Under the pieces are notes generated by a model that searched no databases, was not told the origin of the DNA, and saw only the letters and a program-made list of their open reading frames with translations. A program made the translations under genes and the position numbers. Shown piece after piece: positions 1 to 64,000 of a stretch of 64,000 bases of DNA (positions are counted from its first letter, which is position 1; every line of letters starts with the position of its first letter). Source of the stretch: Symbiodinium natans (taxonomy: Eukaryota; Sar; Dinophyceae; Suessiales; Symbiodiniaceae); contig CAJNDS010001391.1 in assembly GCA_905221605.1 (NCBI GenBank), forward strand, positions 134,501 through 198,500, given 5' to 3'.

Positions 1-212
1 TGTAAGCTTTCAAAGCCTTGTGAGAGGGAGTTTTGTCGACACTCTACAGTTTTCAAAACACGAGTCCACTCTTCTTTGAGTCGCGAGCACTCTCAGAAAA
101 GGGGTGGACCTCGATGGCAGCTGAACAGCGCGAGAAAAAGTTCACACAAGGAGATCGTATCCCACACCCGATGAAACAGCAGAGCACGATCTCGAGCTGA
201 GGATGTGTCTGC

Positions 213-661
213 TTGGGGGCAGTGTGCTGCAGCTGGTAGCACATGAAGCTAAGAGCAACGGCTACAGCCTCAAAGATGGATGTGAGTCCGCAGACGTTGT
301 CGGCAGACGGCCCAACAAGGCTGAACATCTGGGGGCGTGGCTGTTGACATCGAGAGCTCTAAGTACGCAAACTTCGTCTCCACCAATCTTGTCTCCATCG
401 ACTGCGCCAGGCAAGAGATCTGCAAAACCGAAACACACAGAGCTGCAGTTCAGGGGAGCGAACCCAGATGCAACGCGCCACGACGGCCAGCATGTATGCT
501 GCCTGACACAAAGATCAAAAGACGTGATGGCCATCTGATTCATCTGATACACACATGCCATGCACAGGAGGCCTGAGTGTCAATACTCAAGCCATAGATG
601 GACTTGTGCTTCCAGATCTTGTAGAGCAAGATGCAAGATGCTGCAAACTGGACAAAATAGC
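213..661 (-). CDS. KDEL-receptor-like (ER lumen protein retaining receptor family) protein, three exons, truncated by window edge
   Basis: Three exons are visible on the minus strand: 573-661, 342-419 and 213-268. The first carries LLYKIWKHKSIYGLSIDTQ, which fits the ERD2/KDEL-receptor signature of a hydrophobic run, KIWK, a Ser-rich turn, GLS/GIS and a Gln. The second reads SMETRLVETKFAYLELSMST, matching the following membrane-loop region, and the third begins AVAVALSFMCYQLQ, another membrane segment. All three exons end at GC donors and begin after AG; the joins after 573 and after 342 keep phase 0. KDEL receptors are multi-pass Golgi/ER proteins that return ER-resident proteins; this role is inferred from family resemblance. 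The N-terminal exon above 661 and the C-terminal exons left of 213 were not found. A more divergent PQ-loop membrane protein is the main alternative. Confidence 0.7.
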
Positions 662-2205
662 CTCCCAAAGCACGCACGGAGCAAAGTCCAGCTGGATCCT
701 TTTTTCGACTCGGCCACGGACCCACAAGAAAAAGGAAGATCTCCATATCACACCTGGTACTCGCTGAGTTGTCATTTGATGGTTTCGAAACCGTGAAATC
801 CTTTAGGGATGTTTTGGGAACCGGCTCACTCCACTTGCGATTCCACTGTCGTCGCCTGCGCGTCGTGTTCTCATCGGGTCGCCACTTCTCTTTTTTGGAG
901 CCAAAACAGGCACGATAATCGTCTCAAACGCCGAACCCGAGGCTCTGCTCATCACTGCAATATGTCACGACAGTCTGTTGCGAGAAAGTGCTTCTTGTTG
1001 GCTTCTGTTGAGGCCTCGCAGTTTGGGAGTGTAGTGGACGCTTGTTGGGGAGATGGACACATGTACACTCCTTAGGCGTCGCAATCCGTCGGCCGTCGTT
1101 TGTTCCAGGAAGTGTTTTCGGCTTCTGGCTTTCAGCCGCTCAATGCTCGGTGCTTTGAGAGTGTCGGTTCAGGGAGCCCCAGTTTAAGGGTTCAAACACG
1201 CTTTTCCAGGAATTTCTGCAGAGGTCAATTTTGGGGCTTGCAGGAGTTAAGGGATTTGATTTGAGGAATGAGAACTTGAAGGGCCCTTCCGAGCAGTTGA
1301 AAGATGCCTGGCGCTGCTGCTGCAGTGGATTTGGGATTCGTAGAATGGAGCTTCTGCTCGTTACTTCAAGACAAATGCGGAAGCCTCAGGGCGCAAATAC
1401 GTGCTGTCTCGTGCTCTCGTAGCACATGCACCGCACAGAGCTGGAGCAAAAGATCTGATCGAGCTGAGTCTGGAAACCCGCACGCACCAGAACCTTGCAA
1501 TGCGATTGCAACTGCTAAGCAGGCACATCTACAAGGATTAGTTAGTGGAAAAATCAACATATCTTGCCACCCATGTAACATATACAATATACTCCAACCG
1601 GCTGGGGAATGGAGTGCCCAGCGCTCAGTGCTTAGCGAAGCTCGGCCACATTTTCCGTCGTTGAAAAGTCTCGCTTCTACTGATGCTCCGGCTGCAATAC
1701 TTCAAAGGGAATACGTCGATTCAAAAAGCAAGACTGCTGTGCTGTTGGGTGCGCTTGGTTGAGCTCCATCCAACATACCGTCAATGAAAGGGCCGACAAG
1801 TAGCATGAAGATGCTGAGCGCACTCAACGCAAGCACAGCCGCCGACATGTCTCCGAATGCAGCGGAGCTGTGCAACTATGCAACTGTGCAGTGGCTGGCT
1901 TTGCACCACGGCTTTGTACCTGGTGCTTTGAGAAATTTTGTCACGGCCAAGTGGTTGAAATTCTTGCCGTGAGTATCGGCGCAGCTTGCGGGATGCGCGA
2001 GACCGATTGGAAAGCAGAAGGAAAGCCCAAGGGCCCAGCGCAACACCTTAAAGCCCGGATTTTCAGGCTTTCAGCTGCGAGAAAAAAGTTGTGTGCGCAG
2101 AAGCTAATCTCAAAGACGTTTAAACGAACTGCTGACGTTCTCGTGCGTTTATTTGGAGCGCCAAGCGAGTCTTGCTTTGCAGCTCTCGAAAAAAATTATC
2201 TTCTC
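662..2205. other. Unassigned interval between the KDEL-receptor-like exons and the BT1 gene
   Basis: Several short ORFs are open on both strands but none shows a recognisable domain or paired splice sites. It should contain the first exon of the left gene and the 3' end of the BT1-like transcript; neither could be placed. Plus-strand ORFs running past 2206 are antisense shadows of the transporter. Confidence 0.4.
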
Positions 2206-3882
2206 TCAGGCGCAGCCCGGGCCGCCCACGAAGCGCAGGCAAGCGGTCTGGGGCTGGCTGGTCAACAGGAGCACGGTGATGCCGTAGGACAGGGAAAGGG
2301 TTGGGATCAAGATGACCAGCGCGGTCATGCATCGGTTGCGGCCCTTTCCCTTCCTTGCTTGGGCATCCTGCTTCTGGCGAGGGATCAGAGGGAGCGCCAG
2401 GGCCCCCAGCATGGAGCAGAGGTAGGTGAGCGTGTAGGACAAGGCCACGGTGCGGCGGAAGCTCTCTTCGTCCCTTTGGTAGTTCTCGGGCTTGGACAGT
2501 GAGGGCTGGAACAAGGAGGAGACTTGGTTGGAGACAGCCACGGACAGCGGCTGACTCGAGTGCATCACCGTGCCGATGAGGCCGTATGTCAAGCCTTCCT
2601 GCCCTGGCTCCGAGAGTTCGATGACCATCAAGTTCAGGATCAAGGCCAAAGCCGTGGTGGGCACGGCCCCGACAATCTCCTCGCCCAAGTAGAAGTACTG
2701 GTCTCGGACAACATCGAAAATCGCCAAGAAAGTCGGCACGGAGTCGAAGACCGTCACCATCACAGTAGCCGTTAGAATGGCTCTCCGCCAACAGGACTGC
2801 AAGAAGTAGACTTTGTAGACCCAGGTGGCCACCATCATCACGAACATCCCGGCCATCTGAAACATCTGCTGCTGCAACACCCGGACTCCGGCCCACTGGC
2901 TTCGGACCATGGGCGCCGCGGTCGTACTTAACCCCGCGAAGAATTGGAAGACGAAGGCGAAGATCAGAACGCAGGACAAGCACTTGCTTTGGATCAAGTT
3001 CCAGGACGATTCCATGTGGGCGCGGAACGTGGGCCGCTCGACTTTCTTGGGCTCGTGGACACTCACCATGCAGATCAGTAGCAACAAGGCGGCGATGACG
3101 AAGCACACCATCATCAAGCCGTTGAAGGATATACCCCAGTCGAAGGTGCCCAAGTATTCCTTGCTGTTCATGAAGACCCCAATGACTGCAGAGGCCGCGA
3201 GCGAGCCCGCCATCGTGACCATTGTGAACTCAGCCTTCATCTTCCCGCGACACTCCAGAGGCTCGCGCTGCGAGTACTGCAACAGAAGGCCCTCCCCTGC
3301 CACGCAACCCAGCTGCACACCTGCAACAAGAACGAACATGGGGAAGACGTACCAGTTCTTCTCTGCATGGATGCTTGGATTGCAGGGTGGCGACAGCGTG
3401 TCGTAGCTTCCGTCAGGATGTTGGCAGTAGTACGGGGCGGGAAGTGACCACAAGCTCATGATCAAGAGCGCGCCAGCACAGATCAGCCAGGAGGCCAGGA
3501 AATATGGCTTCCTGTTGTACCCGCAAATGGGAAGGCAGTCGTTCATCACGCCAAAGGGAAGAAGCAGCACTTGTGGAAGCTTCATGAGCGCTGTGATCGA
3601 CATCATGACATTCGAGTCCAAGCCCATGTATCCGAGGAAGAAGCCATAGGCGACGCCCGTCACAGTGGCATTCAAGAAAGCCAGAAAGAAGCCACCCAAA
3701 GGCAATCCGACTGTGCACCATGTCCACAAAGAGAGCCTTTCGTCTCCATCCTCTGAAGATGTTGCCGACTCGTCGGCGGAACTGGAGTCCACACATACGG
3801 CCCCCTGCGCGACCTCTGCGTCGCCTTTCTCTGGGTGTGCGTGGGAGCCGAAGCGGCCAGAGAAGATGTAGTCCTCCAAGTC
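2206..3882 (-). CDS. BT1-family (folate-biopterin transporter type) major facilitator membrane protein, large exon
   Basis: A single open exon of about 557 codons ends at the stop at 2206-2208. The acidic, Ser-rich N-terminus (about residues 1-50) faces the first of roughly twelve hydrophobic segments (near 56-85, 98-111, 125-147, 178-201, 216-236, 252-273, 300-322, 336-360, 368-390, 402-421, 430-455, 475-500, then 518-540). Residues 114-127, DCLPICGYNRKPYF, are the loop after the second or third helix that is characteristic of BT1 proteins (D-x-x-P-[IL]-x-GY-[RN]-[RK]-[RK]-P-Y). Family members move folates, pterins or related solutes across membranes; the substrate here is unknown. There is no in-frame ATG before residue 85, and an in-frame TGA lies about 33 bases upstream of 3882, so the start must be in an upstream exon; GTGAG|GAC at 3882 is a plausible acceptor. 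This long intronless block contrasts with the finely split neighbouring genes. Confidence 0.85.
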   Translation of the reverse strand, partial: DLEDYIFSGRFGSHAHPEKGDAEVAQGAVCVDSSSADESATSSEDGDERLSLWTWCTVGLPLGGFFLAFLNATVTGVAYGFFLGYMGLDSNVMMSITALMKLPQVLLLPFGVMNDCLPICGYNRKPYFLASWLICAGALLIMSLWSLPAPYYCQHPDGSYDTLSPPCNPSIHAEKNWYVFPMFVLVAGVQLGCVAGEGLLLQYSQREPLECRGKMKAEFTMVTMAGSLAASAVIGVFMNSKEYLGTFDWGISFNGLMMVCFVIAALLLLICMVSVHEPKKVERPTFRAHMESSWNLIQSKCLSCVLIFAFVFQFFAGLSTTAAPMVRSQWAGVRVLQQQMFQMAGMFVMMVATWVYKVYFLQSCWRRAILTATVMVTVFDSVPTFLAIFDVVRDQYFYLGEEIVGAVPTTALALILNLMVIELSEPGQEGLTYGLIGTVMHSSQPLSVAVSNQVSSLFQPSLSKPENYQRDEESFRRTVALSYTLTYLCSMLGALALPLIPRQKQDAQARKGKGRNRCMTALVILIPTLSLSYGITVLLLTSQPQTACLRFVGGPGCA

Positions 3883-4160
3883 CTCACCGCCCAGAATGAA
3901 AACACATCTTCAAACTCAAGTCTTTCTGCTGAAAATGGCAAAACGCAAAACTTACAAAGAGAAAAAAGAAACGATAAACATTGGGGCGCTAGAGGCCGGG
4001 GACCGCGGAGGCTTCAGACCTATGGATTCTGGATGTAGTGGATTTCGGATCTCACGGATCTTCGACCTATCGCGGCTATCGCGGCACAGGCACGTTGAGG
4101 GCTCCGGCTTCCCAAGGACTCGTTTGCCGCGCAAATGCCGTCGACCTCACGGGCAGAGGC

Positions 4161-4244
4161 GTGATCTGGCGCCCGAAGTCCGTGATCTGGCGCCCGAACT
4201 CCGAGGTCTGGCGCGGGAAGTCCGAGGTCTGGCGCCCAAACTCT
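4161..4244. repeat. 21-bp minisatellite, four copies
   Basis: Copies start at 4161, 4182, 4203 and 4224, based on GTGATCTGGCGCCCGAAGTCC with a few substitutions. The period is a multiple of three, so every frame reads as a seven-residue peptide repeat. The array sits in no recognised gene. Confidence 0.85.
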
Positions 4245-5055
4245 GCGGAAAAATCCGGCGAGGGAGACATGCTGGCCCAACGTTGGGCTCTCGGATCGCA
4301 GATGGCCTAGTCTACAACTTCATTCCTGCGCCTGGCATGCCAGCAGCTCACCTCATGAGGAAAAGGTGCCCTTTCTTGGCCAACTGAGCACATCACCCTC
4401 TCTCTGTCTCGCCGCCTCCCGCCTGTGAACTAGGAGATAGAGCAAGTATAGCGATACCGGAAGAAAGAAAGAAGTAGAAACACACACACATACATGCATG
4501 CATGCATACATACATACATGTATATATATATATACATACGTATATATATATATATACACATAATCAGCAAGAACATGAAAAGTTGTTTAGATGGTCTCGA
4601 GCATCTCCCCACCCTGGCCCCCACCCTCAAGGTGTGCGATTTGACGGGCACCCAAACAACCTGCGGGACGTTACACGGACCGCACTAGGATGCCATCCTC
4701 TCTCACCCGCCATACTCACAATTCAGAGCGCCTGCTGCCACCCTTTTCCGCGGCATGTCAACTTCGATAACGGCTCGAGGGTCTGATATGTCCTGCAGTC
4801 CCTGAATTCCACCTGCGAAACGGCTTTGAAATTCTGCCAGAGCTACTTACTCATCAAAGAATTCTCATACTCTTTTGCGTGGCCGCTTTGCAGATTCGAT
4901 TCTGTACAAGCCTCGTGAAACGCCAAAATCTCGGCTCTTCTTTTTTAAGCGGGGACCCAAACATAGGGGGTTCCCGCTCCACAAGTGCTGAGCCGTTGTG
5001 AGCGTGCGAAGTCCAAGGATATGTACAATTGGGTTCGCACCTTGGCTGAGATTGG

Positions 5056-5112
5056 CTCATGATGGGTCTCATGATGGGTCTCATGACAGGTCTCATGATA
5101 CGTCTCATGTTG
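5056..5112. repeat. 12-bp minisatellite, about five copies
   Basis: Tandem CTCATGATGGGT units with scattered substitutions. No gene context is visible. Confidence 0.75.
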
Positions 5113-8100
5113 TCTCACGCGTGTCGCCCAAAGTTACCTTTCATCTTCTGGGATCGCGCGCGGAGTCCGTGGAGAGCCGCAGAGCCGCCGGATGCTGGCT
5201 TTGGAACGCCTCACAAGGAGCGAGCAAGTCAACGGGAGCCAAACGCGCAGGAGCGCAGGACTCCAGACGCAAAAGAAGGCGCGCAAGCGATCACACAAAG
5301 CTGAGAGGGCCCTCTCAAAAGCGAAAAGAAACAGAAAAGCGCGACTTGCGACACGTTGCTCTGCTGGTGCCCGAGGCCGCGGCTTCGCTGCTAAGCTTCT
5401 GGCATCGCGGCTCGGGGAGCAGGCGGAAGTAAAATGTGTGTGCGTGTGTCACACATGCATACGCATAGATATACACGTACATATCTACTATACATACTAT
5501 ATATATATATGTATATACATATACAAATAAACATACGTGTGTGTTTTCATATATGGGGACGTGGCTACGTATTTGCCTCCGTTGATGTCGTATCCTGTCA
5601 TGAAGGGCAGATGCTTTACACCACATGCATCCACTACAAAATACGCTCACCGGAATGAGAAAAAGGAAGAGCGCTTGCGCACCTCTCCCTCTCTCTCCGG
5701 AGAGGTGCTCGCACCTCCCTAGACAAACTGCTCTCTGCACACCGCGAATTTTGAAAGGGTGCTAGCCTAGCACAATGAAAACAAGCTTCATGGCAACCTC
5801 TTAGTGATTTGTGAACCACATCCTTTCAAGCAACAGTGCGCCACTGCGCGCAAGAAGATAAGGCAACGCGCAGCACCCGTCTCCAATCGTGTGGCAAGCA
5901 CACGCGCAGCCTGGAAAAATTTGGACATGAAACCCAAGAGTTGAGTTTCTTTGTAAAAAAAGTCGTAGCTAAGGCCGCTGGTTGCCGCTAGGGCTGCTCG
6001 GGCGGGAAGTCTCGAAATGTCTCGGAATCCGGGCCGCTAGATGATAGATGCCCCCTAGACCTGCATGGGCGGGGAAGTCTCGACAGTTCTCGGCATGTTT
6101 CGGAATCCGGGCCATTTCTTGCCCCAAGCGCGAATTAGGCGTGCGAGAAGACCAGATCCCTCAATCAGGGATCCGCTTCCATCTCTTCAATTTCTCTTCG
6201 GGTTCCATCTCGAACCCACTTGTTTGCTTGTGCAATCTTGTGCAGCTACTCGCCCAAGACCAGTGACTTGGGCCCCACCTCCCGCACCATCCGCGTACCC
6301 ATGCCGTGGACGCCAGTCGCCTCTCAAAAAGCGCAGAGGCAGAGATGTCAGAGAGTCAGAGGCGAACGAGGAAGGAATGGAGATAAATTGAGCCGATCTC
6401 CCGGCATGCCGCTCCCTGACTCAAATTTCTCTCGAGGAGTTCGCCTTGTCACAGGCTTTCAGAAGCGCGATCCTCAAGTTGGCCGTGGCCTGGAGACGTG
6501 ACACACGCAAAAACAACACCCCTGGTGAGCAACTTGCTTTTACAGTGACAGCAGCTTTGTTGAGCATTGCTACTCAGAAAGTCAGAGTCATTAGAGGTGT
6601 CGCCGGTGTCGCATGTTCATTTTCCCGTCCCCCTCCTCGTAGAAGAGCGTCTCGTCGTCTCTTTGGAAGCACTCGGGGTCGGCCTTCAACCTGTTCTGCA
6701 GCCTCACCGAGAATACGCTAATTCCAGAAAAAGCGCGTCAACAACAGCGCGCGCGCCCGCGCGCACGCATGCATGCATCTGTCCTGAAGAGGTCCACGCC
6801 GCGGCCTTCGCCTCAGAGAAGGATTCGGGGGAAGTGCTGCATCGGGCTGGGAGGAAGACGGACGAGGGAAGGACAAGGGGCAAACAAGCTGCAAAACTGG
6901 CGAAAACCATAGCAAGAAACGATGGCAACAACATGCAACAACAACAATGATCCTCACAGCGATCATGGCAGCCTAGGCCCCAAACAGAGACCATGTGAGC
7001 CCGGAAGTCCAAAAGTGATGCATCTTGTGGGCCCACAAGTTCAAAAGCGACGACCGTTTCGCATTTCGCGAGCCCTATGATAATTTTTGATTTCAATCTA
7101 TCACGGCATTACCATTCTTGTTCGAAACATAGTCTTAAAGTGGTAATGGGTTGAATCAAAGAGTCTGACAGTGATATGTTATAAAGACATATGCCGTGTT
7201 TACCAAACAAAATACAAAGTGCCAGCAAATTTATGTCAACTTCAAAAACATATTCAAGAATGGCCATGACAGTTTCGAGGACAGGGTTTTTTCCAACCAA
7301 ATTGGCAAACATCGAGAAAAAAGCATGGTCTGCAGGGCCTACACGACCTAGCCGCACCTAGCTGCTCTTGCTTTCAACGTTGGAACTCCGCGCTGTTGAA
7401 GCACGGTTCGGAAAATTTGTAAGGCAGCGACAGAAAAATGAGTATCATGCCGCGTGCATGAAAGCCAGACCACATAGTTAAATAGACGCCACAAAGCCAA
7501 ACTAAGACAAACACAGATCACATGACCATATCCCAGGTCAACTGACTCTGCGTGACTTATTCTCCCGGCCCAGCCTGGACACACGTCGCCAGCGTTGACC
7601 CGGATCTGCAAATGGAGCGTGCTGTACTGAGGCCTCACCTCAAATACATGCAAAGCACACCATCACAAACCCCACAACGCCGCGACAAAAAAATCAAATT
7701 ACACGGAAAAGGCCTCTCTCATCCGCTCTTCTCTCAACCTCTGCGCTCTCCTCGGCCTCTCTTCTTCCTCCCGAGAGCGGGAGCCCAACTTGCCAATTTG
7801 TAGATTCGAAACAGCTGCCCGGAACATTGCCGCCCAAGCATCTTTCATCCTCAGACCCCCAGCTAAGCTCCCTCCATCCACAGTGTTTTGACTGCGTTGA
7901 ATTTCCTTAATATTCCCTGCGTGGGTTGGCGGCCCCTGGGATCCCCTGGGCACTCGAGACTCCCTCTGTCTGGAGTCTACTCCTAAAAGCTCCTCACTCC
8001 CACCTCACTCTCTTCCGCACTCTCCCCTCACATTCTCTCCGAGTCTGTGAAACGAACCATCGCTGAAGCAGGTGCCGGGTAGTGGAAGCCCGCTGACACG

Positions 8101-9965
8101 TGCGCGGCCGCCAAATCTCCGCCGAACCTCCGACCAGAGATGCGGAGAGAAAAACGAGAGGACACTTTGTGGCACCAGAACATATTAATGGGACGAAACA
8201 GCTCTGCCCAACTTCAATCAATTTCTACTTCCATATTATATCATGCTCTGATTCTTCATTCGGTCGGAGCGGCATGCGATCCAGGTACGTCTTGATCCCG
8301 GCCACCAGGGCATCCAGCATCCTGCAGGAAGGAAACTATCCCCGAACAACGCAAGGCACAAAGAACTCAAAAGCCAAGTCTCCCAGCTCTCCTGACGTGC
8401 GCGCGCCCGCAGAGGTCCCGGCAAGTGTGCAGGTAGCCCGGGGACCTCTGAGCACCAAATTGAACTAACGAAGTTCGACAGCTGAGCAGTTGAGAGGGAC
8501 GTGGGGAGGACGGTTCGAGCTTCGAACAGTCTTCGAGCGACTCACAAAAATGCGGACCCCAGCGGCTTCGGCGTATCCGAGTAGCCGAAATCCCCTGGAG
8601 CCCCAACCTGAGAAAGAAAGAGAAAGCAAGCTTTCTTCAATTTAGCTCCTCAGCTCCCTCTCTTAGTCCTGACTACTGTCCCGCAGCTCCCCCACATCAC
8701 TCCCACATCTCTCCCTCTCTCTCCCTCCATCTCTCTCAGCTCCTCTCTGCTGGTTGCGCTCAAAAGCAAAGGTCTCCCAGTATTGCTTCCTGGGCCCGCG
8801 GCGCCGGTCTCGTCGCCTCTTTCGCGCTTCGAATCAGAGGAGAGCAGAGATTGAGAGATTGAGAGCCAAGGCCCCCCGGAAAGCGAGAGGAGAGAGGGAG
8901 AGGAAAGAGAAGGGAGGGGAAAGAGAAGGAGAGAGGAAAGAGAGGGAGGGAGGTGAAAGAGCCATCCTTGCCTCTCGAGACCGACCGCACGGGCGCCCCG
9001 GCCGTCCCGGCCGTCCTTGGAAGCTGCTAAGCTCGGAATCGGAGAACCGAACATGGAGAAGACACAGGTCTCCAAGAAGTCATAGGGCCATAGGGCATAG
9101 GGCCGCATAGGGAGCAGAGCAGGGCTTTGAAAAGTCCTATGGCAGGGTTTGCCCCGACGCTCTCTGGGGACTTTGGATGTAGAACTGAACTAACTGAACA
9201 AAAGGACCGAACCTGGCCACCGCTCCCCGCATCTGGACCAGCGCGGCGGTGATTCGAAAAATGCCGCAGCTGGAAGATTTTTGATGCTAAGTTCTCCCAT
9301 GTCTTTGGGCTGAGTTCTGGCCGCTGTTTTCTCCAAAAGTCTCAACACTTGCAAAGAGAGATGTCTCAGAGTCTCGTGTTTTACCACCCACGCCATCGGC
9401 ACACAGAAAGTAAGCGGAGTTGACGAGCCTCCACAAGCACCAACGCGGCAACGAGAAGCTTATGTTCCCAAAAGCGCCAAGGACAACTTGACAAGAAAGA
9501 AATGGTTTCTCATGTCTGCTCGCCTCCTGCTTTGCGCGGACCCGTGCATGAAAGGAACACGACACAAACGGCATCAAACGGCCCATGGGTGTAGATGCCC
9601 CAGAGCAAGTCGGAACACAGCGGAGGCCAAAGTGGCGAAGCGCGAAGCGAAAAACGAAAGCGAACAAATTCAAAGGAAAGAGTGTGATTGTGGGATCATT
9701 CGGAATGCACACCTTCGCCAAGCTCCGCGCCATGTACGAAGCAAGCAGCAAACCCCGAAAGCCCCCTCCCCTGAGGCTTAAACCATGCTCGCAACATTGA
9801 GCCTCGAAGTGTGCAAAGTGACAGAAGTGACAGAGGAAGGCGCCAGCATTGTCCAGAGCACTCTTCAATGTGCTTGAGGCATTGCAGGTTTCATCAATGT
9901 CAAACTGGCGGATACTTCCAGGGGCCCAGCAAAGGTCCGGGTGAATCCACCAGGCCACAAAGCGG

Positions 9966-9968
<3 letters not shown>

Positions 9969-10032
<64 letters not shown>
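9969..10032. repeat. Compound (CA)n-(GA)n microsatellite
   Basis: A CA run of about 32 bases (9969-10000) is followed by a GA run (10005-10032). The Leu/Ser- and Cys/Val-rich ORFs over it are artefacts of the repeat. Confidence 0.9.
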
Positions 10033-10035
<3 letters not shown>

Positions 10036-10399
10036 CAGGGGTACGTCTGTGGGATGACAATGGGCTCACTCCGATGGGGCGGGGAGTCCATGCGATGGGG
10101 GATGCTTTACTTTCTCTTCTCTTTTTTTTTCTCTTCTCTCTCTCTCTCTCAGAGCGTCATGGAGTGCACTTGAAACTCTCCCCAGTCCAAACTGTCCAGA
10201 CTCCACTCTGCAGTCCTTGCGTTCGTCGTTGAAGGCGGCCTCTCGGTTTTGATGGTGCCCCCGAAAAATGGCGGATCAGCTTCAACGCAACACGTCGAAG
10301 CTGTCCTCTAGACGAATGATGGCAGCTTTCGCAAGGCTGATATCAAGCAAGGCTCGTACGGCCTAGAAGTTCAGGGTCTTTAAAGGGCGCACGCTTCCA

Positions 10400-10468
10400 C
10401 TACGCCTCAGGCGTCCAGTGATACTTCGGGTTGGGCATGAAGAAGAAGGCCCCGTGCTCCGTGTCGAC
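10400..10468 (-). CDS. Terminal coding exon of an unidentified gene
   Basis: The minus strand has a good acceptor (CGCGTTTCTCAG, ending at 10469) followed by 22 codons, beginning VDTEHGAFFF and ending PKYHWTPEA, then TAG at 10400-10402. The composition is that of real protein and the exon ends cleanly. It belongs to a gene separate from the upstream CDPK, whose own stop is at 12225. Minus-strand stretches near 11240-11280 (LRPFYAAQPVSNVAG) and 11050-11130 are possible earlier exons of this gene. The family was not recognised. Confidence 0.55.
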   Translation of the reverse strand, partial: VDTEHGAFFFMPNPKYHWTPEA

Positions 10469-10789
10469 CTGAGAAACGCGAAGAAGCTGCGGTGCGCAGA
10501 GCTCGAAGCATCGCTTAACTCCCTTTGAGTGGCCCCGCAAAAGCCTTTCTTTTTCTTTTGGAGTCCCCCTCTCACACCTTGCGGCCTTCTCCCGCTCTCA
10601 GATAGGGACACCCTACTCAAGATCATATCCGACGAGGGGCTTTTCTGTGGAAACGGTTTAGCCTGAGAGGATGTCGGGCCCTGCCCTATAGTCGCCCTAG
10701 TCGAAGGACGGTGAGTCCGAAGTCAAGACTCCCGCGCGAGCCGCACTCTCTTTTGCACAATGTTGCACATCTCCCTGCACCTCCCTCCC

Positions 10790-10860
10790 CTCTTCTTCTT
10801 ATTCTACGGGGCATGAGGCGCCCGGGGGACCCCCCGCGCGCACAGGCGCGCCCAGATCAC
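10790..10860 (-). repeat. SINE-like dispersed repeat with GAA tail, copy 1
   Basis: Positions 10801-10860 match 33361-33420 at about 56 of 60 bases. Read on the minus strand, the GC-rich body ends GCCCCGTAGAA and runs into a short GAA tract (10790-10803), the layout of a retroposed element with a simple-repeat tail. No promoter boxes were identified. Confidence 0.6.
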
Positions 10861-12224
10861 GCGGTCCAATGTCTCGGTAGAAAAAGGCAGCGCGCACACT
10901 TAACCGGCGCGATTCTCCATGGCAGCGCCCCAGTGAGTCCTTTTAGTGTCGGCCCTGAATCGCTCCGGGTGTGTGATTTGCCGCTGTTGGTGACACTATT
11001 CCCCCTCGCTGCGTCTATCGCTCTCCCTTTCCCTCCCTCTCTCCGAGTCTTGCCCCCGAGGCCCGGGGCGAGCTCTGTGCAGCGCAGCTGGACAGCGCGC
11101 CGGGCGTAGCCCGAGGATCCCGCCGCCAGGCCCAGCACCTCTCGAGAAAGGACATCGAATATGACGAGTGACGAGAGCCCCAACAAAAGGAGAAGAAAGG
11201 AGAAGAAAGGAGGAAGCAGAACTCAGGCGGCCCGCCACGTTGGACACGGGCTGCGCCGCGTAGAAGGGTCGCAGCCTCTCAAAAGATCGACGACGGAGTC
11301 GACGGAGCACCGCCACACATCAAATTACATGATATTTCACAAGGACGTAATTATATACTGCTCGCGATCGTACCGAAGAAGAACCTCCCAGGATTCGCTC
11401 TTTTCCGCAAATTCTTGCTTTGGCCCTCAAGGCCCTCAAGGCCCAGGCGCGCCGCGGTGGAAGCCGGGCTTCTGCCGTATGGCAAAAGCCTGTCTGAGTT
11501 TTGGAAAGAGACCGGGGGAGGGGAGAGAGAGGTAGAGAGAGCACCTGGCGCACACAAAATCGCTACGCAGAGACAAATGCAGACGAACACGTGGACGAAG
11601 GGCAGCGCATGGCTAGACTCGGCTAGACCCGTCCTGGCCCGTCCTTACGACTCTACGGCGTGCGGCAACTCGACTGAACGACGCCTCAGAGGGCGCGGAG
11701 GTGACCCGGCTCGTCACCTTTTCACAGCTCAGTTGAACTGTACTGAGCACAGCGACCTAAGCGACCTTGGAGGAGGACCTTTTTTGGAACGAGAAGGATT
11801 CAGACTTTTGCTACTTTTGTGCTTCTTCGCCTGGCAATCACGTTCGGGATCCGAGGAAGAGCCACGCATCTTTTGCTCCTCGGGTGTGTTCAGGAACCCT
11901 CCTTGGGCTCAGGGATGCCGGGATATGCCACACCACGGGGCAGTCCTTGAAGCCCTTGGCCCCAAGAACGGGGCTCGTCACATCCTCACAATCTCTGCGC
12001 AGTCCGCAACTGCGCATGCTCTCTGCACACACGCTCTCTGCACACTCTCCCGCTCTGCACAACAGCTTCTCTTTCGTCCATAAGGCGGCAGCCGGGACAT
12101 CCGCCCACTTGGCCCGCTCACCGGGCTGAGAGAGGGCCGATGTTGCAACAAGTTGCGCGGCGAAATGCGCAGAGACATGTCGGGCCGAGTGCTGTCCTAC
12201 ATTATATGAGTCTTGTGTTTTCCA

Positions 12225-15200
12225 CTAGTGCGACGCCTTCCAGTTCGCGGGAGTCATCACGCGCTGGAAGTCCACAAAGCTCATTGAATCCTGAGCCACC
12301 CAACTATATGGGCGGAAGTCTTGGAGTCTTTGAAGTCTGCCCAACGCTGATGTTCGCACTTGCCCCGTCCTTCCCACAACTCTGTCGGATCATCAGCGCG
12401 CACTCGTCCTCAGTCCTCGGAGCGCTATCGCGCCAATCAAAACAACCCCTCAGAGGTGTTCCGGCAGCTTCTTTTGGCGGGGGCTTCAATTGCGGAGGTT
12501 CTTTGCGCTTTCGAGCTTGTGGGGCCGGGCCTTGCTGGGAAGAGTGTGTGCAGGTGCTCGCCACGAATGATGCCAGCACCGCTGCTGTCGAAGAAGTGGA
12601 ACACCGCCTCCGCGCAGGTCTCTCCACGCAGCTCCACGCTTTGACAGGAACACTCTCCCTCTCTCCTTGTTGCTGCTTTAAGCAACAGTAAACAGCTAAG
12701 GCGGGATTTGAATTCACTCCTTTCTCCCAGGACCACATAACCCCCGATCGCAGGAGGTCGGATAATCAACATGCAGTGATCCAGGGTAGCAGTAGCAGAA
12801 CATGTCAGAGCACGCCATTCTACAGTCAGGATCGAGCTGGACTACTCGTCCTCCGGCTCTTGCACACAAGCCCAACAGCGCATGCGGGGCGATGCCCTGG
12901 TGCCTTCAAGGAGGAGTGGGTCGAGTAGACCTCAGGCAGGCTGGCCATCATCGCAGCCATGAACTCCACGAAGTTCAAGGCACCCGAGCCTGCGCAAAAA
13001 AAGAAAAAGGGGGCTGTGTACACAGAGTTCCAAGAGACTTGGCCCCGTCGTATCTAATTACTCTATGCAACTTTTTTGGCATCCCTGTGCACTCCCCCGC
13101 TCCACTCCCCATCTCCTCCACTTCCCGTTGATGCTACTTGTGGGCGGGGGGTGGGGCCGAGAACATACATAACCCGATATCTGAGAGACAGAGAGAGGGA
13201 GGGTGGGAGAACCAAAGGCAACACACGACCAAAAAAGATCTGCAGCACAGCCAGCCTAATGACATGACTCAGAACAATTCTGACAGGATGACGGAGGCCT
13301 CTTCAGAATAGCAGAAAGAAGGAGAGAACAGAAGTAACACAGCACTAAAAAGCATAGCCTGACCTCTCCCATTGTTCTCTTGTTTGTGGGAGTACATTCA
13401 CATTGATACTTGTTGCATTGCACTATCGGAAGCTGTAGCGGATGCAGGTGGCACGGCTGACGCCAGACATGCCTGACAGATCGGCACTTCTGAAAAGAGC
13501 CGCGAAGTCCTGGGAAAGCTGCAAAGCGAAGATGGCAAGCGAGGATCCAGGATACCAGAAGCTAGAAGATAGAATACGAGAAGGAGGCCCATGAAGGCCC
13601 TTTAAGCGAAGACAAGCACTTACAATGCAGTGCACAGTCCTGCGGCACCTCCTCCCCCGCCTCCCGCAGCGCCTCCTCGAAGACCGACTCCTCTCCCCAA
13701 GTTCTCAAGTTGCACCACGAATCAGTAATATATCTGCCACACAACATATGCGTCAAAATTATGAATGCATATACCTACATGCCCAGTTTCATGCACCTTT
13801 TGAGTTTGCAGGTTTTCGGCGCTGCGACTTGCAAGCCTCCAGCAGTCTTGCCTCACATCGATGCTTCGCGTATCGTGCTCCACGCCTCGATCAGCCAGGC
13901 ATCCCGCGCCAGGAATCGGAAGAGCCAGCGCAGGCCCCCGACCTTTTTGGACAAAATGACAAAATTCTTCAAAAAAAAAAGCATCAGAGAAGGAATGCAA
14001 TGACTCTTGTCAGGCTTGACACACTCGCACACACAATTGTAATCAATTGCATGCCAACACCAACGTTTGTCCGCAAATCGCTCGCATTGACGCACAACAA
14101 TGCGCAGGGGGTTCTGCAAGATGAGCCGCCGGCGCGAGACCACGAACACTTGCGATATTGACGCTTGCGAACATTTGCGAAGCTTTGTGAAGGATCGTGA
14201 CCGAATCCTGTTCGAGCAACATACACTGGACCGCCGCGTCGACTGTTCACGAATGTTGACACTGACGTCGACATGCGGATTTGCCCGAGAAAACAACGCC
14301 CGCAAACATAGCGAACACTTCGCCTGCGCTTTGCAAACGGCTCGAGCAACTACGCGAATTCGTGTTAAAACCGCGCCCTGGCTGGCAGCTCGCCCGCATA
14401 GATTTTCAACTTGAGTTCTTCTGCGCAGCCAAGGCACCAGCTTCGGTGCTTTGTTGACTAGGGGGGGGGGGGGGGCTTCTGACTTCTGTGGTGAGCCTAG
14501 TCTTGAAGCCCCCCTTGAAAACCTCTGCTTCTCTGCTCCTTGGCCTGTCCAAGCTCTCGGCCTCATCTCCGAGAAGGTGTGCTGCCACCAGCAACGCCTC
14601 AAACCAGGTGACATGAGCCAACATGTCATGAACAGTGCAGAAGCAGTTTGAGAACTGTGTGATAACAGCGCGGAAGCAGTATGACAGCATTGTGATGGCT
14701 GTACTCGCTCCCCACCCGGTTCCAAGATTCGGAGCTTTTGGGGCGAATGAACCATTGGACGAGGGATCCTGGGGGCAGTTTAGATTCGGCAGGTTATCAA
14801 GCTATTTGGCACACCGGAGCCGAGAAGCATAGGGACGAAACGGGAAAGATAGGTGACCTGTCGTTTGGGGGTGTGCAGTGCACTGCAAGCGGCTGAAGAA
14901 TCAACAGCAACTCTATTGGGTCTTCCGCTGGAATTTTGAGAAGTGGAGACTAAAGTCTTTCATTGCAGCTATGCTTCCCCGACATGTCTTGGCTCACGCA
15001 CAAGGCAAGGCTTTGGGGTCGCGGACAAACTGAAGCCTTACGTAGGGCGTAGTTTTTAGGGTGAGATTTTTGGCGATTTGTTGGAGCACCGGTAGGTCTT
15101 CTGCGGAGATCCTGGAACTGATTTTTTCTATGGCAACCTTCTACTGATATAACTTAACCTGCCGCGACACGTGCGAGGCGCCACTTGCCCATATCTTGCA

Positions 15201-17521
15201 GTGCAGTGGCACGGGGTTGGGCAAGGTGGCCATCTGGGTCCCAGACAAGGCGTTTGATGCGAGGCGCCCTGGCAAAGGCGCAGAGGGCGGGCACCTGAGA
15301 AAGACACGCGCAAAACACTTGGCGTAAGCTCCGACAGAGTAGCATGCAGAGGATAAGCATTACGAAACTACGCCATTTGCAGAGGTGCCCTCCGTAAGAA
15401 TAAGAGGCAGTCCAGGGCGCGCAGCCAGCGAGCCGCCCTGAAGTCGCTTCTTCTGCTTCTTCTGTCTCTTCTTCTTCCCTCTTCTTCTCCCTTCTTCTTC
15501 TGCGCGCTGTATTTGGGGTCTCGTCAAGATGTCTACCCGAGGCTTTACTGTATAAAAAAGAAACACAAGCCGTCAACACTAACACTAAACCCTCGCGAGT
15601 ACAAAGAGTCCCAGTTCAGAGCCACCCTGCTATCATGTGGCGCAAGGTCTACAGGAGTCCACGCCACAAGCAGGCACCGGTCTAGAAAACAATCATGCGC
15701 ACAGCACTACCGAGACTGCAGACGTCATAGAGCACGCTGGTCTTTGTTGATGCTTTGTGGCAAAAGTGAACAGGTGGACACTAGCCCACGAAAGGTTATG
15801 AGCCCAACGCCTAAGTAAGGGCTCCGTACTGTAGCCGCTGTAGCCGCTGTAGCCCACGCAAGGGTGATGAGCCCAACGCCTAAGCAAGGGCCCCGTAGTT
15901 TGCTCCCAAACCAGTCTTGGTCCGGAGCAGTCCAAGAAGAGTTTCTGCGCTTGCAGGGCTCACAATGCTCACAACAGGAGGAACCAGAAGCCGCTACTAT
16001 AGGACCACCATGGAGTGGGATGAAACTGCGCCAGGAATCCCTGAGGCCGGAGGGATCTGCTGAAAGCAAGTGGCCACAGAATGACCCTGCTCCACACCAG
16101 CCTGATCGTATTGAACCTGCACTGCTGGAAGCGCAGCGGCAGGAACCGGAGGCACAAATTGCCAGAGAAGCGCATCGCGTGGACATCGCAGGGTTACAGG
16201 GTGCACTGCTTCATGAGCAACGGGCTCCCGTGTGCGAAGTTTCAAAGCTTCGTCATCAGACGCTCGCTCTAGTGTCCCCGCACCACGTCCAGGCATGGCA
16301 GGCAAGGCGGCTAAGTCGGGGGGAGCACGGATGAGCTTGCTGGGACCGCTTTGTACGCAAGCCCCAAAACAAGAGAACCCCAGCGGAAGTATGACTGGTA
16401 CACATGTCGGAAGGATCTCGTGTCTCAACAAGCTGCAGTAGAAGCTGAAACCCGTGGCCTTTGTTCTTCTCTCTCGTGCTCTTTTTCTCTCTTTACCTCT
16501 TTCTTTCTTTTCTTCATGGGGCATAGGCGGCATAGGGGTCCAGCCCCCGCGCAGTCCGCGCCCTGCTTTTGGTGGCGGATTTGAAACAAGAGGGCGTACA
16601 CCCCCACCAATCAACCTCTTTCTCTCTTTCCCTGTTTCTCTCTGTATCTCTTTCTGTCTTTGATTGTCTTTCTCTCTATGTGACTCCCTCTCTCTCACTC
16701 TCTTTATCTTTCCTCTCCCTCCGCTCCCTCTGTGCCACTTCTTCTGCGTCTCTTGCGCTTTGTCTCCTCTCTCCGAGAACCAGGCGTCGGTTTCGGTTGG
16801 CCAGCGCGACGCTGGCGGCCGTGCGCGGGCTCGTGCCATCGTCGGGCACCTGCCCACACTCAACCACTACACATTTAACAAAACACCTGGCGCAGATCTC
16901 TCCCTATTCGAAAGGTTTTGAAGCTAATTCTTGGACCCAGAGCTGAACGGCGGAGGGCGAACCCCAACCTACCCGAACATGCCTGACGCGATGCACTTGA
17001 ACAAGTTTCCAGTGCCTCCGATTGCGCCAAAGCGTAAGACTGGACCACCAGTGGGTGCTGCAAGGCCTCACCGCACAGCAGCCAAGGAGCCACTTTAGAC
17101 GGCAGTGGGAAGAACTTTGAACTGCCCCACCCCCCCTCTGCCACCCTGCCAGGCCGTGGGGGAGGGGGGATCTCAGGCACGCGCCTCCTGTGCCGCGATG
17201 CGTCGGTCGGTGCTGGGCTCCAGCATCTTCGCCAACAGGTCCCGGGCCTCCCCCACGCAGATGTGTTGAACTCTCAATAGGACAACCAGCAAACTTAACG
17301 TTTACATGCATCATGCAGTGTTTTCGACTGCTACAAACATCGTGTATGCTGTATACACATACACACGTGCACAATATACTATATATATATATATAGAGAT
17401 AGAGATAGAGATAGAGATAGAGATAGAGATAGAGATAGAGATAGTAGATTGTGCACTTTATTCAGTCGATGTTACAATATTGCATACATTGTAGACTCTG
17501 TGTCTTTTCAAAGAGAGAGAA

Positions 17522-17552
<31 letters not shown>

Positions 17553-20343
17553 TGCTAGCTGCCCCCTGGGGTTGACGGTTTTCGCTTTGGACTTTGCCAT
17601 TGAGGGCGTTGGATTGAGAGTTGGGTATTGGCGTTGGCCGTGACCGCAAGGTTTTTTCAGGTGTTTCCGGGTTTGGATGGGGGGGTGGACATCTGCGCGC
17701 ACACATGCTTGCACTGCACGTCCTGCCTGAGCCGATGCGCCACGGAGCGCGCTCAAACGCGAGGGCACCTCGTCCCCAGCTCGACAGTTTTGAGGGTGTA
17801 TGAAAACAGCGGCTTCCACCTGTCCAACCCAAGCCAAGATCCCTCTTGGGCCCCAGCATAACTTGGGTTCGTCGCTTCGGATAAGTGGCTGCCACTCTCC
17901 TGGTCCGAAAAGCGCTCCCGCTTTCTCTCGGAAGCGGCATCATCAGAAAGCGACAACACCAATGCCAAAGGATCGCAAAAAACACACAGGTCCTCAGGGA
18001 GCAGTCGCTCGCCTTCCCGGAGTCCGTGTGAACAAGTTCTCTCTTGTGAGGTCTCCGTGTGTTTCAATGTGTTGTGGTTGCTGGGGGGCGGAGTCAGAGC
18101 TCGGCTCAGTGGAGGCCTGCCAGCATTTGGTACAAAATGGTGCCAACCTCAAATCGCACAAGCGGTGCTCAAGGGGCGGAGACTGCAGCAGTGGCCTGCC
18201 TTGGCCTGCCTTGGCCTGCTGAGCCGCACACGCTCCAAATGTCACGCTTCTGCACCTTGGCCCAAAAATTTCTTTCCAAGACCCGCATATGAAGAGCGAC
18301 CCTATACCACCGGACCCCCTCGGCCAAGCGGCATAAAGGCCACGAGGGAAGTGCTCGGACCGAGCGGCAGACTCCTCTCGGGAATGCCCATGAGAAGCCG
18401 GAGCAAGGCAAAGAACGGAACAAACCCTCACTCGGAGATGCACAGGGCGCCCTGCATTTTTCCAGCTTGCTTTTGGAGTTCAAGTATTGCGTGGACTTGT
18501 GTCGTTTGCTGCACCCCGAACTAGCATTGGAGCACACATCCGCCTCCTTGACTTCTTCCTTCCAGCCCCGCTATTGCTGTCTCAAGACAACCACGCGTGC
18601 TCTGTTGAACTCAACAGCCAATGGCCTCACAAGCGCCGCTTGCTACAGTTCGCTTGCGGTCTTGCTTTAAAAAGCCTTTGGGCTTGAGTCAGTTGAGCAA
18701 ATCACCTTGGCAAAAAACATCACGCATATCGATAATGACAAAGTCGCATGCAGTCAGCAGTTCTGAACAATCTTAACCGAGGCTTTCAACTTCGTGTCGA
18801 ATACTGCAGAATGAAAACGTACGTCCAAAAACATTGCGTGAAAGTCTGATGTCTCTCGTACGTCTTGTTCCTGCTTCGTCCACTCCTATCCCACCCACCA
18901 AGCCAAATGCCTTCTGGGCAGGATGGGCGTGCATTCATTTGCAATAATGTGGCTTTCGTGGCCGCCGTGTTCCTGTCCAAGTCCCTGCATGGACTCTGAC
19001 TTATAGATGCCACTTTCAGCTCACGCAAACCAAGCTGAGAGGAAACTGAGCTAAGTTTAGAATGTCGTCCTCATTCCTGATTGATGGTTTTCCCATTTCT
19101 GGTGCAAGTTGAACTGCCTTTTGGCGCTCCAGCATTCGAGTTCTGAGACCCAAAAGGCGCAGGTGAGCAATAAGGTACCCTGGTATTCAGGCACCCAGGG
19201 CACCTTCAAAAAGGACAATAAACTCAACCATAAGTGGCTGGACTTGCTTCCCGCAAGCCATGTGCAACCTTACGCAGCCTCACGCGGCTCTCAAACCCTG
19301 AAATCTTGCAAACCCCTCCATGAACTTCAACCCGGGCCCCTCAAACCCAAGGCACCTTGTCCCGATTCCCCAACAACTCAGATCAACTCAGAATCTGTGT
19401 CAGTTGTGCCCCCGTCCTGAGCACTCATCTCACTGAGGCCGAAGTCCACCTCTAGGACTCTAGGAGCACTTCGCACAAGAAAGCAACGTGTCTCGCAGAG
19501 ACCCTGAACCCATCCAAGCTCATGTAAACTGATCTGAAGCCCCCCTTGTTCTCTCTGGTTCTCGCATGTTGTCTCTCCCCTCTCCCCCCCACCATGCGTA
19601 AAGCAGCATCGGCTCGACAGGTCTCAAAGCGGAAGTTCTCCTCCGAAGCCAGGTCTTTGGCAAGGGAGGGAGGTCGAAAGTAGCAGGGTGGCAAAGCTTG
19701 TCTCAGAAACTGATGCAGCACGCTGCAGCACGCTGCAGCATTCTGCAGCACGCTGCAGCTGACTTGGAGATTCCGTGGCCATATATTAGCCAGTGTTCGC
19801 AGAGCACACGTGTGGTGCCGAGTGGCGGGCTGTGGCCGTGGAGCCTGCGCAGCCTTTCACCCCCTCGCATCACTCGAATCCCGTGGGCTCAGTGTGTTCA
19901 AATTCAATGTGTGCTCTGGAATGGATCTTCGGCTGCTACGCTGCTACATGCACCCTTGAGCAGCTCCACACACGTTGCAATCTGCAACTCGTGATCAAGA
20001 AGCACAGAAAAAAGGTCACTGAAAGCAAAGGACCGCTGGTTTTCTACGACATGAGTTCTCTCGTACAGCTTTCCATGTCCCATTCTCTGTCTTGATCATC
20101 GTGCTTCTGTGCGGAAAATCTTCTGCGCCGCACAGGTTAGTGGGATCGTTGAAGTTTGGACTCGTGCACAACCACAACGCTGTCTGTATCACGCCAGCAC
20201 AAATGTCGGGCAGCAACCCTCTCCTCGCTGACGTCGTTGTGCGCGATGCCTGAGCTGCAGCCAATTTCGACACAAAGACCTGCAGTACCACATCCCACCA
20301 CTGGAAGGGGTGGACAAGTCCTGTCAGACACTGAGAGCCAGAG

Positions 20344-20425
<82 letters not shown>

Positions 20426-22902
20426 CAGAGACTGCCACAAGACGAACTACCTGACCACTGGTTGACACGTTTTCGCTCACCCCGGGCGTCCGCACCATGG
20501 CAGTGGCAGCAGAACAGTGCCTGCGCACCAGATGTGCATGCAAGTATGGCCAGCAGAACAAGCCTCTCAAGCTTGCCTTGCCTTCCTTCCCCCTCTCTTC
20601 TTCTTCTGCCGGGCTCTTCTTCTTCTTCTTCTTCTTCTTCTTCTTCTTCTTCTTCTTCTTCTTCTTCTTCTTCTTCTTCTTCTTCTTCTTCTTCTTCTTC
20701 TTCTTCTTCTTCTTCTTCTTCTTCTTCTTCTTCTTCTTCTTCTTCTTCTTCTTCTTCTTCTGCTGCTTCTGCTTCTTCTTCTTCTTCTGCAGGGCTTGAG
20801 GGCGCTCTCTCTCTCTCTCGCTCTGTGTCGCTCGCCCTCGCTCCTCCGTCCTCCGTTCATAGGTCTATAGGGCCTGGGACCAAGTGCCATGCCAGCAGAT
20901 CTGTGAGACATGAGACATCACACGAAACTCGAAAACTTGTTTTTGCACGTGGACTCTGACAGAATCCCCGATGTCAACCCGGCACGACTTTCAGGGGACC
21001 CGGCTTGAGCTCTCCAGAAGACAAACGAGAGTGTGAACAGAATAATGACCGTCTCTTCGTTTCTTCTCTGCCGTTGGGCCACATGTGCACGGGCCCGTAG
21101 CCCCGCAACGTCGGTACTTAGAATCCTGACCAGGCACGAGCATCTTTTGACACTTTATGCCACGGCTCTATTGCTTTACAGCATCCTTCCTGTTTGTCTC
21201 ATTGTTTCGGTCTCTCTCTCTCTCTCTCTCTGCACGCAAGGCCCCCTCCCGAAGGAGAGAGCCGCCCCAAGGGGCGCGCAATGTCCAAGGTCTGTTGCTG
21301 CCCATCTTGTTGGCAAGGTGAAAAGGCCGGAGGAGGGAAAAACATGCTCCCAAAGGGCACTGTTGGCTTGATCCCTGGGTTGCCTGACTTTGGTGGAGTG
21401 AAGAGGATGTCCGCCCTGAATTGGCCCTCCCCGGTTGAAATGAAGGAAAGCAGAGTCCTTCCCCCATCCAATAACCGAAAGCCCCCCAGTCCCCCATGAA
21501 CACCCATACCCCGCGTGGAGGGAGAAGGACATGTCTGACTTGGATGCCTATCTAGAATGGACTCACTATGTCCCCTTGCCACAGTTTGGTGGGTCGGGAA
21601 AGGAGAAGACTGTTTGTTCGGTAACGGTTGCCTAACACTGCACTCCCTGCTACAGGCTGGCAGCTCGGGAGCACTTAGCGAGTTGAGTGAACGTCCCCCT
21701 ACCCCAACAACCGAAAGTCCCCCACAATCACCTACCAGCACCCGGGACCCACGAGGGGAAGGGAACGTGAAAAGGTGGTTGCTGTCTCAGCTGTGCTTCT
21801 CGACGGTGATGTGGCTGGCTTTACACCCTCTTGCTCAGTTTCCTTGGGAGGCGATGGTATTGCACATGCTCTCCTTGATATAGCGCACTCCATGTTGGCC
21901 AGGCCTGTATCGAGGGACGATTGGTGTTTCACATGCCCCCTCTTGTTGACTTGTGGTACCCCACTGTGGTTCGAGAGCTTCTATTGGTGTCGTTGGTGTT
22001 GAAGACGGTGATGTGGCGGGCTGTACACCTTCTTGCTCAATCTCCATGGGAGGCGATGGTATTGCACATGATCTCCCCGATATAGCGCATTCCATGTTGG
22101 CCAGGTCTGTGTCGAGGGGCGATGGTGTTTCACATGCTCCCTCTTGTTGACTTGTAGTATCCCGCGGTGGCTCGAAAGCTTCGGGTGGGGTGGTCGGTGA
22201 CGGTCTCTCCCAAGAGGTGCCTTGTTCTTCGTACATCTCGTGGTTCGGCAGGAGGTTGTTGTCCCCGCCGGGTATCTCTCTGGATGCTTCTGGGGCCGAT
22301 GGTATTTCACATGGCCCGCCAGTCGTGGTCGCATCCCCGAGGGCTGTCTGCCGGGTTGTTGCCAGGACTGATCGCGTAGTGCCTGGCCCTCCAGCTGTTG
22401 TTGGGGCGCTCCTTGGTTGACCCCGCTGACTTGGTGGGCGTCGTGGCGGGTAGATACCTCGTGGCGTTCGTCCCCCCATTTCATCCAGTCGGTGTTGTGC
22501 CGAGGTGCTGGCATGTGCTCGGGATGTAGTCCCACAGCATCATCTGCGGTATGGGCCATGGCTTGGCGTGTGGATTCCCGCTCAAATGCGAAACAGGAGT
22601 CCAAGTAACAGATGCGCACGAAGTGAAAGCCTTGACAAACTGTCCACCATATGGCACGCGAAAAGTACTACACTGCGGTTGCTGTTGGAGTCTCACCCGG
22701 TTGTCCGCGATTAGGGAAGAAATTTCTAAGGTCCAGGCCCCGCTGACAAGGATTACAATTAGGGTTTGTAGGGGGCGGACAAGCGGCTTCGACTTGAAAG
22801 GAGCGGCGCGGATGGCTCAAGCCCGGTTCGGGGGGCGGGTTCCCTCCCCAGACTTGAGCCAAAATGGCTACGGTTTCGGTCTCTCTCTCTCTCTCTCTCC
22901 CT

Positions 22903-22968
<66 letters not shown>

Positions 22969-23833
22969 ATGTACGGACTCTCAACTTCACATAAGCTGGA
23001 CCCGCGCACACACTCGGGCTTCTGGCCACCTGCCTTCAGCATGTGACGAAGGCAACGCACCGCGAATGTCTCGGAGAAGCGGCCGAGTTCACCTTCCCGA
23101 AAAGTGCGAACACACGAATGCGCGAGTGCTGCAATGCCTGCACATGGTTCGTGCTTTTCTGCAGTGCGTGCAAGCAAGGGGAACGGCGCAACCGGCATAA
23201 TGGGGACTCCAACAGGAACTGCTGACAGAGCGGCATGTAGACACAGACGGGGGCGTTTAGGGCTCACAGATGCAATTTGCGCAGAGCCACGGAGCTTCTC
23301 TCCCAGACTGGGGCCCTGCAGCAGCTCCATGACCAAGAACACCTCGGGAGGAGACGCTCGAAAGGGGAGCGCGCTCTTGCCACTCGAGACCTCGCTTCCG
23401 TTGTGGTTTACAAAAGAACACACCAACAGTCAACACACTTCGGATATGCTCCCTCTCTCTCTCTCTCTGTGTTAAAAGGGGAGGAGGTGGATAACATGCC
23501 AGACAAATGCTCTCAAAGGCTGAGGGGTCCACTTCCGAGTCGGCCACGAAGTACCTGGGCGCTCTCTCGCAAGGAGCGAAGGCGAAGAGAGAGGAAGAGA
23601 GGTAGGGAGAGAACAAACAGAGAGGAGCTGAGCTGGCAAAGAGCCCTCTTGATTTTTTTTAGCCCGCTCTTCCTCTGTGTCAGACGAGGACTCTTCCTCT
23701 TCTTCTAATGAAAGCGAAGAGGAGGGCACTCGATGAGCCGCACGATCGCTGGGTGGTCTAAGGCAATGAGCGCGTCAATCTCGTTGACCAGCTGACGCTG
23801 CAGCCCGCCCGTGGGCAGCTGCAAGCGCTTCAC
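12225..23833 (-). CDS. Calcium-dependent protein kinase (CDPK), multi-exon, N-terminus incomplete
   Basis: Exons in transcript order: 23728-23833, kinase subdomains II-IV, with VKRL (the ATP-binding Lys), the alpha-C Glu in NEIDAL and LDHPAIVRLIE; about 23291-23356, subdomain V, VFLVMELLQG; 23030-23092, VIa, GRFSETFAVRCLRHMLKA; 19593-19654, VIb, (H-R-)DLASEENFRFE; about 18232-18290, probable IX, KRDIWS; 17181-17270, XI, EARDLLAKMLEPSTDRRI; 15247-15294, junction domain, FARAPRIKR; 13624-13690, EF-hand 1, FEEALREAGEEVP; 13473-13509 plus 12931-12989, EF-hand 2; 12531-12631, EF-hand 3, FFDSSGAGIIRGEH; 12346-12415 and 12225-12290, EF-hand 4 and the end, VDFQRVMTPANWKASH. EF-hand 2 is restored across a GC-AG intron as D-L-S-G-S-G-A-L-N-F-V-E. 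CDPKs phosphorylate Ser/Thr when Ca2+ binds the EF-hands and lifts junction-domain inhibition. EF-hand 3 has His at position 12 and EF-hand 4 is atypical. Exons for the Gly loop, the HRD half, the DFG-APE loop and subdomain X were not found. Confidence 0.87.
17394..17444. repeat. (AGATAG)n hexanucleotide microsatellite
   Basis: About eight perfect units follow a short TA run, inside a CDPK intron. Confidence 0.9.
20344..20418. repeat. (GA)n microsatellite
   Basis: An essentially pure GA run of about 70 bases in a CDPK intron. ORFs rich in Arg-Glu or Ser-Leu across it are artefacts. Confidence 0.95.
20612..20795. repeat. (TTC)n / (GAA)n microsatellite, about 50 units
   Basis: Roughly 145 bases of uninterrupted TTC followed by TTC/TGC variants. 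On the minus strand it reads as a GAA tract directly after the sequence CTCAAGCCCTGCAGAA, the same end seen on the SINE-like repeats, so it may be an expanded retroposon tail. Poly-Phe, poly-Leu, poly-Ser and poly-Arg ORFs here are not genes. Confidence 0.95.
21732..22852 (-). pseudogene. Decayed coding sequence with a 67-codon tandem repeat, downstream of a relict SL
   Basis: On the minus strand directly after the SL motif lies a Pro/Ser/Thr/Glu-rich reading frame. Two tandem copies start at plus-strand positions 21802 and 22004. The unit encodes 67 residues containing TTSQQEGACETP, LANMECAIS, CAIPSPP and QPATSPS. Variants between copies are mostly conservative in this frame, which suggests it was once translated. 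The left copy carries one extra T near 21915, making the observed period 202 instead of 201 and breaking the frame. A weaker third block (CEIPSAP, near 22290) suggests older duplications. No known domain was recognised. The segment lies inside a CDPK intron in the same orientation and is best explained as a retroposed SL-bearing transcript. Confidence 0.55.
22853..22874 (-). other. Relict dinoflagellate spliced-leader sequence (full length)
   Basis: The minus strand begins ACCGTAGCC and ends TTGGCTCAAG and matches the 22-nt dinoflagellate SL consensus (first base D = A) at all positions. The next bases are TC, not a GT donor, so this is not an SL RNA gene; it is the genomic copy of an SL already joined to an mRNA, i.e. 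a trace of retroposition. Confidence 0.96.
22880..22963. repeat. (CT)n microsatellite next to the relict SL
   Basis: CT run with a few CCT interruptions, immediately upstream (minus strand) of the SL motif. Confidence 0.95.
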
Positions 23834-26800
23834 CTGAGCATCTTCTCACCCTAGCTTCGCCAGATGATGGGGCCCGGGGGCCCGAAACAGCTGAGAAGTC
23901 CCGGACTGCACGCTTGATGTCTGCGAGCCTGGACGACAAGGGAGGGTCATGAGGCTTTCGGCAATTCCGATCTGAGGAAAACCCTTCTATTGAGATACGA
24001 TTGAGCTTAATATTGCAGACTGCGAGAGTACTCTAGCAGAATGCCCCGGTCCAACGCATGCATGCGCCTTGCTATGGCTGCAGCAAACATGAGCTGAGAC
24101 TTTCGGGCGCAACCAGTGGGCATTTCAGGTACCAACACGCTTGAGTCTGGACCTATTCTATCCTTCCTGAATAGAGACTCTTTCTGCCGGAGATGGCGGA
24201 GCAAAGAGATGGATCTGCCGTTGAGTATCAAAAGCAACGACCCGAACAATGCAATGAGTCTTTCTTGTTGAGCACATCAACGTTGTCGGTTTTGAAGCGT
24301 AGCCGCGTAGCCATGAATTGGACATGCGCATAGAGAAGGGAAGAGCCTTAATTTATTTTAATTATACACATGCACATGTATGCGTTATATCTGTATATAT
24401 GTATATATATATATATGTATCTACTCTTTTTTCTTTTTTTGGGGGGGGCGGGGGGGGCGGGCGGCTTCGCATTCTGCAAACCCAGTGGGTGGCTTCTCTC
24501 TCTGGGCCGCCGGCTTGTCCACCTGAGAGAGACAAAGACAAACCACACAAGGGCCACTGAAGCGGATGACAGAAAAACTGCTCTGCGTGTCTTCTTTCTA
24601 GCTTCCCTTCGACTTCCGACATCCTCGAAACATTCCTCCTCATCTTCTGGCTGTGCCCTCCCGCTCTCTCTCTCTCTCTCTCTCTATGGAAAATCGAGCG
24701 CAAATGAGCAAGAAGGCAGCAAGGACAGAAGCTGAGCTAAGCGTAGGCAAGATCCAACAAAATTGATCTGATGATGAACCAAGTCTTGGCTTGTCCTTGG
24801 TGCATGTCGAGCATTGCAGAATTCTTGAATGCGTTGAGACTTCCTTGCCCGGGGACTCCTCTGCATGACTCACATTCTGCAATCACGTACCGTTTGTGCT
24901 GGTTTGTTTGGAATTCAACGATAACAGAAGCCGAAGAGCATGCCCCATAAGACCAAACATGTTCAAGATGGAAGGGGTCAGTTAAGTGGAGCTCAAGAGG
25001 TGCAAACGGGGCGGGCAACAACTCTGTGAGCAAGCTGCTTCCCTAAGGTCCCCCGCGCATTCATAGACCCTGCCGAAGGTGCCCTGCCCACACCCGAAGC
25101 AGGACATCCATCAGGACATCAATCAGGACATCCGGCCCCCCGTCATGTCAGGTCTGCGTGCCTCGCCGACCAAGGTTGGAGTTTCACCTGAACAACGTTC
25201 TCACCAAAGCTGTTCCGCACACATCCGCACACTTCATATAATGCCTACTCTGACTTGAGGCACGGTCTGATGCAGTATCGATCTGCGAAGCGACAAGCGC
25301 TGGCCTTTCTGCAAGATGTGTATGCACACTCGCCCAAAAAACCACGGAAAATGAGCGGAACTTGCGGTGGGCCCCTCCCCCTGCAACCGGGCAAAGCCAC
25401 CCCCACATTAAGTGGGCTTGGGTGGCCCGTTAGGGCCGTCAAGAGTCCCAAGCAGCCGGCCCGGATGAGGGCCGCTCGGCACACGCTGTGCCGCCTCTCT
25501 GCAAGTGAGAAAAAAGAAAGCGAAAGAGAGAGAGAGAGAGAGGGAGAGAAGCACAGAGACAGCGCGAGCTCCCTCAATGTTCAGTCCAAGATCAAGCTCG
25601 AAGGAGCGAAGACGGACTGACTTAGACGACTTCATGGAAGGAAGAGAAGAAAAGTGAAGGGAGAACTTGGACAGAAACGTTCGACTGCCAAACGTTCGAC
25701 TGCCTGACACGCACAGGGGGGGGGAAGCTTTTGGAGTTTGAAATTAAGGGCGGATTTATCAAGATGGTTGTCAGTTGTTGTCATACTGGAGGCACACGTC
25801 TTCACCCGCCCCGCGAAAAAGCGAGAACCCCAACGCATAGTGAGGAGTTCAAACGGTCAAGCCCCGTGTCCTGTCCAGCGGCTCTATGTACTTCCGCACC
25901 TCAGAGAAGCCATTGGTATCGCTGCTTCGGGACTTCTCTCTCATGGGGGTATAGCCAGTACATAGCCCAAGAGCAATGTGACTGGCTCGTGGGTGTGGTC
26001 ACCGTGGTCTCTTCACGGAAACAGCACTTAAGGGCCCCCGGACTGCGACGCTCGGCCGTGCCAGAAGCAGCGGGGAGGAGGGGTGCGGAGCGCGCACGTC
26101 CTTCGGAGAACTTCAAAGCCACCTTGAAAGCATCCCTGACTTTGCCTTCCGAGAACCTCTCATCCCTGCGATGGTCTGTATTGCAATACATGCATCAAAA
26201 AAACACCTTCTATACTAGACGTGCCTTGTGGGGGCGCCTCTCGCGTCTCCCCGCTTATTTCTACCGCTGCTTCCCGGGGCGCGCCTCGCACGGCGAGGGG
26301 TCCGAGGCCGACACGGCCAGGGCACGGCGCCCCTGCGCAGCAGGGCAGGGCATAGCGGGGCAGAGCAGGGCCCCCCAAAAAAAGGTGCAAAAAAAGATGC
26401 ACCTTAAGAGAGGGCACAGCCCTCCTTTTTTTCTTCATCTTATGTTTCATATTACTCTTTCCTTCGCAGCCGTGCGAGGCGCAGCGACCTGCACAGCCTG
26501 TTCGCTTCAAGCCGGCTTTCAAGTCTCGCAGTCTGCGCCTGTTTCTGTTTGAAACCTTTCTTGGCTTTAAGTTCTTATAAGCTCCATAGGAAAAAGAGCT
26601 CGTTTACAGGTTGTTGCATTCTGGGAGTTTCGGAAACGTTCCGGAGGCACAAAATGGCATACAACTAACTCACTCCTGCCTTTTTCAGGTTGTTTGGCAG
26701 TCGCTTTGTGGGCTCTTTGCCTCATTTCGGTTCTGTTTAATCCTCGGCTCGAGCCTCCATCGCAGGCCTCAAGCATCCCTTGCCAACCACAGTACCGCAT

Positions 26801-29305
26801 AGCGATGAACCGGCAACTCTTGCGAGGATCCGAGCTGCGCTCGCCTGCGACTTATCGTTGTAGATTCTGGAGATTTAGCTGGACGTGGCACCGAATCATG
26901 AGTGGATGGTCAGGCCACGAAGGCCGCGAAAGCCACGAAGACCGACTGTCTTTGTGGGAACCTCGCGCGTCTACTTCAGCCCTGCACCCGTCGTTACGAA
27001 CAAAAAGCCCATGGCCTGCTTTGCACATCGGTCCTGCTAGGTTTCCCAAATCGTGGCTTCCCATTTTCTGGTTGGGACTCTCGCGTCTGTGATCGCGCTA
27101 CAGGCCCTGCGCTACACCTCAAGGGCCCTGACACATTACATGGTAGGCCCACGTACAGACTGGCAGAGCTGTCGCTCAGAAGGGCTGCGAGGAGCTGAGA
27201 GGCTGGCCTTGGTTGAGGCTGAGGCCCTCGAAGCTGTCACCGAGTTCTCACTGAGCGCCGTAGTTGGCAAATTCCTCCACAAAAGAGAGCACGTTCGCGC
27301 ACAGCACTTTCGCACAGCACTTCACGCTGCACTTCTCGGTGCTAAATCCCCCCGACATCGTCATCCCGAAAGAGAAAGGACGGGCAAAGCGCCCCCAGTC
27401 TCTTTTTCAAAGGAAGGGGCACCTCGGAGAGGGCGTTGAGGAAGGCGACCTGTGCTCATCCGTCCAAGCGACAGTTGCGCATAAGACACACAACCCTCTC
27501 CTCCTTTCTTCCTTCTTTTCCACTTAGGGAGCGCTGTCTCCACTCTCTCTCAGCCACCCCCCCCCCCCGTTGCTGAGAGCTCTCTCTGTTCGAAGCTCTG
27601 TTCGAAGCTCTGACAGCTCTGAGTGATGGTCTGATGGGTCTGAGGCAGGGGCGAGGAACGCGAGGAGATCCCGTCGGAGCCGGAGCTCTGCGTGGAGGCC
27701 GAGCCCGCCGCTGGCGGCAGCGCCAGCTCCAGGTGCTGAGTGCTGGGTGTTTGCTGAGAGAAGAGTGGCAGACCAACAATAAACAAAAAAAAGCCCAAAA
27801 AAAAAAGAGAGAGGAAGAGCAGGGGAGGCCAACGGGGAGGAAAGGGCTTAAGGCTTAAGGGGGGAGGGCAAGGGAGACGGAGCGGTGGGGCCGTTCTGGG
27901 CTCCCCTGCCAGGTCCTCCAGACCCAAAAGAAGCTCCTCTCCGCAAACGACCACAGAAAAAGATGGAGAAGAAAGAGGAAGAGAGAAAAGAGAGAGAGAG
28001 AGAGAGTGAGAGAAAAAAAGGAAAATTGACAAGAAGAGAACAACAAGAGACGGCAACAGAAGAGCTCAGCGAGGGGGAGGGGGTTGGGAGCGATGGGAGC
28101 GCAGAGCGGAAGAAGACGAGGGCTCAGGGAGGGCTCGGAGAGGGTTCAGAGAGCTCTCCTCGGCTTCCGCGGGCGCCTCCTCTGCCTCCGCCGCCATCCG
28201 GCCCAGCTTCGCTGGAGGTCCTCACTCAGAGAAAGGGCTCCGAGAGTGCTAAGGCTCTTTCCGAGCTCTCTTCCGAACTCTTTCCCAGAACTCTTTTGCC
28301 ACACTCTTCCCACTCTTCCCTTATCCCTGACTCGGAGTCTGCTCCTCGGACTCGCAGGGAAAGCGTCATCGGCGACACGTCTTGAGGTGAAGTCGTCGTG
28401 GTGCGGTCTACAAATTAAGTTATAGGCTGAATACAGTGTATATGTATATATGGTATATGTGTGTGTGCGTGTGCATCTATATGTCTCTATACCTTTGCCT
28501 CACTCTCTCTGAATCTCTCTAGTTCGGATTGGTCCCTTCAATTCACTTTCGCCCCTACGCGGGTGACGACTTGTACAGCTGCTACAGCTGCTTCAGGCTT
28601 CGGCACGGGCCGTTGACTCTGCGCTCTGCTTCAGCCAAATCATCACAGAAGAGCTTTTCGCATCATCAAGCTGTGCAAGGAAGTTCTGTTGAAAGCCACA
28701 TCCAAATGAGAAGAAATGAGCCCGTCCCTTGTCTGTTTGCTGCATCTGTCCGTTCTCTTTCGCAATTTTGCGCAACCATGTCCGGCACGCGTGGCCTTTC
28801 TGCAGCGGCATGCCTGCCTGAAGACTTTTTTGTAAATATAGAAGAAACGGAAACGCGCACATGCTGGTTTCACATCACGGCGCCACCAAGATTTAGCAGA
28901 GCATGCCGAGTCAAGCACAAAGGTTCGATCTGTTGCTTGTTCCCACTCTCATATTTTAAAAGGTTGACCATGTCAGTGCGTCACTTTGTTTTGGAGTTCT
29001 GCTACGCAGGACCACAAACGTTTTTGGCCATGGACCAAAACACCAAAACCCCCCCAGACCGGAACGTTTTTGGAAATTGACCAGCCGTCGCCGCTTGGCA
29101 AATATGACAATGAGCTGCCTGTTCTGCCTGTTTTTCCTCTGCGCCTTTTCTCTGTCGGTGGCCCATCGCCTCGTGCAGGAGATGGAAAAGGCGTCGCCCC
29201 CGAGACGAGGAGCCGCCTCAACTGGCATGAGCAGAAGCAGGATGAAAAGAAGATAAAAGAAGTAAAAGAAGAGATCAGAGAGCCGGAGAAGGTTTGGGGA
29301 GGGGC
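23834..29305. other. Interval upstream of the CDPK exons; possible N-terminal coding pieces, otherwise repeats
   Basis: The missing 5' part of the CDPK should lie here. Minus-strand candidates: an ATG at 28197 opening MAAEAEEAPAEAEESS, which would suit a disordered N-terminus; a Ser/Thr/Gln-rich frame near 27560-27740; and a frame ending at a GTACGTG donor near 24900. None carries the Gly-rich loop, so none is assigned. Simple tracts include AT microsatellite at 24385-24420, a G run at 24440-24460 and GA/CT tracts near 25525 and 27990. The 3' end of the kinesin transcript also falls in the right part. Confidence 0.35.
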
Positions 29306-32300
29306 TTGTCTTTGAGACTCCGGCAGAGCTGCTGGCAGCGGCTCTCTGTGCAGCGCACCAGCATCTGCCCGGTGAAGTTCGTGGGCAGTTGCTCCAGAAC
29401 GTCCTCGAAGCCCTCCAACGACACCACCCACTCTCGCACCTCCTCCTCGCACACAGAAGAGTGCAGAGCGCTGATCTAGAAGAGTTATTGAGTGATCGCA
29501 TGCCGCCTTGCTGTTCTCTTGAGAAGCCAAGTATGTCTTTTTGAACGCTCAACGTTTAGTTGGCAGTGTAACCGGTTTTCGCGGCTTTGGGAGCTGGGGA
29601 GAGACGTGGGAGACCCCGGGTGACGCAGAGAGGGAGAGAGACGGGGAGATGGGGGCGATGCGGGCGGGGACTTCTCTCCGGAGTCCACTGCTTCGGGTGC
29701 GCCGTCGTCCAAGAACATCGGAGTTGCCGGTCCGCGGGGGAGAAGAGGTCAAGCTGCTCCTTCTTCTGAAACATTGGGGATCATTGGGAGCATTCCGGAG
29801 AGGGCTCGCATACCTGGTGCACTTCCCTGCCTTCTCCTCCTTCTCGCCACGTCCTGCAAGAGCTCCACCCAGGCGAAGCGTCTCCACCTACCACGCTTGC
29901 TCTTCTCTCGCCTCTGTATTCCTCTCCTCTCCCCCCCGCCCCTCGTCTGTATTATCATTCCGCCACGTGGCTGTGTGCTCCGTGTCCGATGCACAAGGGG
30001 AGACGGTGCAAATCACAGCCAGCCTGGTAAGAGGCTCACGAAGAGTCAGACGAACGAAAGTGGACTCGGAGGATCTCGGAGGGAGGGGGGAGGGAGAGTT
30101 CTGGGAGGGAGGGAGGGGTTGGAAGGGACACCCTGGATCTCTCGGATTCTGTGCAACATGCACAGCGCAGTTTGCTCGGCACTCTCGGGCTGCTCGCGCC
30201 TGCTTTGTGCTGCAAAGGCCTGCGCCAGGACTTTTGTAAGCGAGGACGCCCGCACGGCATGAGGCCTCGGTTTTTTGGGAAGGATTTCGGGGGCCCTTCG
30301 CGCGAATCATCGCAAATCAATGCAAAAGCCCACGCAGCACACGCAGCACATTCAGCAGAAGGTAAGTTTCCATCCGCTGCGATGTTTGCCATGTTGATCA
30401 CAGGCCGTTTTGTTCTTCAATAAATCGGAACCGGGTCTTGACAAGGCATTAATCATTATCAAATTGAACCTGTGCAAGCGGATGTCCCAGTAGCTGTCCT
30501 TCGGTACTTGCCACATTTATAAGTTGTCAATGATAAGAAACCAGAAACGCTCTGTGCAGATGCAGCTGCTCTTGACTGAAAGAGCCCTAAGAGGCCCAAG
30601 AAACAACAGCTCTGTACGTATCTCCTCTGGATAGCCCTCACATCACCGGCCAATGCGCCTGTGGTTCACTTAGAACCTGCTCCGCTGGGTTCTGGTCAAC
30701 AAAACATGGCAAAACCAAAGATCCAACTTGCACTTGATAACACAGAATGATTATACCTCTTGTTTCATCATTGACAATTGAGCTCATTTTTCTCTAGGTG
30801 CCTGTTTGAGTGGGGGTTGCTAAGCGTCACTTCGGCTTCGAGGGGCGGGGGCGTGGTGGTGCGGTTTCATCTTCTCCCGGCTTCATCTTCTCCACGATTC
30901 GTTTTATCCAAGATTGCGAAAGCCGACTCGTGCGCTCATGAAGAGACTACATGATTCGGTCATGTCATGTCTTCGTGTTGGTCCTTGCGTTTAGTTGCCA
31001 GTTGGCAAATCAGCACACAAGACAACAAAATAAATAAACAAAATACTGAACAGACTTGGGGGGGGGGGGGGCGCATCGTCGCTTTGGTGAGAGTGTCATA
31101 CTGTGTCATACTGAGTCTAATACTGTTTTCTGGTGGGGGGGGGGCAGAGCAGGGTCCCTGCCGAGGCACGGGACGCGCGGCAAGGAGGCCAAAGCGCGGC
31201 AGCAGTCTTTCAGGGCGTACAACCTCTGGGGGGATCTCTCGTACTGCCGGCTCTTCTGCTTGCTGCAGGTGAAGTCTAAGGAGTTTCGCAGGACTTTTAA
31301 GGACTCTGAGGATTCTGAGAGATGGCGTGCTGAGCTTTACAAGGGCTTAGGGCGCGGTGCGAGGCGTTGATCTCCGCGCTCTCCCGCTGCCGCTCCCGGG
31401 AGTGATGCGCCGAGTCCTTTCCGTGCGGAGGCTGAAAGGAAAGGGAAATACAGGGAAAGACGTCAGGGGAAAGTGGGGAGGGAGGAGATGTTGAGAGAGA
31501 GAGGGGAAAGGAATCGGAAGAGGCTTCTCAGTCGACTCCCTTCACGTCCCCTCTGCCTTCTTCCGCTCGCTGCCGGCGCAATCGACAAGAACCAGGAGAC
31601 CCTTCCATATCCGCACAAGGCACACGGCATGGCTCCGGGAGCTCACGGCATTGGCCTCAAAGACGAAAAGGCAGATGCAACAAGGCTCCACTTTCCTATG
31701 CAAGGCTCCACTTGCAATGCGCGTTTGAAGACTCGGAGCTGCTGTGGGCGATGTCTTTCGTCGGGCACGCGCCGTGTCCTTAATGCCAGAGTGCAAATCG
31801 ATTCAAGCTGAAGGTGCTTTGATCTGGACCCACGGGGAGCGTGACTCTATGCACGGGCGAATTCAAACACGCACATGTACAAGGGGCCGAATTGCCTCCC
31901 TGCAGGCCGGGAGAAGGAGAAAAGAGTGTGATGAAAAGCTTTCACTGCCAAGTGTGCCAAGGATCCAACACGATGCGCATGTCTTCCGAACAACGTGGGT
32001 ACAGCTCCATGGCTCCTGGCAGGCGTTGCGGCAGCATCCACCGGACGCCAGCGCACAGCAAGAACTCCAGCATTTTTCAGCATTTGTCAGTTCCTTCAGC
32101 ATGGTACGTGCCGTTCACCTCGCGCAATCTCAGCTCTGGAAAGTCTTGGCCTGCAGGATTCCCAATGGAACAAAGTGACAAAAGCGCCAAGTAGGGTTTG
32201 CGTTCGTGCTGTGCTTTCATGGCCTCTAGGGCCTTCAGGGCTCGCGAGGAGATCGAAACATCGATCCCCTCGAAGCTCCAAAAAGCGGATGCCGACCTCC

Positions 32301-35300
32301 GGCGCTCCTGCGGGTCGGCGATGAGCTCAATAGAGATTCCAAAGAGCTCCCCGACTCCCCAAGTGGACATGGGGCCTCCATCGACGCGCGTGTTGAAGAC
32401 ATCTTCACTTGCCATTTCCTCGATGGAGGACCTGAAGAGGCTGGCGGGTCAATCCTGCCTCACGATGATGCTTCAGGGGGGGGGGGGGGGAGGAGAGAGC
32501 GAGGGAGGGAGAGAGCGAGAGAGCGAGAGAGAGCGAAAGCAAGGGGATGAGTAACACTCATTCTTTCTGGTGTTCTTTCTTTCTTTCTTGGTTTTCTTTT
32601 CTTCTCTTTTCATTTCATTTCAGCTCGCTTCATTTCTCTCTCTCTCTCTGCCGTTTCATTTCATTTCCTTTACTTATTCATTCTCTCTTTATCCTTCTCC
32701 TTCTTCTTCTTCTTCTACGGCGCTTGAGGGTCATTCTTTTCTCTGTCTCTCTTTCTCTTTCTCTTTCCCTTTCCCTTTCCCTTTCTCCTTCCCTTTTCCT
32801 TTCCCTTTCTCTTTCCCTTTCTCTTTCTCTCTCTCCCTTCTTCTTCTTCTTCTTCTTCTTCTTCTGCGCAAGCACGTCCTCCGCGCACGAGGCGCGCCCG
32901 GTTCGTGATCCAGTCGGCGTGAGACATACAGCCCCGATGAAAGTTCCCCCGAACCACTTTACGGGTACCACGACCACACCGTTTCGTCAGGGCTTGTAGC
33001 TGCTATTGCCCCCGGAGAGGAGTTTGGCAAAGACGGCTCTGGACAACAGGTTCCCCCTCTCGTTGGGCATCGACGGGCTCTTGACCCGGGCATTTTCCCC
33101 GGCCAATACGAACTGCTCTACTTTCCCTGCGACTCCCCTGCACTGCACCCAAACACGCAAAGACCATTCGCAACCTAACCCACCTAGACCGTTCGGGGGC
33201 TGAAGGGAATCACGTCGCTACACTTCCTGGCTTTCCCCGGGGTCAAACAACTCAGGTGCCGAAGCCGGGACAACTCTCTCTCCCTCTCTCTCTCTCTCTC
33301 TCTCCTTCTTCTTCTTCTTCTGCAGGGCATGAAGGGTAGGGCAGAAGTCTTCTTCTTCTTCTTCTACGGGGCATGAGGGGCCCAGGGGACCCCCCGCGCG
33401 CACAGGCGCGCCCAGGTCACACAGATCCGTTGGCAGGTGAAATTCGGACTGTCCCTCTACCCAGCGTGACATACTCCCCCTGTCGCCTTAGTGAATCCTT
33501 AGTGTCCTTAGTGGGGAGCATGTCACTCTGCGCAAGGGCAGAAGTCTCTCTCTCTCTCTCTCTCTCGCTCGCTCGCTCTCTCCCTTACACTGTTGGAGAG
33601 CAGAACGTGTATGACAAGCCGAGCAGCATGGTGTGGGTCTTGCCACTGCCAGTCTGGCCGAACATGAAGATCAGACCGACGCCGCCCGAACATGCGCTCT
33701 TGATGATCTCAGACGCAGCCTCTGCCAGTTGTGAGAGAAGCAACGAAGATAGAAATGACAAGTCTTTCGCCTGTTCTACTGTAGGTACTTCACTATTGGC
33801 TCAAGAAAGCACCTGCTTGTAAACACTCTTGCTGCTGGCCGCATGACCTCAGAAACCCATGTCGCGTGATGCATGAACATACTGTATGCCCCAGGGTGAA
33901 ACTCTCTGAGGTTTCCTGTGGCTAGCATTCTTCTCCCGGCAAGAGAGGCCGCGCGGAAACCCTACCCTACCCCTTGCGCAGTCGCGCGCACCCGTGTACT
34001 TCGTGCGGTCCAGAATCTCGGCCCGCCCCACAAGTCGGTGCAAACCCTAAGGCCTTAAGGCCCTAAGGCCCTAAGGCCCTAAGGCTCTGTCTCTCTCGCC
34101 TACTCTCTTTCTTTGCAAGACGCCTTTCCTGACTCTGGCTCCCTGCTTTCTTTCCTCTCCTTCCGAGCCACCAAAGACGTGGTCGAAGCCGAAGGTGTGG
34201 TGCACGATGCAAGGCGTCCTCGGCTTCTCTCGATGTTCGGAGGTGCTCTTCGTGCTTTTCAGGGTCCCCGGACCCTGGTCGGCGAACGCAACTCACGGCA
34301 GGACACACGGGTTCTGTTGTGGAATTGAAGATGTTGCGGGGGCGGCCCGGAAAGGTATACGGCTCATAAGGCACGGGGTCCCTCAGACGTTTGTGGGTGT
34401 GGGCGTATACAAGGGACTTGTTCAAGCAGCAGCTGATCTGTGAAATCGGAGAGCTCAGCAAACAGCGAGCGCGCACGAGAGTCTCATGCTGTTCTGGCGC
34501 TTTCGGAAACGCGGTTGCACTGACTCGGAGACGCGATTGAGGCGTGTGCAGCCGAAAATTAACCAAAACAAGGCGTGCGAGGGCCTGAACTTACCAGCGG
34601 GAGTACCCTTCTTTCATGCAGCTTAAGAAGCTTCAAGTCCGCCTCAAAGAGGCAGCTGTGCAGGGTCACATGCTCAGGCGAGATAGACACCACGTCCTGA
34701 AATGAAACCCGTTTGTCTTCCAATACTAAGACTGAAAGGTGCATACCAACTGTACTGCCGGGAGGGAGTACATCTCAGCCCACTTGCTCACCACATTTTC
34801 CCAACTTCTTCAGTTAGGCCCGCAAAACTGCGGCCAAGGGGCGAAGTCCCGGTTCCTTAGACAAAGAGAGAGAGGGAGGGAGAGTGAGTGAGTGAGTGAG
34901 AAAAAGCGACAAAAAAAGAGCTGTTGCAAAGGGGGGGAGGCGGGGCGCTGAAAAGAGGCCCCCCCCCCTCGAGAGGTCTCACAAAAAAAGGCGGAGCGGC
35001 GCGAGGTCCTCGTCGAAGATGGGCCGCACGCGGGCGAAGACCTCTCTCAGACTTCCTTCTTCTTCTTTGCGCTTGAGGACTCTCTCCTTTTGTTTTTTTG
35101 AGAGTCCTTCTCTCTTTCTCTCTTCCTCTTTTCTCTCTACCTGTCTCGCTCTCTCTCCCTACCTGCCTCTCTCTCTCCCTCTCTCCCCTTCCCCCCCCCC
35201 AAAAATGCAAAGACACAAATTCAGAGTTCTCCCCAGAAGTCTCCGCTTCGCTTTCTCACAACTCTTCAGCACATGCCTCTTCGCTCGAACTCTCTTTTTT

Positions 35301-37203
35301 CCTCCCTAGCACATCCCCAGAACTTTCGAACTCTCCGACCCTCATCGCCGTCGTCTTTCTCTTCTTTCCAGGGGCCTGTATACGAGCCAGTCGACGAGTT
35401 CGAGGCGTGCGTGAAGGGAGCACGTTCCTCGGGAGCTCACAGAAGCATCAATTGCAGGAGCCAACTGCGGCATCGTGCTTCTGCTCTTCTGCCTATCTCT
35501 TGGCTACCATGGGTCTGTCGCTGGTGTGCGAGGGCTGCCATGAAGAGTTCACGATGCCTTAATCGCAACGTCACCTTGTCAAACATCTGCCGCCCCGTCG
35601 AGCAACCTTCTGAATTGCTGAGGCCGGCTGGGCCTTGACTGGGGTGTTCAAGGTCCCCAGTAGCACCTGAAGCACCTGCAGCACCTGCAGCACCAGAAGC
35701 ACCCGCAGCGGAAGCGCGCGGACGTGCATGGCTTGCCCTTGCACTTTTTGGCATCTTGCCGGTGTCTTTGCTTCCTTTGCTTCCCTTCTCTGAGCTGGGA
35801 GTCCTGGGAGCTGCTGAGCCCCTTCTGGGTGTCTCCTCCCCCGGGCGCGTCCGCAGTGGCACAGGTGGCACAAGTGGCACACGTGGCACGGATGGTCGTG
35901 AGGGCCGCGGCACGTGAGCGCTCACGTGGCCTTCCCACTTTGAGGCATCCACTTTGTCAACCTCCGAATGCGGCTCCTTGGCCCTCACGGCCTTTGCAGG
36001 TGCTTCCGGTGTGCCTGGAACGGTTGGTGTCTCCGGCATTCTCTTCCCATCCTTCGCATCGTGCTTCGCGTCGTGCTTCGCATCGTGCTTGGCATCGTGC
36101 TTGGCATCGTGCTTCACGTGCTTCTCCTGCAGGGTGCTGCGGCGCGTGTCCAGGCGCCTCCGCAGGGCTTCCGGGAGCTGCGCGGAAGGCGAGTCTTTGT
36201 CTCCCTCAAACACGTCCAGGCGAAAGAAGCTCATGGGCACTTCTTCTGGGACAGGCCGAACTGGCGGGCGGAAGGCAGGCACGGCAGGCTCGGCAGGCAC
36301 GGCAGGCACGGGCTGCTCCGGGTCTTGCTTAGGGACCGGGTTGATAGCGGCGCCGGTAGAGGACATAGCTGGGGCATCCCAAACGATGGCCGGAGGAAGC
36401 GATTGAAGTGATTCGGAGAGGTGAGAAGGTGTCCACTGCTTCATGCACGCTTCAGCACTGCTCCCGCACAATGCCGTGGGTGCTGTGGATTCTGTGGATG
36501 TTGTGGCTTCTTCCGCTTCTTCCACTTCTTGCGTCTTTCTGCGTGCGCTTTCGACCTTTCTGGGCGCTGGATGCTCCGGCAACGGCTGCGACGGCTTCGA
36601 CGTCCAACCTTGGCTTGCAAGACAAAACTTGGCATAGCCGTACATACCCTCATCTACCCTAAGCCCATCTAGGAGGAATGCGGCTCGGGCTTGCCCCCGG
36701 AAAATCTTACATTTTTCCGCGTTTTGTTGCCTCGGTACTTGCGACAGTCCCGCCACTTTCTCTTTTTTTGCTCCCTCATTTCTCTGGGTTCTGGCACATT
36801 TCGCAGCTTCATTTCGCTTTCGGACTGTTTTCGGCATTTCATGGTTTCGGCAATTGTTCGTGTTTCTGGCGTTTCGACTTTGCGTTTTCCGAACTCTACT
36901 TCTTGCATTCGTCGTTCTTCCAGGGTTTCTTGTGTCTTGTGTCTTGGGTTGCTTGGCTTGCTTTGCAGATCGGCCTGGGGGAGATAGCTCATGCTGTTGG
37001 TCTCCATCAGCAGCGCAAGCCCATAGCCGGGAAACCTATTCCCCGGTCCCCCTACTCCTTAAACCTCTACAGCAGTCCAAAAAACCTCTATCCTGAGAAC
37101 AGCTCCAGAAGCAGTGCTCAAAACGAGATTTCCGCAAGCCCCCCAATACAGCAGTGTAAGCACCAAATATGCATTTTTACAAAAAACCTCCAAACCAAAA
37201 AGC

Positions 37204-37235
<32 letters not shown>

Positions 37236-38043
37236 ATATCATGTTCTTAAACAAAATTGTTGGAGCACACTTGCAAAACACCAGTGCAAGCCCAAAACCC
37301 GAAGCTTCAAAAATCCATTTAGGCAAGCCCCAAAACAACAAACAGCACGAGCCCAAAACCTCAAGCCTCAAAAACCCCAAACATGTCTATTCCCAAAAAT
37401 GTGGTTTCCGGATTCCCGAAAATCATACGAATGAGCTGACAGAACTCGAGTGGACCCACTATATGCACGTATGCATCATACCCCGGGGCCACACCCGCGC
37501 CACATAGCATCTTTTGAACGAATTGAAGTAATGCATTGAATGCATTTCCCAGCAGCCACGGGATCTCCAGTCTGTCTCCTGCCAATGCAATCTATGCCAG
37601 GGCTGATCCTCAAGAAAGCCAAGAAAAAGTAGCAGGCTGCTTCTTGTCGCTTAGCTAGTTCTGCCCTTTCTGCCCTTCTTCTGTCCTCCTCCACCTCCTC
37701 CACCTCCTCATTTTGAGCACTGGCCAAGGCAGCGGCAGCGCGCTGCAGCTGCCGTGTCTGCAGCCGGGTGAGGCCCACCTCGGCCAAATCCGAAGTCCAG
37801 AGCTCGCCCACCTGCAAGAAACACGACAAGAAAGCAAACAAAGAAGTTTCATTAGTAGAGATTCAGCTTCGCGGAGTAGTGCCCCACACACACACACGCA
37901 AAGATTCTCTCTTTCGCCCTCACATACTCTCTCTTTCTCATCGCATCTTCTGCCTGGCTCAGGCAGCGGACCCCAAGCTCATGGAGTTCCGGCAGAAACT
38001 GCACAAGGCCCAAAGCTCTCAAAGCTTCTTCCAGGTCCGACAT
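29306..38043 (-). CDS. Kinesin motor protein with N-terminal SAM domain (kinesin-13/KIF24-like)
   Basis: ATG at 38043 opens MSDLEEALRALGLVQF; exons 37954-38043 and about 37650-37811 together form a SAM domain. A disordered region (about 35573-36630) has four-residue KHDA repeats. Motor exons follow: 34983-35051 (VFARVRPIFDEDL), 34594-34696 (VVSISPEHVTLHS), about 34165-34254 (FGFDHVFGG), 33628-33721 (P-loop FGQTGSGKTHTM), 32242-32296 (FLELRGDRCFDLL), 32108-32135 (LRLREVNGT), 31743-31778 (RRKTSPT), 31557-31655 (switch I NAVSSRSH and switch II LVDCAGSE), 31361-31416 (RERQRESAEINA), 31175-31223 (LYALKDCCRAL), 30200-30265 (RASSLTKVLAQAF), 29972-30023 (VICTVSPCASDTEHT), about 29830-29887 (ETLRLGGALAGRG). 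Possible tail exons: from 29765, and 29306-29475 (REWVVSLEGFEDVLEQLP). Most joins from 32296 to 29887 keep phase; the joins at 32108/31778 and 31175/30265 do not, so one or both may hide an unfound exon. Many donors are GC. Kinesin-13s depolymerise microtubules; that activity is inferred. Confidence 0.9.
32738..32872. repeat. Pyrimidine tract: (TTTCCC)/(TTTCTC)n then (TTC)n
   Basis: About 100 bases of TTTCCC-type hexamers and CT, followed by (TTC)n, within a kinesin intron. It ends in sequence related to the SINE-like repeat (32865-32912). Confidence 0.85.
33349..33420 (-). repeat. SINE-like dispersed repeat with GAA tail, copy 2
   Basis: Positions 33361-33420 are about 93% identical to 10801-10860. 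On the minus strand the body ends CATGCCCCGTAGAA and continues as GAA repeats to about 33349; a second similar end (CATGCCCTGCAGAA) follows at 33311-33335. A shorter related copy is at 32865-32912. Confidence 0.6.
34045..34087. repeat. Short (CCCTAAGG)-type tandem repeat
   Basis: Four to five units of a telomere-like AAGGCCCT repeat starting with AACCCTAAGG, in a kinesin intron. Confidence 0.7.
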
Positions 38044-38060
38044 GCTGCGGGGGGAAATCG
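38044..38060 (-). promoter_or_regulatory. Probable SL trans-splice acceptor of the kinesin mRNA
   Basis: The minus strand reads TTTCCCCCCGCAG and then C-ATG: a pyrimidine-rich stretch and AG one base before the proposed start codon. In dinoflagellates the SL is joined at such a site. The assignment is inferred from position. Confidence 0.45.
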
Positions 38061-39165
38061 CTGAATGAAAAGGATTTCGGCTTGCGGACCTTCGGAGCGA
38101 GTCTGCTGAGATCTGCTGAGCCTCCTCCTGAACTTCTTGCTGTTGCTTTTTCTCTTTCGCAGGCTCGGACTCGTCGTGCCAATGAAAGGATTTTTTGGAA
38201 GGCCACTGCATGAACAACAGAGAACGAACCTTGAAGATACAAGAAGGCGCAAGACAAGTTTCTGGGCAGAATGCCCGGCCAGTCGTGGCTCAGGGACTAT
38301 AAATGGTGGAATGTTAAAAGCTCAAAGAACATGAGTGTGCCTCGAGCGCCACGACTTAAAGATGGGCTCTCAAGGCGACATGTGCGGGGGGAAGGGACTC
38401 GGGAAGGACTGCGGAGCTGCGAAGCCGAGATCCGACCTTCCCTTCCAGTTAGCCCCCTAGTTGGCCCTAGTTGGCCGTTTAGTTTCCTTCGGGGCCCTCT
38501 GTCGTAACATTGTAGGTCGCTGAGGAGGTCACCATAGGGCACTGAAAACCTGTCACAAGCCCTGCCACAAGATGTCTGCACGTGCTAGTGCCACAGTACC
38601 GGACGGTCTTCTCTCAGGTCCGCATCATGCTCCAAAACTTGATCAGACTGGTGCTCGCACTGCTCGATCACTCTGATGCACAGCGCTTGCACAAAGCCCG
38701 ACCCACGTACGCAGTTCACAAAAATTCATTGCATGGGAGATCACGTCTATCTGTCTATCTGGCACAAGCCGGTTTGGTCACATCCTTCCTCGGGTTCAGG
38801 CACCAAACCATCCAAACCAACACAAACACTGAACACAAGACCCGACACGATCAGAAAGTCGATAAACTCAAGCCAAGGTGCTTCTCACGTTGACGCCGCT
38901 TCTTCTCACCGTAGTCACACAAATGACCTGAGAAGGGCCAAAGGGATGCCAAAGGGCCAAAGGCGCAAATTGGGAGACAACATGATATAGCAATATAGCA
39001 CATGTCTCGCGTACGCGAGAATGTCTGCTAATCCACCTTCACATGGTCAGCACACAGCGTCAGCACGGCATCCGCACGGCATGTGATCAGATCACTGGAT
39101 GCTCTACTCTAACTCTAGTAACTCGACTAACTCTGCTATGTTCCTTCCCTTTCTGGGCTCCAGGC

Positions 39166-39369
39166 AGAAGAGACAGGTCCGGCCACTGGCACAGCCCTTC
39201 TTGTGGAAGAAAGCACATGGTTTGCACTCGCCGGTGGCATGACCACCCGACCCCAGGCTCGGGAGCACGTCAGAGCCCAGGATCACGGGTGGCGCTTTCC
39301 CGCCCGAGACAGCCGGGGCCGAAACCGGGGCGGAAACCGGTGCTGAAACCGAGGCCTCCCCAAGACAGA
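39166..39369 (-). CDS. CCCH (C3H1-type) zinc-finger exon of a dinoflagellate-type protein
   Basis: The acceptor CTCTCTCCTGCAG ends at 39370 after a CT/TTC-rich intron. The exon encodes a VSAP tandem repeat, then LPSLGSGGHATGECKPC followed by AFFHKKGCASGRTCLF. The Gly-Ser-x-x-His plus C-x2-C-x7-C-x5-C arrangement is the finger seen in many dinoflagellate proteins. If the frame is read on, the last Cys is followed by Leu instead of His, so the finger would be broken. A GC donor (TTCT|GCCTGG) splits exactly this Cys codon, and the next exon could supply the rest of Cys plus His. Such fingers usually bind RNA. Neighbouring exons were not found. Confidence 0.72.
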
Positions 39370-39379
39370 CTGCAGGAGA

Positions 39380-39500
39380 GAGACAGAGAGAGAGAGAGAG
39401 AGAGACAGAGGCAAAGAAGAGGGAGGAGAAGAAGGAGAAGAAGGGGAAGAAGAAGAAGAAGAGCAAGAGGAACAAGAAGGAGGAGGAGGAGGAGTGGAAT
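39380..39500. repeat. (GA)n and (GAA/GGA)n tract
   Basis: Purine-rich on the plus strand. On the minus strand it forms the polypyrimidine stretch leading to the CCCH exon acceptor. Confidence 0.85.
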
Positions 39501-40044
39501 TTCTCTCTCACAAGACAAGGCGTCTCACAATAAGAAAAAACATCTCAGCATCGTCTCTCGGCCACCTCCCCGTTCAATCCGCTGCCAGCTCTCTCCCACT
39601 CGCGGCTCGCTCAGTACGTTCGTCGTAGCATGCACACGCGCTCGGCTGTTTCGCTGCAAAGGGGGGCAAGCGTTGACTTTGAAGGTATAGAAGCTAAGCA
39701 AGTTCGCTATTCTGGCTCTTTGGCGCATGCCGAGATCGATGCCTAAGCGAGGCTTCAGGCACCATCGAAGCTGACAACCTCGATCCCTGTGCTGTGGTCG
39801 TGGCACAGTCTACCCACCTTCTTGGCAGATATTTTTCACGGATGCTCTTACACAAGCTGCTGCTGCAGCAGACATACTTCGAATTGCATCAGGGCGGTTA
39901 GCCTTCTTGTTTTTGGGAGTGGAAGTGTGCCGAAGTTGCCTGCATGCCAAACTTTAATACGTTAACGTCTTGGCGCAGCAGCAAGTTTGCAGTGTGTGCG
40001 GGCTCCGGGACTGGATTCGAGGCGGCGTCCTCTGCGCCGAATTG

Positions 40045-40520
40045 CGCCGCTCTGCGCCGCTTTGCGCCGCACTGCGCTGAAATACGCCGGATGCGCTGCA
40101 CTGCGCTGCATTGCGCCGAATTGCGCTGAATGCGCCGAATTACGCCGGATGCACTGCACTGCGCTGCATTGCGCCGAATTGCGCTGAATGCGCCGAATTA
40201 CGCAATTTGCACTGCACTGCGCTGCATTGCGCCGAATTGCGCTGAATGCGCCGAATTGCGCTGAATCACGCCAAACGCGCTGCATTGCGCCGAATTGCGC
40301 TGCATTGCGCCGAATTGCGCTGCATTGCGCCGAATTGCCGCATTGCTCCGAATTGCGCTGCATTGCGCCGAATTGCGCTGAATGCGCCGAATTGCGCTGA
40401 ATGCGCCGATTTGCCCCGAATGCGCTGTGTTTCCTGGAGTGCGCCGCAATGCGCTGCATGCGCTGGACGGCGCCGAATTGCGCTGATTTGCGCTGAATTG
40501 TGCTGCTTTGCGCTGATTAA
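40045..40520. repeat. 10-bp based satellite (TGCGCCGAAT / TGCGCTGCAT) with about 58-bp higher-order units
   Basis: Alternating 10-bp subunits TGCGCCGAAT and TGCGCTGCAT/TGCGCTGAAT run for almost 500 bases. A longer unit recurs at about 40085, 40142 and 40200. Frames on both strands read as Cys/Ala-rich or Gln/Asn/Ser-rich peptide repeats; none is a credible gene. Confidence 0.9.
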
Positions 40521-41277
40521 GGCTCAAATGATTAAATATATTCACGGCAAGACACTTTTCGGGTTAAGCGGACATGGGGTCGTCAATTCGCAGCACCCTT
40601 AAATTGTTGGGTTTAGGGGATATCGGGTGCATGGGTGTGCGGGTTCTCGGCGGCGGGCCTATCGGGTCTGAGGACGCGCGGGTTTTCGGTAACTATATGT
40701 ATACATGGAGCATCAGGGACAAGGCATCGGCTAATTTTTTTTGGGGGGAGGAAGCGGTCTCCACTCAGCCGGCATGGCTGGCGCCACCTGGCTATCGTCG
40801 CTGCAGTCTTCCACAGATCGGCATGAAGCACTTCGGTACAGCGTGAACATTTTCGGTTTGGGAGGAGATTAGCTCAGAGGCAGAGCATCTGACGTCTGAG
40901 GGCAAAGAATTGCTTTGCTCCTTAGCATTTGAGCTATAGGGATTACAGGGTTCAGGGTTTATCTAGGTTTAGGGCTTGACGACAGAAAGTGTGTTCAGGG
41001 TTCGGGAGGTTTTCTGCGCCTATTGGGGAGCGCTGACAGTTGTTTTGCTTACGAGGGCGCTGGCGGCCATTCTTCCTCCCAGAAACACCGGGCAGCAGCA
41101 GCCAACAATCATTCGAACTTGAGTGCTTGCTTTTCATCCAGGGCGAGGATGACTCCCGGCAAGCGTCGCAAGGAAAGAGATGCAGATTGGTTTGCTGACT
41201 GGGGCGCGACTGTGAGATCAGTACTCTTCGACAGCGGCATGTAAAGTGTTGAAACGCAACGAGTGATGCAATGTTGA
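40521..41277. other. Gene-free stretch between two satellites
   Basis: No exon was recognised. Positions 40865-40900 resemble the D-arm of a tRNA (GCTCAGAGGCAGAGC), but no complete cloverleaf follows. Confidence 0.4.
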
Positions 41278-41999
41278 AGACGCACCAACAAGCAGAACAA
41301 CCGCAGGTAGTAAGCGAAGACGCACCAATTAGCAAAACAAGCGCACATAATGTTGACTTCACATTAGGAATTCCCGCCGCAATTATAAAATCCAGCTGCC
41401 AGAACACAATAATGTAGCCCGCCACAATTATAAAATCCAGCCCGGAATATTCTTCTAAAAGTGATCCCCCAGAAGCTCGCAGTAGAGGCTCAATGAGGCT
41501 CACTTAGCCCACTGTGGTGGCACCGGGACAGCTAGACCTACCAGGATTTAGGCGGATATTATTGAGGAGGCCCTGGCCGGAGAGATTGATCAATGAAGGG
41601 GGGGGGGGATTTATTAATGCGAAGTCAACATTATAGTGAAGACGCAGCAAGAAGCAAAGCAAGCGCACATAGTAAGCGAAGAGGCACCAATATAAACAAA
41701 ACAAGCGCACATAGAGCGCAGACGCACCGATAAGTAAAACAACCGCACGTAGTAAGCGAGGACCCATGCAACAATAAGCAAATCAACCGCACGGAGTAAG
41801 CGAAGACACATGCACCAATAAGCAAAACAAGCGCGCGCAGTACGCGAAGACGCACCAATAAGCAAAACAACCGCACGTAGTAACCGCAGACGCACCAATA
41901 AGCCAAACAACCGCAGATAGCAAGCGAAGATGCACCAAGAAGCAAAACAACCGCAGCTAGCAAGCGACGACGCACCACTAAGCAAAACAAGTGCATAAT
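41278..41999. repeat. 40-bp satellite, interrupted by a MITE-like insertion
   Basis: The unit starts GACGCACCAATAAGCAAAAC and continues with a CCGCACGTAGTAAGCGAA-like half. Two copies precede 41347 and about nine follow 41634. Minus-strand ORFs reading VLLIGASS-type repeats across it are by-products of the array. Confidence 0.88.
41347..41634. mobile_element. MITE-like element with 20-bp terminal inverted repeats
   Basis: ATAATGTTGACTTCACATTA (41347-41366) recurs inverted at 41615-41634 with one mismatch. The 288-bp insert contains no ORF and has a 22-bp internal duplication (AATTATAAAATCCAGC). It interrupts the flanking 40-bp satellite exactly between GCGCAC and AGTGAAG. A TA target duplication is possible, because the ends can be read as TA-ATGTTG...CAACAT-TA. 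Confidence 0.7.
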
Positions 42000-42409
42000 T
42001 CCCCCCCTGTTAGGGGCTGTGGGAGGTGTGGTGGGGGGGGGACCCCTTCGAGAAAATGGGTCCGGACCTGCATTTACGGGTTTCCGGAATAGGCCCGGGC
42101 CTATTTTGTTTTAGGGCGGTGGTTTGGGTATGTGAACTTTCGTAGGAGGCTGTGGCTTCTTGTTCATTCTTAGGCGTTGGCCTCTTTGCGTCATCGTAGC
42201 TATCTTTGATGTGCGCATAAGTCTGCAGACCTATGTTCCACTCACATGGCGCTTGGGGCGACGATGCGAGTCTCAGGCTTGCAGGTTGGTTACACTCATG
42301 GGGGCTTTGGGCCGATGACGCATGATGACGCGACCCTGAGGGGTGCAGGTTGGTCACGCTGATCGGGCCCGGCAGCGGCAGCGACCGTCAGGAAGGGACG
42401 TAGTTGAGG
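42000..42409. other. Gene-free stretch between satellites
   Basis: Short ORFs only. No domain or splice-site pair was recognised. Confidence 0.4.
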
Positions 42410-43050
42410 ATCGGGTTTATCGGTCGGTGCGCAGCAGGTTTCTTGGCGCCGGGTGCGGGGTTTGTGGGGCCTGGCGGGTTTGTCGGTGCGCCACGGGTTT
42501 GTCGGGTTTTGTGGGTTTGTCGGTGCGCCATGGGTTTGTCGGGTTTAGTGAGTTTATCGGTGCGCCACGGGTTTGTCGGGTTTTGCGGGTTTATCGGTGC
42601 GCCACGGGTTTAGCGGGTTTATCGGTGTGCCACGAGTTTAGCGGGGAGCGGGTTTATCGGTGCGCCACGGGTTTAGCGGGTTTAGCGGGTTTATCGGGTT
42701 TAGCGGGTTTATCGGTGCGCCACGGGTTTAGCGGGTTTATCGGTGCGCCAGGGTTTTTTAGCGGGTCGGTGCGCCACGGGTTTAGCGGGTTTATCGGGTT
42801 TAGCGGGTTTATCGGTGCGCCACGGGTTTAGCGGGTTTATCGGTGCGCCACGGGTTTAGCGGGTTTAGCGGGTTTATCGGTGCGCCACGGGTTTAGCGGG
42901 TTTATCGGGTTTAGCGGGTTTATCGGTGCGCCATGGGTTTGGCGGGTTTATCGGTGCGCCACGGGTTTAGCGGGTTTAGCGGGTTTAGCGGGTTTAGCGG
43001 TGCGCCACGGGTTTAGCGGGTTTAGCGGGTTTATCGGTGCGCAGTCCCTG
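42410..43050. repeat. Telomere-like minisatellite: GGTGCGCCAC plus variable numbers of GGGTTTA(G/T)C
   Basis: The array alternates a 10-bp GGTGCGCCAC block with one to five 9-bp units GGGTTTAGC or GGGTTTATC. At least fifteen GGTGCGCCA blocks are present. GGGTTTA is the telomeric heptamer in another phase, extended by two bases. The Gly/Phe-rich plus-strand ORFs are artefacts. Confidence 0.9.
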
Positions 43051-45274
43051 TTTCCGCGCGCAATGCAAGCAAGTTTGCGTGGGCCCAGCAAGAACCCGTG
43101 ATGTCGATGCTGTTCACCCTGTGCTACGCAGGCTCGGATGTGACCCCCCCATTTCAGAAGCCATTCGAAAGACCCATCCCGCAGGGCAGCTGCGGATGGG
43201 AGTTGGGCGATCAGTTGCGATTCGCCAGGACATCACGCAGAAACGATCCAGGCTGCCAAGCACAGCCGCACGAAGAAACTAGGAGACTCCCCCAGGCCAT
43301 GGTTGCGTGAGCGATTACTGTGAAGAGAGCCAACTGCCAAGCCAGTTTTCGGCACCAACGGCACCAACAGCTTGTGGAGGGGGTCGGGGGGGGCGACCGT
43401 TTTGACACAATGTCCCCCTGCGCAACCCTACCCGTCTACGCTGCGTCCTATCCGGCACAAGAAGAATCCGCATGAATGCAAAGAAAACCTCACTTCCTGT
43501 GCTTGAGCGCGGCAAGCAGTCGGAAAAGCCTGAACAGGCTGTGTCCCAGCCACGCCAACCATGCTTTGCACGCCGGTGTAGCAAGTTGGAGGAACCTGAC
43601 GCACTTGCCCGCATGGAGGTCAGGATATCTGATTGATGAAACATGACACCTCGGTGAGACGCTTGAGACAGCTGCACTGAGGCGAAGCACCGCATACCAA
43701 GTGGTGCTGTGGGTTGGTGCTCTCGGCTTAGGTTGGAAAGGCGTTGCTTGGCTGGACAGTCGGGTCCGCTCTCCTGCAGCTCAGAAAGGGTGACACCTTC
43801 GCGCAAACGAGTGATCAGCCGGCTATGCCTGAATCCGCACAACCAGTGCCCCAAAGAGATCTTCCCGACAAATGCCGCGGTGAATTTTCAGGCGTGGGAA
43901 ACCTGAGTTTGCAAAAAAAACAGGCCCATGATAAGTTGCAAGCTTGCACGACAAACCAACTGGAAACAGCTGGAACACACATGACATGATGGACCTGAGA
44001 TTCAAAGTACCTTAGTACGACATCGACAGAAGGCCTGACACAACGGCACCGCATACGATATCCACGTTGACGGAGAGGACAGCATGGGCTGCGAAAACCT
44101 GTTCGTCCCTTCCTGTTACCCGGGGAAAGCTCGAGAGTTGGATTTCAAAGTTTTCTTGTCGTCCCTGGATCAAGACATGGGCTCATGTCAGCCTTTGCGG
44201 CCATGCCTCACCGACGTGTCTCAGACTCTTGCCACCAAGCAGCAGAGACAGTGGCACGGCGTCATCATCATGGCCATGCCCGTCTTCGGAAATGTCTTCT
44301 GTCGTGGTGTTCTCACTGCCATACCCTCCGCACTCACTGGCCGGGCAGGACCTTGCATAGTACGAAGCATGAGCACAAGCCGTGCTCTGATTCAAGGATT
44401 CGGCCAAGCTTCTTGACGGAACGAATCATGTGGAACCACTCTTGGAGAGACGGCGAGTTGTCGATGTCATCGGTACCCTAGCGGAGGAGGAGACTCCAAA
44501 GGGACCACTCCAAGCGACTTCAACCATCTACGTTTAATCCACCGTCCTCCTCGGCTGCTTGACTTTGCATGGCGTGGACCTCATCTGACAACTAGAAACA
44601 AGCAAAAAATCATGATTCACAGGGCCGCATAATGAAACGAGCGTATCGACGTTCTACAGGTGGCAGGGGGGCATGTAGCTGCAAATGCTACACTCTGTTA
44701 GTTGGAGCAACTTCCCCAGCTTCCTCTATGTCTTGACTCGAAAACCACCGTGGCTGTGGCGTGGCTTTCTTGTTTTGCGCTTGGGAGGGGGGCGTGCGGG
44801 GTGCCCCGGTTTGCAGTGGTTGCGTGGAATTGCATGCGAAGTAGTCTGTAGCAACATAGCAGAGTCAGCATCAGTAGTAGTAGTCGTCGTCGTCGTTGTT
44901 GTTCTGTCAAGGCCTCGTGTACTGTGCCACATGCACATGGTGAGAACACTTGGGTCCAAAACAGAAAAGAAACCTCCGCGTTGGAGACGCGGCCTAGGCC
45001 TAGGTAAGAATGTGGGATTCCAAGAATTCTGCGTCAACATCGAGCTTGACAGCCATCCAACTTTCGAGGGATGCTTTGTCGTTCAGCCAGGCAACACAGC
45101 AACTGCGAACCAATGTGCGTACCGTGCGATGGGGCTGTAATGGAAGCGTGCTTCAAAAATTTGCTGAGGGATTGAAAATCAGATCTGGCAGAGCCCAGCC
45201 GTCGATTGAGTTCAGACCCAATGTCCCCGGATCATTCTAAAGGACTTCCCAGACAAACCAAAGAAGACTTGCAT
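43051..45274. other. Interval with no recognised gene, possibly the 3' part of the LINE
   Basis: ORFs on both strands look non-coding or degenerate. A minus-strand frame at 43315-43854 and the sequence below 45275 could be remnants of the LINE's C-terminal region, but no motif confirms this. Confidence 0.35.
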
Positions 45275-46350
45275 TCAAAATGGATGAGCATTAGACTTCA
45301 GCACATTGAAAGATGCAGCGAATGGGCATTGTTTCGACATTGCGCCACGAGAAACAAAGCCCATTATCTCTGCCAGCTCGAGCATGGCAGTTGGCAGTCC
45401 ATGCAAAAAAGAAGCCCGAGACGCCGTAGAAGCGACAACCATGGTGTCGTCTGCATACACAAGTTACACAAGCACATCGGCCGGCAGGTCAGCTTTGGAG
45501 CATAGCAAGCACGAACGTAACGCGTCGGAAACGTCGAACAGCAACACGGTCATCATCACTGAGAATAAGAAGGGGAAGGGACAACGGGCATCCCTGAGAA
45601 ATCCCAAAATGTTGGCGACGGACAGAAGAATCTCGGCCACAATCGTGAACTTTGCTTTGTCTGTCCGGACTCTCGAGATTGTTGCGGCGCACCAAATCGG
45701 CAGAGAGCATGTGACAGCCGATCGCGGTCCGCGCTGTCGACCATTTTCACAAGAAAACTAGGCCGTCTTTGCGCGCTAACGCTTGCTCTGCAAAGCAGTG
45801 TGCCCTGGAAGCCTCCCTTGTCATAGATACTTCGCGCATTTGGGCCATCCAAGGAAAAAACAGTTTGTACGTCAGCCAGGCTTGCGCTCGCGCCGACGTT
45901 TGCAGCCTCAAGATTGCATTTAACAGCCGCAAGGCATCGTTTGTCTGCTTGGAAGGAAGAGGTGGATTGAAGTTTGACATACGGAAGTCTTTTGTCATCT
46001 GTTCCATGGACGAAGTCACAGGTTGAATCTCCCTGCAAAATTAGGATGCAGTTCCACTCACAGTTCAAGCTGATTGCCGCGGGGGTCTTTCCGCTGTGGC
46101 TTTACGCTCGCCCTCGCTCAAGATACGTTCGCAACCTTTCGGGGGGCAGATCGGTGTCAAAGAATTGGCACTGTCGTCTGTCGTGATCCAATCGCTCTTT
46201 TGGAATCTTTCAACCCCTGCCAAAGGCTCTTTGGAAAGGGCGATTGCGCGCGTCGTTTGGTTGTATCGACATCAGGCATCATTCCTGCCACGGCAAACTT
46301 TCTAACAAGTACTTGAGCGTCTTCTTGAGCCAACATGGCTTGAGCCAAAA
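45275..46350 (-). mobile_element. Degenerate LINE-type (non-LTR) reverse transcriptase with a 5' relict SL
   Basis: Reading the minus strand, three reverse-transcriptase motifs appear in order but in different frames: DSADRDRLSHALCRFG (near 45750-45700), the thumb-side hydrophobic block GISQGCPLS continuing PFLFSVM in the next frame (near 45600), and the catalytic YADDTMVVAST (near 45457). At least one frameshift and an in-frame TAA just before YADD show it is dead. The spacing and GxxQGxPLSP plus YADD combination are those of non-LTR retrotransposons. An ORF at the 5' end (46157-46336) starts with an ATG inside the relict SL. The 3' end and any endonuclease domain were not identified. Confidence 0.78.
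46324..46350 (-). other. Tandem relict spliced leader
   Basis: The minus strand reads TTTTGGCTCAAG (46339-46350) directly followed by CCATGTTGGCTCAAG (46324-46338). Both are 3' parts of the dinoflagellate SL, the second with one change (CCATTTTGG to CCATGTTGG). Tandem truncated SLs arise when a retroposed SL-bearing gene is trans-spliced and retroposed again. Confidence 0.88.
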
Positions 46351-46354
46351 CTTC

Positions 46355-46393
<39 letters not shown>
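46355..46393. repeat. (GCA)n / (TGC)n microsatellite, about 13 units
   Basis: A pure trinucleotide run abutting the 5' side (minus strand) of the tandem relict SL. Confidence 0.95.
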
Positions 46394-46394
<1 letters not shown>

Positions 46395-48856
46395 TTTCGC
46401 TTGGGCTTGGTTAGGGAGCAACTTCACATTCCTTCGTATGGCGACCATGCCCAAAGCATGTAAAGTATTCTTACAACACACGGCACAAAAAGTTCTGGAA
46501 GAAGACGCGTCGTGACAAGTAGCCATGGAGGATAAAGTAGAGAAATGCTATGAGAAAGCTTACGTGTGCTTGTGCCCGGAAAACAGTGTTTAGGTAAACC
46601 AAAGACATTGAAGAACAGGACAAACAAAAATGTGAGAAGCAAACGCGCGTCGTAACAGAACGAGAACAACGGAAGTATCAATGGTAGTGGTAGTGGTAGC
46701 GTAAGTGGAGGTGGCAAGAATAATACTAGTAGTATATGTCAGTCGTGAGTAGTCGCAATACCAAGTGGAAGTGGTGACAAAGCCGCTAAGGTTTAACAGC
46801 CAACCAACCCAGAAGCCTCGAAACCCCAAAACCTGAACGAAGCCAACGACCACAAAAAACATCCTAAACGAAGGCATGGGTCTTCTGGTCCTCCGCTTGT
46901 CTGGTGTGGCCCGAGCATCAAGTCAGAAGCATGCTCCCTCAAATGCAGTATCTTGAGCCGCGTGCCACGAAACAGGAAAGGTCACCACACGAATAGCCCG
47001 CCAGAAGGGGTTTCATGAACAAGCCATGCTTGGAATCACCAGGCGAGCAAAAAAAACAAACCAGGAACCCAGGAACCCTTCGCCCCCTTCGCCTTTTTTG
47101 CCACCCTTGGCAGGGCTCTGGCTCTCCGAGCCTCCGAGCCTCGTGAGGTTCCCGCGCGACGCTGTGCAGAAGTGGAGGCTCGGAGGGGGGGCGGGGGTCT
47201 TTCCTGGCCTTTAACTAGATGGGTTTTTTGGGTCATAACTCTGCTTATCATTATCGAAAAAAAAACACGCCCCCTCCTCGTTCGAAGACGGACAGGAATG
47301 CTTAAAAGGCTTCTGCGTCTGCTAAGTCGGACGCGTGACATAATCGGAACTTGGGGGGAGATGAATTCGGCGTATCTCCCTCCCCGATGCATGCATATTG
47401 CGAAGAAAGAGAGCAACTCTCAACTAAAGTCTGTCTTCAACAACTCTGATTGCTTTCTCTTCTCGGAGAGTTCTCTCCATCTTGGAGGAGGCCAACACCC
47501 CCGCTCCTTCTGAGTGAGGTGCCCTCCCTTCCAAACCCTTTCAGAGCGCTTCTCTGCTCTTAGCTAGTCTTAGCTGCTCCCTTATGCTGCCTTTGGGACA
47601 TTCCATAGTCGCACATGCGCGATGATGTGCCTTGCGGGCTTCAGTGTATGTCATGTGTAAAAAAAAAATATATATATATATACATATATATATATACATA
47701 TATATATATATACACAACTCTCTCCAGATATAACATATATGTATACTGTATATTAATATATACATCATATGCTCATCTATATAGGCATAATTGAGCACAT
47801 GGAGTGCGCACTCCATGTCGAGGCAAAGAGCTCTGAGGGCAACTAAAATCTCCCATGACACTCGGCTTCACTCACACGCTCAACGGATTTGCCTTTTTGC
47901 AGATGGGATGCACAATGTGTCAAGTGCAGCATCCATCCATTCTTGACAGCGACACTTGCTGGCTCACACACGATCTCACACTTGCCTGGCCCATAAAGGC
48001 ATGCCTACCCGCTTCTGCTTGCTTGTTCCTCTGGGAGGCTGTTTGTGCGCAGCGTATGCAGTTCAAGCCAAGACGTTTCGCCTGCATGGCTCGTAGCCTT
48101 ATCGCAGCCTGGCCCAACATGTCTGATCTGCATGCCCCTGTTCATATTGCAACCTCGCCGCTCATGACAATCATGGCAAACTGTGCTGGCCTCAGGGGTG
48201 TGGGGTGGGTTGGGGGGGGGTCTTCTGCTTCACAGCCCCCCACACACACACATGGCCTATGCACCGCAACACAAGGAGAAGATTCAGTTTGTTCGGCTAT
48301 AAGTCATGTTGCACTCGGTTTAGTATATGCAGCCTCTATATAATCACAAGTTTCCAAAGTTTATTCTGCGAACCGAGTTTGTTGGAGGTACCCGTTATTG
48401 TCACAAGTTGTTTTCCGGACGGCTGTTTTTTTAAAGGGTTTGTGTTTAGGGTTAAGGGCTTACGCCTTGGGCTCCAGGAATCTTAAACAGCCAGAGCCCG
48501 GAGAATCCAGAAAGCTAAGCCCGGCCAGTTCCATGTAAAGCCTTGTCGAATTTCATTTCGAAACGAGGCACCAAACAAATTTCGTGATAGGTAGCCCGCG
48601 CGCCGGCCGGACTGTCTGTAGTCAGTGTGTCTGGTCACCCTCTATAATACACAGTTTTTGCCGGATGATTGTTTTATTTAAGGGTTTGTGCTTTTTTTGG
48701 CAACCGACTAGCCACGGCACAGGTGTTTAGGGTTGAGGGCTTACGCAGTAAGGCTTGAGGCCCTGAGGGCCTTGGGCTCCAGGAATCTTCAAGGCTTAAA
48801 CGCTTCAGGTCTTAAGGTCCTACAGGCTTGACGGCGGTCACCCCTCCTTAATTCAG
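46394..48856. other. Interval with no recognised gene
   Basis: Contains an AT microsatellite at 47667-47715 and a diverged direct duplication at 48397-48486 and 48640-48790. A plus-strand ORF at 47855-48343 is open for 162 codons but has no recognisable domain. Confidence 0.35.
48397..48790. repeat. Diverged direct duplication with telomere-like words
   Basis: Both copies carry in order TTTTTGCCGGA-like or TTTTCCGGACGG, GTTTTTTTAAGGGTTTGTG, GTGTTTAGGGTT, GGGCTTACGC and CTTGGGCTCCAGGAATCTT. They are about 240 bases apart; the right copy has extra inserts. Confidence 0.65.
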
Positions 48857-48960
48857 GACTGTCTTTGCAACATCTTCAGCTTCAACCCAGGCACACTGGT
48901 GGAGTCACTGAGTTGCTTCATGAAGCACCTGGGTGAAGTGGCGACCGGCAACAAGGACTG
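48857..48960 (+). CDS. Plus-strand internal exon of an unidentified gene
   Basis: Flanked by a strong acceptor (CCTCCTTAATTCAG) and a good donor (GACTG|GTGAGA), with one open frame of 34 codons plus two bases. It starts DCLCNIFSFNPGTLVES and continues LSCFMKHLGEVATGNKDW, a sequence of ordinary protein composition. The family was not recognised. It is the best-supported plus-strand exon in the window. Its neighbours on the plus strand were not located. Confidence 0.6.
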
Positions 48961-49207
48961 GTGAGAATTGTACTCGCTTATGCTGTTTCCGTTGGAAATC
49001 TTGCCTTGATCTCTTCGCAACATAACCATAGCATATTCCCTTTCAGACTCAGGTTTCAAGCGCGCAGCGCGGGGTAGCTGATGAGAATGATGAGAATCAC
49101 CACCCGGTCGGCTCAAATCCACGTCCCTTGGAGTAACGGAAGAATATTGGCTTATTGGATGCTTATTGGGCTTATTGTGTTTGGCCGCCGTCTGCTCAGT
49201 CTCAAGG

Positions 49208-49480
49208 CTACAAGGCACCAAGCGGCTGGTTGCACATCGGGCAGCGGCGGCTGCGCGTGACAAGCCAGGTCTTCACCTAAAACTTCTCAAGACGGAATTT
49301 CACGTGCCCGGTTGCAGCATGTTGCAGCATTTGTACACTGCTCGATTTCTGCTCGCCCTCACCCTCTGCGCACACACTGCCCTTCAGAATTGCCCTCGAA
49401 GTGGCACAAGGGGCGTGGAAGGCGTGTCCGCACGGCAGCTGGATCGGTAAGGTCCCATCCAGTTCCTCAAAACCTCGACC
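49208..49480 (-). CDS. C-terminal exons of a RING-H2 zinc-finger protein
   Basis: The exon about 49406-49480 encodes GFEELDGTLPIQLPCGHAFH, then APC; the last exon, 49208-49276, encodes VKTWLVTRSRRCPMCNQPLGAL and ends at TAG. Spliced at a GC donor (TTGT|GCCACT) and the acceptor AAGTTTTAG in phase 0, they give C-G-H-x-F-H-x2-C-x-K-x-W...C-P-M-C, the second half of a RING-H2 finger. The first C-x2-C pair should be in an upstream exon that was not found. RING-H2 proteins usually act as ubiquitin ligases; no substrate can be inferred. The finger lies at the extreme C-terminus. Confidence 0.78.
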
Positions 49481-52400
49481 AACACACATAACAACATTCG
49501 GAATGCTTACGCACGTGCAGCAGTCTGTGTGGACTCTGTGGCTGACTAAGAGAGACGCAAATGGCGCAGACATCCGAGAATTTGTCGGCTGCAACCTATG
49601 CAGGTGAAGCCAGAGAGCGAACCCTATAGAAGCGGAAAGGATTGGTTGGAAAAGACTTGCGGGGAAGCTGCTCGAGGAAGCGATTCCACCACAGAAGAAG
49701 GTACCTGAACTTCTTTTTTACATGAACATTTTTCTTCTCTATCTCGACACCAAGCGCCGCATCGAATAACCGAAGGCAAAGCCAGCTTGCAAGGCATGCG
49801 CGTATTTCCCGCTTGTGTATGAAGTATGATCGGCCACGTCGCTGATGTGCACAAACACGAATCTTTGGTAACCAGGCCTCTACAATCTTGAAGCCCGAAA
49901 CCTGCGAGCCCTGTATCCGACTCCGCGCAAACGCAAACCTTCGCCATTTTGCGGAAACCACGAAGTGGTTTCGTTTTGCTTCAGTTGCATTTGCCTTTTT
50001 CAAGTGACAAGACCCAAGAAGCAACAGCAATGCAGCAGAACAGAGTCCACTGGTCAACAACAGTCCTTTGTCCATGATGTGCTGGAAGGCGAGCGGCTGT
50101 CTTCTGCAGCGACCTTTGCAACGTCTGTTGCTGGTTGGCTGTGAGCTCGCACGTGATCACCAACTCCTCAGTCCAATTCGAAGGCACTCGGCAACTCAGC
50201 CATACTCTGCTCTCAACCGCCTCTTTCACGTCTCTGCTTGAAGATTCTCTTATATGTAATTGTGGCATCATATTGCTTCTGCGAGCTGCAAGCTTGCAGG
50301 ACATGTGCAGCTGCTCCAGCATGGGCTCAATCTGATATTCCCTGCACAAGGGATACGCCAGGCCACGCAGAACCACGGCACGTGAAAAACATGCACAGCA
50401 AACCAGGCACATGGGAGTGTCACTACGCCAGAGCCACCCGTTGATGGCGAGGATGGCACAGCCGATGCGGATTGGGCGATCAGGATGCTCCTGGCTCCAC
50501 CTGGCTTCGATCCCCTGGGAGCACAGAACTGAACATGGGCAAGGCGAGGAGCATGAGAGCACAAAGCACTGAGAGAAAGAAAGAGGAAAAGAAAAACAGA
50601 ATTCAAGAGAAAGAGGCACAGAGAGGGAAAGAAAGAGAGCGTGTGGACAAAAGATGAGTGGATGTTGGAAAGGACGTTGGCATGTGGCTGTGTGCAAATG
50701 ATTTGCATGGTGCGTCTCAGGCTCGGCACTGCAAGACCGCAGACTCCGGGCCCACGTCTTTGATCAGCAGTCCTAGGAGACCAAATACACTAAACATCAC
50801 TTCACTAAACCCAAGCGCACTCGACACTCTGAGAGTAGGTGCCTCGCCTTCCCCGCGTTTGGTGTACGTAATCACGATGCCGAAGCGGTCCTCCAATGCC
50901 TCTTCGGAAAGCTGCGCTTAGGACTCACGTACACTCGGTGTTGATCTGAGGCGGCACTTATATGTAGCAATGGCGCAGAAAAGGCGAGCCGGATGAGGCA
51001 ACGCATGGATGACGAATCTCTGAACTCTTGACGTAGTCCGGCAAAGCGCAGAGTGCGGGAAACAAGAACAACATCGTTCCCTACCTTCCATTGACTGCTC
51101 TCGGGGAGGCCCTGACTTGAGTCTTTCGCAACATGATCGACCCTACTCTGGCTTCTCAGCAACAATCACTGGCTCGTGGTTCCGCAAAAACAAAACATCT
51201 TCAAACAAGCTCTCTCTCTCTCTCTACCTTCACTCCACGCCAAGGGTGTAGCGGGGGTGTCAGGGCAAGCCCATCTGCCTTGCACCTGCTGCCTATGATG
51301 GTTGTCGAACCTTCTGAAACGCAAGCTGTGCATGGTTTGTGGACGCAAGCACTGTTGTCACTGTGGAAATGCCTGGTGACGATCAAACAAGAAGAAGCAT
51401 GGCAAATCTTGCCGACCCGACATCGACAATCTCACAATGATGCGGTAACCTTGTTCCAATGTAGCTTTGATGCATGGTGCAGGTACATGGACTGGGCTTG
51501 ACGCCCTGCTTGCGTACACTATACACACATGCTCGCAGACTTGTCACACACAATATGCGATTGCACATCGCCCAAACACGCACTCCCAATCACAGCCTGC
51601 TTTTGAAGTGTCACCCGGTACCTGAGTGCACGCTTGTTCAAGTTCAAGAGCACTGCTCACACAATTACTTTTCAACAAGCTGCGTGTTGGCACTCTTGGA
51701 CCGTCGGACACGCCGCCCGCAGCCAAGGGAAAAGACCTTCCTGTGAAAACACGGGAAGTAAAGCAATGCACGAGAAGTCCATTGAAACGAAGAAAGCCGT
51801 GCTTCTTACAGGGATGTTACAACTGGCCTGGATAGACACCACATCAGGCATCAGGACCCAACGGCGAAAGCCGTCCCCTAGAGCCAGCGAAATATGGACC
51901 GGTGAACAATGAAAATGTATGAAAATTATCATCTTTCGAATCCGCAGAACTCCAGAGTGTGGACATGCAGCGATGTAGTCGTGGATCTGTTCACAGGGCT
52001 GGCGACGGCCGCACCCATTCGCTTGGCTCCTGCATGGATCCTTCCGAGTTGGCTCTGATCGTGACGCACGATCGTTTCTGTCGCAGCGACAGGGGCTCTT
52101 CCCCGGAAGGTCTGCTAACACGTTACTGAGCCATGCGAGCGCAGTGTCGCCTCGGGGTCGCGTACCAAAAACGGCTGTCTAAGAAACTCAATTTCCACAT
52201 GGACTGGCATGCGATCGTGCATAAGCAATGACCCACGACAAGCATGCCACTGCGAAGAGTTCCGAAAGTCAAAACAAGTCGCATCAAGTACTGGCGGGCT
52301 CCAACAGGACAAGCGTCGCATGTTCCATCTACAAATCGTCATTCGTAACACATCGATCAGGCGACGCCTGAAGTGCGTGCGTGTTTGCGACTCATGTCAT

Positions 52401-54423
52401 AATTCTGTTGCTGGTGTTTGTATACAGGTTACTGTGCTCGTCACTGCTTTAGCGAGCGATGCCCTTGCAACGCCCCCGCTGGAACGGCCAACGCACCTCT
52501 GCCGTCATGTAGATTGCCCCACAATGCCGTCTGAGCGTGTGGTAGCGGCTCTTGGCCAATCCTGCTGCCGTTGTCATGCTTGTGGTCGTCTTGATCCACC
52601 TGCCCCGCCTCGGCCGTTGACCGCGGGCCTGTGGGCGCCGGACCATCACCGGTTGCTGTCGAGAACATAGCAACCATGCCCGATGCAGGTGCTCCCAACT
52701 GCTCCAAGGCCTGCGCACCTGCAGTCGTGGTTGCCAGGCTCCTGTTGACGTTGTAGGCCACACGGGGCATTGTCGAGCGCACTTTTTTGGCCGCAACTGC
52801 TGCAATTAACCCCTCAATCGAATTCAGATGCTCGCTCTGGACTGTTGCAGTGCTATTTGTCTGATATGTGTGCGAACCCTGCTGATGTTGCGAGTTTGCC
52901 AGCGCAAATCCGTGATTCTTTCAATCGCCTTGTGTCATCTGCAAGTGCTGACCACTCGGGAAACGGCCGCGGTTCTGCTAGTTCTCGTCGTCGCCACCGC
53001 GGCGAGCGCAGCGTGTCAACCAATTGCTTTTCAGGCTGGGTTGACCTGTGGGACGTATGCTTTGTGTCCAAGAGACACGGGCTCCAGCAGGGCCATGCGA
53101 TAAGCTCAAAGCCTTAATGGCGAAATCAAAGTGCCGGTGGTGTAGCGACCTGTTTCCTGGCGAAACTGGAGAGTCCCGATAGGAAGGTCGCACACGTAAT
53201 CCTGAAGCATCGGCGACCCTTGTAGAGGCCGATCGGCCCAGGATGCCTCGGCAACGTCTGCGCGTGCAATCCTTAGTGGAAGGTTGAGACGACGGAGGTG
53301 GAACATTTCTTTCTCCGCCAATACGGATACAAATCTTGAAATTCCAGGAGTTCGGAGCTTCGTCCTGTAGCTAAAACATTTCAGAACTTGTGCTCCCAAG
53401 ACGTCTCGCATACAAATAGCGTCAGGAGACTTCTACTCCCCAGCCAGGCGCAAGCATCGTCCAGAATTCCATTCTAGCATCAAAACAACGACACATCTTA
53501 TCCGATGCCCTTGCAAGCATGTGCAAGCAAACCCACCACCCCGATTTCGCCGAGGCATTGGAAGAGAAAGAAGGAAAGGAAAACGCCAAGTGGGATTCCG
53601 ATGCAGCCATGAGGAGAAATAGCCTTATTGCGTACAATCGCCAACTACCACAACTCCTCCTACAGCCTACAACTCATTGGGCCCTTTGATGCGCTTTCAA
53701 CAGCGCCCTGCAACGCTGGAGCCTCCAAGGGACCCAGGCTCCGGCAACTTTCGGATACTTTGGTATCCCCGTCCGAATCGATAGTACCTAGAATTATGAT
53801 CCTTCTCCATCTTTCTTCTCTTCATCCTATGCCTATGCCTTTCCCAATGCAAAATATCATTCCATTCGTTGTTTTCTTGACCGAGATGGCAGAGATACCT
53901 CAGACTAGTCGTGGCAACAAATTCTATTATCCGTAGAAATCGTATGGTATCACGTATCAAACCCTCGAACAACATATTTCGTTTAAAATTCTGAGGCATG
54001 CCCTCATGAGTTTTTTACAAAGTCATCCATATACATAAATCATATTGAATGAAGTGGTATTCCTAGCGCTTGAAATGAAATAATATATGCCAGTTTGCAC
54101 AGACATTCTCAAAGCAATCTATCCCAAATAAGCAAAGATCCATCACCCCCCGACATGCTGGGACATGCGTAGAATCGGCGGCGCGTAGCCCAACCACAGC
54201 ACTTTGAATGACATAGCAGCTGCACTAGTAGCACAATGGAGGCGCCACTCCTACACCTGAGGGCAGCGTGGAAACAGGCAAGCCTTCTTACAAAAATGGG
54301 CTGCCAAATGGTCGAGAGACAAAAACAAACCAAAATGATGTGTCAAGTCCATGGCTTAACATCAAATCTCTACATACACATATATATATATATGTGTGTT
54401 TCTGTATGCATTGCTTGCTGCTC

Positions 54424-54497
<74 letters not shown>

Positions 54498-55751
54498 GTC
54501 GCAGAGATTGTGGCCCGTGTTGTGCAGTTGTGAAGCGCGCATCATGTCCGGCGGATAGGACTTGCAAGCTTAAGTTAAATTAAGTTAAACATGCCACCCA
54601 TTTCAGGGCCTTGCATGGACTCTTGTGCGCGAGCCCCAATTTTCGTCAGGCACGATCTCACATGCGACGCTCCCTAAAGTTCCTGGGGTGCAACTACAAT
54701 CCGGAGCTGTTCTGAGCTCTCATGTTCTTCGACCTTGCAAGCGCAGCCAGCCTGCCATGTGGAGTTTACGACAATTCACTGACACCATGGGTGAAGACAG
54801 TTGCTGAGATTCACACGAAAACAGAACCCGGCTCCTCAAGAACGGCTATGAAGTACGTATCGGAAAGCCTCTGCATGTCCAGTCTTTCCCACCATGTCCA
54901 CCCTTTCCTACCCAGCTTCCTGACATGAAACTAACAAGACCTGGGAAAATTCAAAGAGTCTCAAAGAGCCTGAAACTCAGTGGCCGAAACCCTTACAGTT
55001 TTGTTAGGGGATCTCCAGAGCCTCTTCGAGTCTTACGGCAACTGCTGCGTCGAGAGCCGGGCCCTGTCAACATCATCCTGGGAAGGGTCTACTTAGTCTG
55101 GTTGAGCCTTCTTCCTCCTTAAGGGTTTGCTGGCTTTAAAGTAGCACACAGGAAGATGTCTCTAATTTGGCTACATCTGATGGTGAGGGCTTAGGGCTTG
55201 GGCTTTGGAGCACGGAGTGGGAGGTGCTTTACCGACCGTGCGACTTTGTGCTACTGCGCTACGAGCTCCAAATATTGACTCGAACAGAAAACCCTCCCAC
55301 AGCACCTTCAAGTAAGGAGGCCTTTGGGGTTACGTCAGAGTTAGGGCACCTTGGGGCGTGTGAACCCTTGACGGGTGGACCTCTCGGGGTGATATACACA
55401 TGCCCCTCTCGATCTAGGTAAGGCAATCGGAGCTTCGCAGCTTCGTCGTGCAATCTGCAACATAGGAAACTTCGGCCTCTCGCAGCCGCAACCGCTTGGC
55501 CGAGATGCGAACGATGCTGGCCCAACAGCGTCGCGTACCATCTGCACAATTCCTGCTGTGGCTTTCTTGAGCGGTGGGAGCTGTCTTGGGGAGCTGTTCC
55601 CTGCGGTTTACGGATGTAAGAAAGCCAGAGACTACAGAGAAAAGAAACATGTCAGTTGTCGGAGCTGCTCCTTCCACAGTGGGGCCCATGAAGCCCTGGT
55701 TTAACAGCTTCATCGGCAATCGGCCCGTCCAGACCAGGGCCATCTCCTCAC
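49481..55751. other. Long interval without a recognised gene
   Basis: Lower repeat content and more balanced composition than the left half. Minus-strand frames at 50060-50340 (continuing an extended ORF) and 53110-53410 look protein-like but match no family known to me. Contains the CTG run at 54421-54497 and a TATA-type run at 54378-54395. An exon-like acceptor (TTTTCTCTGTAG) at about 55634 probably continues the 55752-55891 gene. Confidence 0.35.
54421..54497. repeat. (CTG)n / (CAG)n microsatellite, about 23 units
   Basis: Nearly pure CTG/TGC over about 75 bases. Poly-Gln, poly-Ser, poly-Leu and poly-Cys ORFs result. No exon context was found. Confidence 0.95.
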
Positions 55752-55891
55752 CAAAGAAAGGTTGGGAGCCGACAGAAAAGCAAGCAACAACTCACAGGCG
55801 GAAGCTGAAAACATGCTCCAAAACACGAGCCAAGCCCAATCGACACAGCGCTCCTTGAGGCTCTCGTTCCGGCCAAGAAGCTCCTTGGCTT
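55752..55891 (-). CDS. Internal exon of an unidentified membrane-type protein
   Basis: The acceptor GATGCCTCAG and donor TTTG|GTGAGG bracket 140 bases with one sensible frame: AKELLGRNESLKERC, then VDWAWLVFWSMFSASACELL and LAFLSAPNLSL. The second half is strongly hydrophobic and could be a membrane helix. A downstream acceptor near 55634 is in position for the next exon. Not recognised; no function assigned. Confidence 0.5.
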
Positions 55892-58734
55892 CTGAGGCAT
55901 CCCCAGATACCCAACAGAAGGCCACGGCAAGTCATTGGGCTTTTGACGACTTACTGCACGGGGTTGTGTGATGTTGAAAGCCTAGTGAGGACTACTGGGA
56001 GATCGATTCCTGCGAGTGCAGCCTACTCATCTGCAGCAAACCTTTGGCATCATTCAGGCTGCCAGGCCATCCATCACGGCATCTTCCTCCAAGTATGGCA
56101 GCTTCGGAACCTTAGATGTACGAGAACATATTACTGTGGCGTGTGGTTCTTGCAAGCGACTTCCTGGGGTCCTGGAGTTTCAGAGCTGGTGAAAGCTCAA
56201 GGGCATATTGTAGCACGCCTCTGCTTCGAAGATAAGAGAGTCGTGCTTTCGTACAAATATACATTGCATGTACTCAGGACCCGCAATGTCTGGCCGTTCA
56301 TGCCCAACGTCTCAGCTCTGGAGCTGCTAGCAAGGTGTCATTCTGCACCGTGTAGATCCAGTGATGGTGGATGCAGCCGCGATACTTGCCTTAACGAGAT
56401 GGCTGACTCGTTCTCTTGCTTGCTCTCACTTCTCTCTCTCTCTCTCTCTCTCCCTTCCCTCTCCCATCAGCACGTATGCGCCCCCCCACTCCTCAAAGGA
56501 GGGGCCGCCCTTTCTGCATGTGTTTTCCTGAGTCTGTGCTGTGCAGCTCGTGTGTGCTCTGAAGAACCCAATCGGCCTTCGGGTCCGCATTAGCTATCTT
56601 GACTACACGAGTACACCCTTCCAACCAAACATGTGCATCGGAATCCCGGCCCAAAAGTGCTCTCCACCGTAGATTCAATAGATTCGATGTTTACCACAAC
56701 CACCCACAACCACCCTTTGGGGAGTGCCCCCCGAACAGTTCTGTACCCGGCTACGGGCACCCCGAGAACTTGAAGAGTGCCACCTCAGCCAGTTTGAGCG
56801 TCGGCGACTCCTGCCCACTTCTGAGGGCGGAGCGAGAACCTAGAGAGCAACCGACAGGTGGCCGTAACAAGGGCGCAAATTGTTTTTCCGATCCAGGGGG
56901 GGACGAACTCCGAAATTTACGAATTACAATTGGGAGAATTATGCAAATGATGTATAAACTGAGTTGTGTCGCCAGGGCACGCCTCAGGCCCAAGGAGTCC
57001 GGGTCTGGTGTGTCATCCTACGGCAATCACAATTGACAAGCGCAGACGAAGCAGTCATCCTGCCCGTGTAGTACTGAGGTAAGACGAATCGGGACAGTGC
57101 TGGACCCCACATGTGTGGAGAGAGAGAGAGAGCGAGAGAGGGATGTGTGGGGGTCTTTATGCAGGATTCTCAAGCTCTCAGTGATGCTGGACTATAGGCG
57201 TGTGACACAAGTACAGGGCGAGGGGGGGAGGGGAGGGGGGGGGCAAATAAGAACTTGACTTGGCTGGTATGTGTGGGTGGCTCTGTCGCGCCTGGTAGGT
57301 GAGCTCGTAGAACTTCGAAGGCACCGCCACAAATCCAGCCTTTGCGATCATCGGCAACAGCCGAACGACCTTCATCGAACAAAAGTCGCTGGATCTTTGT
57401 GTTGGTGTACTGAACAGGTTTTGGGTCTTGGGATTGCAAGCCAGAGTGGGCGAGATTTTGCCGAGTATGCAACCAAGACCTTTGCCACATGCCTCCTTGC
57501 AAGGGGGGGGATTCTGAGCCTTCCGGAGGGCAGTGTGACTTAAGTGCCATCTTGTCCTTGGCCAAGCCCCTTTCACTGCATCAACATTCCTTAACGTACG
57601 TGCTACCCTATCGCGTCCGAGGCACCGTTGACGGTTCACGCAGATCCTCCAGAACGTGGGACGTGACCACAAAGTCAAACCTGGACTGTTTTCGGGCTCT
57701 GAGAAATGACGCTGGAACAGCTCGAACCTCTGTTTGTGATGAAACTGCGCACATGCTGAGACAAAAGACAAGCACAAGGATACTGCCAGAAGGCTTGCCA
57801 AAGGCGGCCACGTAGGCCTGCGTCTGTGGAACTCCCGTACAGGGCTGGTCTTTCCTCTTCTTCTGCTGTGCCTTATTGATCCTGAGGCCCTCTGGATTTG
57901 TACGTTTGCATTTACAGCACATACGCTGCTTCTGCCCTGACTCTGGCTAGTTTCAGCGAAAGGATCCTTTCCACTCGCAAGGATTTTCGCTTCGCCACTT
58001 GTGTTGTGGGTTAGTTGTCTCTCTCGTCTTTCTCGATGCGCTCAAGGCAGCGGCAAAAGGCACGGAAGCCCGGAAGCCCGGAAGCCCGGAAGCCCGGAAG
58101 CCCGGAAGCCCGGAAGTCCCTGGTGCCGCGACATTTACTACCCTTGGGCATTGTCTTGCGCAATCCATTGGGTCGGCCACGGTTTCTTTGCCAGTGGGTG
58201 TGGACCCATTCTGGTTTTCGTTCGTGCCTCTCAAACACTTGGACAGCGAGTGCAGCGAATACAACAACGACAATATCAAAACACATGCCGGCAACTTCTT
58301 TCCGCACCTGCAAGTTTTTCCATCCGCCGCCATGCTCGTCCGTGACATCCCCCACGAACTGCATCAGCTGGACAGGCTCAGGGCCCCTGCAGCAGCGCTC
58401 CTGTGACAAGGGGGGAGGGGTGCTAGTTTCTCAGGCGAAGATGGGGGGGCGTTGCAGAGCTCCTCGGGCGAAAGGGGGGGTTGCTATTTGGACGGGCGGA
58501 AATGGGGTTGCTGATCGGAGACGTTCCTCCGGCGAAACGGGGGGTTGCTAGTTGCACACGCAAATCGGGCGAAAATGGGGGAGGTTGGCTCTGGCTCCCT
58601 GTCGGAAAGTTCTACCTCAGGCAGAGAAGGGGGGTTTGATGGTGGAATGCTTTTGATGTTATTTTTGGACTGGTCGGAGAATGCTCTTGGGGGGGTAAGC
58701 ACTGTTTAAGGCTGTGCTGGCATGCTTGCAGTCT
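55892..58734. other. Interval without a recognised gene
   Basis: Holds CT/GA tracts (56431-56462, 57120-57142), G-rich runs (57220-57245, 58400-58580) and the 58064-58118 minisatellite. A minus-strand frame at 58240-58390 (VQLMQFVGDVTDEHGGG, then a possible GTGCGG donor) may be an exon of an unknown gene. Confidence 0.35.
58064..58118. repeat. 9-bp minisatellite (CCCGGAAGC)n
   Basis: About six perfect units. The period is a multiple of three, so ORFs on both strands carry short peptide repeats. Confidence 0.9.
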
Positions 58735-59450
58735 GATCCGACAGAAGGTCCCGCGTGTAGAGCCCGTCGAAGCAAGCATCCTTAATGTGCAGCAGAAATT
58801 TGCCGAAAGTCGAAGCCTCAAAGAGGACAGTGAAGAAATCACAGTTTAAGTTCCATCACCGTCACAGTAATTCTGCCGGCTCTCGTGTTTGGAGCTGCAG
58901 CAGTCTCGACCCCATTGAAGCTGGTCCGGGAGGAAGCAGGAGGGGTAATGGTCGGCGAAGAGATCGAAGATGGCATCTGCCACCTGGCGATGATACCGAA
59001 ACTGCTCGTAAAAAACTAAGCTGTAATCAAGCCTGTCACTCACAGCTCATGCACAAAAGGATCAGAAGGATCAAGAAGGTCCGAAGCCACTAGAAAACTT
59101 CTGTTTCAGGGTTTAATTCTCGTCCGACCCCAGAGTGGATGGACCAGGGGTTTGCCACAGCGCCAATGTCCTTTGCCGACAAGGGAAGACACTTCAGAGG
59201 ACGAAGGAGTTTCAGGGTCCTGGGGGCCCACCCACACAGACACAGCAAAGCGAACCACCAGAAATAACCCTGAAAACATCTGGCATTCCAAAATGTGATA
59301 GGGTACGAGTATGTTCGACGTTGGCATGAAAGCCGGGTGCTTCTGGGTACTGCCAGGCATCCAACACGCTGAACTTGGGCTGCACGCGCCGCTGCCGACG
59401 GATAAGTCCGACTACAGCGCCCTTGTCTCCATCGGTGAGGGCCAAACGGC
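58735..59450 (-). CDS. Exons of an unidentified protein
   Basis: Three minus-strand stretches have protein-like composition and plausible splice sites. About 59330-59450: LTDGDKGAVVGLIRRQRRV, then QPKFSVLDAWQYPEAPG. About 58915-59004: QFRYHRQVADAIFDLF, ADHYPSCFLPDQ, after the acceptor TTTTTTACGAG. About 58735-58816: ASTFGKFLLHIKDACFDGLY, TRDLLSDQ, after CCTCTTTGAG. They lie in the right order and close together, so one gene is likely. Exact joins were not resolved, and no family was recognised. Confidence 0.5.
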
Positions 59451-59647
59451 GGATGCCTTTCGAACTGCAACCAAGAACTCTCTCTAGGAGGGTAGGAGGA
59501 GTTGTACAGGGATTTTGTTTATAAGGATTCTGCTTCTGTGCGGCACTGTGCGCATGAACCCTGCTCTGGGGTGCGCATGAACTCTTGCAAGTGAGCCGTG
59601 TTTTTTTCTCTAGCAGACTCTAGCATGAATCGATGGACATTATAACC

Positions 59648-60050
59648 CTTCCGCGGACCCTTCCGCGGCCTTCCGCGGCGTATGCGGCGTGTTCCGCGTT
59701 CCTTCCGCGAGCCTTCCGCGGAAAAACGCGATTCCACCTTCGCACCCGTCCCGAAACAGAAATGAGCGTATACTGTGTATATGAGGATGAGGCATGGACT
59801 CTATAAGCCTCCAAAACGACCCGTGGCCCGTCGCCTTCCGCGGAGCTTCCGCAACCCTTCCGCGGGCCTTCCGCGCAGATCCGCTCTCCGAAACGGTTGC
59901 CGGCATGTTGGGCCAATGTTGGGCATCCATTACATCTAAGTTTCAAGCACGCCGCCCTTCCGCGAGCCTTCCCCGGACACCACGCCTTCCGCGGACCCTT
60001 CCGCGACCTTCCGCAGAATCTTGTTCACCTCTTCACCCCTTCCGCGGACA
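59648..60050. repeat. Dispersed/tandem CCTTCCGCGG repeat
   Basis: More than fifteen copies of CCTTCCGCG(G/A), each containing the palindrome CCGCGG or a derivative, in clusters at 59648-59725, 59830-59885 and 59955-60045. Arg/Lys/Ala-rich minus-strand ORFs here are by-products. Confidence 0.85.
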
Positions 60051-60310
60051 ATCATGATGTCCGCTGCAAAGTACCTAGGCTCGAGCGCCTAAAAAAAACG
60101 CAGCTCAAGTGAACTTTGGGTGTTGACTGAAGATGCGCTTGTGGACAGACTGCATTGAGTATGCTTCTGGCCATGAGCTGTTATCCTGCAAGAGCTGCTT
60201 CCAGAGTTCTCAGCGCGAGTGGCTCTTCAAGTCCAGAAGTGTGACAATTCAACTCTCCGAAACGTGAATTCACCCCCCCCCTATTGTCCGTCTGGCTGGT
60301 GTCTGTCTGT

Positions 60311-60482
60311 GCGTGAGTGAGTGAGTGTGAGTGAGTGTGAGTGTGAATGTGAGTGTGAGTGTGCGTGTGCGTGTGCGTGTGTGTGTGTGTATGTGTGTAT
60401 GTGTGTATGTGTGTATGTGTGTATGTGTGTATGTGTGCATGTGTGCATGTGTGTATGTGTGTGCGTGTATGTATGTGTGTGT
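60311..60482. repeat. (GTGTGTATGT)n / (GT)n microsatellite
   Basis: GTGA/GTGT variants, then repeated TGTGTATG units. It lies in an intron position beside the exon ending at 60485. Confidence 0.92.
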
Positions 60483-60484
60483 GC

Positions 60485-60625
60485 CAAAAAATCTTGGCGA
60501 GCCGACACGCGCCTGGCTTTTCATCCAGGAGCAGATCCTCAAAGAGGCCGCCGCCCTCGGCCCACACGCGCCTCTGCTGCCCAACACATAAAGAATGGAG
60601 AAAACACAGGGAAAAACAAGCAGAA

Positions 60626-60656
<31 letters not shown>

Positions 60657-60890
60657 GAGAGAGAAAGAGAAAAGAATGCGCACTAGATTTTCTCATGTGC
60701 AATTTCGGAATTAATCTGTGGTGGGTACCTCCGCCAGGCGAGCGTGAGGAGGAGCAGCTGCAGCTGGCGATGGAGACGCCGATAGAAAACCCGCACCATT
60801 TTTGGCGAAGCTCTTGGCGAGCTTTTTGCGCTTCCATGGGCGCGAAAAGGAAGCGGCCCACGCGCGCTTCGGGAGCTCCGAGAGTTGGAG
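60485..60890 (-). CDS. Two exons of an unidentified protein
   Basis: Exon 60485-60576 follows an acceptor ending TTGGGCAG and reads QRRVWAEGGGLFEDLL, LDEKPGACRLAKIF, ending at a GC donor (TTTTG|GCACAC). Upstream, about 60729-60890 ends at GTACCC. In the phase that joins cleanly it reads WKRKKLAKSFAKNGAG, then a Ser/Ala/Pro-rich stretch. All three frames of the upstream piece are open, so its reading is less sure. A GA tract and the GT microsatellite flank the exons as intron sequence. Not recognised. Confidence 0.45.
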
Positions 60891-61646
60891 GGGGGCAATA
60901 TTTCCAGCCTTACTGTACTTGTACTTGTTGAAACCACTGACACGCACACACACACACACACACATACACTTTCATACACACACACACACAGAGACTAACA
61001 AAGGGCAGAAAAGGGTTGTCCTCCTGAATCCCCTGAATCTCCAAAGGTTTCTGCGAGCTGCTGAGGACAGCCACTAGCCTTAACTTTATGGTTGTTTGTA
61101 GCTATTCTCAACGTTTGTCAAGCGTGCGCCGGCTTTTGCAATGGTTCACAACATGGGCTTGGCTTGATGGTGGGTCAACCACTACTTTTGAGGGCGGCGC
61201 GCAACTAGACTACTATGATGGTGAGTGGGTGGGCTGGGACCAAAGAGGAGGCAGCGCAGAACTCAGGTTACAAGATGCTGTGAGGGCAGTTGGAGCTGTG
61301 AAGCGTGCGCATTTATAGACCCAAGCATCAAACACCTGCCTTCACATTGTAGTAAGTAAAGCATGACCTATCGTACGCAATTCCACCATGCAAAGTTCAA
61401 GCACCCTTCCCAACAACGAGATCTCTACCGTCTGGTCCCACCTAGGACCTAGACAGGCTTCCTGAAAAGCATCGCCCATGGCAGGCTGGGCTTCCAGGGG
61501 GCCTTCGAACCAAAAGCCCAGTTCTTCCGCGTTGCCTGTCCGGCTTCGTCGAGCTACGGGGCGTGGAGATGTCGAAGCACTCCGGCCCAGTTTGCATGAC
61601 ATGCTCGACGGGGTGCAGGGAACCAGGCGGCACCGGCATCCACAGT
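60891..61646. other. Interval without a recognised gene
   Basis: Begins with CA tracts (60946-60963, 60977-60988). The rest has only short ORFs on both strands. Confidence 0.35.
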
Positions 61647-62011
61647 AGCATCCACGGCAGCGAGAGGACAGGCGGGGGCCGAAAACCCGCCACGGGGGAC
61701 GCGTCCTGCTTGAGGACTGCCATATCCCTTGCACAAAGCAGTCCAGCCCTGGCCGTGCCCGGAAGCCCGCCTCCGACGCGGACTCCAAGCGGGCCGTCGG
61801 GTTTTTTTCCACACGGGGTCGGCAGGGAGGGGCCTCACCACCGCTGCAGCACGCGGCTGGCGGGCGGGGGGCGATCCCAGCGGCCATCGGCCAGGACCTC
61901 GTGCAGCTCAGGCACGACATCATCGCCGTTGCTCTCACCCGCAAGGGGCAGCTCGAGCAAGGAAGATGCGAACGCGCGCTGGGCCGCAACCGCGCCACCC
62001 AGGCGGCCTGA
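61647..62011 (+). CDS. Possible C-terminal coding exon, GC-rich
   Basis: After a TAG at about 61646 one plus-strand frame stays open to the TGA at about 62009 and ends with GQDLVQLRHDIIAVALTRKG, then QLEQGRCERALGRNRATQAA, which looks like a helical protein segment. It lacks an ATG, so it would be an exon. The other plus frames and one minus frame are also open because the stretch is GC-rich; strand and frame are therefore uncertain. Confidence 0.3.
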
Positions 62012-62111
62012 GCCGCTGGTCGGAGGTGCGCTGGGATGGTGGCGGCTCGGTGGCGGGCCAGGACCCTAAGCTGTCACACGGTGCGTCTTCCAGGTTAGCG
62101 GGAAAACCGAT

Positions 62112-62935
62112 TAGAAAAGTTACTTTTCGAGAAAAGTGGCTTTTCGAGAAAAGTGGCTTTTCGAGAAAAGTGGCTTTTCGCGGACGCGGCGCGCACCAAC
62201 GCGGCAAGAAAAACTACTTTTCGCAAAAAGTTGCTTTTCGAGAAAAGTGGCTTTTCGCGGACACCGCGCGCTTCAACGCCGCGAGAAAAGTCACTTTTCG
62301 AGAAGAGTGGCTTTTCGAGAAAAGTGGCTTTTCGAGAAAAGTGGCTTTTCGCGGACACCGTGCGCTCCAACGCCGCGAGAAAAGTCACTTTTCGCAAAAA
62401 GCGGCTTTTCTAGAAAAGTGGCTTTTCGAGAGATGTGGCTTTTCGCGGACACGGTGCGCGCAACGTCGCGAGAAAAGTCACTTTTCGAGAAAAGTCACTT
62501 TTCGAGAAAAGTGGCTTTTCGAGAAAAGTGGCTTTTCGCGGACGCCGCGCGCGCCAACGCGGCGAGAAAAGTCACTTTTCGCAAAAAGTGGCTTTTCGAG
62601 AAAAGTGGCTTTTCGCGGACGCGGCGCGCACCAACGCGGCAAGAAAAGCCACTTTTCGCAAAAAGTGGCTTTTCGAGAAAAGTGGCTTTTCGAGAAAAGT
62701 GGCTTTTCGGGGACACGGCGCGCGCAACGACGCGAGAAAAGTCACTTTTCCGAAAAGTGGCTTTTCGAGAAAAGCGGCTTTTCGAGAAGAGTGGCTTTTC
62801 TGGGATACGGCGCGCGCAACCTCGCGAGAAAAGTCACTTTTCGCAAAAAAGTGGCTTTTCGCGAAAAGTGGCTTTTCGAGAAACGTGGCTTTTCGAGCAA
62901 AGTGGTTTTTTGAGACAAGTGGCTTTTGAAAGACG
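62112..62935. repeat. 17-bp hairpin satellite with 78/94-bp higher-order units
   Basis: The basic unit GAGAAAAGTGGCTTTTC is an inverted repeat (GAAAAG-TGG-CTTTTC), and neighbouring units pair again (CTTTTC-GA-GAAAAG). Groups of three or four units are separated by a GC-rich spacer of about 26 bases, CGCGGACRCSGCGCGC-like plus CAACGCSGCGA. Spacers begin near 62179, 62257, 62351, 62445, 62537, 62615, 62709 and 62801, giving steps of 78 or 92-94. Because 17 is not a multiple of three and the unit has no stop, several frames on both strands are open, producing KWLFEKSGFSRKVAFR-type repeat ORFs. Confidence 0.93.
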
Positions 62936-63163
62936 CTGTGCGCCCCCACACGGCGCCCACCATTGAAGCAACCAAGAGAACCTCTACGCCTCCCTTTTCC
63001 GCTTCTCTGAGCTATGGCACGGCAAGGCACCCACGGCGGCATTTATACCGGCCTTGATAATCATAGTAGAGCTGGGGGGGGATTCTGGAGTTCTAGTAGC
63101 GGGGTTCACAGCCTGACAGAGTCGCTGTCGAAGATTAAGAGCATTAAGCAAGCCCCGACGATG
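62936..63163. other. Spacer between hairpin satellite and telomeric repeats
   Basis: No gene, repeat or motif was recognised. Confidence 0.5.
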
Positions 63164-63268
63164 TTTAGGGTTTAGGGTTTAGGGTTTAGGGTTTAGGGTT
63201 TAGGGTTTAGGGTTTAGGGTTTAGGGTTTAGGGTTTAGGGTTTATAAGGGTTTAGGGTTTAGGGTTTC
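63164..63268 (+). repeat. Interstitial telomeric array (TTTAGGG)n
   Basis: About fourteen TTTAGGG units, eleven or so perfect, with a TTTATAAGGG variant at 63241-63250. TTTAGGG is the telomere repeat of plants and of dinoflagellates. Confidence 0.95.
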
Positions 63269-63344
63269 GAGTTGAGGGTCTGGAGCAAGCCCTCAGGACT
63301 AAGACCCAAGCTCGAAAGCCTCCCCCAAACCCCAAACCCGAAAG

Positions 63345-63642
63345 CCTAAACCCTAAACCCTAAACCCTAAACCGTGGTGCCCAGCAAGTAGCACCCCTAT
63401 TTCCCTTGTTGTCGTTGGGCTAGGATCCCTGAGTCCCCCTTTGAACACGAAGGGCAATTCTCTGTTTGTCCTGAGGCTGCTGGGCCAAGCCCTAAAACCC
63501 TAAACCCTAAACACTAAGCCCTAAACCCTAAACCCTAAACCCTACACCCTACACCCTAAACCCTAAACCCTACACCCTAAACCCTACATAAGCCCTACAC
63601 GCTATAACCATAAACCCTAAACCGTAAACCCTAAACCCTATA
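63345..63642 (-). repeat. Inverted interstitial telomeric array (CCCTAAA)n, two blocks
   Basis: Perfect CCCTAAA units at 63345-63373, then a degenerate block at 63489-63642 with CCCTACA, CCATAAA and CCGTAAA variants. The orientation is opposite to the 63164-63268 array. Confidence 0.93.
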
Positions 63643-64000
63643 CGGGGGGACAACCAAGGAAGGAAATCAACTCCCCTAATCGCCCTGAACTTATATTTCC
63701 CAGATCGAACCAAGAAACAACCAAGAACACGGATAAGAGCAACCCAGGGGGGAAGGAAAGGGGAAAGGAATCCACACCCTTACCAAACCCTAAGAACCCA
63801 GGCACTACTTTTTGAACTTGTGGCTTTCTGTTCAAGCCCATCTTGAGCCAAATACGATTACCGGGTTCATTAACCCTTCCAACTTCCAACACTAACTCCT
63901 TTCTACAATACCAATTGCAGCTCCGCACTCCCCCTGTCCTAGGATTTCCTAGGACACATTGGAGATGCAGATCTTTTGGCCAAAAACTGCCATTACGGCA
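63643..64000. other. Right end of window, with a possible truncated relict SL
   Basis: A minus-strand ORF (63638-63928) contains TTTGGCTCAAG directly before ATG (63842-63852, ATG at 63841). No domain was recognised in the ORF. Confidence 0.35.

Follow-up and report, generated by a model that had tools for sequence, protein, structure and literature searches.

A tandem relict SL beside a dead LINE fragment in Symbiodinium natans, and SL sequences at the 5' ends of LINEs elsewhere in its genome

Features of the locus

The DNA described here (the window) is a stretch of 64,000 nucleotides from the dinoflagellate Symbiodinium natans (contig CAJNDS010001391.1, positions 134,501 to 198,500). On its minus strand, positions 46350-46324 read TTTTGGCTCAAG followed directly by CCATGTTGGCTCAAG, two truncated dinoflagellate spliced leaders (SLs), and farther downstream lies the remnant of a LINE-type reverse transcriptase (RT) on the same strand as the SL pair. 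Published work is cited by PMC number, from excerpts of the texts. The features are the following:

46355-46393, no strand assigned: (GCA)13, close upstream of the SL pair; its minus-strand reading is (CTG)n
46339-46350, minus strand: first relict SL (5', younger), 12 bases, TTTTGGCTCAAG
46324-46338, minus strand: second relict SL, CCATGTTGGCTCAAG (15 bases), cut off at the AG that follows SL position 7 and carrying a T-to-G change
46312-46318, minus strand: GCTCAAG, 7 bases, a weak candidate for a third and older SL remnant
46157-46336, minus strand: 59-codon ORF from the ATG born in the SL, without Pfam match and not LINE-like
45004-45747, minus strand: remains of a LINE RT, interrupted by stops and frameshifts and extending from motif A to the thumb
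44903-45003, minus strand: 3' part of the LINE fragment, ending where DNA similarity to the copies at C288 and C1889 ends (44903)

Elsewhere in the window, long minisatellite arrays were found at 40033-40516, 42458-43042 and 62113-62927, with nested periods including 10/20/58, 9/28/37/46 and 17/77/94 bases, and a 567-aa open frame at 2206-3909 (minus strand) matched the BT1 family (Pfam, E 7.2e-11). Comparison of the window with a phage collection gave no match.

The tandem relict SL

The back-to-back pair of truncated SLs noted in the preliminary description is real. The two copies meet at the known AG point, after SL position 7, the truncation that marks tandem relict SLs of retrocopies, and the 17-base SL core is matched at 46324-46340 with one mismatch. 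Relict SLs of dinoflagellate retrogenes were described by Slamovits and Keeling in 2008 (via PMC3229502, PMC7245778 and PMC12014239), and two rounds of trans-splicing and retroposition, as proposed for the window, is the published reading of exactly this junction in dinoflagellates (PMC3229502). A tandem pattern of 27 bases, with the variable base left open and at most one mismatch allowed, was searched in the 759-Mb assembly and gave 92 matches, or 73 distinct sites after merging. The same pattern read backward gave none, so the tandem is not a product of chance. A short remnant comparable to GCTCAAG also occurs 3' of the tandem SL at two other loci, C2435 and C1876.

Among the 59 mismatch-free tandem sites, the T-to-G change is present in two, the window and C2435:248811. 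The change in the window may reflect a variant SL RNA rather than a mutation, because one report from Polarella describes a variant SL that shares this CCATGTTGG, although it was later not recovered (PMC7245778).

Beside the window SL no telomeric repeat was found, (CTG)n standing there instead. This (CTG)n-SL junction is the sole one that the pattern found in the genome, and (CTG)n was rejected as a class of insertion target, with only one site genome-wide.

A complete 21-base SL is also present at window positions 22853-22873 (minus strand), 3' of a (GA)n tract at 22880-22968 on that strand, with no LINE RT match nearby. SL relics often abut (GA)n tracts genome-wide, with 162 overlapping matches and none for the backward control; the spacing of the 22853-22873 SL is one base beyond the (GA)n-SL pattern, which places it outside that count. 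Such sites may be retrogenes inserted at microsatellites.

The ATG created within the SL

The T-to-G change does create an ATG, at 46336-46334 on the minus strand. It had been proposed that this ATG opens the first ORF of the RT element and that SL sequence can be recruited as coding sequence, and neither proposal held up. The ATG opens 59 codons, ending at 46157, in a frame differing from that of the first RT-aligned codon (45747). Coding recruitment finds no support, because a length of 59 codons is reached by 242 of the 979 minus-strand ATGs in the window (25%). The intact LINE at C2435 shares the T-to-G, but its ATG initiates an ORF of just 16 codons in a different frame from ORF1; the first Met of ORF1 is found 178 bases beyond the SL-born ATG. 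That the change turned the SL into the start codon of a LINE protein is therefore hardly credible: the ATG exists and opens 59 codons, but the ORF is of ordinary length, matches no Pfam family and lies in a region devoid of LINE homology, and the SL-born codon was rejected as a LINE start.

The reverse transcriptase fragment and the gap upstream of it

The RT in the window is real but dead. A frameshift-tolerant profile comparison aligned window positions 45747-45004 with residues 801-1054 of the protein at C1236, from RT motif A to the thumb. Scored against the RT-thumb part (residues 651-1100) of a LINE ORF2 profile, window positions 45851-44906 reached 82.2. The reverse strand gave 24.5, and 60 shuffles gave 23.5 +/- 3.1 with a maximum of 33. 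In a control with the whole profile, however, the reverse strand scored 97.6, above the 82.2 of the forward strand, and this score was traced to profile residues 16-207, a poorly conserved, low-complexity N-terminal part. The profile sections, 651-1100 for the RT test and 205-800 for the gap test, were chosen after the reverse-strand result of 97.6. The Pfam scan of single window frames gave no RT match because the frame is broken.

The DNA relatives of the window RT, at C288, C1889 and C140, cover window positions 45647-44903 only and are broken in the parts read; the similarity to the first two stops at 44903, ahead of a trinucleotide run. The closest relatives with long open frames (C478, C1236, C1535 and C735) share 38-39% identity with the C1889 copy over the thumb, and C1236 shares 26% with the window over the same part. 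Membership of the window RT in the C2435 family was rejected, as the C2435 frames gave no match to the RT region of the window at E 0.01.

In the C1236 protein, the endonuclease lies at residues 205-445 and the RT at 718-967 (Pfam). The window copy therefore lacks the front of the LINE, and neither an AP-type endonuclease upstream of the window RT nor the RT fingers were found. The SL and the RT are separated by 576 bases (46323-45748). This gap scored 25.1 against LINE profile residues 205-800, the reverse strand scoring 26.3 and 6 of 60 shuffles reaching 25.1, and it has no relative in the genome and no family match in Pfam. No other copy of the 5' region of the window element or of the gap was found in the 759-Mb assembly. 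A WQGL-like match near the window SL was not significant (E 0.5-0.8).

The preliminary description had named related copies that extend upstream without SL sequence as the finding that would speak against its reading of the LINE. For the window copy this is largely what was observed: C1236, read short of its 5' end, has an endonuclease and a long coding sequence farther upstream. The window SL need not belong to the LINE, and there is a fair chance that the SL and the LINE fragment are merely neighbours.

LINEs headed by SLs

Elsewhere in the genome, LINEs bear SLs at their 5' ends in same-strand placement. The number of SLs varies, the copies read differ in their flanks, and there are junctions with telomere-type repeats. 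The intact LINE at C2435 has an ORF1 of 436 aa and an ORF2 of 1163 aa, both measured stop to stop (1096 aa of ORF2 within the stretch analysed), and carries endonuclease and RT in one open ORF2 (Exo_endo_phos 7.7e-10 and RVT_1 5.8e-30, Pfam). It is headed by a tandem SL with the same T-to-G as the window. Its 5' sequence occurs at two places in the genome, C2435 and C557, both SL-headed, with two SLs at the former and four at the latter; the two are 93% identical across 1.5 kb downstream of the SL, and no similarity was found over 1.5 kb upstream.

Five further copies (C2094, C2322, C1774, C1867 and C1803:525k) show 94-99% identity in 8 of their 10 pairs, the remaining two pairs having 83 and 89%, with alignments that run into the leaders. 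From CTTACG onward the five share one body, but each is preceded by a leader unrelated to the others; variable leaders are what would be expected of transcripts starting in the flank of the source copy. The SL is flush against (CCCTAAA)n in four of the five, two of which keep the full 21 bases, and no SL was seen on direct reading of C1867.

Differing SL numbers in related copies (two as against four) and a row of six SL units at C2075 would also be produced by slippage or tandem duplication of the 15-base unit rather than by repeated trans-splicing. This explanation is nevertheless unlikely, given that the unit begins at the AG point described for trans-splicing (PMC3229502) and that related copies differ in the leader between SL and LINE, a difference that slippage does not make.

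The placement of SLs relative to RTs was compared over 242 placed RT loci, drawn from a search with the C2435 RT (98 rows, merged into 92 loci) and from the best 150 Pfam RT hits among 2439 first-look RT candidates. When tandem SLs and SLs beside telomere-type repeats are counted together, at least 24 of the 242 are preceded within 7 kb by an SL relic in the same orientation. The other three arrangements gave 3, 1 and 0 loci, and about 0.3 would be expected; in 19 of the 24 loci found, the SL lies 2.4-3.7 kb upstream of the RT. For tandem SLs alone, ten RT loci are preceded in this way, with two in the other three arrangements together and about 0.08 expected. At C1876, outside the 242, RT similarity was found about 3.3 kb downstream of the tandem SL.

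The 28 best relatives of the C2435 RT, cut at 189 bits or more by our own choice, include at least 17 that are SL-headed, 15 recognised by pattern and two (C1774 and C1803:525k) by direct reading. The SL heads of C302, C391 and C857 were recognised by the nine bases TGGCTCAAG only, and at C391 and C857 the SL lies outside the usual distance from the RT. Ten other relatives have no same-strand upstream SL among the matches listed; at one of them, C2356, there is an upstream tandem SL, but in the opposite orientation.

A broader form of the suggestion in the preliminary description, in which LINEs of the S. natans genome would be SL-trans-spliced transcripts, is supported by DNA evidence from elsewhere in the genome. 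In the window copy itself, the gap shows no LINE homology. The tandem SL of the window may instead head a retrocopy of another (host) RNA, with the LINE fragment a chance neighbour, a possibility to be taken seriously though somewhat short of even. It agrees with the absence of LINE homology in the gap, with the unique (CTG)n-SL junction and with the great abundance of RT remnants (the 2439 first-look candidates). It also agrees with the finding that 63 of the 73 tandem SL sites are not followed by any of the 242 placed RT loci, whose Pfam part is the best 150 scored of 2439 candidates, and that, among the matches listed, none of 42 distinct (GA)n-SL sites has a placed RT within 7 kb downstream. 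The shared strand and short distance in the window, and the clear genome-wide excess of SLs upstream of RTs, weigh on the opposite side.

At C413:45074-45115 and C2444:191969-191995, tandem SLs were also observed, about 5.5 kb upstream of RT matches of equal score, C413 having three SLs beside a TA-rich tract. These two loci are possibly a second LINE type, present as an independent insertion or a duplicate.

Junctions with telomere-type repeats

The repeat TTTAGGG is the dinoflagellate telomere repeat (PMC11453091), and C2435 and related loci carry telomere-type repeats on the 5' side of the element. CCCTAAA adjoins the SL in five of the seven tandem-SL loci of the C2435-RT search (C2435, C557, C156, C1202 and C2136; five were read). 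At C1729, C1774:110k, C1822, C2107 and C968, the SL lies beside TTTAGGG, 2.4-2.6 kb upstream of RTs that are more distant from C2435. Two LINE groups can thus be told apart, one lying beside CCCTAAA and the other, more distant from C2435, beside TTTAGGG; a group is defined here by similarity in one search.

Genome-wide, CCCTAAACCCTAAA occurs within 18 bases of TGGCTCAAG in 224 matches, overlapping ones counted, CCCTAAA stands beside a nearly full SL at 68 sites, and the opposite repeat strand, TTTAGGG, stands beside the SL in 139 matches. Backward patterns gave zero throughout, a weak control that says little about chance near real arrays, because the reversed pattern is not a telomere repeat. 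In 10 of the 17 SL-headed loci the repeat is not independent evidence, since these were found via the repeat or beside it.

SLs and telomere-type repeats might also have been joined otherwise than by LINE insertion, for example by repair of cDNA ends at telomere-type arrays. Most junction sites listed have no RT downstream among the 242 placed loci (RTs follow 8 of the 68 CCCTAAA sites and, among the matches listed, 8 of 85 CCCTAAACCCTAAA-TGGCTCAAG sites and 5 of 81 TTTAGGG sites), which speaks for such joining. Where an RT was placed, however, the SL tends to keep its same-strand position 2.4-3.7 kb upstream (the 19 of 24 loci above), and joining without LINEs is considered rather unlikely.

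Telomere-type arrays in both strand senses (GTTTAGG x16, CCCTAAA x7 and x22) were also observed inside the contig at window positions 63163-63640.

A model of SL-tagged retroposition

In our preferred reading, the window probably holds an old, dead scar of an SL-tagged retrocopy, one instance of a process that acts across the genome and in which SL trans-splicing forms part of the cycle of certain LINE lineages. At the window, an RNA would have been trans-spliced, reverse-transcribed and inserted; the inserted copy would then have yielded a transcript that received a further SL at the AG within its existing one and was inserted anew. The LINE 3' fragment 576 bases downstream would belong to the same inserted RNA or be a neighbour.

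For the LINEs elsewhere, transcription may start in the flank, and trans-splicing to an AG that precedes the LINE would give the RNA a capped 5' end, supplied by the SL RNA. This RNA would be copied to its 5' end by the RT of the LINE itself, the cDNA would land beside telomere-type repeats, and each round could add one SL. From the genomic copies we infer the RNA steps of this cycle, and likewise any attachment of the window SL to the LINE. It is likely that LINE RNA is trans-spliced, reverse-transcribed to the 5' end and inserted at telomere-type arrays.

A broader proposal, offered as tentative and open to considerable doubt, is that at least two dinoflagellate LINE clades need SL trans-splicing as a maturation step, which would free the LINE RNA from read-through and add a capped 5' end. 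TTTAGGG arrays would be their insertion sites, entered in opposite orientations as a parallel to SART and TRAS, and the retrogenes for which dinoflagellates are known would arise when this machinery acts on host SL-mRNAs.

Relation to known systems

The SL relics of dinoflagellate retrogenes show the truncated tandem seen here, with its junction at the AG that follows SL position 7, and the same model of repeated trans-splicing and re-insertion has been applied to them; the published relict SLs, as far as the excerpts go, concern genes in general, whereas here they were also found heading LINEs that encode an endonuclease-RT of their own. The SART and TRAS elements of the silkworm are likewise two LINE groups in telomere-type repeats in opposite orientations (PMC10088271), but in S. 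natans the repeat is TTTAGGG and an SL is present at the 5' end, and the likeness is known from the 5' side alone. The trypanosomatid L1Tc/ingi LINEs also live in a host that trans-splices its mRNAs, but they have an internal promoter (Pr77) and unspliced transcripts (PMC8190864). In Hydra, the SL was found on about 30% of transposon long reads (PMC12220107), which is RNA evidence, whereas the SL heads in S. natans are known from genomic DNA copies. A literature search conducted mostly outside subscription journals, and in excerpts, found no description of SL-headed or telomere-repeat LINEs in dinoflagellates.

Implications

The preliminary description was a good hint, and what it had found in the window is the scar of a relict SL with the remnant of a dead LINE next to it. 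Which retroelement makes the many SL-tagged retrogenes of dinoflagellates is described as unknown in PMC6050394, where an LTR element is the favoured candidate, and LINEs have already been implicated in retroposing viral RNA (PMC10235124). The presence of the SL at the 5' ends of the LINEs themselves points to LINE machinery handling trans-spliced RNA, and SL-headed LINEs are relevant to the search for the retroelement behind dinoflagellate retroposition. Insects, Giardia, Chlorella and others are already on record as carrying retroelements in telomere-type repeats (PMC10088271), and dinoflagellates would join them.
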